Assembly (NCBI GenBank): GCA_015061775.1
Contig: SUVY01000018.1
Span: 1 to 41,723 of the forward strand
Direction: 5' to 3'
DNA: 41,723 nt
DNA from: Lentisphaerota bacterium
Lineage (GTDB): Bacteria > Verrucomicrobiota > Lentisphaeria > Victivallales > Victivallaceae
Under the pieces are notes generated by a model that searched no databases, had not been told where the DNA came from, and saw only the letters and a program-made list of their open reading frames with translations. The first letter of the stretch is position 1. Each line of letters opens with the position of its first letter. Both the position numbers and the translations under genes were made by a program. This document shows, piece by piece, positions 1 to 41,723 of this stretch.

Positions 1-126
1 TCTGGCTGCTCAGGCACTCACATCCGTGCGATGCGCAAGGGTGGATTTCATCCCCCCTTTGAACCCCCTGAGCAGGGCAGACTGCCCTGCACCTGCACAG
101 AGCCAATTTTTATATTGGCTCTGTGC
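1..126 (-). repeat. Structured repeat element, copy A (truncated by window edge)
   Basis: On the minus strand this is the 5' part of the same element seen as copies B (2702-3075) and C (23758-24095). It holds the 13-bp stem GCACAGAGCCAAT/ATTGGCTCTGTGC (95-126), identical to B, then a GCAGGG..CCCTGC hairpin, and then the conserved block that starts CATCGCACGGATGTGAGTGC. The element runs off the left edge of the window inside the CTGAGCAGCC stem. Its orientation is opposite to copy B, so A and B form a large inverted pair around the methyltransferase gene. Confidence 0.7.
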
Positions 127-152
127 TACTTATGCGATGTGTATAGACGACT

Positions 153-200
153 GGGTATATTTTTTGCGCTGGCGCGCAAACTCACGCGGGTGTTTGCGCC
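153..200 (-). repeat. Hairpin module upstream of structured element A
   Basis: Read on the minus strand, this is a GGCGCAAAC...GTTTGCGC palindrome around a CCGCGTGA-type loop, followed by a short GCGC-containing stretch and AAAAAATATACC. The same module, in the same relative position, precedes structured copies B (2627-2676) and C (23625-23674). A fourth copy lies at 405-454. The constant placement suggests that it is part of the same unit. Confidence 0.65.
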
Positions 201-292
201 GGAGCTGGACGGTTTTGAAATAGTGTTGCAATATATACCATATTTCTGAAAACATATACAACCGCGTGTCGCATACTTCACCACCCCGGCTA

Positions 293-328
293 TCCGTTCA
301 CTCCGTTCAACTCCGTTCTTATCCGTTC
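293..328 (+). repeat. Short tandem repeat TCCGTTC x4
   Basis: Four exact TCCGTTC heptamers start at 293, 302, 312 and 322, separated by 2-3 variable bases. They are followed by AAAGGCGGATGG. The locus 9979-10040 has the same flanks (CACCCC on the left, AAAGGCGGNTGG and a TACAGAAC-type segment on the right), but its tandem unit is TAGTATTC. The minus-strand form GAACGGA occurs four times at 23483-23518 and again at about 41615-41650 inside the transposable element. Confidence 0.8.
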
Positions 329-404
329 TAAAGGCGGATGGTTTTTCTAACGCTGATACAGAACGTGCTTGGCGGGTACAGAACGGGTAACCAACGGTAA
401 TCAG

Positions 405-454
405 CAGGTATATTTTTTGCGCTTATCGCGCAAACTCACGCGGTTGTTTGCGCC
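405..454 (-). repeat. Hairpin module, second minus-strand copy
   Basis: This is a near-identical copy of the palindromic module at 2627-2676, with GGCGCAAACAACCGCGTGAG, the GTTTGCGC arm and the GATAAGCGC tail, ending in ATATACCTG on the minus strand. No structured element follows it directly, so the module can occur alone. The rest of 200-510 contains only repeat-derived sequence and no plausible gene. Confidence 0.65.
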
Positions 455-510
455 GGTATTTGGCGGGATTTGTATTGGGTTTTCGGGGTGTTTGCGACTG
501 TGAGTCCGGT

Positions 511-625
511 TGTTGACAACCTTGTTGATAACTATGAAAACAAGTTGTTCACTCTCTGTTCACGGAGTGTGGATAATTTCTGTTATTATCAGCTGCCAAC
601 AGAGGAACAAACAGAGTTATTAACA
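511..625. other. Cluster of DnaA-box-like sites in AT-rich DNA
   Basis: A perfect reverse DnaA box (TGTGGATAA, i.e. TTATCCACA) lies at 568-576. Near-matches are TGTTGACAA (511-519), TGTTGATAA (523-531) and TTATTAACA (617-625), and TGTTCAC occurs twice, 11 bp apart (546-552, 557-563). The next 100 bp are strongly AT-rich. This combination is what a replication origin or a DnaA-regulated promoter region looks like. No dnaA gene is present; dnaN lies about 10 kb away. It could also be chance in AT-rich promoter DNA. Confidence 0.3.
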
Positions 626-696
626 ACGTATGATATAAGCAATTTATTTATTTTCAAGTTGTTACAAACTCTGTTAACAGAAAAACTCCCTCTCTG

Positions 697-744
697 CTAC
701 TGCTATAAATTAATTTATTAATAATATATCAGTAATAGCAGTAG
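697..744. other. Inverted repeat with AT-rich loop
   Basis: CTACTGCTA (697-705) pairs with TAGCAGTAG (736-744) around about 30 bases of A/T-only or nearly A/T-only DNA. It lies between the DnaA-box-like cluster and the methyltransferase promoter. There is no T-run, so it is not an obvious terminator. It could be an operator or an unwinding element. Confidence 0.35.
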
Positions 745-823
745 GAGCGATTTTCCGGAAAAATCCACTCCAAAAATATAGATTCAATATCCGTCAAATG
801 CAAGACTGCAATGGCGGATCAGC

Positions 824-851
824 TTGCAAATAATGTTTTTTGTGCTACATT
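824..851 (+). promoter_or_regulatory. Predicted sigma70-type promoter of the methyltransferase
   Basis: TTGCAA (824-829) and TACATT (846-851) are 16 bp apart. Transcription would start near 858, leaving a very short leader before the GGAG at 860-863 and the ATG at 870. This argues against the upstream in-frame TTG at 840, which lies inside the promoter. Confidence 0.5.
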
Positions 852-869
852 GAACGCGTGGAGAAAAAA

Positions 870-2546
870 ATGAAAGTATCGCGTGCAACTGAAAAAAACT
901 GGAAGAGACTCAATTCGGATGTGGAAAAAAAACTCCGCAAAGGAGCTAACAAATCCGCTTCTGAAAAACGTTTTATTCCTGTGGAGTATCTGAATTGCGG
1001 AACGAGCTCCGAAGCGATCAGAAAAATCGTCTCCATCTGCCGAAAAGAGAATACAGCAGTCTCCGACGCCATCTTCACTGTCGGAGTTCTCATGCTCAAA
1101 CGCTCAGGAATACTGCATAGAAAAAGTGTGCAGGAGTTCCTTTTGAAGTTCAAATATGATTTTGTTCCGTGCCTCTCGGAGGCGGATATTCCGGAGCATG
1201 AGAGAGATTTTCCTGGAGCTTTGTACCAGTCGCTTCTTACTGAGGGTGAAAAAAACAGTTCCGGCTCTTATTATACTCCGGAGGAAATCGTCCGCAGTAT
1301 GACCGGAGAAGTCGATCTCTCTGATGGAAGAAGCTTTCTGGATCCATGCTGCGGAAGCGGATCGTTTTTTCTTGAACTTGACTGCGATGATCCGCGCCGG
1401 ATCTGGGGATGCGACCGCGACGAAATTGCCGTTTTTATTGCCGGAGTCAATTTATTGATCAAATTCAAAGAGCATGATTTTGTTCCCAACGTGTTTTGCG
1501 CCGATTATCTCGAAGGAGAGTTTCCGCACACCGGTTTTGATTATATCGTGACCAATCCTCCGTGGGGAGAGAAAAACCGCTCCAAAGAGAGTTCGACTCA
1601 GTTTTTTCTTGAGTCTTTCAAATATTTAAAGGATAAAGGAAGGGCGGTTTTTCTTTTTCCGGAGTCAGTTTTGAGTGTAAAACAGCACAGTGAATTCCGC
1701 CGCAAACTTTTGACACAATGCCGTATCAGAAATATCGCGCGCTGCGATATAAAGTTTTCCGGAGTGATGAGCAGTTTTTCTGTTGTTTCCGCCGTCAAAG
1801 ATATTCCGGAGGATGATTTTACCTTGGAAATCAACGGTGAAAAGCATAAAATATCAGTTTCACAAATTTTAAGTGATAAAAACAATACAATAAAATACAT
1901 TTCAAATGTTGATAATGAAATACTTAAACAAATATCAAAAAACAAAAAACACGATCTGTCATCAAGTATTTTTGCATTGGGAATAGTTACCGGAGACAAT
2001 AAAAACAAAATAAAAAAATCTCAGTTTTCCGGAAGCGTTGAAGTCTATTCAGGTAAACAGCTTTCCCGTTACTTTATTACGGAAACATCAGCTTATTTTG
2101 TCTATGATCCGTCAAATTTCCAGCAATGTGCTCCTGAGGAGTACTACTTTTCAGAAGAGAAACTGGTGTATAAATTTATTTCCGGAAAACCTGTCTTTGC
2201 ATACGACAATAAAAAACGGCTGTTTCTCAACAGTGCCAATATATTGATTCCGAAGATACCTGAAATGGGAATAAAAACGGTGCTTGCTTTCCTTGATTCT
2301 GAGTTGATGACTTACTTTTACCGCCTGAAATTCAGCGATATAAAAGTGCTCAAAAGCAACCTTTGCGAGCTGCCGTTTCCGGAGATATCTGCGGAAGATG
2401 ATGCCGAATTGACAAGGCTGGTTGATCTCTTGCTTGCAGGAGACTTATCGAAAGACTCCGAGATACAGGATATCATTTTCCGATGCTTCGGTCTGACGGA
2501 TGAGCAGAAAAAAAGAGTGAAATCAGAAAACATAAACACCCGATGA
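870..2546 (+). CDS. N6-adenine DNA methyltransferase (Eco57I/TaqI-like), solitary
   Basis: This 558-residue protein should transfer a methyl group from S-adenosylmethionine to adenine in DNA. Visible motifs are YYTP (about 134-137), common just before the catalytic domain of type II/IIG enzymes; motif I LDPCCGSGSFF (157-167), which binds the cofactor; and catalytic motif IV NPPW (229-232). An FPESVLS segment follows, and the C-terminal half probably recognises the target. The ATG at 870 has a GGAG six bases upstream and fits the promoter. An in-frame TTG at 840 would add ten residues but lies in the promoter. No nuclease gene is adjacent, and the length is short for a fused type IIG enzyme, so it is probably an orphan methylase. 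The gene is richer in A/T codons than its neighbours and sits between inverted repeat copies A and B, which suggests horizontal acquisition. Family assignment is firm; target site unknown. Confidence 0.88.
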   Translation: MKVSRATEKNWKRLNSDVEKKLRKGANKSASEKRFIPVEYLNCGTSSEAIRKIVSICRKENTAVSDAIFTVGVLMLKRSGILHRKSVQEFLLKFKYDFVPCLSEADIPEHERDFPGALYQSLLTEGEKNSSGSYYTPEEIVRSMTGEVDLSDGRSFLDPCCGSGSFFLELDCDDPRRIWGCDRDEIAVFIAGVNLLIKFKEHDFVPNVFCADYLEGEFPHTGFDYIVTNPPWGEKNRSKESSTQFFLESFKYLKDKGRAVFLFPESVLSVKQHSEFRRKLLTQCRIRNIARCDIKFSGVMSSFSVVSAVKDIPEDDFTLEINGEKHKISVSQILSDKNNTIKYISNVDNEILKQISKNKKHDLSSSIFALGIVTGDNKNKIKKSQFSGSVEVYSGKQLSRYFITETSAYFVYDPSNFQQCAPEEYYFSEEKLVYKFISGKPVFAYDNKKRLFLNSANILIPKIPEMGIKTVLAFLDSELMTYFYRLKFSDIKVLKSNLCELPFPEISAEDDAELTRLVDLLLAGDLSKDSEIQDIIFRCFGLTDEQKKRVKSENINTR

Positions 2547-2626
2547 GCGCACGTGTGCCAGTTTTCGGTTGCTTTGCAACTCGCAGTAAACCAATGCAGA
2601 CACCATACCAAACCCCGCCAAGCTCC

Positions 2627-2676
2627 GACGCAAACAACCGCGTGAGTTTGCGCGATAAGCGCAAAAAATATACCTG
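2627..2676 (+). repeat. Hairpin module upstream of structured element B
   Basis: A CGCAAAC...GTTTGCG palindrome with loop AACCGCGTGA is followed by CGATAAGCGC and AAAAAATATACCTG. It precedes the first stem of structured copy B by 26 bases. The same arrangement occurs at A (minus strand) and C. Between the methylase stop and this module (2547-2626) is a GGTTGCTTTGCAACT-type small hairpin repeat, also found near 10125 and 22045. Confidence 0.65.
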
Positions 2677-2701
2677 TTCATCTATACCCATCGCATAAAT
2701 A

Positions 2702-3075
2702 GCACAGAGCCAATATAAAAATTGGCTCTGTGCAGGTGCAGGGCAGTCTGCGGTGTACTACGCCGTGACAAGGGGAGGAAGCCAGCCCAACGAGGCTGGC
2801 TAAGTATCCCGCCGCCCGTCGTACGGGCCGCATCGCACGGATGTGAGTGCCTGAGCAGCCAGAAAAGGCTGCTCAGGGGCGGCGGTGAGCCGCCCGGAGC
2901 CGAACGCAGGGAAGAGGCGGACAGCCGGGAGCGGAAAGTCACAATAAAAAGAACAGCAGTCTGAAAAAATCCCCAAAGGCAGATACGTAAAAATAAGATT
3001 TTTACGTATCTTAAGGTGCAGGGGATTCTCCCCTGCCGGGAGATTTTTAAGAGGCGAATAGCCTCTTAAACTCCC
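2702..3075 (+). ncRNA. Candidate structured RNA/DNA element, copy B
   Basis: No protein is evident, but a chain of stable hairpins is. P1: 2702-2714 with 2721-2733 (13 bp). A variable region contains GCCAGCC/GGCTGGC and CCCGT/ACGGG stems. P3: CTGAGCAGCC 2851-2860 with 2867-2876. P4: GGGCGGC 2877-2883 with 2889-2895. A conserved GGAGCCGAACGCAGGGAAGAGG stretch follows in sequence. P6: 2981-2994 with 2998-3011 (14 bp). P7: GCAGGGGA/TCCCCTGC 3018-3036. P8: nested GGGAG/CTCCC and TTAAGAGGC/GCCTCTTAA, 3038-3075. Copy C has the same order with compensatory changes in P1 and P6. Whether it is transcribed is unknown. It does not match group II domain V or any riboswitch I can recognise; a HEARO/omega-RNA relationship is possible but unproven. 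Confidence 0.5.
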
Positions 3076-3124
3076 AAAACACTTGATTGCAAAATAAGGT
3101 GGTTGGCTGTTTTTTATTTTTCTT

Positions 3125-3262
3125 TTATGCTTGCGCTTCGCGCTCGCTTTTTTGCGCTTCGCGCTTGTTTTTTTATGCCTCGCTTTTGCAAAGCTCGGTA
3201 TTGGTGGGAAACCTTTGTTGGAACAAAGGTTCTCCCCCCAAGCCCCCTTTCCAAAAAACTTT
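3125..3262 (-). repeat. Small hairpin repeat family 1 with GCGAAGC-rich tail
   Basis: On the minus strand the unit reads: GGAAAGGGGGCTTGGGG, then the hairpin AACCTTTGTT/AACAAAGGTT (3210-3231), then GAGCTTTGCAAAAGC, then a low-complexity tail with GCGCGAAGCGC motifs (3125-3165). The same unit occurs at 7796-7995, 14322-14460 and 14718-14890. It ends about 15 bp before the metG promoter. Confidence 0.75.
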
Positions 3263-3274
3263 GAGTACTTTGAG

Positions 3275-3303
3275 TTGCATTTATGTCTTATCTATGGTAT
3301 ATT
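3275..3303 (+). promoter_or_regulatory. Predicted promoter of metG-nadA operon
   Basis: TTGCAT (3275-3280) and TATATT (3298-3303) are spaced by 17 bp. Transcription would begin near 3310, giving a leader of about 35 bases with no room for a T-box or riboswitch. Confidence 0.6.
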
Positions 3304-3344
3304 AATTATAATTTTATAGATATTATCTCCACAGGAGTCTTAAC

Positions 3345-5279
3345 ATGAACGAAAATTTTTACATCACCACCCCCATTTATTACGTAAACGATAAACCCCA
3401 TATCGGCCACGCCTACACCACCATCCTCGCTGACGTCCTCAGCCGCTATCAGAGATCCCTCGGCTTCGATACCTTCTTTCTGACCGGTACCGATGAACAC
3501 GGACAGAAAGTTGAAAAAGCCGCCCAGAAACGCAACGTCGAACCCCTCGCTCATTGCGATGAAACAGTTGTCCGTTTCCAGGAACTCTGGAAACGTCTCG
3601 GCATCACCAACGATTTCTTCATCCGTACCACCTTTGATTTCCACAAAGAGGTAGTCCGCAAGATTTTGCAGGATCTCTACGACCGCGGAGAAATCTACCG
3701 CGCCGAATATACCGGATGGTATTGCGTCGGATGCGAAAGATTTTTTACTGAAAAAGATCTCGTCGAAGGCAAGTGTCCAGATTGCGGAAGAGAGGTCTCC
3801 GCGATCCAGGAAAGCAATTATTTCTTCAGAATGAGCAAATACCGCGACTGGCTCGTCGATTATATCAAGAGCCATCCGGATTTTATTCTTCCCTCATTCA
3901 GAGCCAATGAAACACTCGGTTTCCTGCGTCAGGAACTCGGAGATCTCTGCATAAGCCGTCCAAAATCCCGCCTCGCCTGGGGAATCGAATTGCCCTTCGA
4001 CAGCGATTATGTCTGCTATGTCTGGTTCGACGCTCTCATAAATTATATCTCCGGAGTCGGTTACCTTCAGGATGATAAAGAGTTTGCCCGCCGCTGGCCC
4101 GCAAGCTGCCACCTCATCGGTAAAGATATCCTCACCACTCACAGCGTTTATTGGCCCACCATGCTCAAAGCGATCGGTCTTCCCATGCCCAAAACCATCT
4201 TTGCCCACGGCTGGTGGCTCACCGGAAATGCCAAAATGAGCAAAAGCGCAGGCAATGTCGTCGATCCCATGGCGATGATCGACCGCGCCGGAGTCGATGC
4301 TTTCAGATATTTCCTGCTCTCTGAGATGAGCCCCGGAAGCGATGCCAACTTCAGCGAAGAGTCTTTCATCTCCCGCTACAACAGCGATCTTGCCAACGAT
4401 CTCGGAAACCTCCTCAGCCGCGTCAGCAAAATGATCCTGCGCTCCGGAGGAACAGTTCCTGCTCCGGAAAAGTTTGAAGATGTTGACAATGAATTGCTTG
4501 CTATTGCCAAATCAGCAGTTTCCGCGATGGCTGACAACCTCGCTCAATACAAGCCAGATCAGGGAATAGATGCCGCTATGGGTGTTGTCCGCGCCGGAAA
4601 CCGTTATCTCGAAAAATGCGCTCCGTGGCAGCTCGCCAAGACCGGAGATACTGCCCGTCTCGAAGCTGTCCTCTACACTGCTGCCGAAGCTCTGCGTCAT
4701 GTCGCTGTCCTGCTCGAACCCGTCATGCCCGAAAAGATGGCTGAGCTCGCCAAAGTCCTCGGTTATGAGGATGGAAAAATCTGCGCCATAGCTGAACTCG
4801 CGGACAAAATTTCAGATCTCGCAGGACGCAAAGTGAGCGATACCGCCGCCCTCTTCCCGCGTATCATCGTCGAAGAGGAAAAAGCTCCTGCCGCCGCCAA
4901 GCCGGAAAAGAAAGAGAAGAAGGAAAAGAAGTCCGAAAAACCTGCCGAACCCGTCGGACTTATCTCGATAGATGATTTCTTCAAAACCAAGCTCAAGACC
5001 GCAAAAATCGTGGCAGCTGAGCGTGTTCCTGATGCCAAAAAGCTGCTGAAGCTTCAGCTTGAAGTGGGCAGCGAGAGCCGCCAGATAGTTTCCGGAATAG
5101 CCGAGAGCTATGCTCCTGAGGATCTTATCGGCAAAACCATAGTCATCGTGAGTAATCTCCAAAAAGCAACCATCCGCGGAGTCGAGAGCTCAGGAATGCT
5201 GCTCGCCGCCGGAAAAGGCGACAAGATCCGTCTGGTGACACTCGATGGAGATATCGCTTCAGGAGTCGATGTCGGATAA
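3345..5279 (+). CDS. metG: Methionyl-tRNA synthetase
   Basis: This 644-residue class I synthetase charges tRNA-Met with methionine in the cytoplasm. The HIGH signature is at residues 19-22 and KMSKS at 297-301. A zinc-knuckle insertion has cysteines at about 127, 130, 144 and 147 (CVGC...CPDC). The anticodon-binding helices follow. A Lys/Glu/Ala-rich linker (about 505-540) leads to a C-terminal Trbp111/EMAP-II-type tRNA-binding domain (about 540-644), which usually mediates dimerisation. The ATG is preceded by an AGGAG about eight bases upstream. Length and domain order match the long bacterial form. nadA begins 15 bp downstream, and its ribosome-binding site overlaps the metG stop, so the two are co-transcribed. 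Confidence 0.97.
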   Translation: MNENFYITTPIYYVNDKPHIGHAYTTILADVLSRYQRSLGFDTFFLTGTDEHGQKVEKAAQKRNVEPLAHCDETVVRFQELWKRLGITNDFFIRTTFDFHKEVVRKILQDLYDRGEIYRAEYTGWYCVGCERFFTEKDLVEGKCPDCGREVSAIQESNYFFRMSKYRDWLVDYIKSHPDFILPSFRANETLGFLRQELGDLCISRPKSRLAWGIELPFDSDYVCYVWFDALINYISGVGYLQDDKEFARRWPASCHLIGKDILTTHSVYWPTMLKAIGLPMPKTIFAHGWWLTGNAKMSKSAGNVVDPMAMIDRAGVDAFRYFLLSEMSPGSDANFSEESFISRYNSDLANDLGNLLSRVSKMILRSGGTVPAPEKFEDVDNELLAIAKSAVSAMADNLAQYKPDQGIDAAMGVVRAGNRYLEKCAPWQLAKTGDTARLEAVLYTAAEALRHVAVLLEPVMPEKMAELAKVLGYEDGKICAIAELADKISDLAGRKVSDTAALFPRIIVEEEKAPAAAKPEKKEKKEKKSEKPAEPVGLISIDDFFKTKLKTAKIVAAERVPDAKKLLKLQLEVGSESRQIVSGIAESYAPEDLIGKTIVIVSNLQKATIRGVESSGMLLAAGKGDKIRLVTLDGDIASGVDVG

Positions 5280-5294
5280 GGAGTCTGTACCGTT

Positions 5295-6200
5295 ATGCAA
5301 AAATTGATCGATGAGATAAACCAGCTCAAAAAGAGCTCCGGAGCCCTGATCCTCGCTCACAATTACGTGTCAGCTGAGATCCAGGATATCGCCGACTTTA
5401 CCGGAGACTCACTCGAACTTGCCCTGAAAGCAAGAGACTGCAAAGCCAGCCTTATGGTGTTTTGCGGAGTCTCTTTCATGGCTGAGACTGCCAAAGTCCT
5501 GTCTCCGGATTCGACGGTGCTGCTTCCGGTTCCCGACGCCGGCTGCCTGATGGCTGATATGGCTGAGGCGGAAGATGTTGCAAAAATGCGCGAAGAGAAT
5601 CCCGAAGCAGTGTTCATCGCGTATGTCAATACGACAGCCGCCACCAAGACTTGTGTGGATATCTGCTGTACCAGTGCAAATGCCGACCGTATAGCGGCAT
5701 CGGTTCCTGAGGGTAAGAAGATAGTGTTTCTTCCTGACCGGAACCTCGGCAGAAACGTCGCGGACAAAGTCGCAAGAGACTATACTTTCTGGAACGGATG
5801 CTGCCCGATACACGACAGGATCACCTGTGATATGATACTTGACGCCAAAAAGAGATATCCGGGCTGCCCTGTGATAATCCATCCGGAGTGCCGTCCGGAA
5901 GTGGTGGCTTGCGCCGACTACGCGGCAAGCACAGGAAAAATGCTGTCGATAGTAAGAGAAGACGATTCCAAAGGCTTTGTGATAGCAACTGAAGAGGGAA
6001 TACTGCACAGGTTGAAGAAGGAGTTTCCTGAAAAGGAGTTCTACGCTCTCTCTCCCTGCGTGATCTGCGATGATATGAAAAAAATCACCCTCGAAAGCGT
6101 GCGCGACGCATTGAAACTTCGTCAGTATGAGGTCAAACTCGATGCTGAAACCATAGAAAAGGCGCGTAAGCCGATAGAACGGATGCTCAATACAAAATGA
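5295..6200 (+). CDS. nadA: Quinolinate synthase
   Basis: NadA condenses iminoaspartate with dihydroxyacetone phosphate to make quinolinate for de novo NAD synthesis, using a [4Fe-4S] cluster. The 301-residue length matches the compact form of the family. The expected three cluster cysteines are visible: C84 in GCLMADM, C170 in WNGCCPIH and C258 in CDDMKK. CTSAN-type and IHPECRPEV motifs are also present. The ribosome-binding site TAAGGAG overlaps the metG stop codon. nadB and nadC are not in the window. The downstream membrane-protein gene overlaps it by four bases (ATGA). Confidence 0.96.
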   Translation: MQKLIDEINQLKKSSGALILAHNYVSAEIQDIADFTGDSLELALKARDCKASLMVFCGVSFMAETAKVLSPDSTVLLPVPDAGCLMADMAEAEDVAKMREENPEAVFIAYVNTTAATKTCVDICCTSANADRIAASVPEGKKIVFLPDRNLGRNVADKVARDYTFWNGCCPIHDRITCDMILDAKKRYPGCPVIIHPECRPEVVACADYAASTGKMLSIVREDDSKGFVIATEEGILHRLKKEFPEKEFYALSPCVICDDMKKITLESVRDALKLRQYEVKLDAETIEKARKPIERMLNTK

Positions 6201-7783
6201 TAGCCAAAATACTGACAGGAGCCGGAGTCGGCATATTGACCGGATATACAGCTGCGGTCAGCGGAGGAACGATCCAGCAGCTACTGTTGTTTTTCGGAAT
6301 ATTGCTCGGATTTCTGACAGTAGTCCGCTGTAAAGAACATCCCTATATACAATTTTCAGCGTTGTTTGCGGTGATTTCGGCGCGTATGGTGATGTTCAGT
6401 TCTGAGCTGTCGATTCCGGAAATAGAGGTGCTGCTCAATGGATTTATTTCCGGAGCAGGTTATGCGTTCTGCGGAAAAGAATCTGCGAGCGTGATATCGG
6501 CAAGCCTGTCCGGAGCAGCGGTGTTTGCGCTCTCATTGCTCTTTGTTTCCGGAAGCGGAGAAGCGTCGCTTGCATTTATCTGCGGAGGAGTGAGCCTGCT
6601 GATCAACTTCTTCAAAAACGAAAAACAGCGCAGACCGGCTGTTGCGACGCTGCTGCTGCTGCTTTACAGCGTATTTCCGGCGGGAAACGCGTCACATAAC
6701 GAGAGATTGCAAACGCTTGTAACGGCAGATAAGATGCGCGGAGGAGCGGTGAATGCGATGTGCCTTCCCGGGACAGGAGTGGCGTCAAGAGCACTTGTGG
6801 TGGGTTCTATTCCTGAGCCGGTGACAGATGTGCTGAAAAATTTTCCGGGAATGGAAAGATGCGACACGATAAAACACTACTGTAAACTCTATCCTGTGTT
6901 CAAAAGAAAAGAGAACCAGACGACCTATCCCGTGGTGTTCTGTACCGGAAACGGAAAGATGTGCCGCCTTGCTTCGCGTATGGTGAGCGATGGAGGAGTG
7001 CTGGTGATACCGGAAAAACATGTATCCGAGATACCGTCAGCGTTCAGACATTGGAGCAGATTGAGCAGTGCTCCGGAGTTCATAGTGCTGTCACGAGACT
7101 TTGTGATAGAGACATCAGGAGCAGCGATAGAGAGAAAGATGCAGAGACATCTGGAAAAACTGTGTCAGCCGGGAGTGATTCCCGGAGGAGTGATGTCAGC
7201 GCTGTGTGATTTTCCTGAGAGCCAGGAGCATGGGATAAGGGAGATCGACGGGGGCAAACGAATCAATTACACGCTGTGGTTTTTCGGATTGATATCCGGA
7301 GCGTATCTTATGCTGAGACTGCTGATATTCAGCCGTTTTGACAAAGGAGAGCGCAGATGGACAGCGTTGGAAAACACGGCATCGGCGATACTGCTGTTTC
7401 TGCTGTTAAAAAGACTTCCGGACACAATATTCACAGCGGTGCTGCCGGCGATGCTGTTTTTTGGACTTCCGGTGTGTAAAATATCCGGAATGAAATGGAG
7501 GGTGCTGCAGTGGCTTGGAGCCGGGGTGCTGATTGCGACGATATTCATTCCTGAACTGCTGAATGTATCGCAGGTGCTGATGGCGGTGTGCTGTGGAGTG
7601 ATGTGGAAGAATTTACGAATGGAGAACGGAGCGGTCTATGAGTGGATAGACGGTTGTTCGCTGCTGGGGCTGGTGCTGGGAGCGGCGGTGTATGCGGTGC
7701 TGCTTACGGTGAATGCTCCGGTGGTGTTTGTGGTGGGATTGGTGCTGTTGCTGCGTTCCAACGCGTTGTTCCGCAGCCTGTGA
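6197..7783 (+). CDS. Polytopic membrane protein with central soluble domain, unknown function
   Basis: I do not recognise this 528-residue protein. It has a hydrophobic N-terminal block (about residues 5-165, roughly six membrane segments), a soluble middle (about 165-350) and a hydrophobic C-terminal block (about 355-528, roughly six or seven segments). The middle contains ASRALVVGSIPEPV and, later, MVSDGGVLVIP. These loosely resemble the first strand and the late strand of a Rossmann methyltransferase or aminopropyltransferase fold, as in membrane-fused spermidine-synthase-like proteins, but the glycine-rich loop and acidic catalytic residues are not evident. Its ATGA overlap with nadA indicates translational coupling, though no link to NAD synthesis is apparent. 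The fold is a guess; membrane topology is clear. Confidence 0.8.
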   Translation: MIAKILTGAGVGILTGYTAAVSGGTIQQLLLFFGILLGFLTVVRCKEHPYIQFSALFAVISARMVMFSSELSIPEIEVLLNGFISGAGYAFCGKESASVISASLSGAAVFALSLLFVSGSGEASLAFICGGVSLLINFFKNEKQRRPAVATLLLLLYSVFPAGNASHNERLQTLVTADKMRGGAVNAMCLPGTGVASRALVVGSIPEPVTDVLKNFPGMERCDTIKHYCKLYPVFKRKENQTTYPVVFCTGNGKMCRLASRMVSDGGVLVIPEKHVSEIPSAFRHWSRLSSAPEFIVLSRDFVIETSGAAIERKMQRHLEKLCQPGVIPGGVMSALCDFPESQEHGIREIDGGKRINYTLWFFGLISGAYLMLRLLIFSRFDKGERRWTALENTASAILLFLLLKRLPDTIFTAVLPAMLFFGLPVCKISGMKWRVLQWLGAGVLIATIFIPELLNVSQVLMAVCCGVMWKNLRMENGAVYEWIDGCSLLGLVLGAAVYAVLLTVNAPVVFVVGLVLLLRSNALFRSL

Positions 7784-7795
7784 CCCAGAACCCAA

Positions 7796-7995
7796 AGTTC
7801 TTTGGAAAGGGGGCTTGGGGGGAGAACCTTTGTTTCAACAAGTACTTAAAGTTTTTTGGAAAGGGGGCTTGGGGGGAGAACCTTTGTTTCAACAAAGGTT
7901 TCCCACCAAAACCGAGCTTTGCAAAGCAAAGCGAGACATAAAAAACCGAGCGCGAAGCGCAAGTAAAAAAGCGCGAAGCGCAAAAAAAGTATAGA
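7796..7995 (+). repeat. Tandem hairpin repeat family 1 (one truncated, one full) plus GCGAAGC tail
   Basis: The first unit (7796-7842) contains AACCTTTGTT followed by TCAACA, then breaks off, losing half of the stem. The second (about 7849-7920) is complete, with the hairpin at 7879-7900 and the palindrome GCTTTGCAAAGC. The tail (7940-7990) holds two GCGCGAAGCGC motifs. The units begin just after the stop codon of the membrane-protein gene and could act as a transcription terminator or mRNA end. Confidence 0.75.
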
Positions 7996-8061
7996 AAAAA
8001 AACACCAATACCAAAACAATATTCAAAAAAGTACTTCGCTTTTCTTGAAAGAGGATGGGGT

Positions 8062-8115
8062 TTGGGGAAGGGGAAAACTTCTTTTCCCGCGAAAAGAAGT
8101 TTTCCCCTTCCCCAA
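8062..8115. repeat. Long hairpin repeat family 2, copy a
   Basis: A perfect 25-bp stem with a CCGC loop has the inner core ACTTCTTTTC/GAAAAGAAGT and outer arm TTGGGGAAGGGGAAAA. It is preceded by CTTTTCTTGAAAG, and weaker flanking complementarity (TTGAA...TTCAA) could extend it into a cruciform. It lies between the membrane-protein gene and the dehydrogenase. With no T-run it may be a bidirectional terminator or a DNA structure. Confidence 0.8.
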
Positions 8116-8158
8116 GAACACCCTCCTTCAATAACAACCAAAAAAGAGAAAAACCAAT

Positions 8159-9409
8159 ATGAAAACGACAGCGGTCAGACTTTACGGCAAGCGCGATTTG
8201 CGTTTGGAGACATTTGAATTACCAGAGCTCAGTGATGATACTATACTTGCGCAGATAGTTTCCGACAGTGTGTGCATGTCAACATACAAGACAGTGGAGC
8301 AGGGAGCAGAGCACAAGCGGGTTCCCGACAATGTGGCAGAGAATCCTGTGATAATCGGTCACGAACTTTGCGGAGTAATTCTCAAGGCCGGCAAAAAGTG
8401 GGCAGACAAATACCATGCCGGAGACAAATTCGCTGTGCAGCCGGTAGTGGATCAGACCGTGAATTACGACACGATCGGCTATACGTTTCCGACGGTCGGA
8501 GGCGACTCCGAGTACGTGATAATTCCCAACGGAATAATCGAGAAGGGCTGCATCATGCCCTACACAGGAGACGCCAGCTTCAAGGGCAGTCTCGCGGAAC
8601 CCATGAGCTGCATAATCGGCGGTTTCCGCGCCTTCTACCACAGCGGCAAAGAAGAGTACACCCACGAAATGGGAATAGTTGACGGCGGCCAAATGGCGAT
8701 CATCGGCGGAACCGGTCCAATGGGCCTCGGAGCGATCGATTACGTTCTCAACGGCTGTCAGCGCAAACCGCGCACGCTGGTTGTGACCGATATAAACGCC
8801 TCCCGCCTGGCACGTGCAGAAAAAATATTTTCTCCCGAAAAAGCCGCTGCAAACGGAATAACTCTCAAATTCGTCGATACCTCCAAAGGAGATGCCGATA
8901 AAATGCTCATGGATCTGAGCAGCGGCAAAGGTTACGACGATGTACTTTGTATGGCCCCCGTCCGTGCCGCCGTCGAACTCGCCGACCGCTGCCTCGCCCA
9001 CGACGGATGCCTCAACTTCTTCGCAGGACCGATGGATAAAGAGTTCTCAGCAGTGTTTAATTTTTATAATGTGCATTACGCCTCAACTCACGTCACAGGA
9101 ACCTCCGGCGGAACCGTAAAAGATTTGCAGATCGCCCTCGATCTCATGTCGAAAAATATGATCCACCCCGAAGTGATGATAACCCACGTCGGAGGACTCG
9201 ACGCAGCCATACATACCACTATGAACCTGCCCTCCATCCCCGGCGGGAAAAAAATAATCTACCCCGGAATACGCCTCCCGCTGACCGCCATAGAAGACTT
9301 CTCATCAAAAAAAGATAACCCCCTCTTCGCAAAACTCGCCGCCTGCTGCGAAAAACACGACGGCCTCTGGAACCTCGAAGCCGAGCAGATACTGCTCAGT
9401 TCTTTGTAA
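8159..9409 (+). CDS. Zinc-type medium-chain dehydrogenase (sorbose-1-phosphate-reductase-like)
   Basis: This 416-residue NAD(P)-dependent oxidoreductase belongs to the medium-chain alcohol dehydrogenase superfamily. The GroES-like catalytic domain has the probable zinc ligands C39 (SVCMSTYK) and H68-E69 (GHE), with E147 in the AEPMSC segment. The Rossmann coenzyme loop is GGTGPMGLG (183-191). The cysteine-rich structural zinc lobe of classical alcohol dehydrogenases is not visible, as in L-sorbose-1-phosphate-reductase-type members, which have a similar length. The substrate, probably a sugar or sugar phosphate, is inferred. The gene stands alone between repeat clusters. Upstream there is only a weak AGAG-type ribosome-binding site and no clear promoter outside the repeats. 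Confidence 0.85.
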   Translation: MKTTAVRLYGKRDLRLETFELPELSDDTILAQIVSDSVCMSTYKTVEQGAEHKRVPDNVAENPVIIGHELCGVILKAGKKWADKYHAGDKFAVQPVVDQTVNYDTIGYTFPTVGGDSEYVIIPNGIIEKGCIMPYTGDASFKGSLAEPMSCIIGGFRAFYHSGKEEYTHEMGIVDGGQMAIIGGTGPMGLGAIDYVLNGCQRKPRTLVVTDINASRLARAEKIFSPEKAAANGITLKFVDTSKGDADKMLMDLSSGKGYDDVLCMAPVRAAVELADRCLAHDGCLNFFAGPMDKEFSAVFNFYNVHYASTHVTGTSGGTVKDLQIALDLMSKNMIHPEVMITHVGGLDAAIHTTMNLPSIPGGKKIIYPGIRLPLTAIEDFSSKKDNPLFAKLAACCEKHDGLWNLEAEQILLSSL

Positions 9410-9437
9410 GTGTTTGTGAGGGGGTTGTTTTGGGAAT

Positions 9438-9493
9438 CGGGGAAAGGGCGAAAACTTTTTTTCGCGAGAAAAAAAGTTTTCGCCCTCTCCCCG
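9438..9493. repeat. Long hairpin repeat family 2, copy b
   Basis: The stem runs from CGGGGAAAGGGCGAAAAC to its complement around the loop region TTTTTTTC-GCGA-GAAAAAAAG, with one mismatch near the base. Relative to copy a, the arm changes to GGGCGAAAA with matching changes opposite. The flank is TTTCAAAAAAAGCGGAG on the 3' side, so this copy is inverted relative to copy c. It starts about 28 bp after the dehydrogenase stop codon. Confidence 0.75.
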
Positions 9494-9555
9494 AACCCCT
9501 CTCCCACTTTCAAAAAAAGCGGAGTTCTTTGGAGGCTCCCGTTGGTCGCCCCCGG

Positions 9556-9666
9556 GGTATGTTGCACGCGTTTGTTTGCGGTGCGGCTTGTTGTCTCGGG
9601 TATGTTGCACGCGGTTGTTTGCAGTGGAGTTTGGCGTTTGGGTATGTTGCACGCGGGCGGTCAGCA
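9556..9666 (-). repeat. Three REP-like repeats on the minus strand, period 42-43 bp
   Basis: GGTATGTTGCACGCG begins at 9556, 9599 and 9641 on the plus strand; the first two continue GTTTGC-type sequence. On the minus strand the motif reads GCAAACAANCGCGTG then CAACATACC. The 17-18-bp intervals are too short and too similar to be CRISPR spacers. Three related copies lie in the opposite orientation at 9850-9958. Confidence 0.7.
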
Positions 9667-9752
9667 GACGCTCCACCTTGGCACGCGGGGCGGGACAAAC
9701 CTCTCGATGCGGCACGCGGAGTGTTTGTGCTGTTGAATAAACGCGGTGTGTT

Positions 9753-9785
9753 CTAGGAATACTAGGAATACTAGGAATACTATTC
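9753..9785. repeat. 9-bp tandem repeat CTAGGAATA x3
   Basis: Exact CTAGGAATA units start at 9753, 9762 and 9771, followed by CTATTCT. This is the reverse complement of the tandem unit at 9979-10018. The two arrays form an inverted pair around 9786-9978. Confidence 0.8.
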
Positions 9786-9849
9786 TCTAAAACAGTCGTT
9801 TGTAAGAAAGCATGGTGTTTGCGGTATTCTTTGCCGCACCGGTTCAGGT

Positions 9850-9958
9850 GTAAGCAACAGCGTGCCACATACCAAAACACAAAGTTCCGGCGCAAACAAC
9901 TGCGTGCGACATACTTCACCACCCCATGCTCCGGCGCAAACAACAGCGTGATACATAC
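9850..9958 (+). repeat. Three REP-like repeats on the plus strand, period 42-44 bp
   Basis: Copies at 9850-9872, 9892-9914 and 9936-9958 share GCAACAGCGTG or GCAAACAACNGCGTG followed by NNACATAC. The last two also share a CTTCACCACCCC flank that recurs at 277-288. The 5' half is identical to the module that precedes the structured element; only the 3' half differs. Confidence 0.7.
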
Positions 9959-9978
9959 TTCACCACCCCGAAAAACCA

Positions 9979-10018
9979 TAGTATTCCTAGTATTCATAGT
10001 ATTCTTAGTATTCATAGT
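9979..10018. repeat. 9-bp tandem repeat TAGTATTCN x4
   Basis: TAGTATTC starts at 9979, 9988, 9997 and 10006, with single linker bases C, A, T and A, then TAGTAAAGGCGGGTGG. The right flank matches the locus at 329-370, where the tandem unit is TCCGTTC instead. Confidence 0.8.
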
Positions 10019-10103
10019 AAAGGCGGGTGGTCTTTCTCGCGCCGGTACAGAACCGGCTTGGCGGGCTCAGCACTTGCACCAACAGTAAAAAGCAGAACCT
10101 GCT

Positions 10104-10310
10104 TGGCTTGTCGCGGCGTAGAGTTGCAAAGCAACCGAAGACGGACGACACTCAGCCCCCCGATCAAGCCCGACCAACGGAAAACAGGGAACGTTCGTTA
10201 GGAAACATACAAAACTACTCTGCACGCCCCAAGCGTAAAACTATGCCGGGGCGGAAACGAGACCGCCACCCCCCGATCAAGCCCGACCAACGGGAGGGCG
10301 CGACACTAAA
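10104..10310 (-). repeat. Mosaic repeat family 4 (CCCCGATCAAGCCCGACC modules)
   Basis: Two copies of CCCCCCGATCAAGCCCGACC (about 10157 and 10275) are separated by unrelated sequence. The first is preceded by GCGGCGTAGAGTTGCAAAGC; the second is flanked by GGCGGAAACGAGACCGCC and GGGAGGGCGCGACAC. All of these pieces occur, in a compact order and inverted, at 22031-22116. The block looks like a rearranged copy of that element. Small hairpins GAGTTGC/GCAAC are present. No coding sequence is credible here. Confidence 0.55.
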
Positions 10311-10361
10311 AGTGCCTTTCGGGCACACAAAAAATGGAAAGTTGGTTTGAAAAAAGTGGAA

Positions 10362-10390
10362 TTGAGTAATATATTGAATAGCGGCATATT
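10362..10390 (+). promoter_or_regulatory. Predicted dnaN promoter
   Basis: TTGAGT (10362-10367) and CATATT (10385-10390) are 17 bp apart, about 31 bp before the dnaN ATG. The -10 box differs from the usual TATATT at its first base. Confidence 0.4.
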
Positions 10391-10421
10391 TTATTTCATA
10401 AAATAACATGGAGAAAAGAGA

Positions 10422-11516
10422 ATGAAATTTTCAGTTGAGAGAGAGAAACTGCAGCGTGCTCTTACCCACGTGAGCAGCATTATTGGATCAAGATCAATGC
10501 TTCCTTTGCTGGGAAACGTGCTTATCAATGCCCAGGACGGAGTGCTGACGCTGACTACGACAGACCTTGAGATGAGAATGACCACCAGCATCGAGGCGGA
10601 TATCGAAGAGGCTGGAAGCACCACTCTTCCGGCGCGCAAACTGGTGTCCATGGTCAACACTATGACCGGAGCAAAGGTCAACTTCAATGTGAACGACCAC
10701 GACCAGGCGCAGGTTTCATGCGGAACGGGACGTTTCCGTCTGCTGGGACTTGCGGCGAGCGATTTTCCGGAGGCTGCGGACTTTGAGGTCATCCGCGAGA
10801 TCAAGCTGAAAGAGGGAGATTTCAAACGCATGATCGGACACGTCTCTTATGCGGCATGTACCGACGACTCCCGCAAGGTGCTCACCGGAGTTCTGATGAG
10901 CGTGCGTGAATCAGGTCTTACTCTGGTCACCACCGACGGCAAACGTATGGCGATGCAGGAGGTTGCCGCTGAGGAGATCTCCGGAGGAGACGGAGACGCG
11001 ATCATCGCCATCCGCACCATGGCTGAGGCGCGCCGCCTGATGGAAAACGACCGTGTCATGACGCTCAAGCTCGGTGAGAAACAGTGCAGCTTTGTTATCG
11101 GCAACTTCACATTGACCGCCAAACTCATCGAGGGAAATTATCCCAACTACCGCCAGGTCATTCCGAGCGGCTTCAAGTTTACGGTAGAGATTCCGACAGC
11201 GGCATTGCTTTCAAAGATCGAGGCGGTATCGCTTGTTTTGAGTGAGAACAGCTCATTTATCGTGATGGATTTCGAGGACAACAAGCTGAAGCTTGCGGCG
11301 TCGAGTGCCGAGGTCGGAGACGCGAACGATGAGATCGACGTGGAGTATTCCGGAGACGACTTCAATGTTTCGTTCAACCCGGCATTCCTGGCTGATCCGC
11401 TGAAAGCGACCGACGCAGAGATGGTGAAGTTCAAGCTGAACGACTCCGTCACTCCGGTAGCGATCGAGGCGGGAGAGGGATTCCTCTACGTCATCATGCC
11501 CATCCGGAAAAAGTAA
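10422..11516 (+). CDS. dnaN: DNA polymerase III beta subunit (sliding clamp)
   Basis: This 364-residue protein has the standard length and three-domain layout of the beta clamp, which dimerises into a ring on DNA and tethers polymerase III. Supporting motifs are the start [17 protein letters not shown], the LPLLGNVLI segment, [12 protein letters not shown] near residue 240 and the C-terminal YVIMPIRKK, close to the family's MPMR-type end. A GGAGAAAAGAG ribosome-binding site precedes the ATG. It is not accompanied by dnaA or recF as in many bacteria. Instead a nucleotide-sugar gene follows after four bases, so the two are co-transcribed. Confidence 0.97.
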
Positions 11517-11520
11517 TGCC

Positions 11521-12480
11521 ATGAGCCGGATACTGGTAACAGGAGGAGGCGGTTTTCTCGGCTCCTGGCTTTGCGAAAAGCTGCTGGAACGGGGAAATGA
11601 GGTCATCTGTGTCGATAACTTCTACACAGGAAGCAAACGGAATATTTACCATCTGCTGAGCGATCCGCGTTTTGAGCTTATCCGTCACGATGTGACGTTT
11701 CCGCTCTACGTTGAGGTGGATGAGATCTACAACCTTGCCTGTCCTGCGAGTCCCATCCACTACCAGAAGAACCCGGCGCAGACGGTCAAGACCTGTGTGC
11801 ACGGAGCGATCAATATGCTCGGACTTGCCAAGCGCACAGGAGCAAAGATACTCCAGAGTTCGACCAGCGAGGTTTACGGAGACCCCGATGTCCATCCGCA
11901 GGTCGAGGAGTACTGGGGCAACGTCAACCCCATCGGAATAAGATCCTGCTACGATGAGGGCAAACGCTGCGCCGAGACCCTCTTCAACTGCTACCGTATG
12001 GAAACAGGTATGCCGGTCAAGATCGTGCGTATCTTCAACACCTACGGTCCGAGGATGCACCCCAACGACGGAAGAGTGGTGAGCAACTTCATACTGCAGG
12101 CTCTGCGCGGAGAGGATATCACCATCTACGGAGACGGAAGCCAGACCAGAAGTTTCTGCTACCGCGACGATCTTGTGGAGGGTATGATCAGAATGATGGC
12201 TACTCCGAACGAGGTCACGGGCCCGATAAATATCGGCAATCCCGGAGAGTTCACCATCCGCGAGCTTGCTGATATGGTGATAAGACTGACAAATTCCAAA
12301 TCGCGTCTGATAGAGATGCCGCTTCCGGCGGACGATCCCCGTCAGAGGCGTCCTGATATCACCAAGGCAAAGAAGATACTGAACTGGGAGCCGGTAACTC
12401 CGCTCGAAGATGGTCTGAAAAAGACCATAGAGTACTTCGACCGTCTGCTGGCGGAAGATCCTGAGTTCTGCAAGAGATAA
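11521..12480 (+). CDS. UDP-glucuronate decarboxylase (UDP-xylose synthase)
   Basis: This 319-residue extended short-chain dehydrogenase should convert UDP-glucuronate to UDP-xylose with bound NAD. The cofactor loop TGGGGFLG is at 7-14, SSTSEVYG at about 113-120, and catalytic Y144 and K148 in SCYDEGKR. The segments [19 protein letters not shown] and [10 protein letters not shown] are characteristic of UXS-type enzymes and separate it from epimerases such as GalE. The start is four bases after the dnaN stop, and a strong terminator follows at 12497. UDP-xylose would feed glycan synthesis; a glycosyltransferase and deacetylases lie nearby but in other transcription units. Confidence 0.93.
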
Positions 12481-12496
12481 GTAAATATATACACAG

Positions 12497-12525
12497 ATAC
12501 ACCGTTTGCGCGGTGTATTTTTTTT
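12497..12525 (+). terminator. Rho-independent terminator after dnaN operon
   Basis: ATACACCG (12497-12504) and CGGTGTAT (12511-12518) form an 8-bp stem with loop TTTGCG, followed by a run of T to 12525. It lies 17 bp after the decarboxylase stop codon. Confidence 0.85.
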
Positions 12526-12545
12526 AAAAAGGGAGGAAGATCAGT

Positions 12546-14324
12546 ATGAAAAATACAATTATGATGCTTGCGGCGATGCTGTGCCTGGGAGCTGCGGCAA
12601 ATCCGATGGAATTCCGGAGCTATAAGCAGACGGTGAAGCTGGAGTTTGCAAGCGAGAAGGAGGCGCAGGAGTCCAAACTGGTTGTGCGCGGACTTCCGGA
12701 TAAGTATGTGCTGGCGTTCACATCGCGCTGGGACGACAGTGCAAAGAGCCACATCAACACCCATAAGGTGATGTCCAAGTACGGAGCGAAGGGCAACTTC
12801 TACGTCGGTGGAAGCATGGAAACCGAGACTCCTGTATTGAAGCACATCATCAAGAACGGATGCCTTGCCGGAGCGCATACCGTAGGACACAATCCGATGA
12901 AGCGTCTGACGGCAAACAGGCACTTCTACGAGTATATGGCGAACCGGCTGTCGATCGAGGTGAAGAGCCAGACTCCGGTGAACACGCAGGCGAGTCCCTA
13001 CGGACACATTACAGGAGACCGGAAAGAGGGAACTCAAAGTATCGGCAGATCGCTGATGGCAACCGGAATAATCGGATCTCCGGACAGCCGATCTCCGGAG
13101 CATTTGAAGAAGCTGGGCTATCCTGACAAGGCGTGTGCGTTCGCGTACCGGGTGGTTCCCGGAGACAGGGTGCCGGATTTGAAAAAGCTCGAGAGCATGT
13201 TGGCGAACTATCTGAAGATGAAGGAGCTGAAAGACAATCCCTGTATCTCGATGTCAACACACTCCTGGCATACGAAGGAGGGCTTGGTGCTGCTCGATGA
13301 GTGCTATAAGCGGCTCACGTCCCACAAGGATTGGTGGAACTGCAACCAGAACGAATATGCGGCATACCGTTATGAATTCCACAATACAGTCATCAGCAAG
13401 AAAGTGACGGGTAAAAGCGTCACATTTGAGATACTGCGTTTTGAACCCTTCGAGCTGGGAGCAGATGTTCCGCTCACTTTCGACGTTGAGGGAGCAAAAG
13501 CGTTGTCCGCGAGCGCAGGAGAGCTCAAATATGACGGAACTCAACTGAAAGTTCCGCATGCCAAAGACCATGTCCTGCCGTCAAAATACGGATACAAAAA
13601 ACTCGATGGAGTGGAACTTGAGCTGACCATTTCCGGAATTGACGGAAAACTGACGGCGAAAATTGCGGGAGAAAACGGCAAAAAGATAAGTGATGTGAGC
13701 CTGACATTCAGGGTATCACCCAAATACAAAACGAGAGTGTTCCGCAAAGACAGCAAAACCGCCGTGGAGAGCGCGGAGTTTGCCCTTGAAACAATAGAAA
13801 AGAGCTACCACTACACAGTCGGAAAACCGTACTATGCGGTCCAAATGGACTACACACTTGACGGAAAGAGGGCGAGACTGTATGCAGACTGCTTCGGAAA
13901 AGAGATAAAACCCGCCCAAAAAGAGCTTATGGACGCGGTGGTGCTGTACGAGCGTAAAAAAGGTTGGAACGGAGGGGCTGAGTTGTCCAAACCTGAGACA
14001 AAGATTCCGGCGGACTTCAAACAATTAAAAGGAACAGAAGCTCCCTATTGCACACCGGGCTCAATGTATATGGGCAAAAAAATACCGAGGAGCGGTTATG
14101 TGGGAGTGGCTGAAATAATAAGCCGTGGAGAGAACCAATATCTGGTGACAGTATTAAGTGATAAAGATGGAGAGATGTACTTCAACGGCGAGAAGCTTCC
14201 GAAGAAGAAGAAGGTAAAGCTGAAGTTCAAGGAAGGGCGCAACCGTTTGGTGATATTGGGCATGAGGAATTACAGCCACGTATTCAGGATCGAGGGCAAA
14301 GTTACCTACACACCCGGAAACTAA
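12546..14324 (+). CDS. Secreted NodB-type polysaccharide deacetylase-like protein
   Basis: This 592-residue protein begins with a signal peptide (about 1-18, MKNTIMMLAAMLCLGAAA). A NodB-homology domain follows: RWDD (61-64) in the place of TFDDG, with D64 the likely metal or catalytic Asp; GNFYVGG (83-89); the metal-binding HTVGH (111-115); ASPYGH at about 150; and a late THSWH (about 237) in the position of the last NodB motif. The remaining roughly 330 residues look like beta-rich domains and are not recognised. It may deacetylate a cell-wall or extracellular glycan; the altered first motif makes activity less certain. A GGGAGGA precedes the ATG by eight bases. A hairpin repeat abuts the stop codon and may end the transcript. 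Confidence 0.8.
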   Translation: MKNTIMMLAAMLCLGAAANPMEFRSYKQTVKLEFASEKEAQESKLVVRGLPDKYVLAFTSRWDDSAKSHINTHKVMSKYGAKGNFYVGGSMETETPVLKHIIKNGCLAGAHTVGHNPMKRLTANRHFYEYMANRLSIEVKSQTPVNTQASPYGHITGDRKEGTQSIGRSLMATGIIGSPDSRSPEHLKKLGYPDKACAFAYRVVPGDRVPDLKKLESMLANYLKMKELKDNPCISMSTHSWHTKEGLVLLDECYKRLTSHKDWWNCNQNEYAAYRYEFHNTVISKKVTGKSVTFEILRFEPFELGADVPLTFDVEGAKALSASAGELKYDGTQLKVPHAKDHVLPSKYGYKKLDGVELELTISGIDGKLTAKIAGENGKKISDVSLTFRVSPKYKTRVFRKDSKTAVESAEFALETIEKSYHYTVGKPYYAVQMDYTLDGKRARLYADCFGKEIKPAQKELMDAVVLYERKKGWNGGAELSKPETKIPADFKQLKGTEAPYCTPGSMYMGKKIPRSGYVGVAEIISRGENQYLVTVLSDKDGEMYFNGEKLPKKKKVKLKFKEGRNRLVILGMRNYSHVFRIEGKVTYTPGN

Positions 14325-14460
14325 AGTTCTTTGGAAAGGGGGTTTGGGGGGAGAACCTTTGTTTCAACAAAGGTTTCCCACCAAAACCGAGCTTGCAAAG
14401 CAAGCGAGGCATAAAAAAAGCGCGACAGCGCAAAACACAAACGCGAAGCGCAAATAAAAT
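14322..14460 (+). repeat. Hairpin repeat family 1
   Basis: The unit starts within the stop codon of the NodB-like gene. It has GGAAAGGGGG, the hairpin AACCTTTGTT/AACAAAGGTT (14354-14375), then GAGCTTGCAAAGCAAGC and an A-rich tail with GCGCGACAGCGC and ACGCGAAGCGC. It has the same polarity as the gene, consistent with a role at the mRNA 3' end. Confidence 0.75.
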
Positions 14461-14461
14461 A

Positions 14462-14715
14462 ACCGGCGGCGGCGCCCCGCGGTCAATCTCGCGCCTTGTA
14501 GTTGCGCCGCTTCGGTCGTTTCGTTTCAAAGGTTGTGAAAAAAGACGACCGGCGGCGGCGCCCCGCGGTCAATCTCGCGCCTTGCAGTTGCGCCGCTGCG
14601 GTCATGTACAAAAGTACACTTCCTTGCTGTGCTCACAGCAAAACGCGACATTGCCACACGGATGCATCCGCCGAGGCAAACCAGGCGTTTGGTGTATGTT
14701 TCCCAAACATACCGA
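14462..14715 (+). repeat. GC-rich repeat family 3, tandemly duplicated copy without promoter
   Basis: A partial unit (14462-14512) with CGGCGGCGGCGCCCCGCGG is followed by a nearly full unit (14546-14715) with the same start, GTACA..GTACAC, CTTGCTGTGCTC and CGGATGCATCCGCC. The related copies at 20664 and 41203 end in TTGACA-N17-TATATT. Here the end reads TTTCCCAAACATACC, so no promoter is present. Confidence 0.7.
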
Positions 14716-14717
14716 AA

Positions 14718-14890
14718 CTAAAGTTCTTTGGAAAGGGGGCTTGGGGGGAGAACCTTTGTTTCAACAAAGGTTTCCCACCAAAACCGAGCTTTGCAAAAGC
14801 GAGGCATAAAAAAAGCGAGCGCGAAGCGCAAATAAAAAAGTGCGACAACGCAAAAAAAACGAAGCGCAAACAAAATACCAAAGCGAACAA
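14718..14890 (+). repeat. Hairpin repeat family 1, with degenerate GCGAAGC tail
   Basis: AACCTTTGTT (14751-14760) and AACAAAGGTT (14763-14772) form the stem, followed by GAGCTTTGCAAAAGC and an A-rich tail with GCGCGAAGCGC. It is a direct repeat of 14322-14460. Confidence 0.75.
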
Positions 14891-14939
14891 GAAAAAAGCA
14901 AACAAGAACTCCGCTTTTCTTGAAGTGGGAAGGGGGTGT

Positions 14940-14991
14940 GGGGGAAGGGCGAAACTTCTTTTCCCGTGAAAAGAAGTTTCGCCCTTCCCCC
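14940..14991. repeat. Long hairpin repeat family 2, copy c
   Basis: This is a perfect 24-bp stem with loop CCGT. The outer arm is GGGGGAAGGGCGAAAC, the core CTTCTTTTC/GAAAAGAAG. It is preceded by CTCCGCTTTTCTTGAAG. It lies between the 3' end of the upstream repeats and the 3' end of the converging uvrA gene, so it could terminate uvrA transcripts. Confidence 0.8.
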
Positions 14992-15013
14992 GCATCAATT
15001 TACCCACCCCTCA

Positions 15014-17863
15014 CTACTGCAAATAAGGGGCGAGAAAGCGTCCTGTGTGTGAGTGTGGGATGGAGGCGACTTGTTCTGGGGTTCCGGTTGCTATGATGGT
15101 ACCTCCGGAGGTACCGCCTTCGGGTCCGAGGTCGATGATGTAGTCGGCGGTTTTTATTACGTCGAGGTTGTGTTCGATGACGATGACGGTGTTTCCCATA
15201 TCGCGGAGTTTGAACAGGACTTTGAGAAGCTGGTCGATATCGTCAAGGTGGAGTCCTGTGGTGGGTTCATCGAGAATATACACGGTATGACCTTTCGGGA
15301 CCCGTGCGAGTTCGGTTGCGAGCTTGACGCGCTGAGCTTCTCCTCCGGAGAGGGTGGTGGCTGGCTGTCCGAGGGTGACGTATCCGAGGCCGACTTCAGC
15401 GAGGGTGCTGAGCCTTCTGTTGAGGGAGGTGAGCGGAGAAAAGAGTTCCACCGCCTGATTGACCGTCAGATTGAGGATATCGGATATATTAAGTTTCTTA
15501 TAATGAACGGTGAGGGTCTCATCGTTAAATCTTCTGCCGCCGCAGCTTGAGCACTCGACATAGACGTCCGAGAGGAACTGCATTTCTATCTTTTTTATTC
15601 CGTCTCCCTTGCACTCTTCGCAGCGGCCGCCTTTGACGTTGAAGCTGAAGCGTCCGGGGCCGTAGCCGCGCATTTTGGCTTCCGGGAGCGATGAAAAGAG
15701 CTTGCGTATGATGTCGAAAGCTCCGGTGTAGGTCGCGGGGTTGGAGCGCGGAGTCCTGCCGATCGGAGTCTGGTCGATAACGATCGCCTTATCGACATGT
15801 TCCAAGCCTTCGATGGAGTCATGCGCTCCGGGGGCAGAGTCCTGAATGTGGTTGCATTCGGCGTTGAGAGCTTTGACGAGGATGCCGTTGATGAGGGAAC
15901 TCTTGCCGGAACCTGATACTCCGGTGACACAGCAGAAAGTTCCGAGGGGGATGGAGACATCGACGCCTTTGAGATTGTTGTGGCGCGCTCCCCTGATGGT
16001 GATGGATTTGCCGTTTCCGGGATAGCGTGAGGCCGGAACGGCGATGCTGCGTCTTCCGGCGAGATAGTCTCCGGTGAGACTTTCGGGAAATCCGGGGATC
16101 TCTCCGGGAGTTCCTGAGGCGACGAGCCTGCCTCCGGTGCGGCCTGCGCCGGGACCGAGATCGAGGACGTAGTCAGCGCGTTTGATGGTGTCGAGATCGT
16201 GCTCGACAACGACTACGGAGTTTCCGGCATCGCGGAGTTTTTCCAGAGTGGCGAGAAGCTTGTCGTTGTCCCTCTGGTGGAGTCCGATGGAGGGCTCATC
16301 GAGGATATACAATACTCCGACAAGACCGCAGCCGAGCTGAGTGGCAAGGCGGATGCGCTGGGCTTCGCCGCCTGAGAGGGTCGAACTTATGCGGTTGAGC
16401 GTAAGGTAGTTGAGTCCGACATCAGAGAGAAAAGAAAGACGGCTTTTTATCTCGCGCAGAACGTCCGAAGCGATGATCTGCTGCTCGGAGTTCAGCTTGA
16501 GTTCAGAGATGAATTTGAGAGCCGCCTCGACACTCTGGGTGTTGAATTCGGCGATGTTTTTTCCGCCGACTTTGACTCCGAGCGATACGGGATTGAGACG
16601 GCTGCCGTGACAATGGGGGCACTCTTCGGGGCTGAGACAGGCGGAGAGCCGCTCGCGGACAGAGTCGCTTTCGGTCTCATTCATGCGCCGCTTGAGATTT
16701 TCCAGAACGCCCTCGAAGGGTTTTTCCCAATGGAACTTCTTGCCGTGCATACGGAAATCAAAGACGATGTTTTCGTCTCCGCTGCCGTAGAGGATGAAGT
16801 GCTGCACCTTTTCCGGAAGCTTATTGAAAGGAGTTGTAAGAATAGAGGGGTCTCCCAGATGTTCGGCGACTTTTCTCAGCAGCAGATTGTAGTAAATAAT
16901 GAGGTGACGCGGCCCCCGTCTCCAGTTTGGAATAGCTCCGTTGGCGATGGATTTTGAGGGGTCCGGAATGACTTTTGCCGGGTCCATATACTGAGTGATG
17001 CCAAGTCCGTTGCACTCGGTGCAGGCTCCGTACGGAGAGTTGAAGGAGAAGTTTCTCGGAGCAAGCTCTCCGAAAGAGACTTCGCAGTCGGGGCAGGCGA
17101 GCTTTTCGCAGAATTTTTCTTCGACAAAGTCGGGATCTTCACCGTCGAGCCGGATGTTGACAACTCCGTTGGCGCGCTTGAGAGCGGTCTCGATGGAGTC
17201 GGTCAGACGCGAACGGTCGATGTTTCCTGTGACCAGACGGTCGATGACCGCCTCGATGGTGTGACGCAGGGTCTTTTGCAGGACAGGAAGCTCCTCTTCG
17301 TCGAGCATCTCAGTCTTTCCGTCGATGCGCGCCCGGATGAAACCGTCTCTTCTCAAACCTTCGAGTATCTCACGGTGCTCGCCTTTGCGTCCGGAGACAA
17401 CAGGGGCGAGGATGGTCATTTTCAATCCTGCTTTGAGCTTCAAAAGCCGCTCGGTGATCGCCTGCGCGCTCTGGGTGGTGAGCGGTTTTCCGCAATGGGG
17501 GCAGTGCGGAAGTCCGACGTGAGTATAGAGCAGACGCAGATAGTCGTATATCTCGGTAACCGTGGCGACGGTCGAGCGCGGAGTACCAGTTCCGGTGCGC
17601 TGCTCGATGGCGATAGCCGGACTGAGACCGTCGATGTGCTCCACTTTGGGCTTCTGCATAAGATCGAGGAACTGTCTTGCGTATGCAGAGAGGCTTTCGA
17701 CATATCTGCGCTGTCCTTCGGCGTAGAGGGTATCGAAGGCAAGAGAGCTCTTTCCGGAACCGGACAAGCCGGTTATGACCACAAGTTTGTTGCGCGGTAT
17801 CACAGCATCTACGTGTTTGAGATTGTGCTGTTCCGCGCCTTTTATTACGATATTTTCGACCAT
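15014..17863 (-). CDS. uvrA: Excinuclease ABC subunit A
   Basis: UvrA is the ATP-driven damage-recognition protein of nucleotide excision repair and loads UvrB. The 949 residues are the usual length. It starts [16 protein letters not shown] and has two ABC ATPase modules with Walker [10 protein letters not shown] and GVSGSGKSS, two LSGGEAQR signatures and two DEPS/TTGLH Walker B regions. The CPHCGKPL and CEECKGDG zinc-finger segments are intact. I chose the ATG at 17863 because family members start just before the IxIxGA strand; an in-frame TTG at 17893 would add ten residues and sits close to the promoter. It is monocistronic, with a promoter at 17913-17941. Confidence 0.96.
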
Positions 17864-17912
17864 GATCGCTGCCAAAAAAGTTTGAAGAAACAAGTTGAAC
17901 TATTGCGTCTTA

Positions 17913-17941
17913 AATATACCGCTTCGGAGCTGGGATTTCAA
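17913..17941 (-). promoter_or_regulatory. Predicted uvrA promoter
   Basis: On the minus strand TTGAAA (17941-17936) and TATATT (17918-17913) are 17 bp apart, about 50 bp upstream of the chosen ATG. No LexA-like palindrome was recognised. Confidence 0.6.
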
Positions 17942-18010
17942 CAAAAAAACGGTTTGTCACCGATAATATCATGTTTTTTTCACTCTTTAATAATTTTTTA
18001 ACAGAAAATA

Positions 18011-18040
18011 TTGGATAAAAGCGGTATATTGTGCTATATT
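18011..18040 (+). promoter_or_regulatory. Predicted promoter of glycosyltransferase gene
   Basis: TTGGAT (18011-18016) and TATATT (18035-18040) are separated by 18 bp. It is divergent from the uvrA promoter in the same 224-bp gap. The leader is about 40 bases. Confidence 0.5.
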
Positions 18041-18087
18041 ATGTAAATAGACTTTTTTGCAAACCAGATGTTTAAACTCTTAACGAT

Positions 18088-19422
18088 ATGAAATTTGCAG
18101 CAATACAACTTATTACGGTCGCATTGATCGTGAACTGCATCGTGGGTCTCTTCTGCGTTGACCTGCCGGAACAGCGTGTGTTTTTCTGGCAGAACACAGG
18201 GTTTCCGCGGGTGATGTTCACGGTGGGAATGGCTTTTGCCATTTTCACCACGCTGTATATGCTCCTGCAGGCAGTATTGGCGGCGTTCTACCGCGCAAAG
18301 AAGCCGGTGACCGACGACGCATTGCTTCCGGAGTGCACGGTCATTGTTCCGGCATATAATGAGTCCGAAGGAGTTTACTCTGCGCTGAAGAGCATTGTCG
18401 AGGTCGATTATCCCGCAGAAAAACTCGAGATCATCGCCATAAACGACGGTTCAAAGGACGACACCTGGGAGTGGATCTGCCGCGCAGCAGCCGACTCCGA
18501 GGGCAGGATCCGTCCGATAAATCTCGAAGTCAACGGAGGCAAAAAAGCAGCCCTCTGCCGCGCTGTACGCGAGAGCAGAAATCCCATCATCATCACCGTT
18601 GACAGTGACTCACAGCTCGAAAAACACTCTTTCCGCGCTCTGGTTGCCCCGTTTGCCGAATCCTCGATCGGAGCAGTCGCGGGAACGATCAGGGTCAAAA
18701 ATATGAATAAAGGGATCCTTCCGCGTATGCTCGACGTCTGCTTCGTTTTCGGATGCGACTTCATGCGCTGCGCCCAGAGCGTGCTCGGATACGTCCTCTG
18801 CACTCCGGGAGCCATAAGCGCGTACCGCAAGGATACCATTCTGCCCTTGCTCGACACCTGGCTCGCCCAGACCTTTCTCGGAGCTCCTTCGACCATCGGA
18901 GAAGACCGCGCCCTCACCAGTCTCATCCTGCAGAGCGGCAAGAAGGTTGTTTCCCAGAGCAACGCGGTCGCCCTCACCCAGGTTCCGGAACGCTACTCAG
19001 GTCTCTGCAAAATGCTTCTGCGCTGGACGCGCGGCGACATCCGCGAGAGCCTCATGCTGCTTAAATTCGTCACCAGAAGATGGAGTTTAACTGATTGGAA
19101 ATGGTCTCTCTTCCAGCTCAATATCGCAAGCCAGATCATCGGAATGACTCTGCCGTTCATCTTTATTCCGTGCACAGTTTACACCTTCGTCCAGTTCAGC
19201 GACCACCTGCTGTTCATGATCTATTACATCTTCTCGATCAACAGCGTATGGAGTCTGCTTCCCGCCGCCATATATGCCAGAAAAAACTCCAAGACCGGAG
19301 CCATCTGGGCGTTCGTTTACGGAGTATTCAGTCTGGTCGCTCTCTCCTGGATATGCATTTACAGTCTGCTCACATTGCGTAACTCCTCGTGGCTCACCCG
19401 CGAAAAAAAGAGCAACGCCTGA
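18088..19422 (+). CDS. Family 2 glycosyltransferase, membrane polysaccharide synthase (hyaluronan-synthase-like)
   Basis: This 444-residue membrane enzyme has two N-terminal membrane segments (about 5-25 and 42-68), a GT-A catalytic domain (about 80-320) and about three to four C-terminal membrane segments (about 335-440). Catalytic features are VIVPAYNE (86-92), NDGSKDD, the metal-binding DSD (172-174), the acceptor-base region GEDRALT (271-277) and LRWTRG (311-316), the counterpart of QxxRW. This architecture is that of processive synthases of the hyaluronan, chitin and cellulose group. The polymer made is unknown. No partner export gene is adjacent, as expected for synthases that extrude their own product. 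The ribosome-binding site is weak. Confidence 0.88.
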   Translation: MKFAAIQLITVALIVNCIVGLFCVDLPEQRVFFWQNTGFPRVMFTVGMAFAIFTTLYMLLQAVLAAFYRAKKPVTDDALLPECTVIVPAYNESEGVYSALKSIVEVDYPAEKLEIIAINDGSKDDTWEWICRAAADSEGRIRPINLEVNGGKKAALCRAVRESRNPIIITVDSDSQLEKHSFRALVAPFAESSIGAVAGTIRVKNMNKGILPRMLDVCFVFGCDFMRCAQSVLGYVLCTPGAISAYRKDTILPLLDTWLAQTFLGAPSTIGEDRALTSLILQSGKKVVSQSNAVALTQVPERYSGLCKMLLRWTRGDIRESLMLLKFVTRRWSLTDWKWSLFQLNIASQIIGMTLPFIFIPCTVYTFVQFSDHLLFMIYYIFSINSVWSLLPAAIYARKNSKTGAIWAFVYGVFSLVALSWICIYSLLTLRNSSWLTREKKSNA

Positions 19423-19563
19423 CCGCGTTCAGACTCTCTGCTTGAGGCTGCTCAGCGGAGGTTGTGTACCTGCGATCTTCTTATAAAAAGGCTCTGCTCC
19501 CGACAAAGGCAAGTGAAAGTAAATAAAAAAGTTTTCCGCTTTTCTTGAAAGGGTGAGAGGGGC

Positions 19564-19621
19564 GCGGGGAGAGAGGGAAAATTTCTTTTCTCGTGAAAAG
19601 AAGTTTTCCCTCTCTCCCCGC
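19564..19621. repeat. Long hairpin repeat family 2, copy d
   Basis: The arms GCGGGGAGAGAGGGAAAA and complement close a TCGT loop through CTTTTC/GAAAAG, with one G-T mismatch pair region. It is preceded by CCGCTTTTCTTGAAAGGG and followed by CATCATCTCCCCATATCAGG, a tail also found at 21028-21047. The 312-bp gap 19423-19734 holds this repeat and the next gene's promoter only. Confidence 0.75.
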
Positions 19622-19672
19622 ATCATCTCCCCATATCAGGAACAAAGCTTATAAAAAAACACTTGATTTTAC

Positions 19673-19701
19673 TTGTTTTTTACCATCTGCTGAGCTATTT
19701 T
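19673..19701 (+). promoter_or_regulatory. Possible promoter of EamA transporter gene
   Basis: TTGTTT (19673-19678) and TATTTT (19696-19701) are 17 bp apart, about 33 bp before the ATG at 19735. Both boxes are imperfect. Confidence 0.35.
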
Positions 19702-19734
19702 ATACTGCATATAGAACAGGATTTTCAAAGTACA

Positions 19735-20634
19735 ATGAAACTGTATGCATTTATTTTAGTTTTTTCATCCGCTCTTTTGCATGCCACATGGCACTTTATG
19801 GTCAAAAAGAGCAAACCGTTTCCGGCATTGTTCATACCCATATCCGGAGCGAATTTGATTTTCACCTTTATTTTTCTTGCCACGGCAAAGTTCCATCTTG
19901 CTGACCAGCCATTGGCGGTCTATCTCATGGCGGCAGTAGGCGGAGCCTGCGGAGTCCTGTGCAATCTCGGACTCTCCCGCGCCTACCGCACCGGAGAAGT
20001 ATCGCTCGCCTATCCGCTTGCCAGAGCTCTTCCGGTACTGCTCACCATGCTCATCACCGGAGTTTTCACCATCGGCAGACCGCTCTCTCTTATGAGTATC
20101 GCCGCCATGACGACCATTTTTGCCGGTTGTCTCATCATGCCGCTCGACTCATTTGGAAATATCAGAAAGAGCGACTATATCAACTCCACTCTTCCCGGAA
20201 TAATCTGCGCCGCGCTTGGAACCACCGGATACACCATTTTCGACAGTATCGGAGTAAAGCTCTTTCTCCAAAGCAATCCGCAGCTGTCCAACTGGCACGG
20301 GTCTCTTGCCTACTCCAATTTGCGCGAGACCTGTCTCTTTACTTTTCTTGTTCTCTCGGTTCTTGTCATACCTGAAGAGCGCAAAAAGATGTCCCGCGAA
20401 ACGTTTTCATCATGGCAGCCCTACTGCGCCGGAGTCTTTGCCGGAATCGCCTATGCCCTGATCCTCATCGCCATGCCGCTGGTCACCAACGTGAGCTTCG
20501 TCCAGGCGTTCCGTCAGGTCAGCCTTCCAATAGGAGTGGTGCTCGGAGTAGTTTTTTTGAAAGAGAAGTGTCATCTGCCCAAAATAATCGGAATGATTTT
20601 GATAGTAACCGGTCTTGTTCTTGCAGTTGTTTGA
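19735..20634 (+). CDS. EamA/DMT-family transporter
   Basis: The 299-residue protein has about ten hydrophobic segments and the internal duplication typical of drug/metabolite transporters in the inner membrane. The start MKLYAFILVFSSALLHATWH matches the usual first EamA helix, with an H/W-containing polar face. An earlier in-frame ATG at 19663 would add 24 residues that lie in the predicted promoter, so I prefer 19735. The substrate cannot be inferred. It is monocistronic, and a promoter-bearing repeat follows. Confidence 0.88.
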   Translation: MKLYAFILVFSSALLHATWHFMVKKSKPFPALFIPISGANLIFTFIFLATAKFHLADQPLAVYLMAAVGGACGVLCNLGLSRAYRTGEVSLAYPLARALPVLLTMLITGVFTIGRPLSLMSIAAMTTIFAGCLIMPLDSFGNIRKSDYINSTLPGIICAALGTTGYTIFDSIGVKLFLQSNPQLSNWHGSLAYSNLRETCLFTFLVLSVLVIPEERKKMSRETFSSWQPYCAGVFAGIAYALILIAMPLVTNVSFVQAFRQVSLPIGVVLGVVFLKEKCHLPKIIGMILIVTGLVLAVV

Positions 20635-20663
20635 TTATAAAGCTATGTAAAAGTAAATAAAAG

Positions 20664-20843
20664 TTAATGTCTCAAATGTTGTGAGACAATCTGAACGGCG
20701 GCGGCGCCCCGCGGTCAATCTCGCGCCTTGCATCTGCGCCGCGGCGGTCGTGTACAGAAGTACACTCCCTTGCTGTGCTCGATGCAAAACGCGACCTTGC
20801 CTCGCGGATGCATCCGCCGATGCTGACAAGCGTTTGGCGTATG
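20664..20843 (+). repeat. GC-rich repeat family 3, promoter-bearing copy
   Basis: It starts AATGTCTCAAATGTTGTGAG and contains CGGCGGCGGCGCCCCGCGG, the small hairpin GTGTAC-AGAA-GTACAC, CTTGCTGTGCTC, CGGATGCATCCGCCG and GCGTATG. It then runs directly into a consensus promoter at 20844. It is about 90% alike to 41203-41379 by eye, with differences also concentrated in stems. Confidence 0.75.
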
Positions 20844-20872
20844 TTGACAAAACATATCTTATGTGTTATATT
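20844..20872 (+). promoter_or_regulatory. Consensus promoter at the end of repeat family 3
   Basis: TTGACA (20844-20849) and TATATT (20867-20872) are 17 bp apart, an ideal sigma70-type promoter directed towards the PIG-L gene about 200 bp downstream. The transcript would first pass through a degenerate family 2 hairpin at 20895-21040. Confidence 0.7.
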
Positions 20873-20894
20873 TAAGCGTATAACAATACCAAAT

Positions 20895-21040
20895 AAAAAA
20901 GTTTTCCGCTTTTCTTGAAAGGGAGAGATCCGCCGTCGCCAAGGCTATGGCGGGACAAGGGGACAAGAATAACGAAGCCGACGTTCGGCTTCTTTTCTCG
21001 TGAAAAGAAGTTTTCCCGCTTTCCCCGCATCATCTCCCCA
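20895..21040. repeat. Long hairpin repeat family 2, rearranged copy e
   Basis: The left flank CCGCTTTTCTTGAAAGGGAG and the right arm CTTTTCTCGTGAAAAGAAG..TTTCCCC are kept, but the left outer arm is replaced by about 70 bases of other sequence. That insert includes CGCCGTCGCCAAGGC and a GAAGCCG/CGGCTTC hairpin. Pairing of the outer arms is lost. Confidence 0.6.
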
Positions 21041-21082
21041 TATCAGGAAAAAGCTAATCATAAATAGAAAAGGAGAATTGCC

Positions 21083-21898
21083 ATGCCCAAACGTTTTCTT
21101 ATGATCGGAGCTCACCCCGACGATGCCGACATCCGCTTCGGAGGTACCGCCGTCCAGCTCGTTAAAGCCGGCCACATCGTCAAATTCGTCGCCATGTGCA
21201 ACGGCAGCTGCGGACACTATTCCATGTCCGGAAAAGAGCTTGCCGAGCGCAGATACGCCGAAACGCAGGCGTCAAAAGCCATTTCCGGAATTGAAGAGTA
21301 TCAGGTTCTGATGGAAAACAATGATTGTGAACTTACTCCTGATCTTGAAAACCGTCAGAAGGTCATCCGCATCATCCGCGAATTTGCTCCTGATGTAGTT
21401 CTCACCCACCGCCTCTGCGACTATCATGCCGACCACCGTGCGACCTCCCAGCTCGTCCATGACGCGGCTTATCTCACCCAGGTTCCCAAATACTGTCCGG
21501 ATACTCCTATTCCCGCCCAGAACCCCGTTTTTGCCTGCGTCTGGGACGGTTTTATTGATCCGCGCCCCTTCCGTGCAGACGCCCTCGTTCCCTTCGACGA
21601 TTTTGTAGATGAGAAGTGCCGTATGTTCGACTGCCACGTCTCCCAGTTCTACGAGTGGCTCGCCTGGGAAAAGAAAATGACTCTCGATCCCGAAAAAATG
21701 TCCTGGGAGGAAAAACGCCAGTTCCTGATGGATAATTGGGGCTCCCGTTATGTCCAGGTGGCAGACGAAAACCGCGAAACCCTCATAGCCCTGTACGGAG
21801 AAAAAGGAAAAACCATCCGCTACGCCGAAGCCTTCGAATACTCCCCCTACGGAAGAAAAGTATCCCTCGAAGAATTCCGCGCCCTCATGATGCCGTAA
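21083..21898 (+). CDS. PIG-L/LmbE-family deacetylase
   Basis: This 271-residue zinc enzyme belongs to the family that removes N-acetyl groups from GlcNAc-containing substrates. AHPDD (10-14) supplies zinc ligands and the general base, and HADH (115-118) gives the third ligand. GAHPDDADIRFGG and THRLCDYHADHR are diagnostic. There is no signal peptide, so it acts in the cytoplasm, probably on a sugar or sugar nucleotide that cannot be named here. An AAGGAG lies eight bases upstream of the ATG. The likely promoter is the repeat-borne one at 20844-20872. A long hairpin follows the gene. Confidence 0.9.
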   Translation: MPKRFLMIGAHPDDADIRFGGTAVQLVKAGHIVKFVAMCNGSCGHYSMSGKELAERRYAETQASKAISGIEEYQVLMENNDCELTPDLENRQKVIRIIREFAPDVVLTHRLCDYHADHRATSQLVHDAAYLTQVPKYCPDTPIPAQNPVFACVWDGFIDPRPFRADALVPFDDFVDEKCRMFDCHVSQFYEWLAWEKKMTLDPEKMSWEEKRQFLMDNWGSRYVQVADENRETLIALYGEKGKTIRYAEAFEYSPYGRKVSLEEFRALMMP

Positions 21899-21928
21899 GG
21901 CATTGTTTGATGGTGAGAGTATTTGGAG

Positions 21929-21986
21929 TTGGGGGGAGAGCGGAAACTTCTTTTTTCGGAAAAAGAAGTTTCCGCTCTCCCCCCAA
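21929..21986. repeat. Long hairpin repeat family 2, copy f
   Basis: A perfect 27-bp stem with loop TCGG has the outer arm TTGGGGGGAGAGCGGAAAC, which differs from copies a, c and d at many positions while its partner arm differs to match. The flank TTCAAGAAAAACGG follows. It starts 31 bp after the PIG-L stop codon. Confidence 0.8.
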
Positions 21987-22030
21987 GCCCCCCTCTCACC
22001 TTCAAGAAAAACGGTTTTGTGGTGTCGCGC

Positions 22031-22116
22031 CCTCCCGTCTTCGGTTGCTTAGCAACTCTACGCCGCGGCAAGCCCGTTGGTCGGGCTTGATCGGGGGACG
22101 GCGGTCTCGTTTCCGC
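22031..22116 (+). repeat. Repeat family 4, compact copy
   Basis: In order: CGTCTTCGGTTGCTTAGCAAC, CTACGCCGCGGC, AAGCCCGTTGGTCGGGCTTG (a hairpin), ATCGGGGG, and GGCGGTCTCGTTTCCGCC (a hairpin). The same pieces, inverted and interrupted, form 10104-10310. The remainder of the gap to tRNA-Gly shows no gene. Confidence 0.6.
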
Positions 22117-22203
22117 CTTTTACATTATATGCTCATATCAGGCACAGCACTTTTTTAATAAGATATTTCCCGCAATTTGGGACGATGCAAAACGTAACGG
22201 GGC

Positions 22204-22232
22204 TTGCAAATCCCGGTTTACTGTATTATATT
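22204..22232 (+). promoter_or_regulatory. Predicted tRNA-Gly promoter
   Basis: TTGCAA (22204-22209) and TATATT (22227-22232) are 17 bp apart, 19 bp before the mature tRNA. Confidence 0.55.
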
Positions 22233-22251
22233 AAATTCTGTCAATGTTTTT

Positions 22252-22325
22252 GCGGGTGTAGCAAAACGGTTATGCTCCAGCTTCCCAAGCTGGCGACGCC
22301 GGTTCGACTCCGGTCACCCGCTCCA
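22252..22325 (+). tRNA. tRNA-Gly (anticodon CCC)
   Basis: The acceptor stem GCGGGTG/CACCCGC, anticodon stem CCAGC/GCTGG with loop TTCCCAA (anticodon 22284-22286) and T-arm with TTCGACT are all present. The 3' CCA is encoded. It reads GGG glycine codons. A lipoprotein gene begins 27 bp downstream, so the two may share a transcript. Confidence 0.93.
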
Positions 22326-22352
22326 TTTTTCAACTTTATTTGGTGCTTTACA

Positions 22353-22748
22353 ATGAAAAAATTTTCAGTTCTTATCCTGTTTGCCGGATTGTTTCTCTTT
22401 TCCGGATGCCGCAGTACTGACAACAGGATGTCTTCCGAGGATATCGAAGTGCCGAAGAAATACCATGATATCATTGCCATCCTCAAAGACAACAGGCTCT
22501 CTTCAAACAGCCGCGAAAAGTATGAAGCGGTCAAAGACCTGCTCGAAGTCGTGGATCTGAGCTATACCAGAGAACTCAAAACTGTCAATGAACTCTTCTA
22601 TCACGGAGATGCCAGACTGGTTCCAGCCTCTTCTGCCAACGGTACGGATGAGTATCTCTTCAACTTTCAGTATAAAAACAACTACGTGCGTCTGAGATTT
22701 GTCGCCTACAAGATGTGCGTTCTGAAGGTTGTTATCGAACAGAAATGA
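22353..22748 (+). CDS. Small putative lipoprotein, unknown function
   Basis: The 131-residue product has a lipoprotein signal (MKKFSVLILFAGLFLFSGC) with the lipidated cysteine at 19. The mature part is short, charged and not recognised. It probably sits in the envelope. The start is the ATG at 22353, because only that places the lipobox correctly; the frame is open further upstream through the tRNA but that part is not coding. It overlaps tadA by four bases (ATGA), so the two are translationally coupled. Confidence 0.75.
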   Translation: MKKFSVLILFAGLFLFSGCRSTDNRMSSEDIEVPKKYHDIIAILKDNRLSSNSREKYEAVKDLLEVVDLSYTRELKTVNELFYHGDARLVPASSANGTDEYLFNFQYKNNYVRLRFVAYKMCVLKVVIEQK

Positions 22749-23221
22749 TGCAGGATGCCGAATTTATGCGCTCCGCACTCGACGAAGCGCGCAAGGCGTT
22801 TGAGGCGGGAGAAGTGCCCATCGGAGCCGTAGCCGTCGAAAACGGAGTCATTATTTCCCGCGGACGCAACCGGGTAGAAGAGAACAACAGCGTCTGCTGC
22901 CACGCCGAAATTGAGGCGATCCGGGAAGTCGAAAAGCTGCGCGGAGACTGGAGAATGCATGGCATTACGCTATATGTCACCAAGGAACCCTGTCCGATGT
23001 GTGCCGGTTTTCTGGTCAACTGCCGGGTGGACCGCATCGTTTTCGGACTTCCGGACTCCAAAACCGGAGCCTGCGGTGGAGCGGTGGATATTCCGAATAT
23101 GCCCGAAAGTCTCTGGCATCCAGCCGTCACCGGAGGCATTTCCGCCGATGAATCCCTTGCTCTCATACAGAATTTTTTTAAAAACCGGCGCAAAAAAGAC
23201 GAAAATACGCAAATATCTTGA
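22745..23221 (+). CDS. tadA: tRNA-specific adenosine deaminase
   Basis: TadA converts A34 to inosine in tRNA-Arg(ACG). The 158-residue length, zinc ligand and catalytic Glu in HAE (53-55) and the second motif PCPMC (82-86) are as expected. VPIGAVAV and RNRVEENN are family signatures. The ATG overlaps the stop of the lipoprotein gene, and there is no room for another start. It is followed after 49 bp by tRNA-Lys, which has its own promoter. Confidence 0.93.
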   Translation: MMQDAEFMRSALDEARKAFEAGEVPIGAVAVENGVIISRGRNRVEENNSVCCHAEIEAIREVEKLRGDWRMHGITLYVTKEPCPMCAGFLVNCRVDRIVFGLPDSKTGACGGAVDIPNMPESLWHPAVTGGISADESLALIQNFFKNRRKKDENTQIS

Positions 23222-23229
23222 AAAATTGT

Positions 23230-23258
23230 TTGACAAATTTCAAAACTGCGCATATATT
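23230..23258 (+). promoter_or_regulatory. Predicted tRNA-Lys promoter
   Basis: TTGACA (23230-23235) and TATATT (23253-23258) are 17 bp apart, with the mature tRNA beginning 13 bp downstream. Confidence 0.75.
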
Positions 23259-23270
23259 ATATAACATAGA

Positions 23271-23346
23271 GTGCCCGTAGCTCAGTTGGTAGAGCAAGTG
23301 ACTCTTAATCACTGGGTCCACGGTTCGAGTCCGTGCGGGCGCACCA
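23271..23346 (+). tRNA. tRNA-Lys (anticodon CTT)
   Basis: The 76-nt cloverleaf has acceptor GTGCCCG/CGGGCGC with one G-T pair, the D-loop CAGTTGGTAG, anticodon stem AGTGA/TCACT with loop CTCTTAA (anticodon 23304-23306), T-loop TTCGAGT and encoded CCA. It reads AAG codons. Confidence 0.95.
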
Positions 23347-23356
23347 TTTTGAATAC

Positions 23357-23380
23357 AACCGCTTTACGCGGTTTTTTTTT
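23357..23380 (+). terminator. Rho-independent terminator of tRNA-Lys
   Basis: AACCGC (23357-23362) and GCGGTT (23368-23373) form the stem, followed by a T-run to 23380. The transposable element begins three bases later. Confidence 0.85.
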
Positions 23381-23384
23381 GTGG

Positions 23385-23425
23385 GGCTGTTGCAAAACCT
23401 TGGAAAGGTGAGCAACAGCCTTTTT
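23385..23425 (+). terminator. Inward-facing terminator-like hairpin at the element's left end
   Basis: GGCTGTTGC (23385-23393) pairs with GCAACAGCC (23412-23420), with an inner ACCTT/AAGGT stem, followed by TTTTT. It reuses the terminal inverted repeat as one arm. It would stop transcription entering from tRNA-Lys. Copy 2 at 41516 keeps the stem but has TTTAT. Confidence 0.65.
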
Positions 23426-23482
23426 CTATTGTTTGAAAGAAGCCAAGCCACGCAGTCCGGCTTGAGAAAACGGAAGGCTCCC

Positions 23483-23518
23483 GAACGGAGAGGAACGGAG
23501 TTGAACGGAGTGAACGGA
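23483..23518 (+). repeat. Short tandem repeat GAACGGA x4
   Basis: Heptamers start at 23483, 23493, 23503 and 23512 with 2-3-base linkers. This is the inverse of the TCCGTTC array at 293-328, and the linkers AGTT and AGT also match. Confidence 0.8.
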
Positions 23519-23624
23519 GATCATGTATGTGGAGAAGTATTCCGCCCGCCATTGTCTGCGCCACAACTTAGCCGTGCATTACGCCGAGAACAACAGCGTG
23601 CAACATACCCAAACGCCAAACACC

Positions 23625-23674
23625 GCCGCAAACATCTGCGTGAGTTTGCGCGATGAGCGCAAAAAATATACCTG
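23625..23674 (+). repeat. Hairpin module upstream of structured element C
   Basis: CGCCGCAAACATCTGCGTGAG and the GTTTGCGCG arm are followed by ATGAGCGC and AAAAAATATACCTG. It is homologous to 2627-2676, but the arms are less perfect. Two related half-copies ending in CAACATACCC and CGACATACGG lie at about 23588 and 23722. Confidence 0.6.
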
Positions 23675-23757
23675 CTTCGCCGCATACGCATAGAAATACC
23701 AATAAAAAAACGCCCCGTATCGCCGCAAAGAACTGCGTGCGACATACGGTAGCAGGA

Positions 23758-24095
23758 GTGAGCCGATAGGAAAATCGGCTCACGACGGGTGCAGGGTGCA
23801 AACCCTGCTGCAGGTCAAGGAATGCATAATTCCTTGCGCATCGCACGGATGTGAGTGCCTGAGCAGCCAGAAAAGGCTGCTCAGGGGCGGCTACTATGCC
23901 GCCCGGAGCCGAACGCAGGGAAGAGGCGGATGAAGCCGGGAGCAGAACGCGGCACCACTAAGAATAGCAGGCTCAATACCCAATCCCCCAAAAAGGCGTC
24001 GGATACATGATTTTGAAAAAATCATGTATCCAGAGGTGCAGGGGACTCTCCCCTGCCGGGAGATTTTTAAGAGGCAAGCAGCCTCTTAAACTCCC
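23758..24095 (+). ncRNA. Candidate structured RNA/DNA element, copy C
   Basis: The order of stems equals copy B. P1 GTGAGCCGAT/ATCGGCTCAC (23758-23783); GCAGGGT/ACCCTGC; AAGGAAT/ATTCCTT; the invariant CATCGCACGGATGTGAGTGC; P3 CTGAGCAGCC/GGCTGCTCAG; P4 GGGCGGC/GCCGCCC with a different loop; GGAGCCGAACGCAGGG; P6 24001-24014 with 24018-24031 (14 bp); P7 GCAGGGGA/TCCCCTGC; P8 TTAAGAGGC/GCCTCTTAA inside GGGAG/CTCCC. Compared with B, three P1 pairs and six P6 pairs change on both sides. It lies inside the 753-bp transposable element. Its product and transcription are unknown. Confidence 0.5.
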
Positions 24096-24176
24096 TCACC
24101 ATACGATGCTGAAACAATAAGGTTTTGCAACAGCCCGCGCCCCTCTCACCCTTTCAAGAAAAGCGAAAAAACTTTT

Positions 24177-25037
24177 TTATTTACTTTTACCTACCTTTGG
24201 CGGGAACAGAGCCTTTTTCAAATCGCAGGTGATGTACTTTTCGGAGTACATCACTTTTGCATGATTGCGTTTGATGATTTCTGTTCCGGTGATTTTGCCT
24301 GTTTTTTTATCTACGGTTTCTCTTATAACTGTTCCGTTGCGGAACCATGAACCGTTTTCCTGAGAGAAGTGTTCGTCAACGCTTTTGATATGGTAAGATG
24401 TTTCTGACGGAACATCTGAACGCAGTTCGGCATTGAGATATTTTTCATCGGTAAAAATTACCAGCTGATAACAGTTCGGAGTGCAGTTTTTGAAGCGGTA
24501 ATCGAGATAGTTGTAACTTATGCTGGTGCCGACTCCGAAGGGAACCTGTCGTCCGAAATCCGGGAAGAGATCGACTCCGTCATGGTGGTGGTGTTCGGTG
24601 ATTTCAAGCGGAGTATGCAGAACGAGCCAGTGTATGAGGTTGCTCAACTGACACAAGCCGCCTCCGATGCCACGGTCAGGCGAGCCGTGCTTTATCATCA
24701 ATCCCTCGCGGTATCCCTTTTTTGCCGAGGTTTTTCCGACAAGATGCCAGAGGGAAAACGTTTCTCCCGGCTGGATCAGCACTCCGGATATTTTAGGGGA
24801 GGCGAGAGCGAGGTTGACGGCTTTGTTTTCCTGAAGTTCCATATCCACGTCTCCGAGCTGCCTGCGGATGAGTGATTTATGTTTGTATATCACGTGCGGA
24901 AGGAGTTTTTCCGACTTGCACCGGCAGAAGCGATCCCGGCTCAAAAGGTCGCTCACCCGGCGCAGAATACAGCACTTCACCACCGATATCCTGTAACACA
25001 GCGGAGATATTTCACAAAATAATTTTCGCTTTTTCAT
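24177..25037 (-). CDS. VanW-family protein
   Basis: This 286-residue protein contains the VanW domain: PGETFSLWHLVGKTSAKKGY and GGGLCQLSNL, followed by EHHHHDGVDLFPDFGRQVPFG. VanW was named from vancomycin-resistance clusters, but its biochemical role is not established, and no van genes lie nearby. There is no clear signal peptide; the N-terminus is basic and cysteine-rich. The gene is monocistronic, with its 3' end next to a family 2 repeat fragment (24140-24176). The ATG at 25037 has only a weak purine-rich site upstream. Confidence 0.85.
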   Translation of the reverse strand: MKKRKLFCEISPLCYRISVVKCCILRRVSDLLSRDRFCRCKSEKLLPHVIYKHKSLIRRQLGDVDMELQENKAVNLALASPKISGVLIQPGETFSLWHLVGKTSAKKGYREGLMIKHGSPDRGIGGGLCQLSNLIHWLVLHTPLEITEHHHHDGVDLFPDFGRQVPFGVGTSISYNYLDYRFKNCTPNCYQLVIFTDEKYLNAELRSDVPSETSYHIKSVDEHFSQENGSWFRNGTVIRETVDKKTGKITGTEIIKRNHAKVMYSEKYITCDLKKALFPPKVGKSK

Positions 25038-25069
25038 CTCTGTTTCCCAAACTTTGCGGTATCGCAGAA

Positions 25070-25098
25070 AATTTATCTCTGCAAAGCCGGTATTTCAA
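25070..25098 (-). promoter_or_regulatory. Predicted vanW-like gene promoter
   Basis: On the minus strand TTGAAA (25098-25093) and TAAATT (25075-25070) are 17 bp apart, about 33 bp from the ATG. Confidence 0.45.
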
Positions 25099-25136
25099 GA
25101 AAAAATAATATTTTTTGCAGGAATTTGTGAAAATAT

Positions 25137-25165
25137 TTGATTTACGTGTCCATGCGTATTATATT
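25137..25165 (+). promoter_or_regulatory. Predicted promoter of Bax-inhibitor-1 / coaB genes
   Basis: TTGATT (25137-25142) and TATATT (25160-25165) are 17 bp apart, and the start codon follows at 25216. It is divergent from the vanW-like promoter. Confidence 0.6.
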
Positions 25166-25215
25166 TAATCCTGAAACGCTGACCTTTATAAAAATACTTG
25201 AAAGGAGATATACTT

Positions 25216-25932
25216 ATGGATGAGCAGCAATACAACACTTACGCCGTTCCCTCATATCAGGATATGGTGCGTGCCCAGAGCGCATTTATCAACCGCGTTT
25301 ACACGTGGATGAGTATCGGACTTGCCCTTACGGGATTCATCGCCTGGTTCCTCGGCGAGCGCAACATCGAATTTATCATCAAACATCAGCAATGGTTTCT
25401 TCCGCTTATTGTGGTCGAAGTCCTGCTTGTGCTTGCTATGAGCTGGATGATCAACAAGATAAGTCCCGCCGTGGCATCGGTGATGTTTTTCATCTATGCC
25501 GCGATCAACGGAGTGACTCTGTCGTGGATATTCCTTGCTTACCAGATCGGTTCGATAGCCAACGTCTTTTTTATCACTTGCGGAACTTTTGCCGGAATGA
25601 GCATTTACGGTTATGTCACCAAGCGCGATCTTACCGGAGTCGGCTCCTTCTGCCTTATGGCGATCTGGGGACTCATCATCGCAGGTATCATCAATATTTT
25701 CTGGCACAACGACCTTGCCCAGTTTGTTATCTCCTGCCTCGGAGTTCTCGTCTTCGTCGGACTCACCGCCTACGATACCCAGAAGATCAAGCAGCTTGCT
25801 CTCGCGGCTGCCGAGGGACAGATCGACCCCGCGTCAGCGAAGAAGTTCGCCGTCATCGGAGCTCTGGAGCTCTATCTTGATTTTGTCAACCTCTTTCTCT
25901 ATCTTCTGCGTCTTTTCGGACGCCGCCGCTGA
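25216..25932 (+). CDS. Bax inhibitor-1 family membrane protein
   Basis: The 238-residue protein has a short polar N-terminus and seven hydrophobic segments, the layout of the BI-1/YccA/YbhL family (inner membrane; calcium or pH-gated leak and FtsH-interaction roles are known for members). The YDTQKIKQLA segment after the fifth to sixth helix is a family signature, and GALELYLDFVNLFLYLLRLFG is the conserved last region. The true start is ATG 25216, six bases after AAGGAG; an in-frame TTG at 25198 would put that site inside the gene. coaB begins two bases after its stop. YccA relatives bind FtsH, and the HflK/HflC-like genes lie 1.6 kb downstream, which may be coincidence. Confidence 0.92.
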   Translation: MDEQQYNTYAVPSYQDMVRAQSAFINRVYTWMSIGLALTGFIAWFLGERNIEFIIKHQQWFLPLIVVEVLLVLAMSWMINKISPAVASVMFFIYAAINGVTLSWIFLAYQIGSIANVFFITCGTFAGMSIYGYVTKRDLTGVGSFCLMAIWGLIIAGIINIFWHNDLAQFVISCLGVLVFVGLTAYDTQKIKQLALAAAEGQIDPASAKKFAVIGALELYLDFVNLFLYLLRLFGRRR

Positions 25933-25934
25933 AA

Positions 25935-26552
25935 ATGCGTATTCTCATAACGGCGGGACCGACCCGCGAAAAAATCGATCCCGTGAGGTTCATAACCAAT
26001 TACTCCACGGGAAAAATGGGGTATGCGCTCGCACAGTCTGCGGTCGAAGCCGGGCATGAGGTCGTGCTGGTCTCAGGTCCCGTGACGCTCAAGGCTCCGG
26101 AAAATCTTGCGGAGTTCCACAGCGTTGAGAGCGCGCAGGATATGGCAGAAGCTGTGTTCAGTATATTTCCCTCCTGCGACGCCGCGATCATGGTTGCCGC
26201 TGTGGCGGATTACCGTCCGGCGGAAATATGCAGCTCCAAGATGAAAAAGAGTGACGGAGACCTCTTTTTGCGTCTCGAGCGCACCACCGATATCCTTGCC
26301 GGACTCGGAAAACTCAAACGCGATGACCAGAAACTTATCGGTTTCGCCGCCGAGACCGACGACCTGCTCGCCAACGCTCAGGGAAAACTTGAGCGGAAAA
26401 ATCTCGATTGGATAGCCGCCAATAAAGTGTCCGACGGCTTCGGTTCCGAGACCAACAAGGTGATACTCCTGTCGCGTACAGGAGAACGGGTTGATATCGA
26501 TACCGCCGACAAGAAGAGTGTGGCGGAAAAAATACTTGAAACAGTCTTTTGA
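25935..26552 (+). CDS. coaB: Phosphopantothenate-cysteine ligase, stand-alone CoaB
   Basis: CoaB joins 4'-phosphopantothenate to cysteine in coenzyme A synthesis. The 205-residue product starts directly with MRILITAGPTREKIDPVR and has the FITNYSTGKMG dimerisation/CTP motif, AAVADYRP, GFAAET and DWIAANKV. In most bacteria this domain is fused behind a flavin decarboxylase (CoaC); here CoaC is absent, so a separate gene is expected elsewhere. It is co-transcribed with the Bax-inhibitor-1 gene and probably the downstream kinase-like gene, 23 bp away. Confidence 0.92.
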   Translation: MRILITAGPTREKIDPVRFITNYSTGKMGYALAQSAVEAGHEVVLVSGPVTLKAPENLAEFHSVESAQDMAEAVFSIFPSCDAAIMVAAVADYRPAEICSSKMKKSDGDLFLRLERTTDILAGLGKLKRDDQKLIGFAAETDDLLANAQGKLERKNLDWIAANKVSDGFGSETNKVILLSRTGERVDIDTADKKSVAEKILETVF

Positions 26553-26575
26553 ATTGAACACGGGGGAGTCCTTTC

Positions 26576-27388
26576 TTGAAAAATTTCAACGGTGCAGAGA
26601 GCCGCTTTTCGTCCTGGAGTTATGCCGAAAAGGGCTTTGAAGATATACTCAGTGAACTGAGAAGCGGCACTCCGGCAATGAGTAAAAGTGCCGGATTGAT
26701 AAATGAGTCCTCCGGAAAAATGGTCTGGCGCCTTGTCCGCAGCGCAAACGGCAGGGAGTATGATTTTGCCTACAAGATCAATCCGGGGAAGACTCCGTGG
26801 CGTTACATATTTTCTCCGTCCCTTGCGGTGCGCGAGGCGGAAAATTATTGTATGTTTGAGGCTATGGGGTTTCCGGTCGCTCATGTTCTCGCAGTCGGAG
26901 ATGTGCGCAAGTTTTTCATTCTCAAAGAGAATTTTATCGCTACGACCTATATTCCCGGGACCCGCGACGGCAGGGAGTTTATGCCGGGAGGGGCGTTCCG
27001 TGAGAACGACGACCTGCTGAGAGAATACACCAGACAGAATTTCCTGCTGCTTGCCAGGATACACGATAATAACGTGTTCCACAAGGCGTTCCACCCGCGC
27101 AATCTGCTCTGGAGAGAAAACGATGGAAAACTTGAGGTATTCTGGATCGACGTCGCCCGCTGCCGCAAAGTGGGAAAACGCCGTATGGACAGAGCTGTGC
27201 TCGTTGATCTGCATACCTACTTCAGAGATATGAAGCTCACATACGAGGAGCTCGAAGAGTACGTCGGATATTATCTCGCAAACCGCTGCAACGGAACATA
27301 TACCGGAGGAAAAACTGCATTGATAAACGCGCTTTTTAAATTCCGCCGCCGTATGTTCAGCCGCAAACGATATACGATTACCGGGTGA
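26576..27388 (+). CDS. Lipopolysaccharide-kinase-like (InaA/KdkA/WaaP-type) protein
   Basis: This 270-residue protein resembles protein-kinase-fold enzymes that phosphorylate LPS sugars. An N-lobe with YDFAYKINPGKTPW supplies the likely ATP lysine (K in AYKI), EAENYCMFEAMG is the helix Glu, the catalytic-loop position reads FHKAFHPRNLLW, and FWIDVARCRK is the DFG-like metal motif. The catalytic loop normally has HxD; here Ala replaces Asp (HKA), so activity is doubtful or altered. The start is a TTG at 26576: GGGGGAG ends seven bases upstream, and no ATG occurs before residue 35. Confidence 0.75.
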   Translation: MKNFNGAESRFSSWSYAEKGFEDILSELRSGTPAMSKSAGLINESSGKMVWRLVRSANGREYDFAYKINPGKTPWRYIFSPSLAVREAENYCMFEAMGFPVAHVLAVGDVRKFFILKENFIATTYIPGTRDGREFMPGGAFRENDDLLREYTRQNFLLLARIHDNNVFHKAFHPRNLLWRENDGKLEVFWIDVARCRKVGKRRMDRAVLVDLHTYFRDMKLTYEELEEYVGYYLANRCNGTYTGGKTALINALFKFRRRMFSRKRYTITG

Positions 27389-27505
27389 GCCCCCCGGAGC
27401 GGTGCCGATATGCTCCGCATCATTTGCCGCCGGATGGACAGGTATATTGAAACGCAGAAGAGAGCGTTTTATCCTGCCAGCCGGCATATTTTTTGCGCGT
27501 TTCCC

Positions 27506-27534
27506 TTGATATTTTGCGCTTTACGGTGTATAGT
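27506..27534 (+). promoter_or_regulatory. Predicted promoter of the SPFH-transporter operon
   Basis: TTGATA (27506-27511) and TATAGT (27529-27534) are exactly 17 bp apart; the GTG start follows at 27581. The short gap before it (27389-27505) contains a CGGAGC/GCTCCG inverted repeat without a T-run. Confidence 0.65.
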
Positions 27535-27580
27535 ATTAGTGTGTATTATAGTACAATGAACAAAATCAAGGAGTGTTATT

Positions 27581-29575
27581 GTGGCAAACGAAAACGAAAT
27601 CCGTACCGCAATCGATGCCGGAAAGCTCAACACCAAGCTTTCCACAGTCGGTTGGATCCTGTCAGCAGTGATGCTGGTAGTGTGTATCATCATGTCGTCC
27701 GTGCGCGGAGGAAATGTGTTCATGCTGGGATGTGTTCCCTTTGCGCTGGCACTGCTCTTCGGTCTGGGCAGCATGATCTATGCGATGCTCTCGACCAGCG
27801 CGGCGCAGGAGAGTGAGGAAAAAGAGCTTCTTTCGCGCCGCCGTGCCGAGAGCCGCGCGCTCGACGTGGATGAAGATGTCCGTTTTACGGCTGGACGCTC
27901 CTTTGAAAACTACTGCCGCTTCGCTCCTTACGTTCTCAGTATCATCGGAGCTCTGGTGCTCGGAGTCATACTTTTTATCACCTATCGCACCTGGAGCCAG
28001 GTCGATGGAGGAGCGATCGCCATATCCGGCAATCCGATAGATTACGCGCTTATCGCGGCAGTCATGATGCTGGTTTCAGTCTTCGCCGGAGCGTTTTTCA
28101 TCGGTCAGAGCCGTACCCCCAATTTCCGTTGGCTCCGTCCGGTCGGAGCTTGGCTCGTGGTCGGATTTGCCGTCCTTGCCTGCGCTGCGGCTGGAGCTCT
28201 CTGCTATAAGAACAATCTGCTCTATGCCGATTACACTCTGGCAAAAATAATTTCCTGGATATTCGTGCTGCTCGGAGCTGAGTTTATCAGCAACTTTGTG
28301 ATCGAGTTTTACCGTCCGCGCACGATCATCGAGACACGTCCGGTGTTCGAGAGCCGTCTGCTCGCGCTCTTCACCGAGCCGGGAGGCGTGATGCGCAATA
28401 TAGCTTCTGCGCTCGATTATCAGTTCGGTTTCAAAATTTCAAGTACCGGAATTTACAGCTTCATCGAGCGTGCATTCTTTCCGATCCTGCTGCTCTGGGC
28501 TGCGGTGTTCTGGCTTTCCACTTCGATTTGCGAAGTCGGTCCCAGTCAGTACGGAGTCCGTGAGAGCTTCGGCAAAGTGATCGACAAAGAGCTGCTCAAA
28601 CCCGGTATCTACCTTACATTGCCGCGTCCGTTCGGAAAACTCCGCACCGTGAGCTGCTCAGAGATCCAGCGTGTGGTCATCGGTGAGTTTGCTGACGGAG
28701 GCAAAAAATCCGCTGTGAAAGATGATACTCCCGACGATGGACACGGCCACAGCAAACCCAAAGCCGACCCCAATGCCGGCAAACCCAAGCAGGTTCTCAC
28801 CTGGACAGATGAGCACGGAACCGATGAGGACAACTTCATCGTTGCGGTTCCGGTCGAAAAAGGCAAAAATGCCAGCCCCGAAGAGGAGGCTGCTTCGATA
28901 TCGTTCCTGCGTCTTGCCATTCCCATCCAGTACCGCGTCCGTCCTGATGGCGTGATGAATTATCTTTACGGAAACAGCAATCCCGTGACCATGCTCATCC
29001 GCATCGGAGAGCGCGTTGCGACCCGTTACCTTGCCAGCAGCTCGATGATGGAGATCATCGCTACCGGAAGAAGCTCCGCCGAAGAGGATATGCGTAAAGA
29101 GGTCCAGAAACTTGCCGATGAGGCAAATCTCGGAATCGAGATCACCGCGGTCAACATCCTCGGAGCGCATCCTCCGGTAGGAGAGGTCGCAACTGCGTTC
29201 CAGAACGTCATCTCTGCGATGGAGGAGAAAGAGACCGCCATCCTTACAGCGAAGAGCTACCGCACCACCACTCTTCCTGAGTCAGAAGTTCAGGCACTCG
29301 CGCTCATTGCCGATGCCAACAGCTACAAATACCGTACTGCCACCGTTGCCAAGGCTGAAAACAAACGTTTCGGAAATCAGCTTCTGGCTTACAAGGCAAT
29401 GCCTGAGATGTTCGTGCTCCGCAGCTATCTCGACTTCCTGCGCGATGACTGCAGCCATATAAGAAAATATGTGATGTCGCCCAACAACACCTCGGAGGTG
29501 TTCCAGATCAACCTGGAGCAGAAAGAGCGGCTCGACCTGACCGATGCTGATATCGCAGCGGTTCCGTCCAAGTAA
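27581..29575 (+). CDS. SPFH/HflK-like protein with multi-pass N-terminal membrane domain
   Basis: This 664-residue protein has about six to seven membrane segments in its first 320 residues. After the last one, the segment STSICEVGPSQYGVRESFGKV begins a prohibitin-type SPFH domain, which continues through LKPGIYLTLPRPFGKLR to about 520. A long helical region follows (AEEDMRKEVQKLADEANLGI and on). A charged, histidine-containing insert (DDGHGHSKPKADPN, about 390-405) interrupts the domain. HflK proteins normally have one anchor, so the multi-pass front is unusual. The start codon is GTG, with AAGGAG seven bases upstream. It is the first gene of the operon and is followed by two single-anchor SPFH genes. 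Confidence 0.85.
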   Translation: MANENEIRTAIDAGKLNTKLSTVGWILSAVMLVVCIIMSSVRGGNVFMLGCVPFALALLFGLGSMIYAMLSTSAAQESEEKELLSRRRAESRALDVDEDVRFTAGRSFENYCRFAPYVLSIIGALVLGVILFITYRTWSQVDGGAIAISGNPIDYALIAAVMMLVSVFAGAFFIGQSRTPNFRWLRPVGAWLVVGFAVLACAAAGALCYKNNLLYADYTLAKIISWIFVLLGAEFISNFVIEFYRPRTIIETRPVFESRLLALFTEPGGVMRNIASALDYQFGFKISSTGIYSFIERAFFPILLLWAAVFWLSTSICEVGPSQYGVRESFGKVIDKELLKPGIYLTLPRPFGKLRTVSCSEIQRVVIGEFADGGKKSAVKDDTPDDGHGHSKPKADPNAGKPKQVLTWTDEHGTDEDNFIVAVPVEKGKNASPEEEAASISFLRLAIPIQYRVRPDGVMNYLYGNSNPVTMLIRIGERVATRYLASSSMMEIIATGRSSAEEDMRKEVQKLADEANLGIEITAVNILGAHPPVGEVATAFQNVISAMEEKETAILTAKSYRTTTLPESEVQALALIADANSYKYRTATVAKAENKRFGNQLLAYKAMPEMFVLRSYLDFLRDDCSHIRKYVMSPNNTSEVFQINLEQKERLDLTDADIAAVPSK

Positions 29576-29619
29576 GAAGATCAAATTTAAATATAAAATA
29601 AAAATTGGAGGTTTTAAAA

Positions 29620-30537
29620 ATGTCAAGCGGTAACTTTTTCAAACACGTTCCGACGCTTCTGCTCGGACTTGCTGTGGCGGCGATCCTGCTGGTTGCGGTG
29701 TTTTCATTCCAGCTCAACCAGACTGAGACTGCGGTCGTGACCACCTTCGGACGTCCGGCGCAGGTAACTGAACCCGGATTGCACTTCCGTTGGCCGTTCC
29801 CCTTCCAGCGCATCTCCCGTTTCGACAAGCGTGTCCGCAGCTTTGAGGGCGGAGCAGGAAAACTCGAAGAGACCACCACCAGCGACGGACACAACATCCT
29901 CGTCGGAATCTATGTCGATTTCCAGATCGGAGATGTCGTGACCTTCTTCCGCACCTTTGAAAACATCTCCAACGCAGAAGATCAGCTCAACAGCTGGATG
30001 CGCAGCGCGAAAAACGCCGCCTTCGGTCAGTACCGCTTCAACCAGATCGTCAACACCGATCCCAAACAGATGAAGCTCACCGAGATCCAGAACCGCATCA
30101 AAGATGAGCTCACCCGCAAGACTTCCGGCTACGGCCTCAAGATCCTGAGGGTCGGAATCAATACCATAAACGTTCCCAAGACCGTCAGCGAAAAGGTTTT
30201 CGCCCGCATGATCGCTGAGCGTAAACTGGTCGCCGACAAATATATCGCCGAGGGTAACAGCGAGGCGCGCAAGATCCGCATCGAGGCGGACAGCGCAAGG
30301 ACCATCCGCCTTGCCGATGCTGAGGCGAAAGCCAAGGAGATCCGCGCCGAGGGAGACGTCGAGGCGGCGAAGAGCTATGAGATCTTCCAGAAGAACCCCG
30401 AGCTCGCCAAGTTCCTCCGCAAGCTCGACAGTCTGCGTGAGATCATGCGTGGACGCACCACGCTGGTCATCGACACCAATACGGCTCCCTTTGACCTGCT
30501 CCAGCCCGGTGCAGAGAACCTCAAATCCAACAAGTAA
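29620..30537 (+). CDS. HflC-like SPFH protein
   Basis: The 305-residue protein has one N-terminal anchor (about 8-27), an SPFH domain starting FSFQLNQTETAVVTTFGRP, and an Ala/Glu/Arg-rich helix (EARKIRIEADSARTIRLADA onward) typical of HflC. In other bacteria HflC and HflK form a membrane cage around the protease FtsH and limit its activity. The ATG at 29620 follows GGAGG by eight bases; an earlier in-frame TTG-type start would cover that site. It sits between two other SPFH genes, in the order large protein, HflC-like, HflK-like. Confidence 0.9.
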   Translation: MSSGNFFKHVPTLLLGLAVAAILLVAVFSFQLNQTETAVVTTFGRPAQVTEPGLHFRWPFPFQRISRFDKRVRSFEGGAGKLEETTTSDGHNILVGIYVDFQIGDVVTFFRTFENISNAEDQLNSWMRSAKNAAFGQYRFNQIVNTDPKQMKLTEIQNRIKDELTRKTSGYGLKILRVGINTINVPKTVSEKVFARMIAERKLVADKYIAEGNSEARKIRIEADSARTIRLADAEAKAKEIRAEGDVEAAKSYEIFQKNPELAKFLRKLDSLREIMRGRTTLVIDTNTAPFDLLQPGAENLKSNK

Positions 30538-30560
30538 GTCAGCCGGGAAGGATATTTCAA

Positions 30561-31706
30561 ATGGATAATCAAACCCCCAATCCCAATGCCTACGACCGTT
30601 CAGGCCGTTACGAGGCGGGACTGGCAAGTCTGGTAAAGAGCCTCAAGTGGGCGTTCGGACTCCTGCTGGTCGCCATCGTCGGTATGCTGATATACTTCTT
30701 CACCTGGGGAGGCTACTTCTCAGTTGAACCCCAGCAGGCGGTCATCGTCCTGCGTTTCGGAAAGGTCATCGAACCCTGCTATACCTCCGGCGGACACTGG
30801 TTCATGCCTTATCCGGTCAACCGTTTTGTGCGCATCCAGACCAATCAGCAGTTTTTCAAGGTCGATTTCATTGCTCCGACGGCGAAAGACGGCTCATTTG
30901 CTCCGGCACTTACTCCCGGACTTGAGGATTACCTCATCACCGGAGACGCCAACATCGTTCACTCAAGCTGGACAGTCGGCTACCGTATCGCCAATCCGGT
31001 CAAGTATTATACCACGCTTTCAACTCCGCTGCGTCCCGTGGATGCCGGCAGAGTCATGCCCGATCCCACCGTCACCGATGCCGACGGCTTCAAGGGCACA
31101 CGCGGACCCCAGACCATGCTGAAAAACAGCTTCCGCAGCGCGGTCATCCGTGCTACCGGAATGTTTAAAGTTGACGAACTGCTCTCATCAGGGCAGGGCA
31201 GATACAGCGAGCAGGTACAGCGTATCTTCACCCAGCTGGTCGAAGAGGCTGACTGCGGAATCGTGGTCGAGAACGTGACCCTCAACCGCATCTATCCTCC
31301 GGGACCGACCCGCGCCGCGTTTGAGGCGGTGACTGCGGCGAGCACCACCCAGTCAACTCTCCGCAATCAGGCTGAGACCTACCGCGTAGAGGTCGAGAAC
31401 GACACTCTTGCCAAGGAGGCAGAACTTCTTGCCGCTGCCCGTACCTACCGCAACCAGCTCGGAGCGACCATCAAAGCTGAGACCAAATATTTCTCAAGCA
31501 TCAATGAGGAGTACTCAAAGAGTGCAAGTCCCTCCACCGTGCTGATGGCACTCTACACCGCAGCTCTCTCTGACGCTATGGATCAGAGCGGCATGACCGG
31601 AGACAAATTCATCCTCGGCAGCCGCGGAAAATCCCGTCAGGTACGTATTCTGCTCTCTCAGGAGCTGAAAAACAGTGAAAACACTCCGAAAGAGGAGAAA
31701 AAATAA
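30561..31706 (+). CDS. HflK-like SPFH protein
   Basis: This 381-residue protein has a polar N-terminus of about 30 residues, an anchor (about 34-54) and an SPFH domain with SVEPQQAVIVLRFGKV and GGHWFMPYPVNRFVRI. A long helical part follows (RNQAETYRVEVENDTLAKEA), matching HflK in layout. A GAAGGAT-type ribosome-binding site precedes the ATG. The P-type ATPase gene begins two bases after its stop, so the SPFH set and the metal pump are translated from one message. Confidence 0.88.
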   Translation: MDNQTPNPNAYDRSGRYEAGLASLVKSLKWAFGLLLVAIVGMLIYFFTWGGYFSVEPQQAVIVLRFGKVIEPCYTSGGHWFMPYPVNRFVRIQTNQQFFKVDFIAPTAKDGSFAPALTPGLEDYLITGDANIVHSSWTVGYRIANPVKYYTTLSTPLRPVDAGRVMPDPTVTDADGFKGTRGPQTMLKNSFRSAVIRATGMFKVDELLSSGQGRYSEQVQRIFTQLVEEADCGIVVENVTLNRIYPPGPTRAAFEAVTAASTTQSTLRNQAETYRVEVENDTLAKEAELLAAARTYRNQLGATIKAETKYFSSINEEYSKSASPSTVLMALYTAALSDAMDQSGMTGDKFILGSRGKSRQVRILLSQELKNSENTPKEEKK

Positions 31707-31708
31707 AA

Positions 31709-33781
31709 ATGTCTCAGGATAAGCACACCCACAACTGCAACTGCGGCCACGACCACGGACATGACCATTGCTCCTGCGGTCACGATCACGAACACAGCCA
31801 CGACCACAAGCATGAGCACTGCTCCTGCGGTCACGAGCACAAGATGGACAGCACCTGTATCTGCGGTCACGACCACAAGGCTGAGGCCGGAGTCGGACAC
31901 GACCGCGCCATGGGCAGAATAGCATTCGCCATCGTCGGAGGTATCCTGACGGTGAACAGCTTTGTTCTGCAATGGCTGCTTCCTTCACAGGAGACTGCCT
32001 GGCAGCTCAACGCCCTCTTCGGAGCGTTTATCCTTGCTTTCCCGATCATCATGACTGCGGTCAAGGATCTGATCAAGGGCAAAGTCTATATGAACGAGCT
32101 CGTTGCTCTCGCCATTCTTGCAGCTCTCTCTGACGGAGACTTTCAGGCGGCGGGCATCATCGCCTTCTTCCTGCTCATCACCATCATCATCGAGACCCGC
32201 ACCGCGAGCGGAGCTCAGAAATCCATCGAGGAGTTGATCAAACTTACTCCCAACACTGCCCGCAGGGTCAAGGATGGAGTTGAGACCGAAGTCGCGGCGA
32301 CCGAGCTTGCAGTCGGCGACATCATCCGCGTCCGTCCCGGAGAGAACTTCCCGGTCGATGCGAAAATCGTGTCAGGTGAAAGTACCGTCAACCAGGCCTC
32401 CATCACCGGAGAGTCGATTCCGGTCGAAAAGAGTGTCGGCAGCGACGTGTTCGCCGGAACCCAGAACCTCACCGGTCTCGTCGATCTCGAAGTCACCCGC
32501 GTCGGAGAGGATACCACTCTCGGAAAAGTCAAAGATATGATCCTTCAGGCTGAGTCCAGCCGTACTCCGGTGGTGCGTATCATCGACCGTTACGCCGGAT
32601 ACTATACTCCGACCGTGCTGATGGTCGCGGCGGTCACCTGGTGGTTCACCGAGGATATCAGCAACGTTATCGCGTTTCTCGTCATCGCCTGTCCCTGTTC
32701 GATCGTGCTTGCCACTCCGACAGCGGTGGTCGCGGCGGTCGCGGCGGCGGCGCGTCTCGGAATCTTTATCAAAAACATCGCCCACCTCGAGCTCGCCTCA
32801 AAGATCACGAGTTTTGTGTTCGATAAAACCGGAACCCTTACCGACGGATTGCTTTCAGTAGTGAAACTTCAGCCGGTCGAGGGAGTCTCTCCTGCCGAGC
32901 TGCTCAAGTCAGCCGCTTCGATCGAGCGTTTCAGCAACCACCCGACCGCGGTCGCCATCCAGAAGCTCGCGGATGAGGCACAGATTCCGCTCGACGACGC
33001 CGAGAACTTCACCGAGGTCCACGGCCGCGGAGTCACCGCAACTGTCAACGGAGAGCTCGTTCTGGTCGGCAGAGCCAACTGGATGAGCGAACAGGGAATC
33101 GCTGTTCCTGAAAACAATAATGATGACGCCGACGGAATGAGTGTCGTCTATGTCGGAAAAGCCGGAAAACTTCTCGGCTGGATAGGTTTCCGCGACAAGA
33201 TCAGAAAAGAGGCTCCTGAAATGCTCAGCGAGCTGCGCCGTCAGGGAGTCCGTTACTGCGCCATGGTCACCGGAGACCGTCAGTCAGTTGCCCAGGCGGT
33301 TGCCGGTCAGCTGCAGATAGATGAGTTCCGCAGTGAGTGCCTGCCGCAGGGCAAGGTCGAGTTCGTTGAGAACGTCAAAAAGACCAGCCGCGTGGCGGTG
33401 GTCGGAGACGGTGTCAACGACGCTCCTGCGCTCGCCGCCGGAGACCTCGGTATCGCCATGGGAGCCATCGGCAGCGATGTCGCGGTCAACAGCGCAAGCA
33501 TCGCTCTGATGACTAACGATTTGAGACGTATTGCAGTGCTGGTCTATCTCTCGCGCAAGTCGCAGATGATCATCAATCAGAACCTGCTTTTCGGTATGCT
33601 GTTCGTTTTCGGAGGAATGATCCTCTCGGTCATCGGCGCCATGAGTCCGATCTGGGCGGCGGTGTTCCATGCCGGAAGCACACTTATAATAATCTTCAAC
33701 AGTGCGCGCCTCGTCCGCACCGGAGAAGAACTTACATTGGAAGATGGCCTTGCCAAGGATGATACAAAGGAGAATGAATAA
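31709..33781 (+). CDS. Heavy-metal P1B-type ATPase with CxCGHxH-repeat N-terminus
   Basis: The 690-residue pump carries the metal-binding head CNCGHDH, CSCGHDH, CSCGHEH and CICGHDH (residues 10-56), rich in His and Asp, in place of a ferredoxin-like domain. Then come TGES (233-236), the CPC membrane motif (328-330), phosphorylation site DKTGT (D372), the HP motif (411-412) and GDGVNDAP (566-573). CPC with an HP locus indicates a soft or transition-metal exporter. The last helix reads HAGST (654-658), where Zn/Cd pumps usually have an Asp and Co/Ni-type pumps have HEGxT. The metal may be Zn, Cd, Co or Ni; copper is less likely. The start lies two bases after the HflK-like stop. Confidence 0.93.
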   Translation: MSQDKHTHNCNCGHDHGHDHCSCGHDHEHSHDHKHEHCSCGHEHKMDSTCICGHDHKAEAGVGHDRAMGRIAFAIVGGILTVNSFVLQWLLPSQETAWQLNALFGAFILAFPIIMTAVKDLIKGKVYMNELVALAILAALSDGDFQAAGIIAFFLLITIIIETRTASGAQKSIEELIKLTPNTARRVKDGVETEVAATELAVGDIIRVRPGENFPVDAKIVSGESTVNQASITGESIPVEKSVGSDVFAGTQNLTGLVDLEVTRVGEDTTLGKVKDMILQAESSRTPVVRIIDRYAGYYTPTVLMVAAVTWWFTEDISNVIAFLVIACPCSIVLATPTAVVAAVAAAARLGIFIKNIAHLELASKITSFVFDKTGTLTDGLLSVVKLQPVEGVSPAELLKSAASIERFSNHPTAVAIQKLADEAQIPLDDAENFTEVHGRGVTATVNGELVLVGRANWMSEQGIAVPENNNDDADGMSVVYVGKAGKLLGWIGFRDKIRKEAPEMLSELRRQGVRYCAMVTGDRQSVAQAVAGQLQIDEFRSECLPQGKVEFVENVKKTSRVAVVGDGVNDAPALAAGDLGIAMGAIGSDVAVNSASIALMTNDLRRIAVLVYLSRKSQMIINQNLLFGMLFVFGGMILSVIGAMSPIWAAVFHAGSTLIIIFNSARLVRTGEELTLEDGLAKDDTKENE

Positions 33782-33784
33782 ACT

Positions 33785-34939
33785 ATGGCTGAATTGGAAA
33801 CAGTAGTCAGTGCAGTCGGTCTGACCAAAGAGTTCCGCGACTTCTGGGGACGCCCCAAAGCCCGCGCGGTCAACGATATTGATTTTGAGATAAAACAGGG
33901 CGAAGTGGTCGGACTTCTCGGTCCCAACGGTTCCGGAAAATCCACCACGGTCAAGATGCTTCTCGGTCTGCTCTATCCCACAGGAGGACGTCTCTCCGTA
34001 TTCGGACGCAGCCCCCGCGCGGTCGAGACCAAGCGTGAGATAGGATATCTTCCTGAGGATTCCTACCTCTACAAATACCTCACTGCCGAAGAGACGCTCG
34101 ACTTTTTCGGTTCACTCTTCAATCTTTCAGCTGCCGACCGCAAACAGCGTATCGATCAGCTGCTCGACATGGTAGGTCTTGCCCATGCCCGCCGCCGCCG
34201 GGTCGGAGAGTTTTCCAAAGGAATGGCTCGCCGTATCGGTCTCGCACAGGCGATGATCAATGACCCTGCGTTCCTGATCCTCGATGAGCCGACCAGCGGA
34301 CTCGATCCCCTCGGCTGCAAAGAGGTCAAAGATCTTATCCTTGCCCTCAAGAAACGCGGCAAGACTGTCCTTATCACCAGCCATCTGCTGAGCGATATCG
34401 AGGACGTCTGCGACCGCGTCATCATCCTCTACGGAGGCAAGATCCGCGCTACTGGAAGCCTCAATGAGCTGCTGACCGTCTCTGATGCCAACCGCATCAC
34501 CACTCCGGAGCTCAAACCCGAAGTGATGACCCGTCTGATGCAGCTGCTCCGCGAGAACCTCAGCGAGAATGAGTTCAAGGTGGATCACCCGCGCCGTACC
34601 CTCGAGGAGTTCTTCCTCGATGTTATCGCGACTGCCAAACGTGACAGTATCGAGACCGCCGGAGTCGTTTCCGGAGGAAAGATCGCGGATTATCTCTCAA
34701 GCGAGGACAAAAACTCTGTTCTTGAGCAGCTTGCGTCCGATGCTCCCAAAGCCGAACCCAAGGTCGAGGAGAAAGCCGCTGCTCCCGAGCGCGACGTCAA
34801 CGCTGAACTTGAAAAGCTCACAACTGAAGTCAAAGCTGAGGAGAAAGCCGAAGCCGCTCCTGAAGAGAAAAAGGTTGACCTCTCTGAGGCCGACGCCCGT
34901 CTGAACGATCTGCTCAAGTCTGCGGAGAAAGACAAATGA
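33785..34939 (+). CDS. ABC transporter ATP-binding protein
   Basis: The 384-residue ATPase has Walker A GPNGSGKST (46-54), signature FSKGM (143-147), Walker B FLILDEP (163-169), a D-loop SGLDP and the H-loop in ITSHLLSDIEDVCDR. It belongs to the single-domain exporter group with CcmA/NatA-type ATPases. The C-terminal 85 residues are an Ala/Glu/Lys-rich, probably unstructured extension ending in a short helix. Its partner permease overlaps by four bases. Substrate unknown. Confidence 0.93.
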   Translation: MAELETVVSAVGLTKEFRDFWGRPKARAVNDIDFEIKQGEVVGLLGPNGSGKSTTVKMLLGLLYPTGGRLSVFGRSPRAVETKREIGYLPEDSYLYKYLTAEETLDFFGSLFNLSAADRKQRIDQLLDMVGLAHARRRRVGEFSKGMARRIGLAQAMINDPAFLILDEPTSGLDPLGCKEVKDLILALKKRGKTVLITSHLLSDIEDVCDRVIILYGGKIRATGSLNELLTVSDANRITTPELKPEVMTRLMQLLRENLSENEFKVDHPRRTLEEFFLDVIATAKRDSIETAGVVSGGKIADYLSSEDKNSVLEQLASDAPKAEPKVEEKAAAPERDVNAELEKLTTEVKAEEKAEAAPEEKKVDLSEADARLNDLLKSAEKDK

Positions 34940-36366
34940 GAGCATTTTTCGCCATAGCGCACCTCACTTTGCGACATGCATTGAGGTCACATATCTTTCA
35001 ACTTCTGCTGCTGGTCCTGCTGCTGGCGGTGGTGTTCATTCCGGGAACGGTCGGAGCCGGTACGGCATCAGACTTCATCCGGGTGACGCTGCTTTACAGT
35101 CTTTCAGGAGTCAGCCTCATACTTGCGCTGTCGAGTCTCTGGCTCGGCTGTTACACCATGACTCATGATGTTGACAGTTATCAGCTGCACATGATCACCT
35201 CCAAGCCGGTTTCCCGCGTAACCATCTGGCTCGCAAAATGGGTCGGAGTCAATGTGATAAACCTGCTGCTGCTCTTTCTTGCATCGGCAGTCATCTTCGT
35301 CATTATCCAGTACCGTTTCGCCAACAGCGAATTTGCTCCTGCTGAAAAGGAGAAGATCCGCAATGAGGTGCTGGTGGGCAGACGCAGCTATCTTGCGTCC
35401 AAGCCGGATTATGAAGCACAGGTTCGTGAGCGCACCAAACAGATGATCGCCCGTCTGCAGTCTCAGGGAGTCAAGCTTGAACTGACTCCTGAGGTGCTCG
35501 ACAAGATGCAGAAGGCAGCCCGTCTCGAGGTGGTATCAGGAGACTCTGAACTCAAAGTCGGCAAAGTCCGCGCGTGGGTGTTTGAGAATCTTCCTGAAAA
35601 GATCGAAAAACCGGTGTTCTTCCGCTACCGTCCGTACATCGACAAAGTTGCGAGCGAAGGCCAGCGCGTCACCCGCGTGCAGGTTCTTGCCGGACTTCCC
35701 CGCGCGGTCAATGCCGGAGAGCAGAACCAGAATATTTTCAACGATGACAAAAGCAGCTACAACGTCTTCTATAACGCTCTCTCTGCTATTCCTGAGCAGG
35801 TTCAGTCTGGAGAGTTCCATGAGAAGGTGCTGCGTCCTGAGTGGAACATCGTCTCTCCGGACAACAAGATATTCGTTGCAGTCTTCAACGGCGACCCCAA
35901 GGGAGGTACTCAGTTCTACCAGCCCGCCGACGGTCCCAAACTGCTTATTGAGGAGTGCGGATTCTTCTCCAACTATATGCGTGCGGTCACGGTCATCGCT
36001 ATCGAGCTGCTGATCCTGTCAGGTCTTGCCTGCGCGTTCGGAGGATGTATGTCCATGCCGACAGCCATCTTCGTCGTCGTAAGCTATCTGCTCTTCGGAA
36101 GTTTCGCCGTGTTCATGACCGGACTTGATTATCTCTCCGGAACCGCCGATCACGTCGGAGTGTTTATTTCCAAACTCATCCTCACCGTGGTCATTCCGCT
36201 CCAGGCATTCGAGGCTACCGGTCCCGTTGCCGGAGGAGAGCTTATCGAGTGGAGCCGCATAGCCTATCTCGGATTTCACTATTTTATCTGCCGCGCCGTG
36301 CCGATCTTCATTTTCGGCATCTGGATGTACCGCAAGCGTGAACTGGGGTTGATTATCCGAAAATGA
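34936..36366 (+). CDS. ABC-2-type transporter permease with large extracytoplasmic insert
   Basis: This 476-residue membrane protein has about three hydrophobic segments in the first 120 residues, a soluble insert (about 125-335) containing a charged helical stretch (EKEKIRNEVLVGRRSYLA onward) and about four segments at the end. This resembles ABC-2 permeases of NosY type. The ATGA start overlaps the ATPase gene, and its own stop overlaps the next start, so the three are tightly coupled. Cargo unknown. Confidence 0.85.
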   Translation: MRAFFAIAHLTLRHALRSHIFQLLLLVLLLAVVFIPGTVGAGTASDFIRVTLLYSLSGVSLILALSSLWLGCYTMTHDVDSYQLHMITSKPVSRVTIWLAKWVGVNVINLLLLFLASAVIFVIIQYRFANSEFAPAEKEKIRNEVLVGRRSYLASKPDYEAQVRERTKQMIARLQSQGVKLELTPEVLDKMQKAARLEVVSGDSELKVGKVRAWVFENLPEKIEKPVFFRYRPYIDKVASEGQRVTRVQVLAGLPRAVNAGEQNQNIFNDDKSSYNVFYNALSAIPEQVQSGEFHEKVLRPEWNIVSPDNKIFVAVFNGDPKGGTQFYQPADGPKLLIEECGFFSNYMRAVTVIAIELLILSGLACAFGGCMSMPTAIFVVVSYLLFGSFAVFMTGLDYLSGTADHVGVFISKLILTVVIPLQAFEATGPVAGGELIEWSRIAYLGFHYFICRAVPIFIFGIWMYRKRELGLIIRK

Positions 36367-37979
36367 GTAAATTCCGAACAATAGTAATGTACGTCGTCCT
36401 GATCGCGGTGAGTATTGTGCTGCTCGCCGGAGTGCGCTATACTGAGCGCAAACTTGACGATCAGGTAGCCGAGCACAAATTGCGTTTTACCGGTGAGATC
36501 AAGAATGCGCCTCCGATGGTGGCATTCACCACGGTGGCATTGGGAAGTTTCCGCGGACTGGTTGCCGACTTGCTGTGGCTGAGATCGAACTCTCTCCAGC
36601 AGAAGGGCAACTACTTTGAGATGGTTCAGCTTGCCCGCTGGATCGTCGATCTGCAGCCGAGCTTCTCAGGAGCAACATCGTATCTTGCCTGGAATATGTC
36701 CTACAATATATCCGTCACCTGCTCGGAGTTTCCCGACCGCTGGAGATGGGTGAATGAGGCTATCAAGCTCGTCCGCGACAAGGCTCTGGATTACAACCCC
36801 GAGGACCCCGAGCTCTACCGCGAGCTTGCCTGGACCTATTTCCACAAACTCGGAAACATCCTCGACGATGCCAACTTGTACTACAAGAACCGCCTCGCGG
36901 TCGAGATGTATTCAGTTCTGGGAACCAACTATCCTGACTGGAAGACGCTTGCTTCCGCTCCGGAAACGCTCCGTGAGTTTGAGAAGAAGTATCCCCAGGA
37001 TCACATTTTCTGGCAGGCGCTGAAGTCCGCCGGCTATGAGAATTACGATGAGCTGTATAAGGCTTACAAGAGCGGAAATCCCGTGCAGCTGCCTAAAAAG
37101 TTCCTCGATGAGCTCGGCAGCGACGACAAGCTCAAAACTGATCTTGACAACTATTTCCGCGCCCAGCTTCTGCGCGATGCGCTCAAGCTCGATCCCAAAC
37201 GCATCGTCAAACAACACGAGAAATACGGAGCGATGGATTGGCGTACTCCTGAGGCCCACGCTATCTACTGGGCTGAACTCGGAATTGAGAAATCTCCGCG
37301 CGGAGAGGATCTCAAATGCGCCCGTATCATCACCCAGGCACTCTATGAGGCGTTCCGTTCCGGACGTCTGCTGATGATCGATGAAAAGGATATGGAAAAC
37401 ATTCAGGTCATTCCGAACCTCGATCTGGTCGATTCCGTTTACAAGACTTTCTGGGACACCCAGAAGGTTTACGATCCGGATTCAGGAGCCTATTCAACAT
37501 TCCGCAGTGCGCGTATCAACTTTATGAAAGAGGCGATATCCATCCTCTACAACTACGGTCAGTTCAAGAAAGCTGAGGAGTATTACCACAAACTTGTCGC
37601 CGAAGACGGCAAGAAGCCTCCGCTTGAGCAGTTCGTCGTTCAGGAGTGGACTGAGCGTGTCAAAAACGCCAGCGTCAAACGCGCGAGCGAGATCGTCAGC
37701 GGACTTATTTTCCGCAGCATAAACTATCTGCTTTACAACGACCACGATGCCGCCGTCGCCCAGGAGCGCATGGCACGCACCGTTTACCGCAACTACATGA
37801 AGGAGTTCGGAGACAGCGAGCGCACCAAGCTTCCTCCGTACAACCGCATGAAGAGCGTAGTCGTCAATGCCTGGCTGCTCAATCTGCCTCCGCAGCTTGC
37901 CCAGGCACTCAAGGCAAAAATCGAGTCTGAGCAGAACGAAAGCAGACTTGAAAAGCAGATTTTTGAAAAGAAAAAGTAA
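36363..37979 (+). CDS. Membrane-anchored TPR-like protein
   Basis: This 538-residue protein has one N-terminal membrane anchor (about 7-24) and a long helical body. A conserved-looking segment FRGLVADLLWLRSNSLQQKGNY is followed by helices resembling tetratricopeptide units (LDYNPEDPELYRELAWTY; FKKAEEYYHKLVAEDG). The specific function is unknown, but its ATGA overlap with the permease suggests an accessory role in the same transporter. The body would lie outside the inner membrane if the anchor is an uncleaved signal. Confidence 0.75.
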   Translation: MSKFRTIVMYVVLIAVSIVLLAGVRYTERKLDDQVAEHKLRFTGEIKNAPPMVAFTTVALGSFRGLVADLLWLRSNSLQQKGNYFEMVQLARWIVDLQPSFSGATSYLAWNMSYNISVTCSEFPDRWRWVNEAIKLVRDKALDYNPEDPELYRELAWTYFHKLGNILDDANLYYKNRLAVEMYSVLGTNYPDWKTLASAPETLREFEKKYPQDHIFWQALKSAGYENYDELYKAYKSGNPVQLPKKFLDELGSDDKLKTDLDNYFRAQLLRDALKLDPKRIVKQHEKYGAMDWRTPEAHAIYWAELGIEKSPRGEDLKCARIITQALYEAFRSGRLLMIDEKDMENIQVIPNLDLVDSVYKTFWDTQKVYDPDSGAYSTFRSARINFMKEAISILYNYGQFKKAEEYYHKLVAEDGKKPPLEQFVVQEWTERVKNASVKRASEIVSGLIFRSINYLLYNDHDAAVAQERMARTVYRNYMKEFGDSERTKLPPYNRMKSVVVNAWLLNLPPQLAQALKAKIESEQNESRLEKQIFEKKK

Positions 37980-37990
37980 TTTTTGGAAGT

Positions 37991-38021
37991 TCCCGGAGCG
38001 GCAAAGGGGATCGCTCCGGGA
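37991..38021 (+). other. Intercistronic hairpin without T-run
   Basis: TCCCGGAGCG pairs with CGCTCCGGGA, loop about 11 nt, 12 bp after the TPR gene stop. A TATAAT (38027-38032) follows but has no good -35 box. It may be an mRNA processing or partial termination point that divides the long operon in two. Confidence 0.5.
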
Positions 38022-38050
38022 TAAAGTATAATTGAAAGAGAGTATTTAAA

Positions 38051-39319
38051 TTGGAGGATTGGTTCCTATTTGGCGGAAGTGTTGCAACTGCAATGCTTGT
38101 GTCGCACATTTGTTCGCTTCTTGAAGCGTCATTTTTAAGTATAACTCCCAGCCAGCTGGCTGATATGCGGGTCCGCTATCCGAACGCAGGAAAAGTTGCG
38201 CTTGAATTGAAACGCAATATTTCGCGTCCGCTTGCAGTGATCCTGATAATAAATACGGCTGCTCACACCATCGGAGCAACTATCGCAGGAGCGAGCCTTG
38301 ATGCCATCTGCCACGGTTCGCCCAAGCATGCCACGTACATGGCATTGTTTTCCCTCGCATTCACGCTGCTGATGATCCAGTACACCGAGCTGCTTCCCAA
38401 AACTCTCGGATGCCGTTTCAATATATCCATTGTGAGGATCACCGCGATCCCGATGAGCTTTACGGTGAAGTTGTTTTTGCCTGTCATCTGGCTGACCGAC
38501 ATTTTCAACCGTCCGTTCGAGCGCAAGAAAGGGGGACATGCTCCTACTGCTACCGAGGAGATATCCGCGCTTGCGGCAATGGCGCGCAGTTCACAGATGA
38601 TATCGCGCTATCAGGAGCGTATCATCAAAATGGTTCCCAATCTCTCCCAGCGCACCGCGCAAAGCGTGATGATCGAGGCTGAAAATATCTCTTTCATTGA
38701 TGCTAAACTCTCTCTCGCTGACGCCTTGACCATTACCGGAAGGGATTTCCACACCCGTTATCCCATCTGCGAGAATGGAGATATAAACAAAGTTCTCGGC
38801 TACGTCAATATCAAGGAGCTGGTCACCGTCCAGCGCAGCCATACCGGAGCGATGACCGTCAAGGATATCATGCGTCCGATATCGTTTGTCCGCCCTGACG
38901 ATACAGCTTCCGAGCTGCTCGAAGGCTTTGCCAGCCGCCATTGCCACATGATGATCGTGAGAAGTAAGGATAAAAAGACCCTCGGTCTTGTCACTCTTGA
39001 AGATATAGTTGAGGAGCTTATTGGAGATCTCGACGATGAGTTCGATCCGCTTCCGCGCACCTTCTACTCTCCCGGAGAGTTTGTCTGGGTGGTCGGCGGC
39101 GGAGTTCCCATGACCCTGCTTGCGCGCGATACTGCTCTTGATCTGCCGCACCGCACTGAGCCTGCAGCGGTCTGGATCGCGTGCCAGCTCGACCGTCCCG
39201 CCAGGGTCGGAGACGTGCTGCGCTACCGCAACGCGGAGTTTTCCGTCCGCAAAATGCGCCGCCATCAGGTGTGGGAGTTCAATGTTAAACGAATAACAAG
39301 TGAGGATGAGCAGCAATGA
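38051..39319 (+). CDS. CNNM/CorC-type CBS-domain membrane protein
   Basis: The 422-residue protein has a DUF21/CNNM transmembrane domain (about 10-145), a CBS-domain pair (about 205-325; KDIMRPISFVRPDDTASELL and VTLEDIVEELIGDLDDEFD) and a C-terminal CorC_HlyC domain (about 335-418). Members take part in magnesium or other divalent-cation transport. The TTG start at 38051 uses a GAAAGAGAG upstream; an alternative ATG lies at 38093, but it would clip the first membrane helix. The next gene overlaps by four bases. Together with the MgtC-like gene it points to divalent-cation handling in this half of the operon. Confidence 0.87.
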   Translation: MEDWFLFGGSVATAMLVSHICSLLEASFLSITPSQLADMRVRYPNAGKVALELKRNISRPLAVILIINTAAHTIGATIAGASLDAICHGSPKHATYMALFSLAFTLLMIQYTELLPKTLGCRFNISIVRITAIPMSFTVKLFLPVIWLTDIFNRPFERKKGGHAPTATEEISALAAMARSSQMISRYQERIIKMVPNLSQRTAQSVMIEAENISFIDAKLSLADALTITGRDFHTRYPICENGDINKVLGYVNIKELVTVQRSHTGAMTVKDIMRPISFVRPDDTASELLEGFASRHCHMMIVRSKDKKTLGLVTLEDIVEELIGDLDDEFDPLPRTFYSPGEFVWVVGGGVPMTLLARDTALDLPHRTEPAAVWIACQLDRPARVGDVLRYRNAEFSVRKMRRHQVWEFNVKRITSEDEQQ

Positions 39320-39954
39320 AAAAACGCACTTTGATCATCGGTTCCGTCATCTGTTTTTTGACAATGCTCGTATCCGGATGTGCTGACTTTGAGTACACCG
39401 GAAGAAGTTTCGATCCTATTCCGGAAGGTACTGCGATCGCCTGGCACAGCAAAGCTAATCCCGTTCCTTCCGGAAAGTACCGCATCATAGGACGCGGAGT
39501 CCTCCGATACAAAATCGGAGAGTATGACAGCTACGACGTCGAAGAGATCATGCTCGATGAAGCGCGCCGCCACGGAGCCGATGCTGTCATGCTCCAGGCG
39601 ACATTCAATGATATCGAAGGAGATTATAAGACAGATATAAGCAACGACGCAGCCCGTGCTCCAGCTCCGAAGCCGGGATTGGCAAAGATGGCGGACGGAA
39701 CAAAAGTTCCGGTGAACTCTTTCGGAAAAGAGGTCAAGCTCACCGGAGCCGCAAACACCACCAAAAAAAATGTGGTCTATGCCGTGTTTTACAAAAATGC
39801 CGCCGCCGTGCAGAAACTCATCGAGTCCCAGCCGGTCAGGATGATGCAGACCAAGGAAAAACCGTCCGCATCTGCCGGAAAGAGTGATGCCGCAAAAAAG
39901 GCATCCACAGATAAAAAAACAGAGACTGCACCGGAAAAGAGGGCTGAAAAATGA
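39316..39954 (+). CDS. Putative lipoprotein, unknown function
   Basis: The 212-residue product has a lipoprotein signal with lipobox LVSGC (cysteine at about 22). The mature region YRIIGRGVLRYKIGEYDS and MLDEARRHGADAVMLQ resembles small envelope proteins with a YbjQ-like or ligand-sensing alpha/beta unit, but I do not recognise a named family. The C-terminal 40 residues are Lys/Ala/Glu-rich. ATGA overlaps occur on both sides, coupling it to the CNNM-like and MgtC-like genes. Confidence 0.78.
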   Translation: MKKRTLIIGSVICFLTMLVSGCADFEYTGRSFDPIPEGTAIAWHSKANPVPSGKYRIIGRGVLRYKIGEYDSYDVEEIMLDEARRHGADAVMLQATFNDIEGDYKTDISNDAARAPAPKPGLAKMADGTKVPVNSFGKEVKLTGAANTTKKNVVYAVFYKNAAAVQKLIESQPVRMMQTKEKPSASAGKSDAAKKASTDKKTETAPEKRAEK

Positions 39955-40622
39955 TCAACGGCATCTCGCTTGAAACCCTCGCGGAGCTGATGCTCCGTCT
40001 GCTGATAGCAGGTGTGTTCGGAGGAGTCATCGGCATCGACCGCGCCTACCGCGAAAAAGAGGCAGGCTTGCGAACCCACTTTCTCGTCGCGCTCGGCAGC
40101 GCACTTTTTATGGTAGTATCCCAGTATGCTTTCGGAACTCCCGAGCGTTTTGACAGCAGCCGGGTCGCGGCCCAGATCGTAAGCGGCATAGGTTTTATCG
40201 GTGCCGGAAGTATCATCTTCCACAAACGCATAATCCGCGGACTTACAACAGCCGCCGGTCTCTGGACAGCCGCCGGAATCGGTATGGCAGTCGGAGGAGG
40301 TCTTTATGTGATCGCTCTCACCGCCACTTTGCTCACTCTGGTCGGGCTCGAGGCGCTGCGCATCGTCCTCAAACGCAGCGGACTTGATTTCCGTAGCGCG
40401 AAGGTCGCCTTTACGGTCAACGACCAGACTGAGTTGAAGGAGACTATCCAACAGCTCAAGGCTTTCGGCTGCAAGGTGAGCCGTTGTTCGACCCATCCGG
40501 TAAAAGGCGCATGGCTCAGGGTCGTTATGGATATACGTTACCACGAAAAGGTCGAAAATGACGGACGTCTGCTCGCTGAACTGGCAAGACATCCGGATTT
40601 GCGTCTGGTAAAAAATGATTGA
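39951..40622 (+). CDS. MgtC/SapB-family membrane protein
   Basis: This 223-residue protein has four to five membrane segments and the family signatures GGVIGIDRAYREKEAGLRTH, ALGSALFMVVS, QIVSGIGFIGAGSII and GLTTAAGLWTAAGIG. A cytoplasmic ACT-like domain (about 145-223) follows. MgtC-type proteins influence magnesium homeostasis and, in pathogens, survival at low Mg. It overlaps the lipoprotein gene by four bases. Confidence 0.93.
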   Translation: MINGISLETLAELMLRLLIAGVFGGVIGIDRAYREKEAGLRTHFLVALGSALFMVVSQYAFGTPERFDSSRVAAQIVSGIGFIGAGSIIFHKRIIRGLTTAAGLWTAAGIGMAVGGGLYVIALTATLLTLVGLEALRIVLKRSGLDFRSAKVAFTVNDQTELKETIQQLKAFGCKVSRCSTHPVKGAWLRVVMDIRYHEKVENDGRLLAELARHPDLRLVKND

Positions 40623-40636
40623 AAGATTGCAACAAA

Positions 40637-41185
40637 ATGACGATAGTATTTTTTTCTGATATCCACGGAGTTCCTTCGACGCTTGAAAAACTGCTTGCCC
40701 ACGCCGACCGTATGCAGGCTGACCGTCTGGTGATCCTCGGAGACCTGCTTTATCATGGCCCGCGCAACGGAGTTCCGGATTTCTATGATCCCAAGAAAGT
40801 GGCTGCGATGCTCAATGATCGCAAGAAACAGATACTTACCGTACAGGGAAACTGTGATTGTGAAGTGGATCAGATGATGCTGGAGTTTCCGGTGTTGAGC
40901 AGTTACGCCGAGCTTTCTGCTGACGGAAGACGCTTTTTCCTCACCCACGGACACGTTTACAACGCAGGCAATCTGCCTCCGGTTCCGGATAACACGGTTA
41001 TTGTCCACGGTCACACCCATATTCCGCAGATAACCCACCTTGAGGACGGAATCGTGATCTTCAACCCCGGTTCCATCTCTCTGCCCAAAAACAATCACCC
41101 GCAGACTTTCGGAGTTTGTGAGGACGGAGTTCTCTCTGTCCGTCTGCTCGAAGACGCGGGCGTGTATATCGCGGATAAAAACTGA
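40637..41185 (+). CDS. yfcE: YfcE-type metallophosphodiesterase
   Basis: The 182-residue calcineurin-fold enzyme is very like Escherichia coli YfcE. The metal ligands are D8 and H10 (SDIHG), D36 (LGDLLYHGPRN), N72 (GNCDCEVDQM), H104 (THGH) and the HGHTH motif (124-128), with FNPGSISLPK near the end. YfcE hydrolyses artificial phosphodiesters with Mn; its physiological substrate is unclear. The ATG at 40637 gives the family length; an in-frame TTG at 40619 would overlap the mgtC stop. It is the last gene of the operon. No terminator is visible before the repeat at 41203. Confidence 0.92.
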   Translation: MTIVFFSDIHGVPSTLEKLLAHADRMQADRLVILGDLLYHGPRNGVPDFYDPKKVAAMLNDRKKQILTVQGNCDCEVDQMMLEFPVLSSYAELSADGRRFFLTHGHVYNAGNLPPVPDNTVIVHGHTHIPQITHLEDGIVIFNPGSISLPKNNHPQTFGVCEDGVLSVRLLEDAGVYIADKN

Positions 41186-41202
41186 TTGTTAATGTTTAGT
41201 AA

Positions 41203-41379
41203 ATGTCTCAAATGTTGTGAAGAAAAACGACCGGCGGCGGTGCCCCGCGGTCAATCTCGCGCCTTGCATCTGCGTCGCGGCGGTCGTGTACAAAAGTACA
41301 CTCCCTTGCTGTGCTCGATGCAAAACGCGACATTGCCTCACGGATGCATCCACCGAGGCAAACAAGCGTGTGGCGTATG
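41203..41379 (+). repeat. GC-rich repeat family 3, second promoter-bearing copy
   Basis: This is a near-copy of 20664-20843, again starting ATGTCTCAAATGTTGTGA, with GTGTAC-AAAA-GTACAC, CTTGCTGTGCTC and CGGATGCATCC. It begins 18 bp after the YfcE-type gene and ends in the promoter at 41380. Confidence 0.75.
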
Positions 41380-41408
41380 TTGACAAAATATAACGAATGT
41401 GCTATATT
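41380..41408 (+). promoter_or_regulatory. Consensus promoter at the end of repeat family 3, second copy
   Basis: TTGACA (41380-41385) and TATATT (41403-41408) are 17 bp apart. The spacer differs from that at 20850-20866, but both boxes are identical. It faces a fragment of the family 2 repeat (CTCCGCTTTTCTTGAAAAG) and then the transposable element at 41515. Confidence 0.7.
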
Positions 41409-41514
41409 TAAGCACATATCAAATAACGTTTGTCATCAATTTGAAAAAAATTTTCACAAAAATTGGGACAATACCATTTCATAAGAACTCCGCTTTTCTT
41501 GAAAAGTAGAGAGG

Positions 41515-41723
41515 GGGCTGTTGCAAAACCTTGGAAAGGTGAGCAACAGCCTTTATCTATTGTTTGAAAGTAGCCAAGCCACGCAGTCCGGCTTGAGAAA
41601 ACGTAAGGCTCCCGAACGGAGAAGAACGGAGTTGAACGGAGTGAACGGAGATATTGTATGTGGAAAAGTATTCCGCCCGCCATTGTCTGCGCCACAACTT
41701 AGCCGTGCATTACGCCGCGAACA
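41515..41723. mobile_element. Second copy of the transposable element (left end, cut by window edge)
   Basis: It matches 23384-23592 almost base for base, with about ten differences by eye, including the terminal repeat GGGCTGTTGCAAAACCTT, the internal hairpin and the GAACGGA tandem repeat. It is inserted just after CTTTTCTTGAAAAGTAGAGAG, a family 2 flank. The right end lies beyond the window. Confidence 0.85.

Follow-up and report, generated by a model that had tools for sequence, protein, structure and literature searches.

The structured repeats at positions 2702-3075 (copy B) and 23758-24095 (copy C) of the window, a stretch of 41,723 nt that makes up the entire contig C65 of a 2.7-Mb draft Lentisphaerota genome, are very probably the inner parts of a MITE-like, non-autonomous element that is related to IS1182-family insertion sequences and replaces stem-loops. 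This assignment draws on the terminal inverted repeats (TIRs), on transposase fragments adjoining the same ends in related genomes, and on insertion junctions at the feet of a stem-loop in a second dispersed repeat.

Anatomy and distribution of the element

B and C are structured, as an earlier note on this DNA had described, and its suspicion of a multi-copy mobile element proved right. Searched with B, the source genome gave 57 matching pieces distributed over about 40 places; many of these pieces are contig ends, and some may be the two halves of one copy. Copy A, at the window's left edge, is a 5' half interrupted by the contig end. The coordinates first assigned to C cover its inner part, and the mobile unit extends over 23383-24137. 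The features of the window are as follows.

1-450 (right limit approximate), minus strand: copy A, partial, at the contig's left end
2702-3075, plus strand: copy B, from P1 to the last hairpin; neither end carries a recognisable TIR (a decayed copy, or one with other ends)
2734-2828, plus strand: P1-to-core cassette of copy B (GCCAGCC..GGCTGGC and GCCCGTCGTACGGGC type)
2829-2932, plus strand: conserved core of copy B
2981-3011, plus strand: P6 hairpin of copy B
19490-19680, plus strand: dispersed repeat D, intact, with the stem-loop (19564-19621) that is the target type replaced elsewhere
23383-24137, plus strand: copy C, complete TIR-bounded non-autonomous element of 755 bp, identified by a TIR at both ends and by its fold
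23383-23399, plus strand: left TIR of copy C, GGGGCTGTTGCAAAACC
23383-23425, plus strand: left-end hairpin of copy C, GGGGCTGTTGC..GCAACAGCC and then TTTTT, resembling a terminator in sequence
23758-23783, plus strand: P1 hairpin of copy C
23784-23836, plus strand: P1-to-core cassette of copy C, two hairpins, non-homologous to that of B
23837-23943, plus strand: conserved core of copy C (model R1)
23859-23884 and 23885-23904, plus strand: tandem core hairpins of copy C
23905-23920, plus strand: GGAGCCGAACGCAGGG, following the tandem core hairpins of copy C
24001-24031, plus strand: P6 hairpin of copy C
24038-24095, plus strand: two 3' hairpins of copy C (GCAGGGGA..TCCCCTGC; GGGAG..CTCCC)
24121-24137, minus strand: right TIR of copy C, with one mismatch
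24138-24212, minus strand: left half of D, directly outside copy C, broken at the foot of D's stem-loop
41514-41723, plus strand: left arm of a further element, 96% identical to 23383-23592, truncated where the contig stops on the right

Between copies A and B, positions 840-2546 encode an N6-adenine DNA methylase with a TaqI-like specificity domain.

Comparison of B and C confirmed exactly the three pair differences previously listed for P1 and exactly the six listed for the 14-bp P6, with complementarity kept in all of them. The common order of stems attributed to the two copies does not extend to every stem; it fails in the P1-to-core cassettes, which differ and are largely non-homologous. 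At least three alternative segments occupy this interval among the copies, each beginning with GGTGCA, and the segment GGTGCATCCGTCTTCG..GCCAGCCCAACGAGGCTGGC..GCCCGTCGTACGGGC also replaces the 3' hairpin GCAGGGGA..TCCCCTGC in the copies on contigs C9, C8, C39 and C89. The outer stems of P1 belong to unrelated sets among the copies, each fully complementary, and a core-less copy in C24 carries a chimeric P1 that combines two types and has lost full pairing between its arms. The element interior is a hairpin-rich mosaic whose segments are exchanged between copies. The blocks once described as invariant are conserved yet variable: the middle of CATCGCACGGATGTGAGTGC reads GGATGTGA, GGAGAGA or GCAAGAAT and forms the loop of a GCAC/GTGC mini-hairpin.

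Other repeats are present in the window. Those at 7772-7997, 14301-14845 and 3105-3260 contain AAAGGGGGCTTGGGGGGAGAACCTTTG and GCGCGAAGCGC units and represent the 3' flank common to copy B and the core-less C24 copy, and a three-copy G+C-rich family (CCGGCGGCGGCGCCCCGCGGTC...) lies at 14516-14740, 20662-20886 and 41198-41422.

A covariance model of the 107-nt core was searched against the source genome and its relatives within the family. It detected 32 places in the source genome and seven in G002; G007 contributed a single divergent homologue, and the remaining 75 genomes of the family gave no match, so that the core is known from only three species of one genus. The G007 homologue (46.5 bits, C250:781-877, minus strand, L163) lies in a hairpin-rich repeat without nearby TIRs. 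No match was obtained in phages and plasmids by blastn or in IMG/VR by the exact core pattern, and the same pattern found G002 alone in the genome contig collection. G002 represents a different species: a 3.6-kb stretch next to one of its copies has 76% identity with the counterpart in the source genome. Two of its copies are almost base-for-base equal to copies of the source genome from the core to P6, and four others have diverged. The near-identical copies contrast with syntenic DNA at only 76% identity; a transfer or a shared invasion, in either case recent, is the simplest reading of these sequences.

Terminal repeats, transposase fragments and insertion sites

Copy C and most other copies sit within a unit of 600-800 bp bounded by the TIR GGGGCTGTTGCAAAACC. 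Allowing at most one mismatch, 56 TIR sites were located in the source genome, and the reversed control yielded none. The exact TIR was found in 21 of the 60 genomes searched, the source genome included, all belonging to one genus. In relatives, the TIR ends enclose transposase sequence or other hairpin-rich interiors; five loci from other species of the genus (L142, L145, L147, L158 and L159) hold different hairpin-rich interiors inside identical ends.

The transposase sequence connects these ends with an IS1182-type gene. A C-terminal piece ending at a TIR matched DDE_Tnp_1_6 (E 2e-9) and the IS1182 model (E 7e-9), and a 314-aa piece beside a TIR in G003 matched the latter with an E value of 6.8e-31. 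C-terminal pieces adjoin the TIR in G011 and G003, as fragments only, and in G022 a copy with a deletion (C209) shows N- and C-terminal transposase pieces side by side. The assemblies yielded no intact insertion sequence combining both ends with a full gene, and the link between ends and gene is drawn from fragments. In the source genome, the left arm of C94-type copies shows 80% identity, across 160 bp, with the end carrying the start of the transposase, and C47 retains a remnant of that start. Because no match to PF13751, the transposase of the IS1182 family, was found in the source genome, the family is non-autonomous here.

The ends also bear on the proposal, raised in the earlier note, of a relation to HEARO, the IscB omega-RNA. 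The elements resemble it in being a multi-copy, non-coding structured RNA candidate tied to mobility, and the same likeness could be claimed for group I or II introns, retrons, GOLLD or ROOL. The inverted-repeat ends and the class of enzyme linked to them are different, and the ends, the DDE transposase link and the insertion sites all indicate the IS1182 family. An Rfam scan, as the earlier note had advised, returned nothing relevant: HEARO, group I and II introns, GOLLD and ROOL had no covariance-model match at the gathering threshold or at E values up to 10. A retron reading of B and C likewise found no support. We regard membership in any of these known mobile RNAs as highly improbable.

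Insertion sites fit the IS1182-type assignment. No target duplication flanks any element with both ends, in the source genome or in relatives, as for IS1272. The six bases outside the element ends are 54% A, against 25% overall, which is the expectation if the stem between a terminator's A-tract and T-tract was replaced. Direct evidence comes from repeat D, whose intact copy contains a 58-nt stem-loop with two 27-nt arms (19564-19621, D75-132); this part of D matches dozens of places in the genome. Six element junctions lie exactly at the feet of the stem-loop: after D74 (C96), after D75 (copy C, window 24137/24138), and before D133 (C77, C85 and C13, plus C11 of the other species, G002). Hairpin loss is thus seen on copies of the repeat, and the element occupies the former stem-loop position in D. 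At a seventh junction, in C9, the break is at D84, 10 nt inside. Copy C has half of D on one flank only, the other flank being DNA behind a tRNA gene, which calls for a subsequent deletion or recombination at that site. For the element at C103:8092-8798, the search for an orthologous empty site with joined flanks gave relatives that match one side at a time, never both; in G015, a terminator-like hairpin stands beside the right-hand gene of this site, and the upstream gene is a different one. Repeat D, a second dispersed palindromic repeat, is also present at 20891-21052.

Mini-palindromes of 37-42 bp that correspond to the element's left end alone (GGGGCTGTTGC..GCAACAGCCCC, then a T-run) occur across the genus at positions where terminators are expected, namely at L064 (G000 C34:3979), L103, L107, L111, L117, L120, L121 and L146. 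They are possibly mobile terminators.

Covariation in the interior hairpins

The earlier note had concluded that the repeats are not mere duplications and are under selection as a folded RNA (or single-stranded DNA). Retention of the fold through sequence change is supported, with compensatory changes now seen on more copies, two other species included. The core hairpins (7 variants, three species) comprise 17 pairs with 100% of cells paired and two-sided changes at 4; P6 (8 variants) has two-sided changes at 10 of its 14 pairs and is 99.1% paired, and P1 (9 variants) has them at 5 of 9 pairs with 98.8% paired. In each of the three, both the percentage paired and the covariation score exceeded 500 of 500 shuffles, a comparison in which the counts are inflated by the kinship of the copies and the shuffles are not probabilities. 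When partner columns were slid by 1-3 positions, pairing was lost in P1, the core hairpins and P6. The covariation is beyond chance, as expected of a structured RNA, and swaps of entire hairpins could also have produced it. The step to RNA was too strong, since hairpins and cassettes are exchanged between copies.

One explanation is that the compensatory changes are a by-product of DNA-level events, either arm-to-arm correction or whole-hairpin swaps, with no selection on structure. Near-perfect palindromes can stay perfect through DNA-level processes, and the stems here are nearly perfect palindromes, with 306 of 315 pairs being Watson-Crick. Cassette exchange is demonstrable, and the unrelated complementary sets of P1 outer stems and the single chimeric P1 are of the kind that swapping would leave. 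It accommodates less well the single-pair differences scattered through the core hairpins and P6, where wobble intermediates occur on just one of the strands. We consider this explanation a plausible one, though somewhat short of an even chance.

The wobble pairs were counted by strand. Read on the plus strand, the interior contains 7 G.T and 0 A.C (about six independent), or 4 against 0 under stricter scoring, while elements of other species have 3 G.T and 4 A.C, with no bias. The counts in the element's own family lean toward selection on the plus strand; together with the elements of other species they are not decisive.

These counts enter into a further explanation, in which the interior is a functional non-coding RNA carried by an IS-like vehicle and the covariation stems from selection on that RNA. 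The compensatory changes in P1, core and P6, the strand bias and a conserved tandem-hairpin core with a divergent, TIR-free homologue in G007 are what such an RNA would produce. The dominance of Watson-Crick pairs and the unbiased wobbles of other species speak against it, as do the wholly different interiors within identical ends between species and the confinement of the core to three species of one genus. A pattern scan for sigma-70-like promoters found none in B and C, which also counts against this explanation, and we judge it rather unlikely. Terminator-like sites in a pattern scan numbered 8 in C (1.4 in shuffles) and 2 in B (1.1 in shuffles); a role in termination is supported only by the scan of C, not by that of B.

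Proposed mechanism and significance

IS1272, a member of the IS1182 family, replaces hairpins, often terminators, without target duplication (PMC5678879; PMC4923244). By analogy with it and from the junctions described above, we infer that an IS1182-type transposase, provided in trans at present or until recently, would recognise the element ends and substitute the element for a stem-loop. The stem-loop, in many cases a transcription terminator, would be lost in the process. The terminator-like left end of the element would soften the loss of that terminator. Interior hairpins may stay complementary through selection on a folded strand, through DNA-level correction and whole-hairpin exchange, or through both.

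As to function, we tentatively conjecture that the interior most likely serves, as a structured array, to halt or insulate transcription where the element has inserted, rather than as a guide RNA. Considerably more speculative, and in our view improbable, is a role of the hairpin array in the transposition system itself, as a strand-specific folded RNA or single-stranded DNA used by the IS1182-type transposase or a host factor; its stem-loops would also serve as landing sites, and elements would grow as mosaics by hairpin-for-hairpin swaps.

The elements share inverted-repeat ends, an IS1182-type transposase, hairpin replacement and the lack of target duplication with IS1272 and TnSha1, both IS1182-family members of staphylococci (PMC5678879; PMC4923244). 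They differ from these in having no transposase gene within the element or the genome, in an interior that is a hairpin mosaic, and in their host, a genus of Lentisphaeria. Like MITEs derived from bacterial insertion sequences, they are short, non-coding and multi-copy, with IS-derived ends and a decayed transposase remnant in some copies; in contrast to those, they replace a stem-loop rather than duplicate a target, and their long interior carries exchangeable, covarying hairpins. A search for MITEs in Lentisphaera gave no papers within the literature collection used.

Covariation in multi-copy palindromic DNA, as a warning from this case, need not imply a functional RNA. Together, our results would extend stem-loop-replacing transposition, known from staphylococci, to a gut genus of Lentisphaeria and to elements that lack a transposase. 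Dozens of ends, together with occupied and intact copies of one target repeat, are available in one genome, and the sister species have other interiors inside identical ends; all of these form a natural data set on how a DDE transposase may recognise and remove hairpins.
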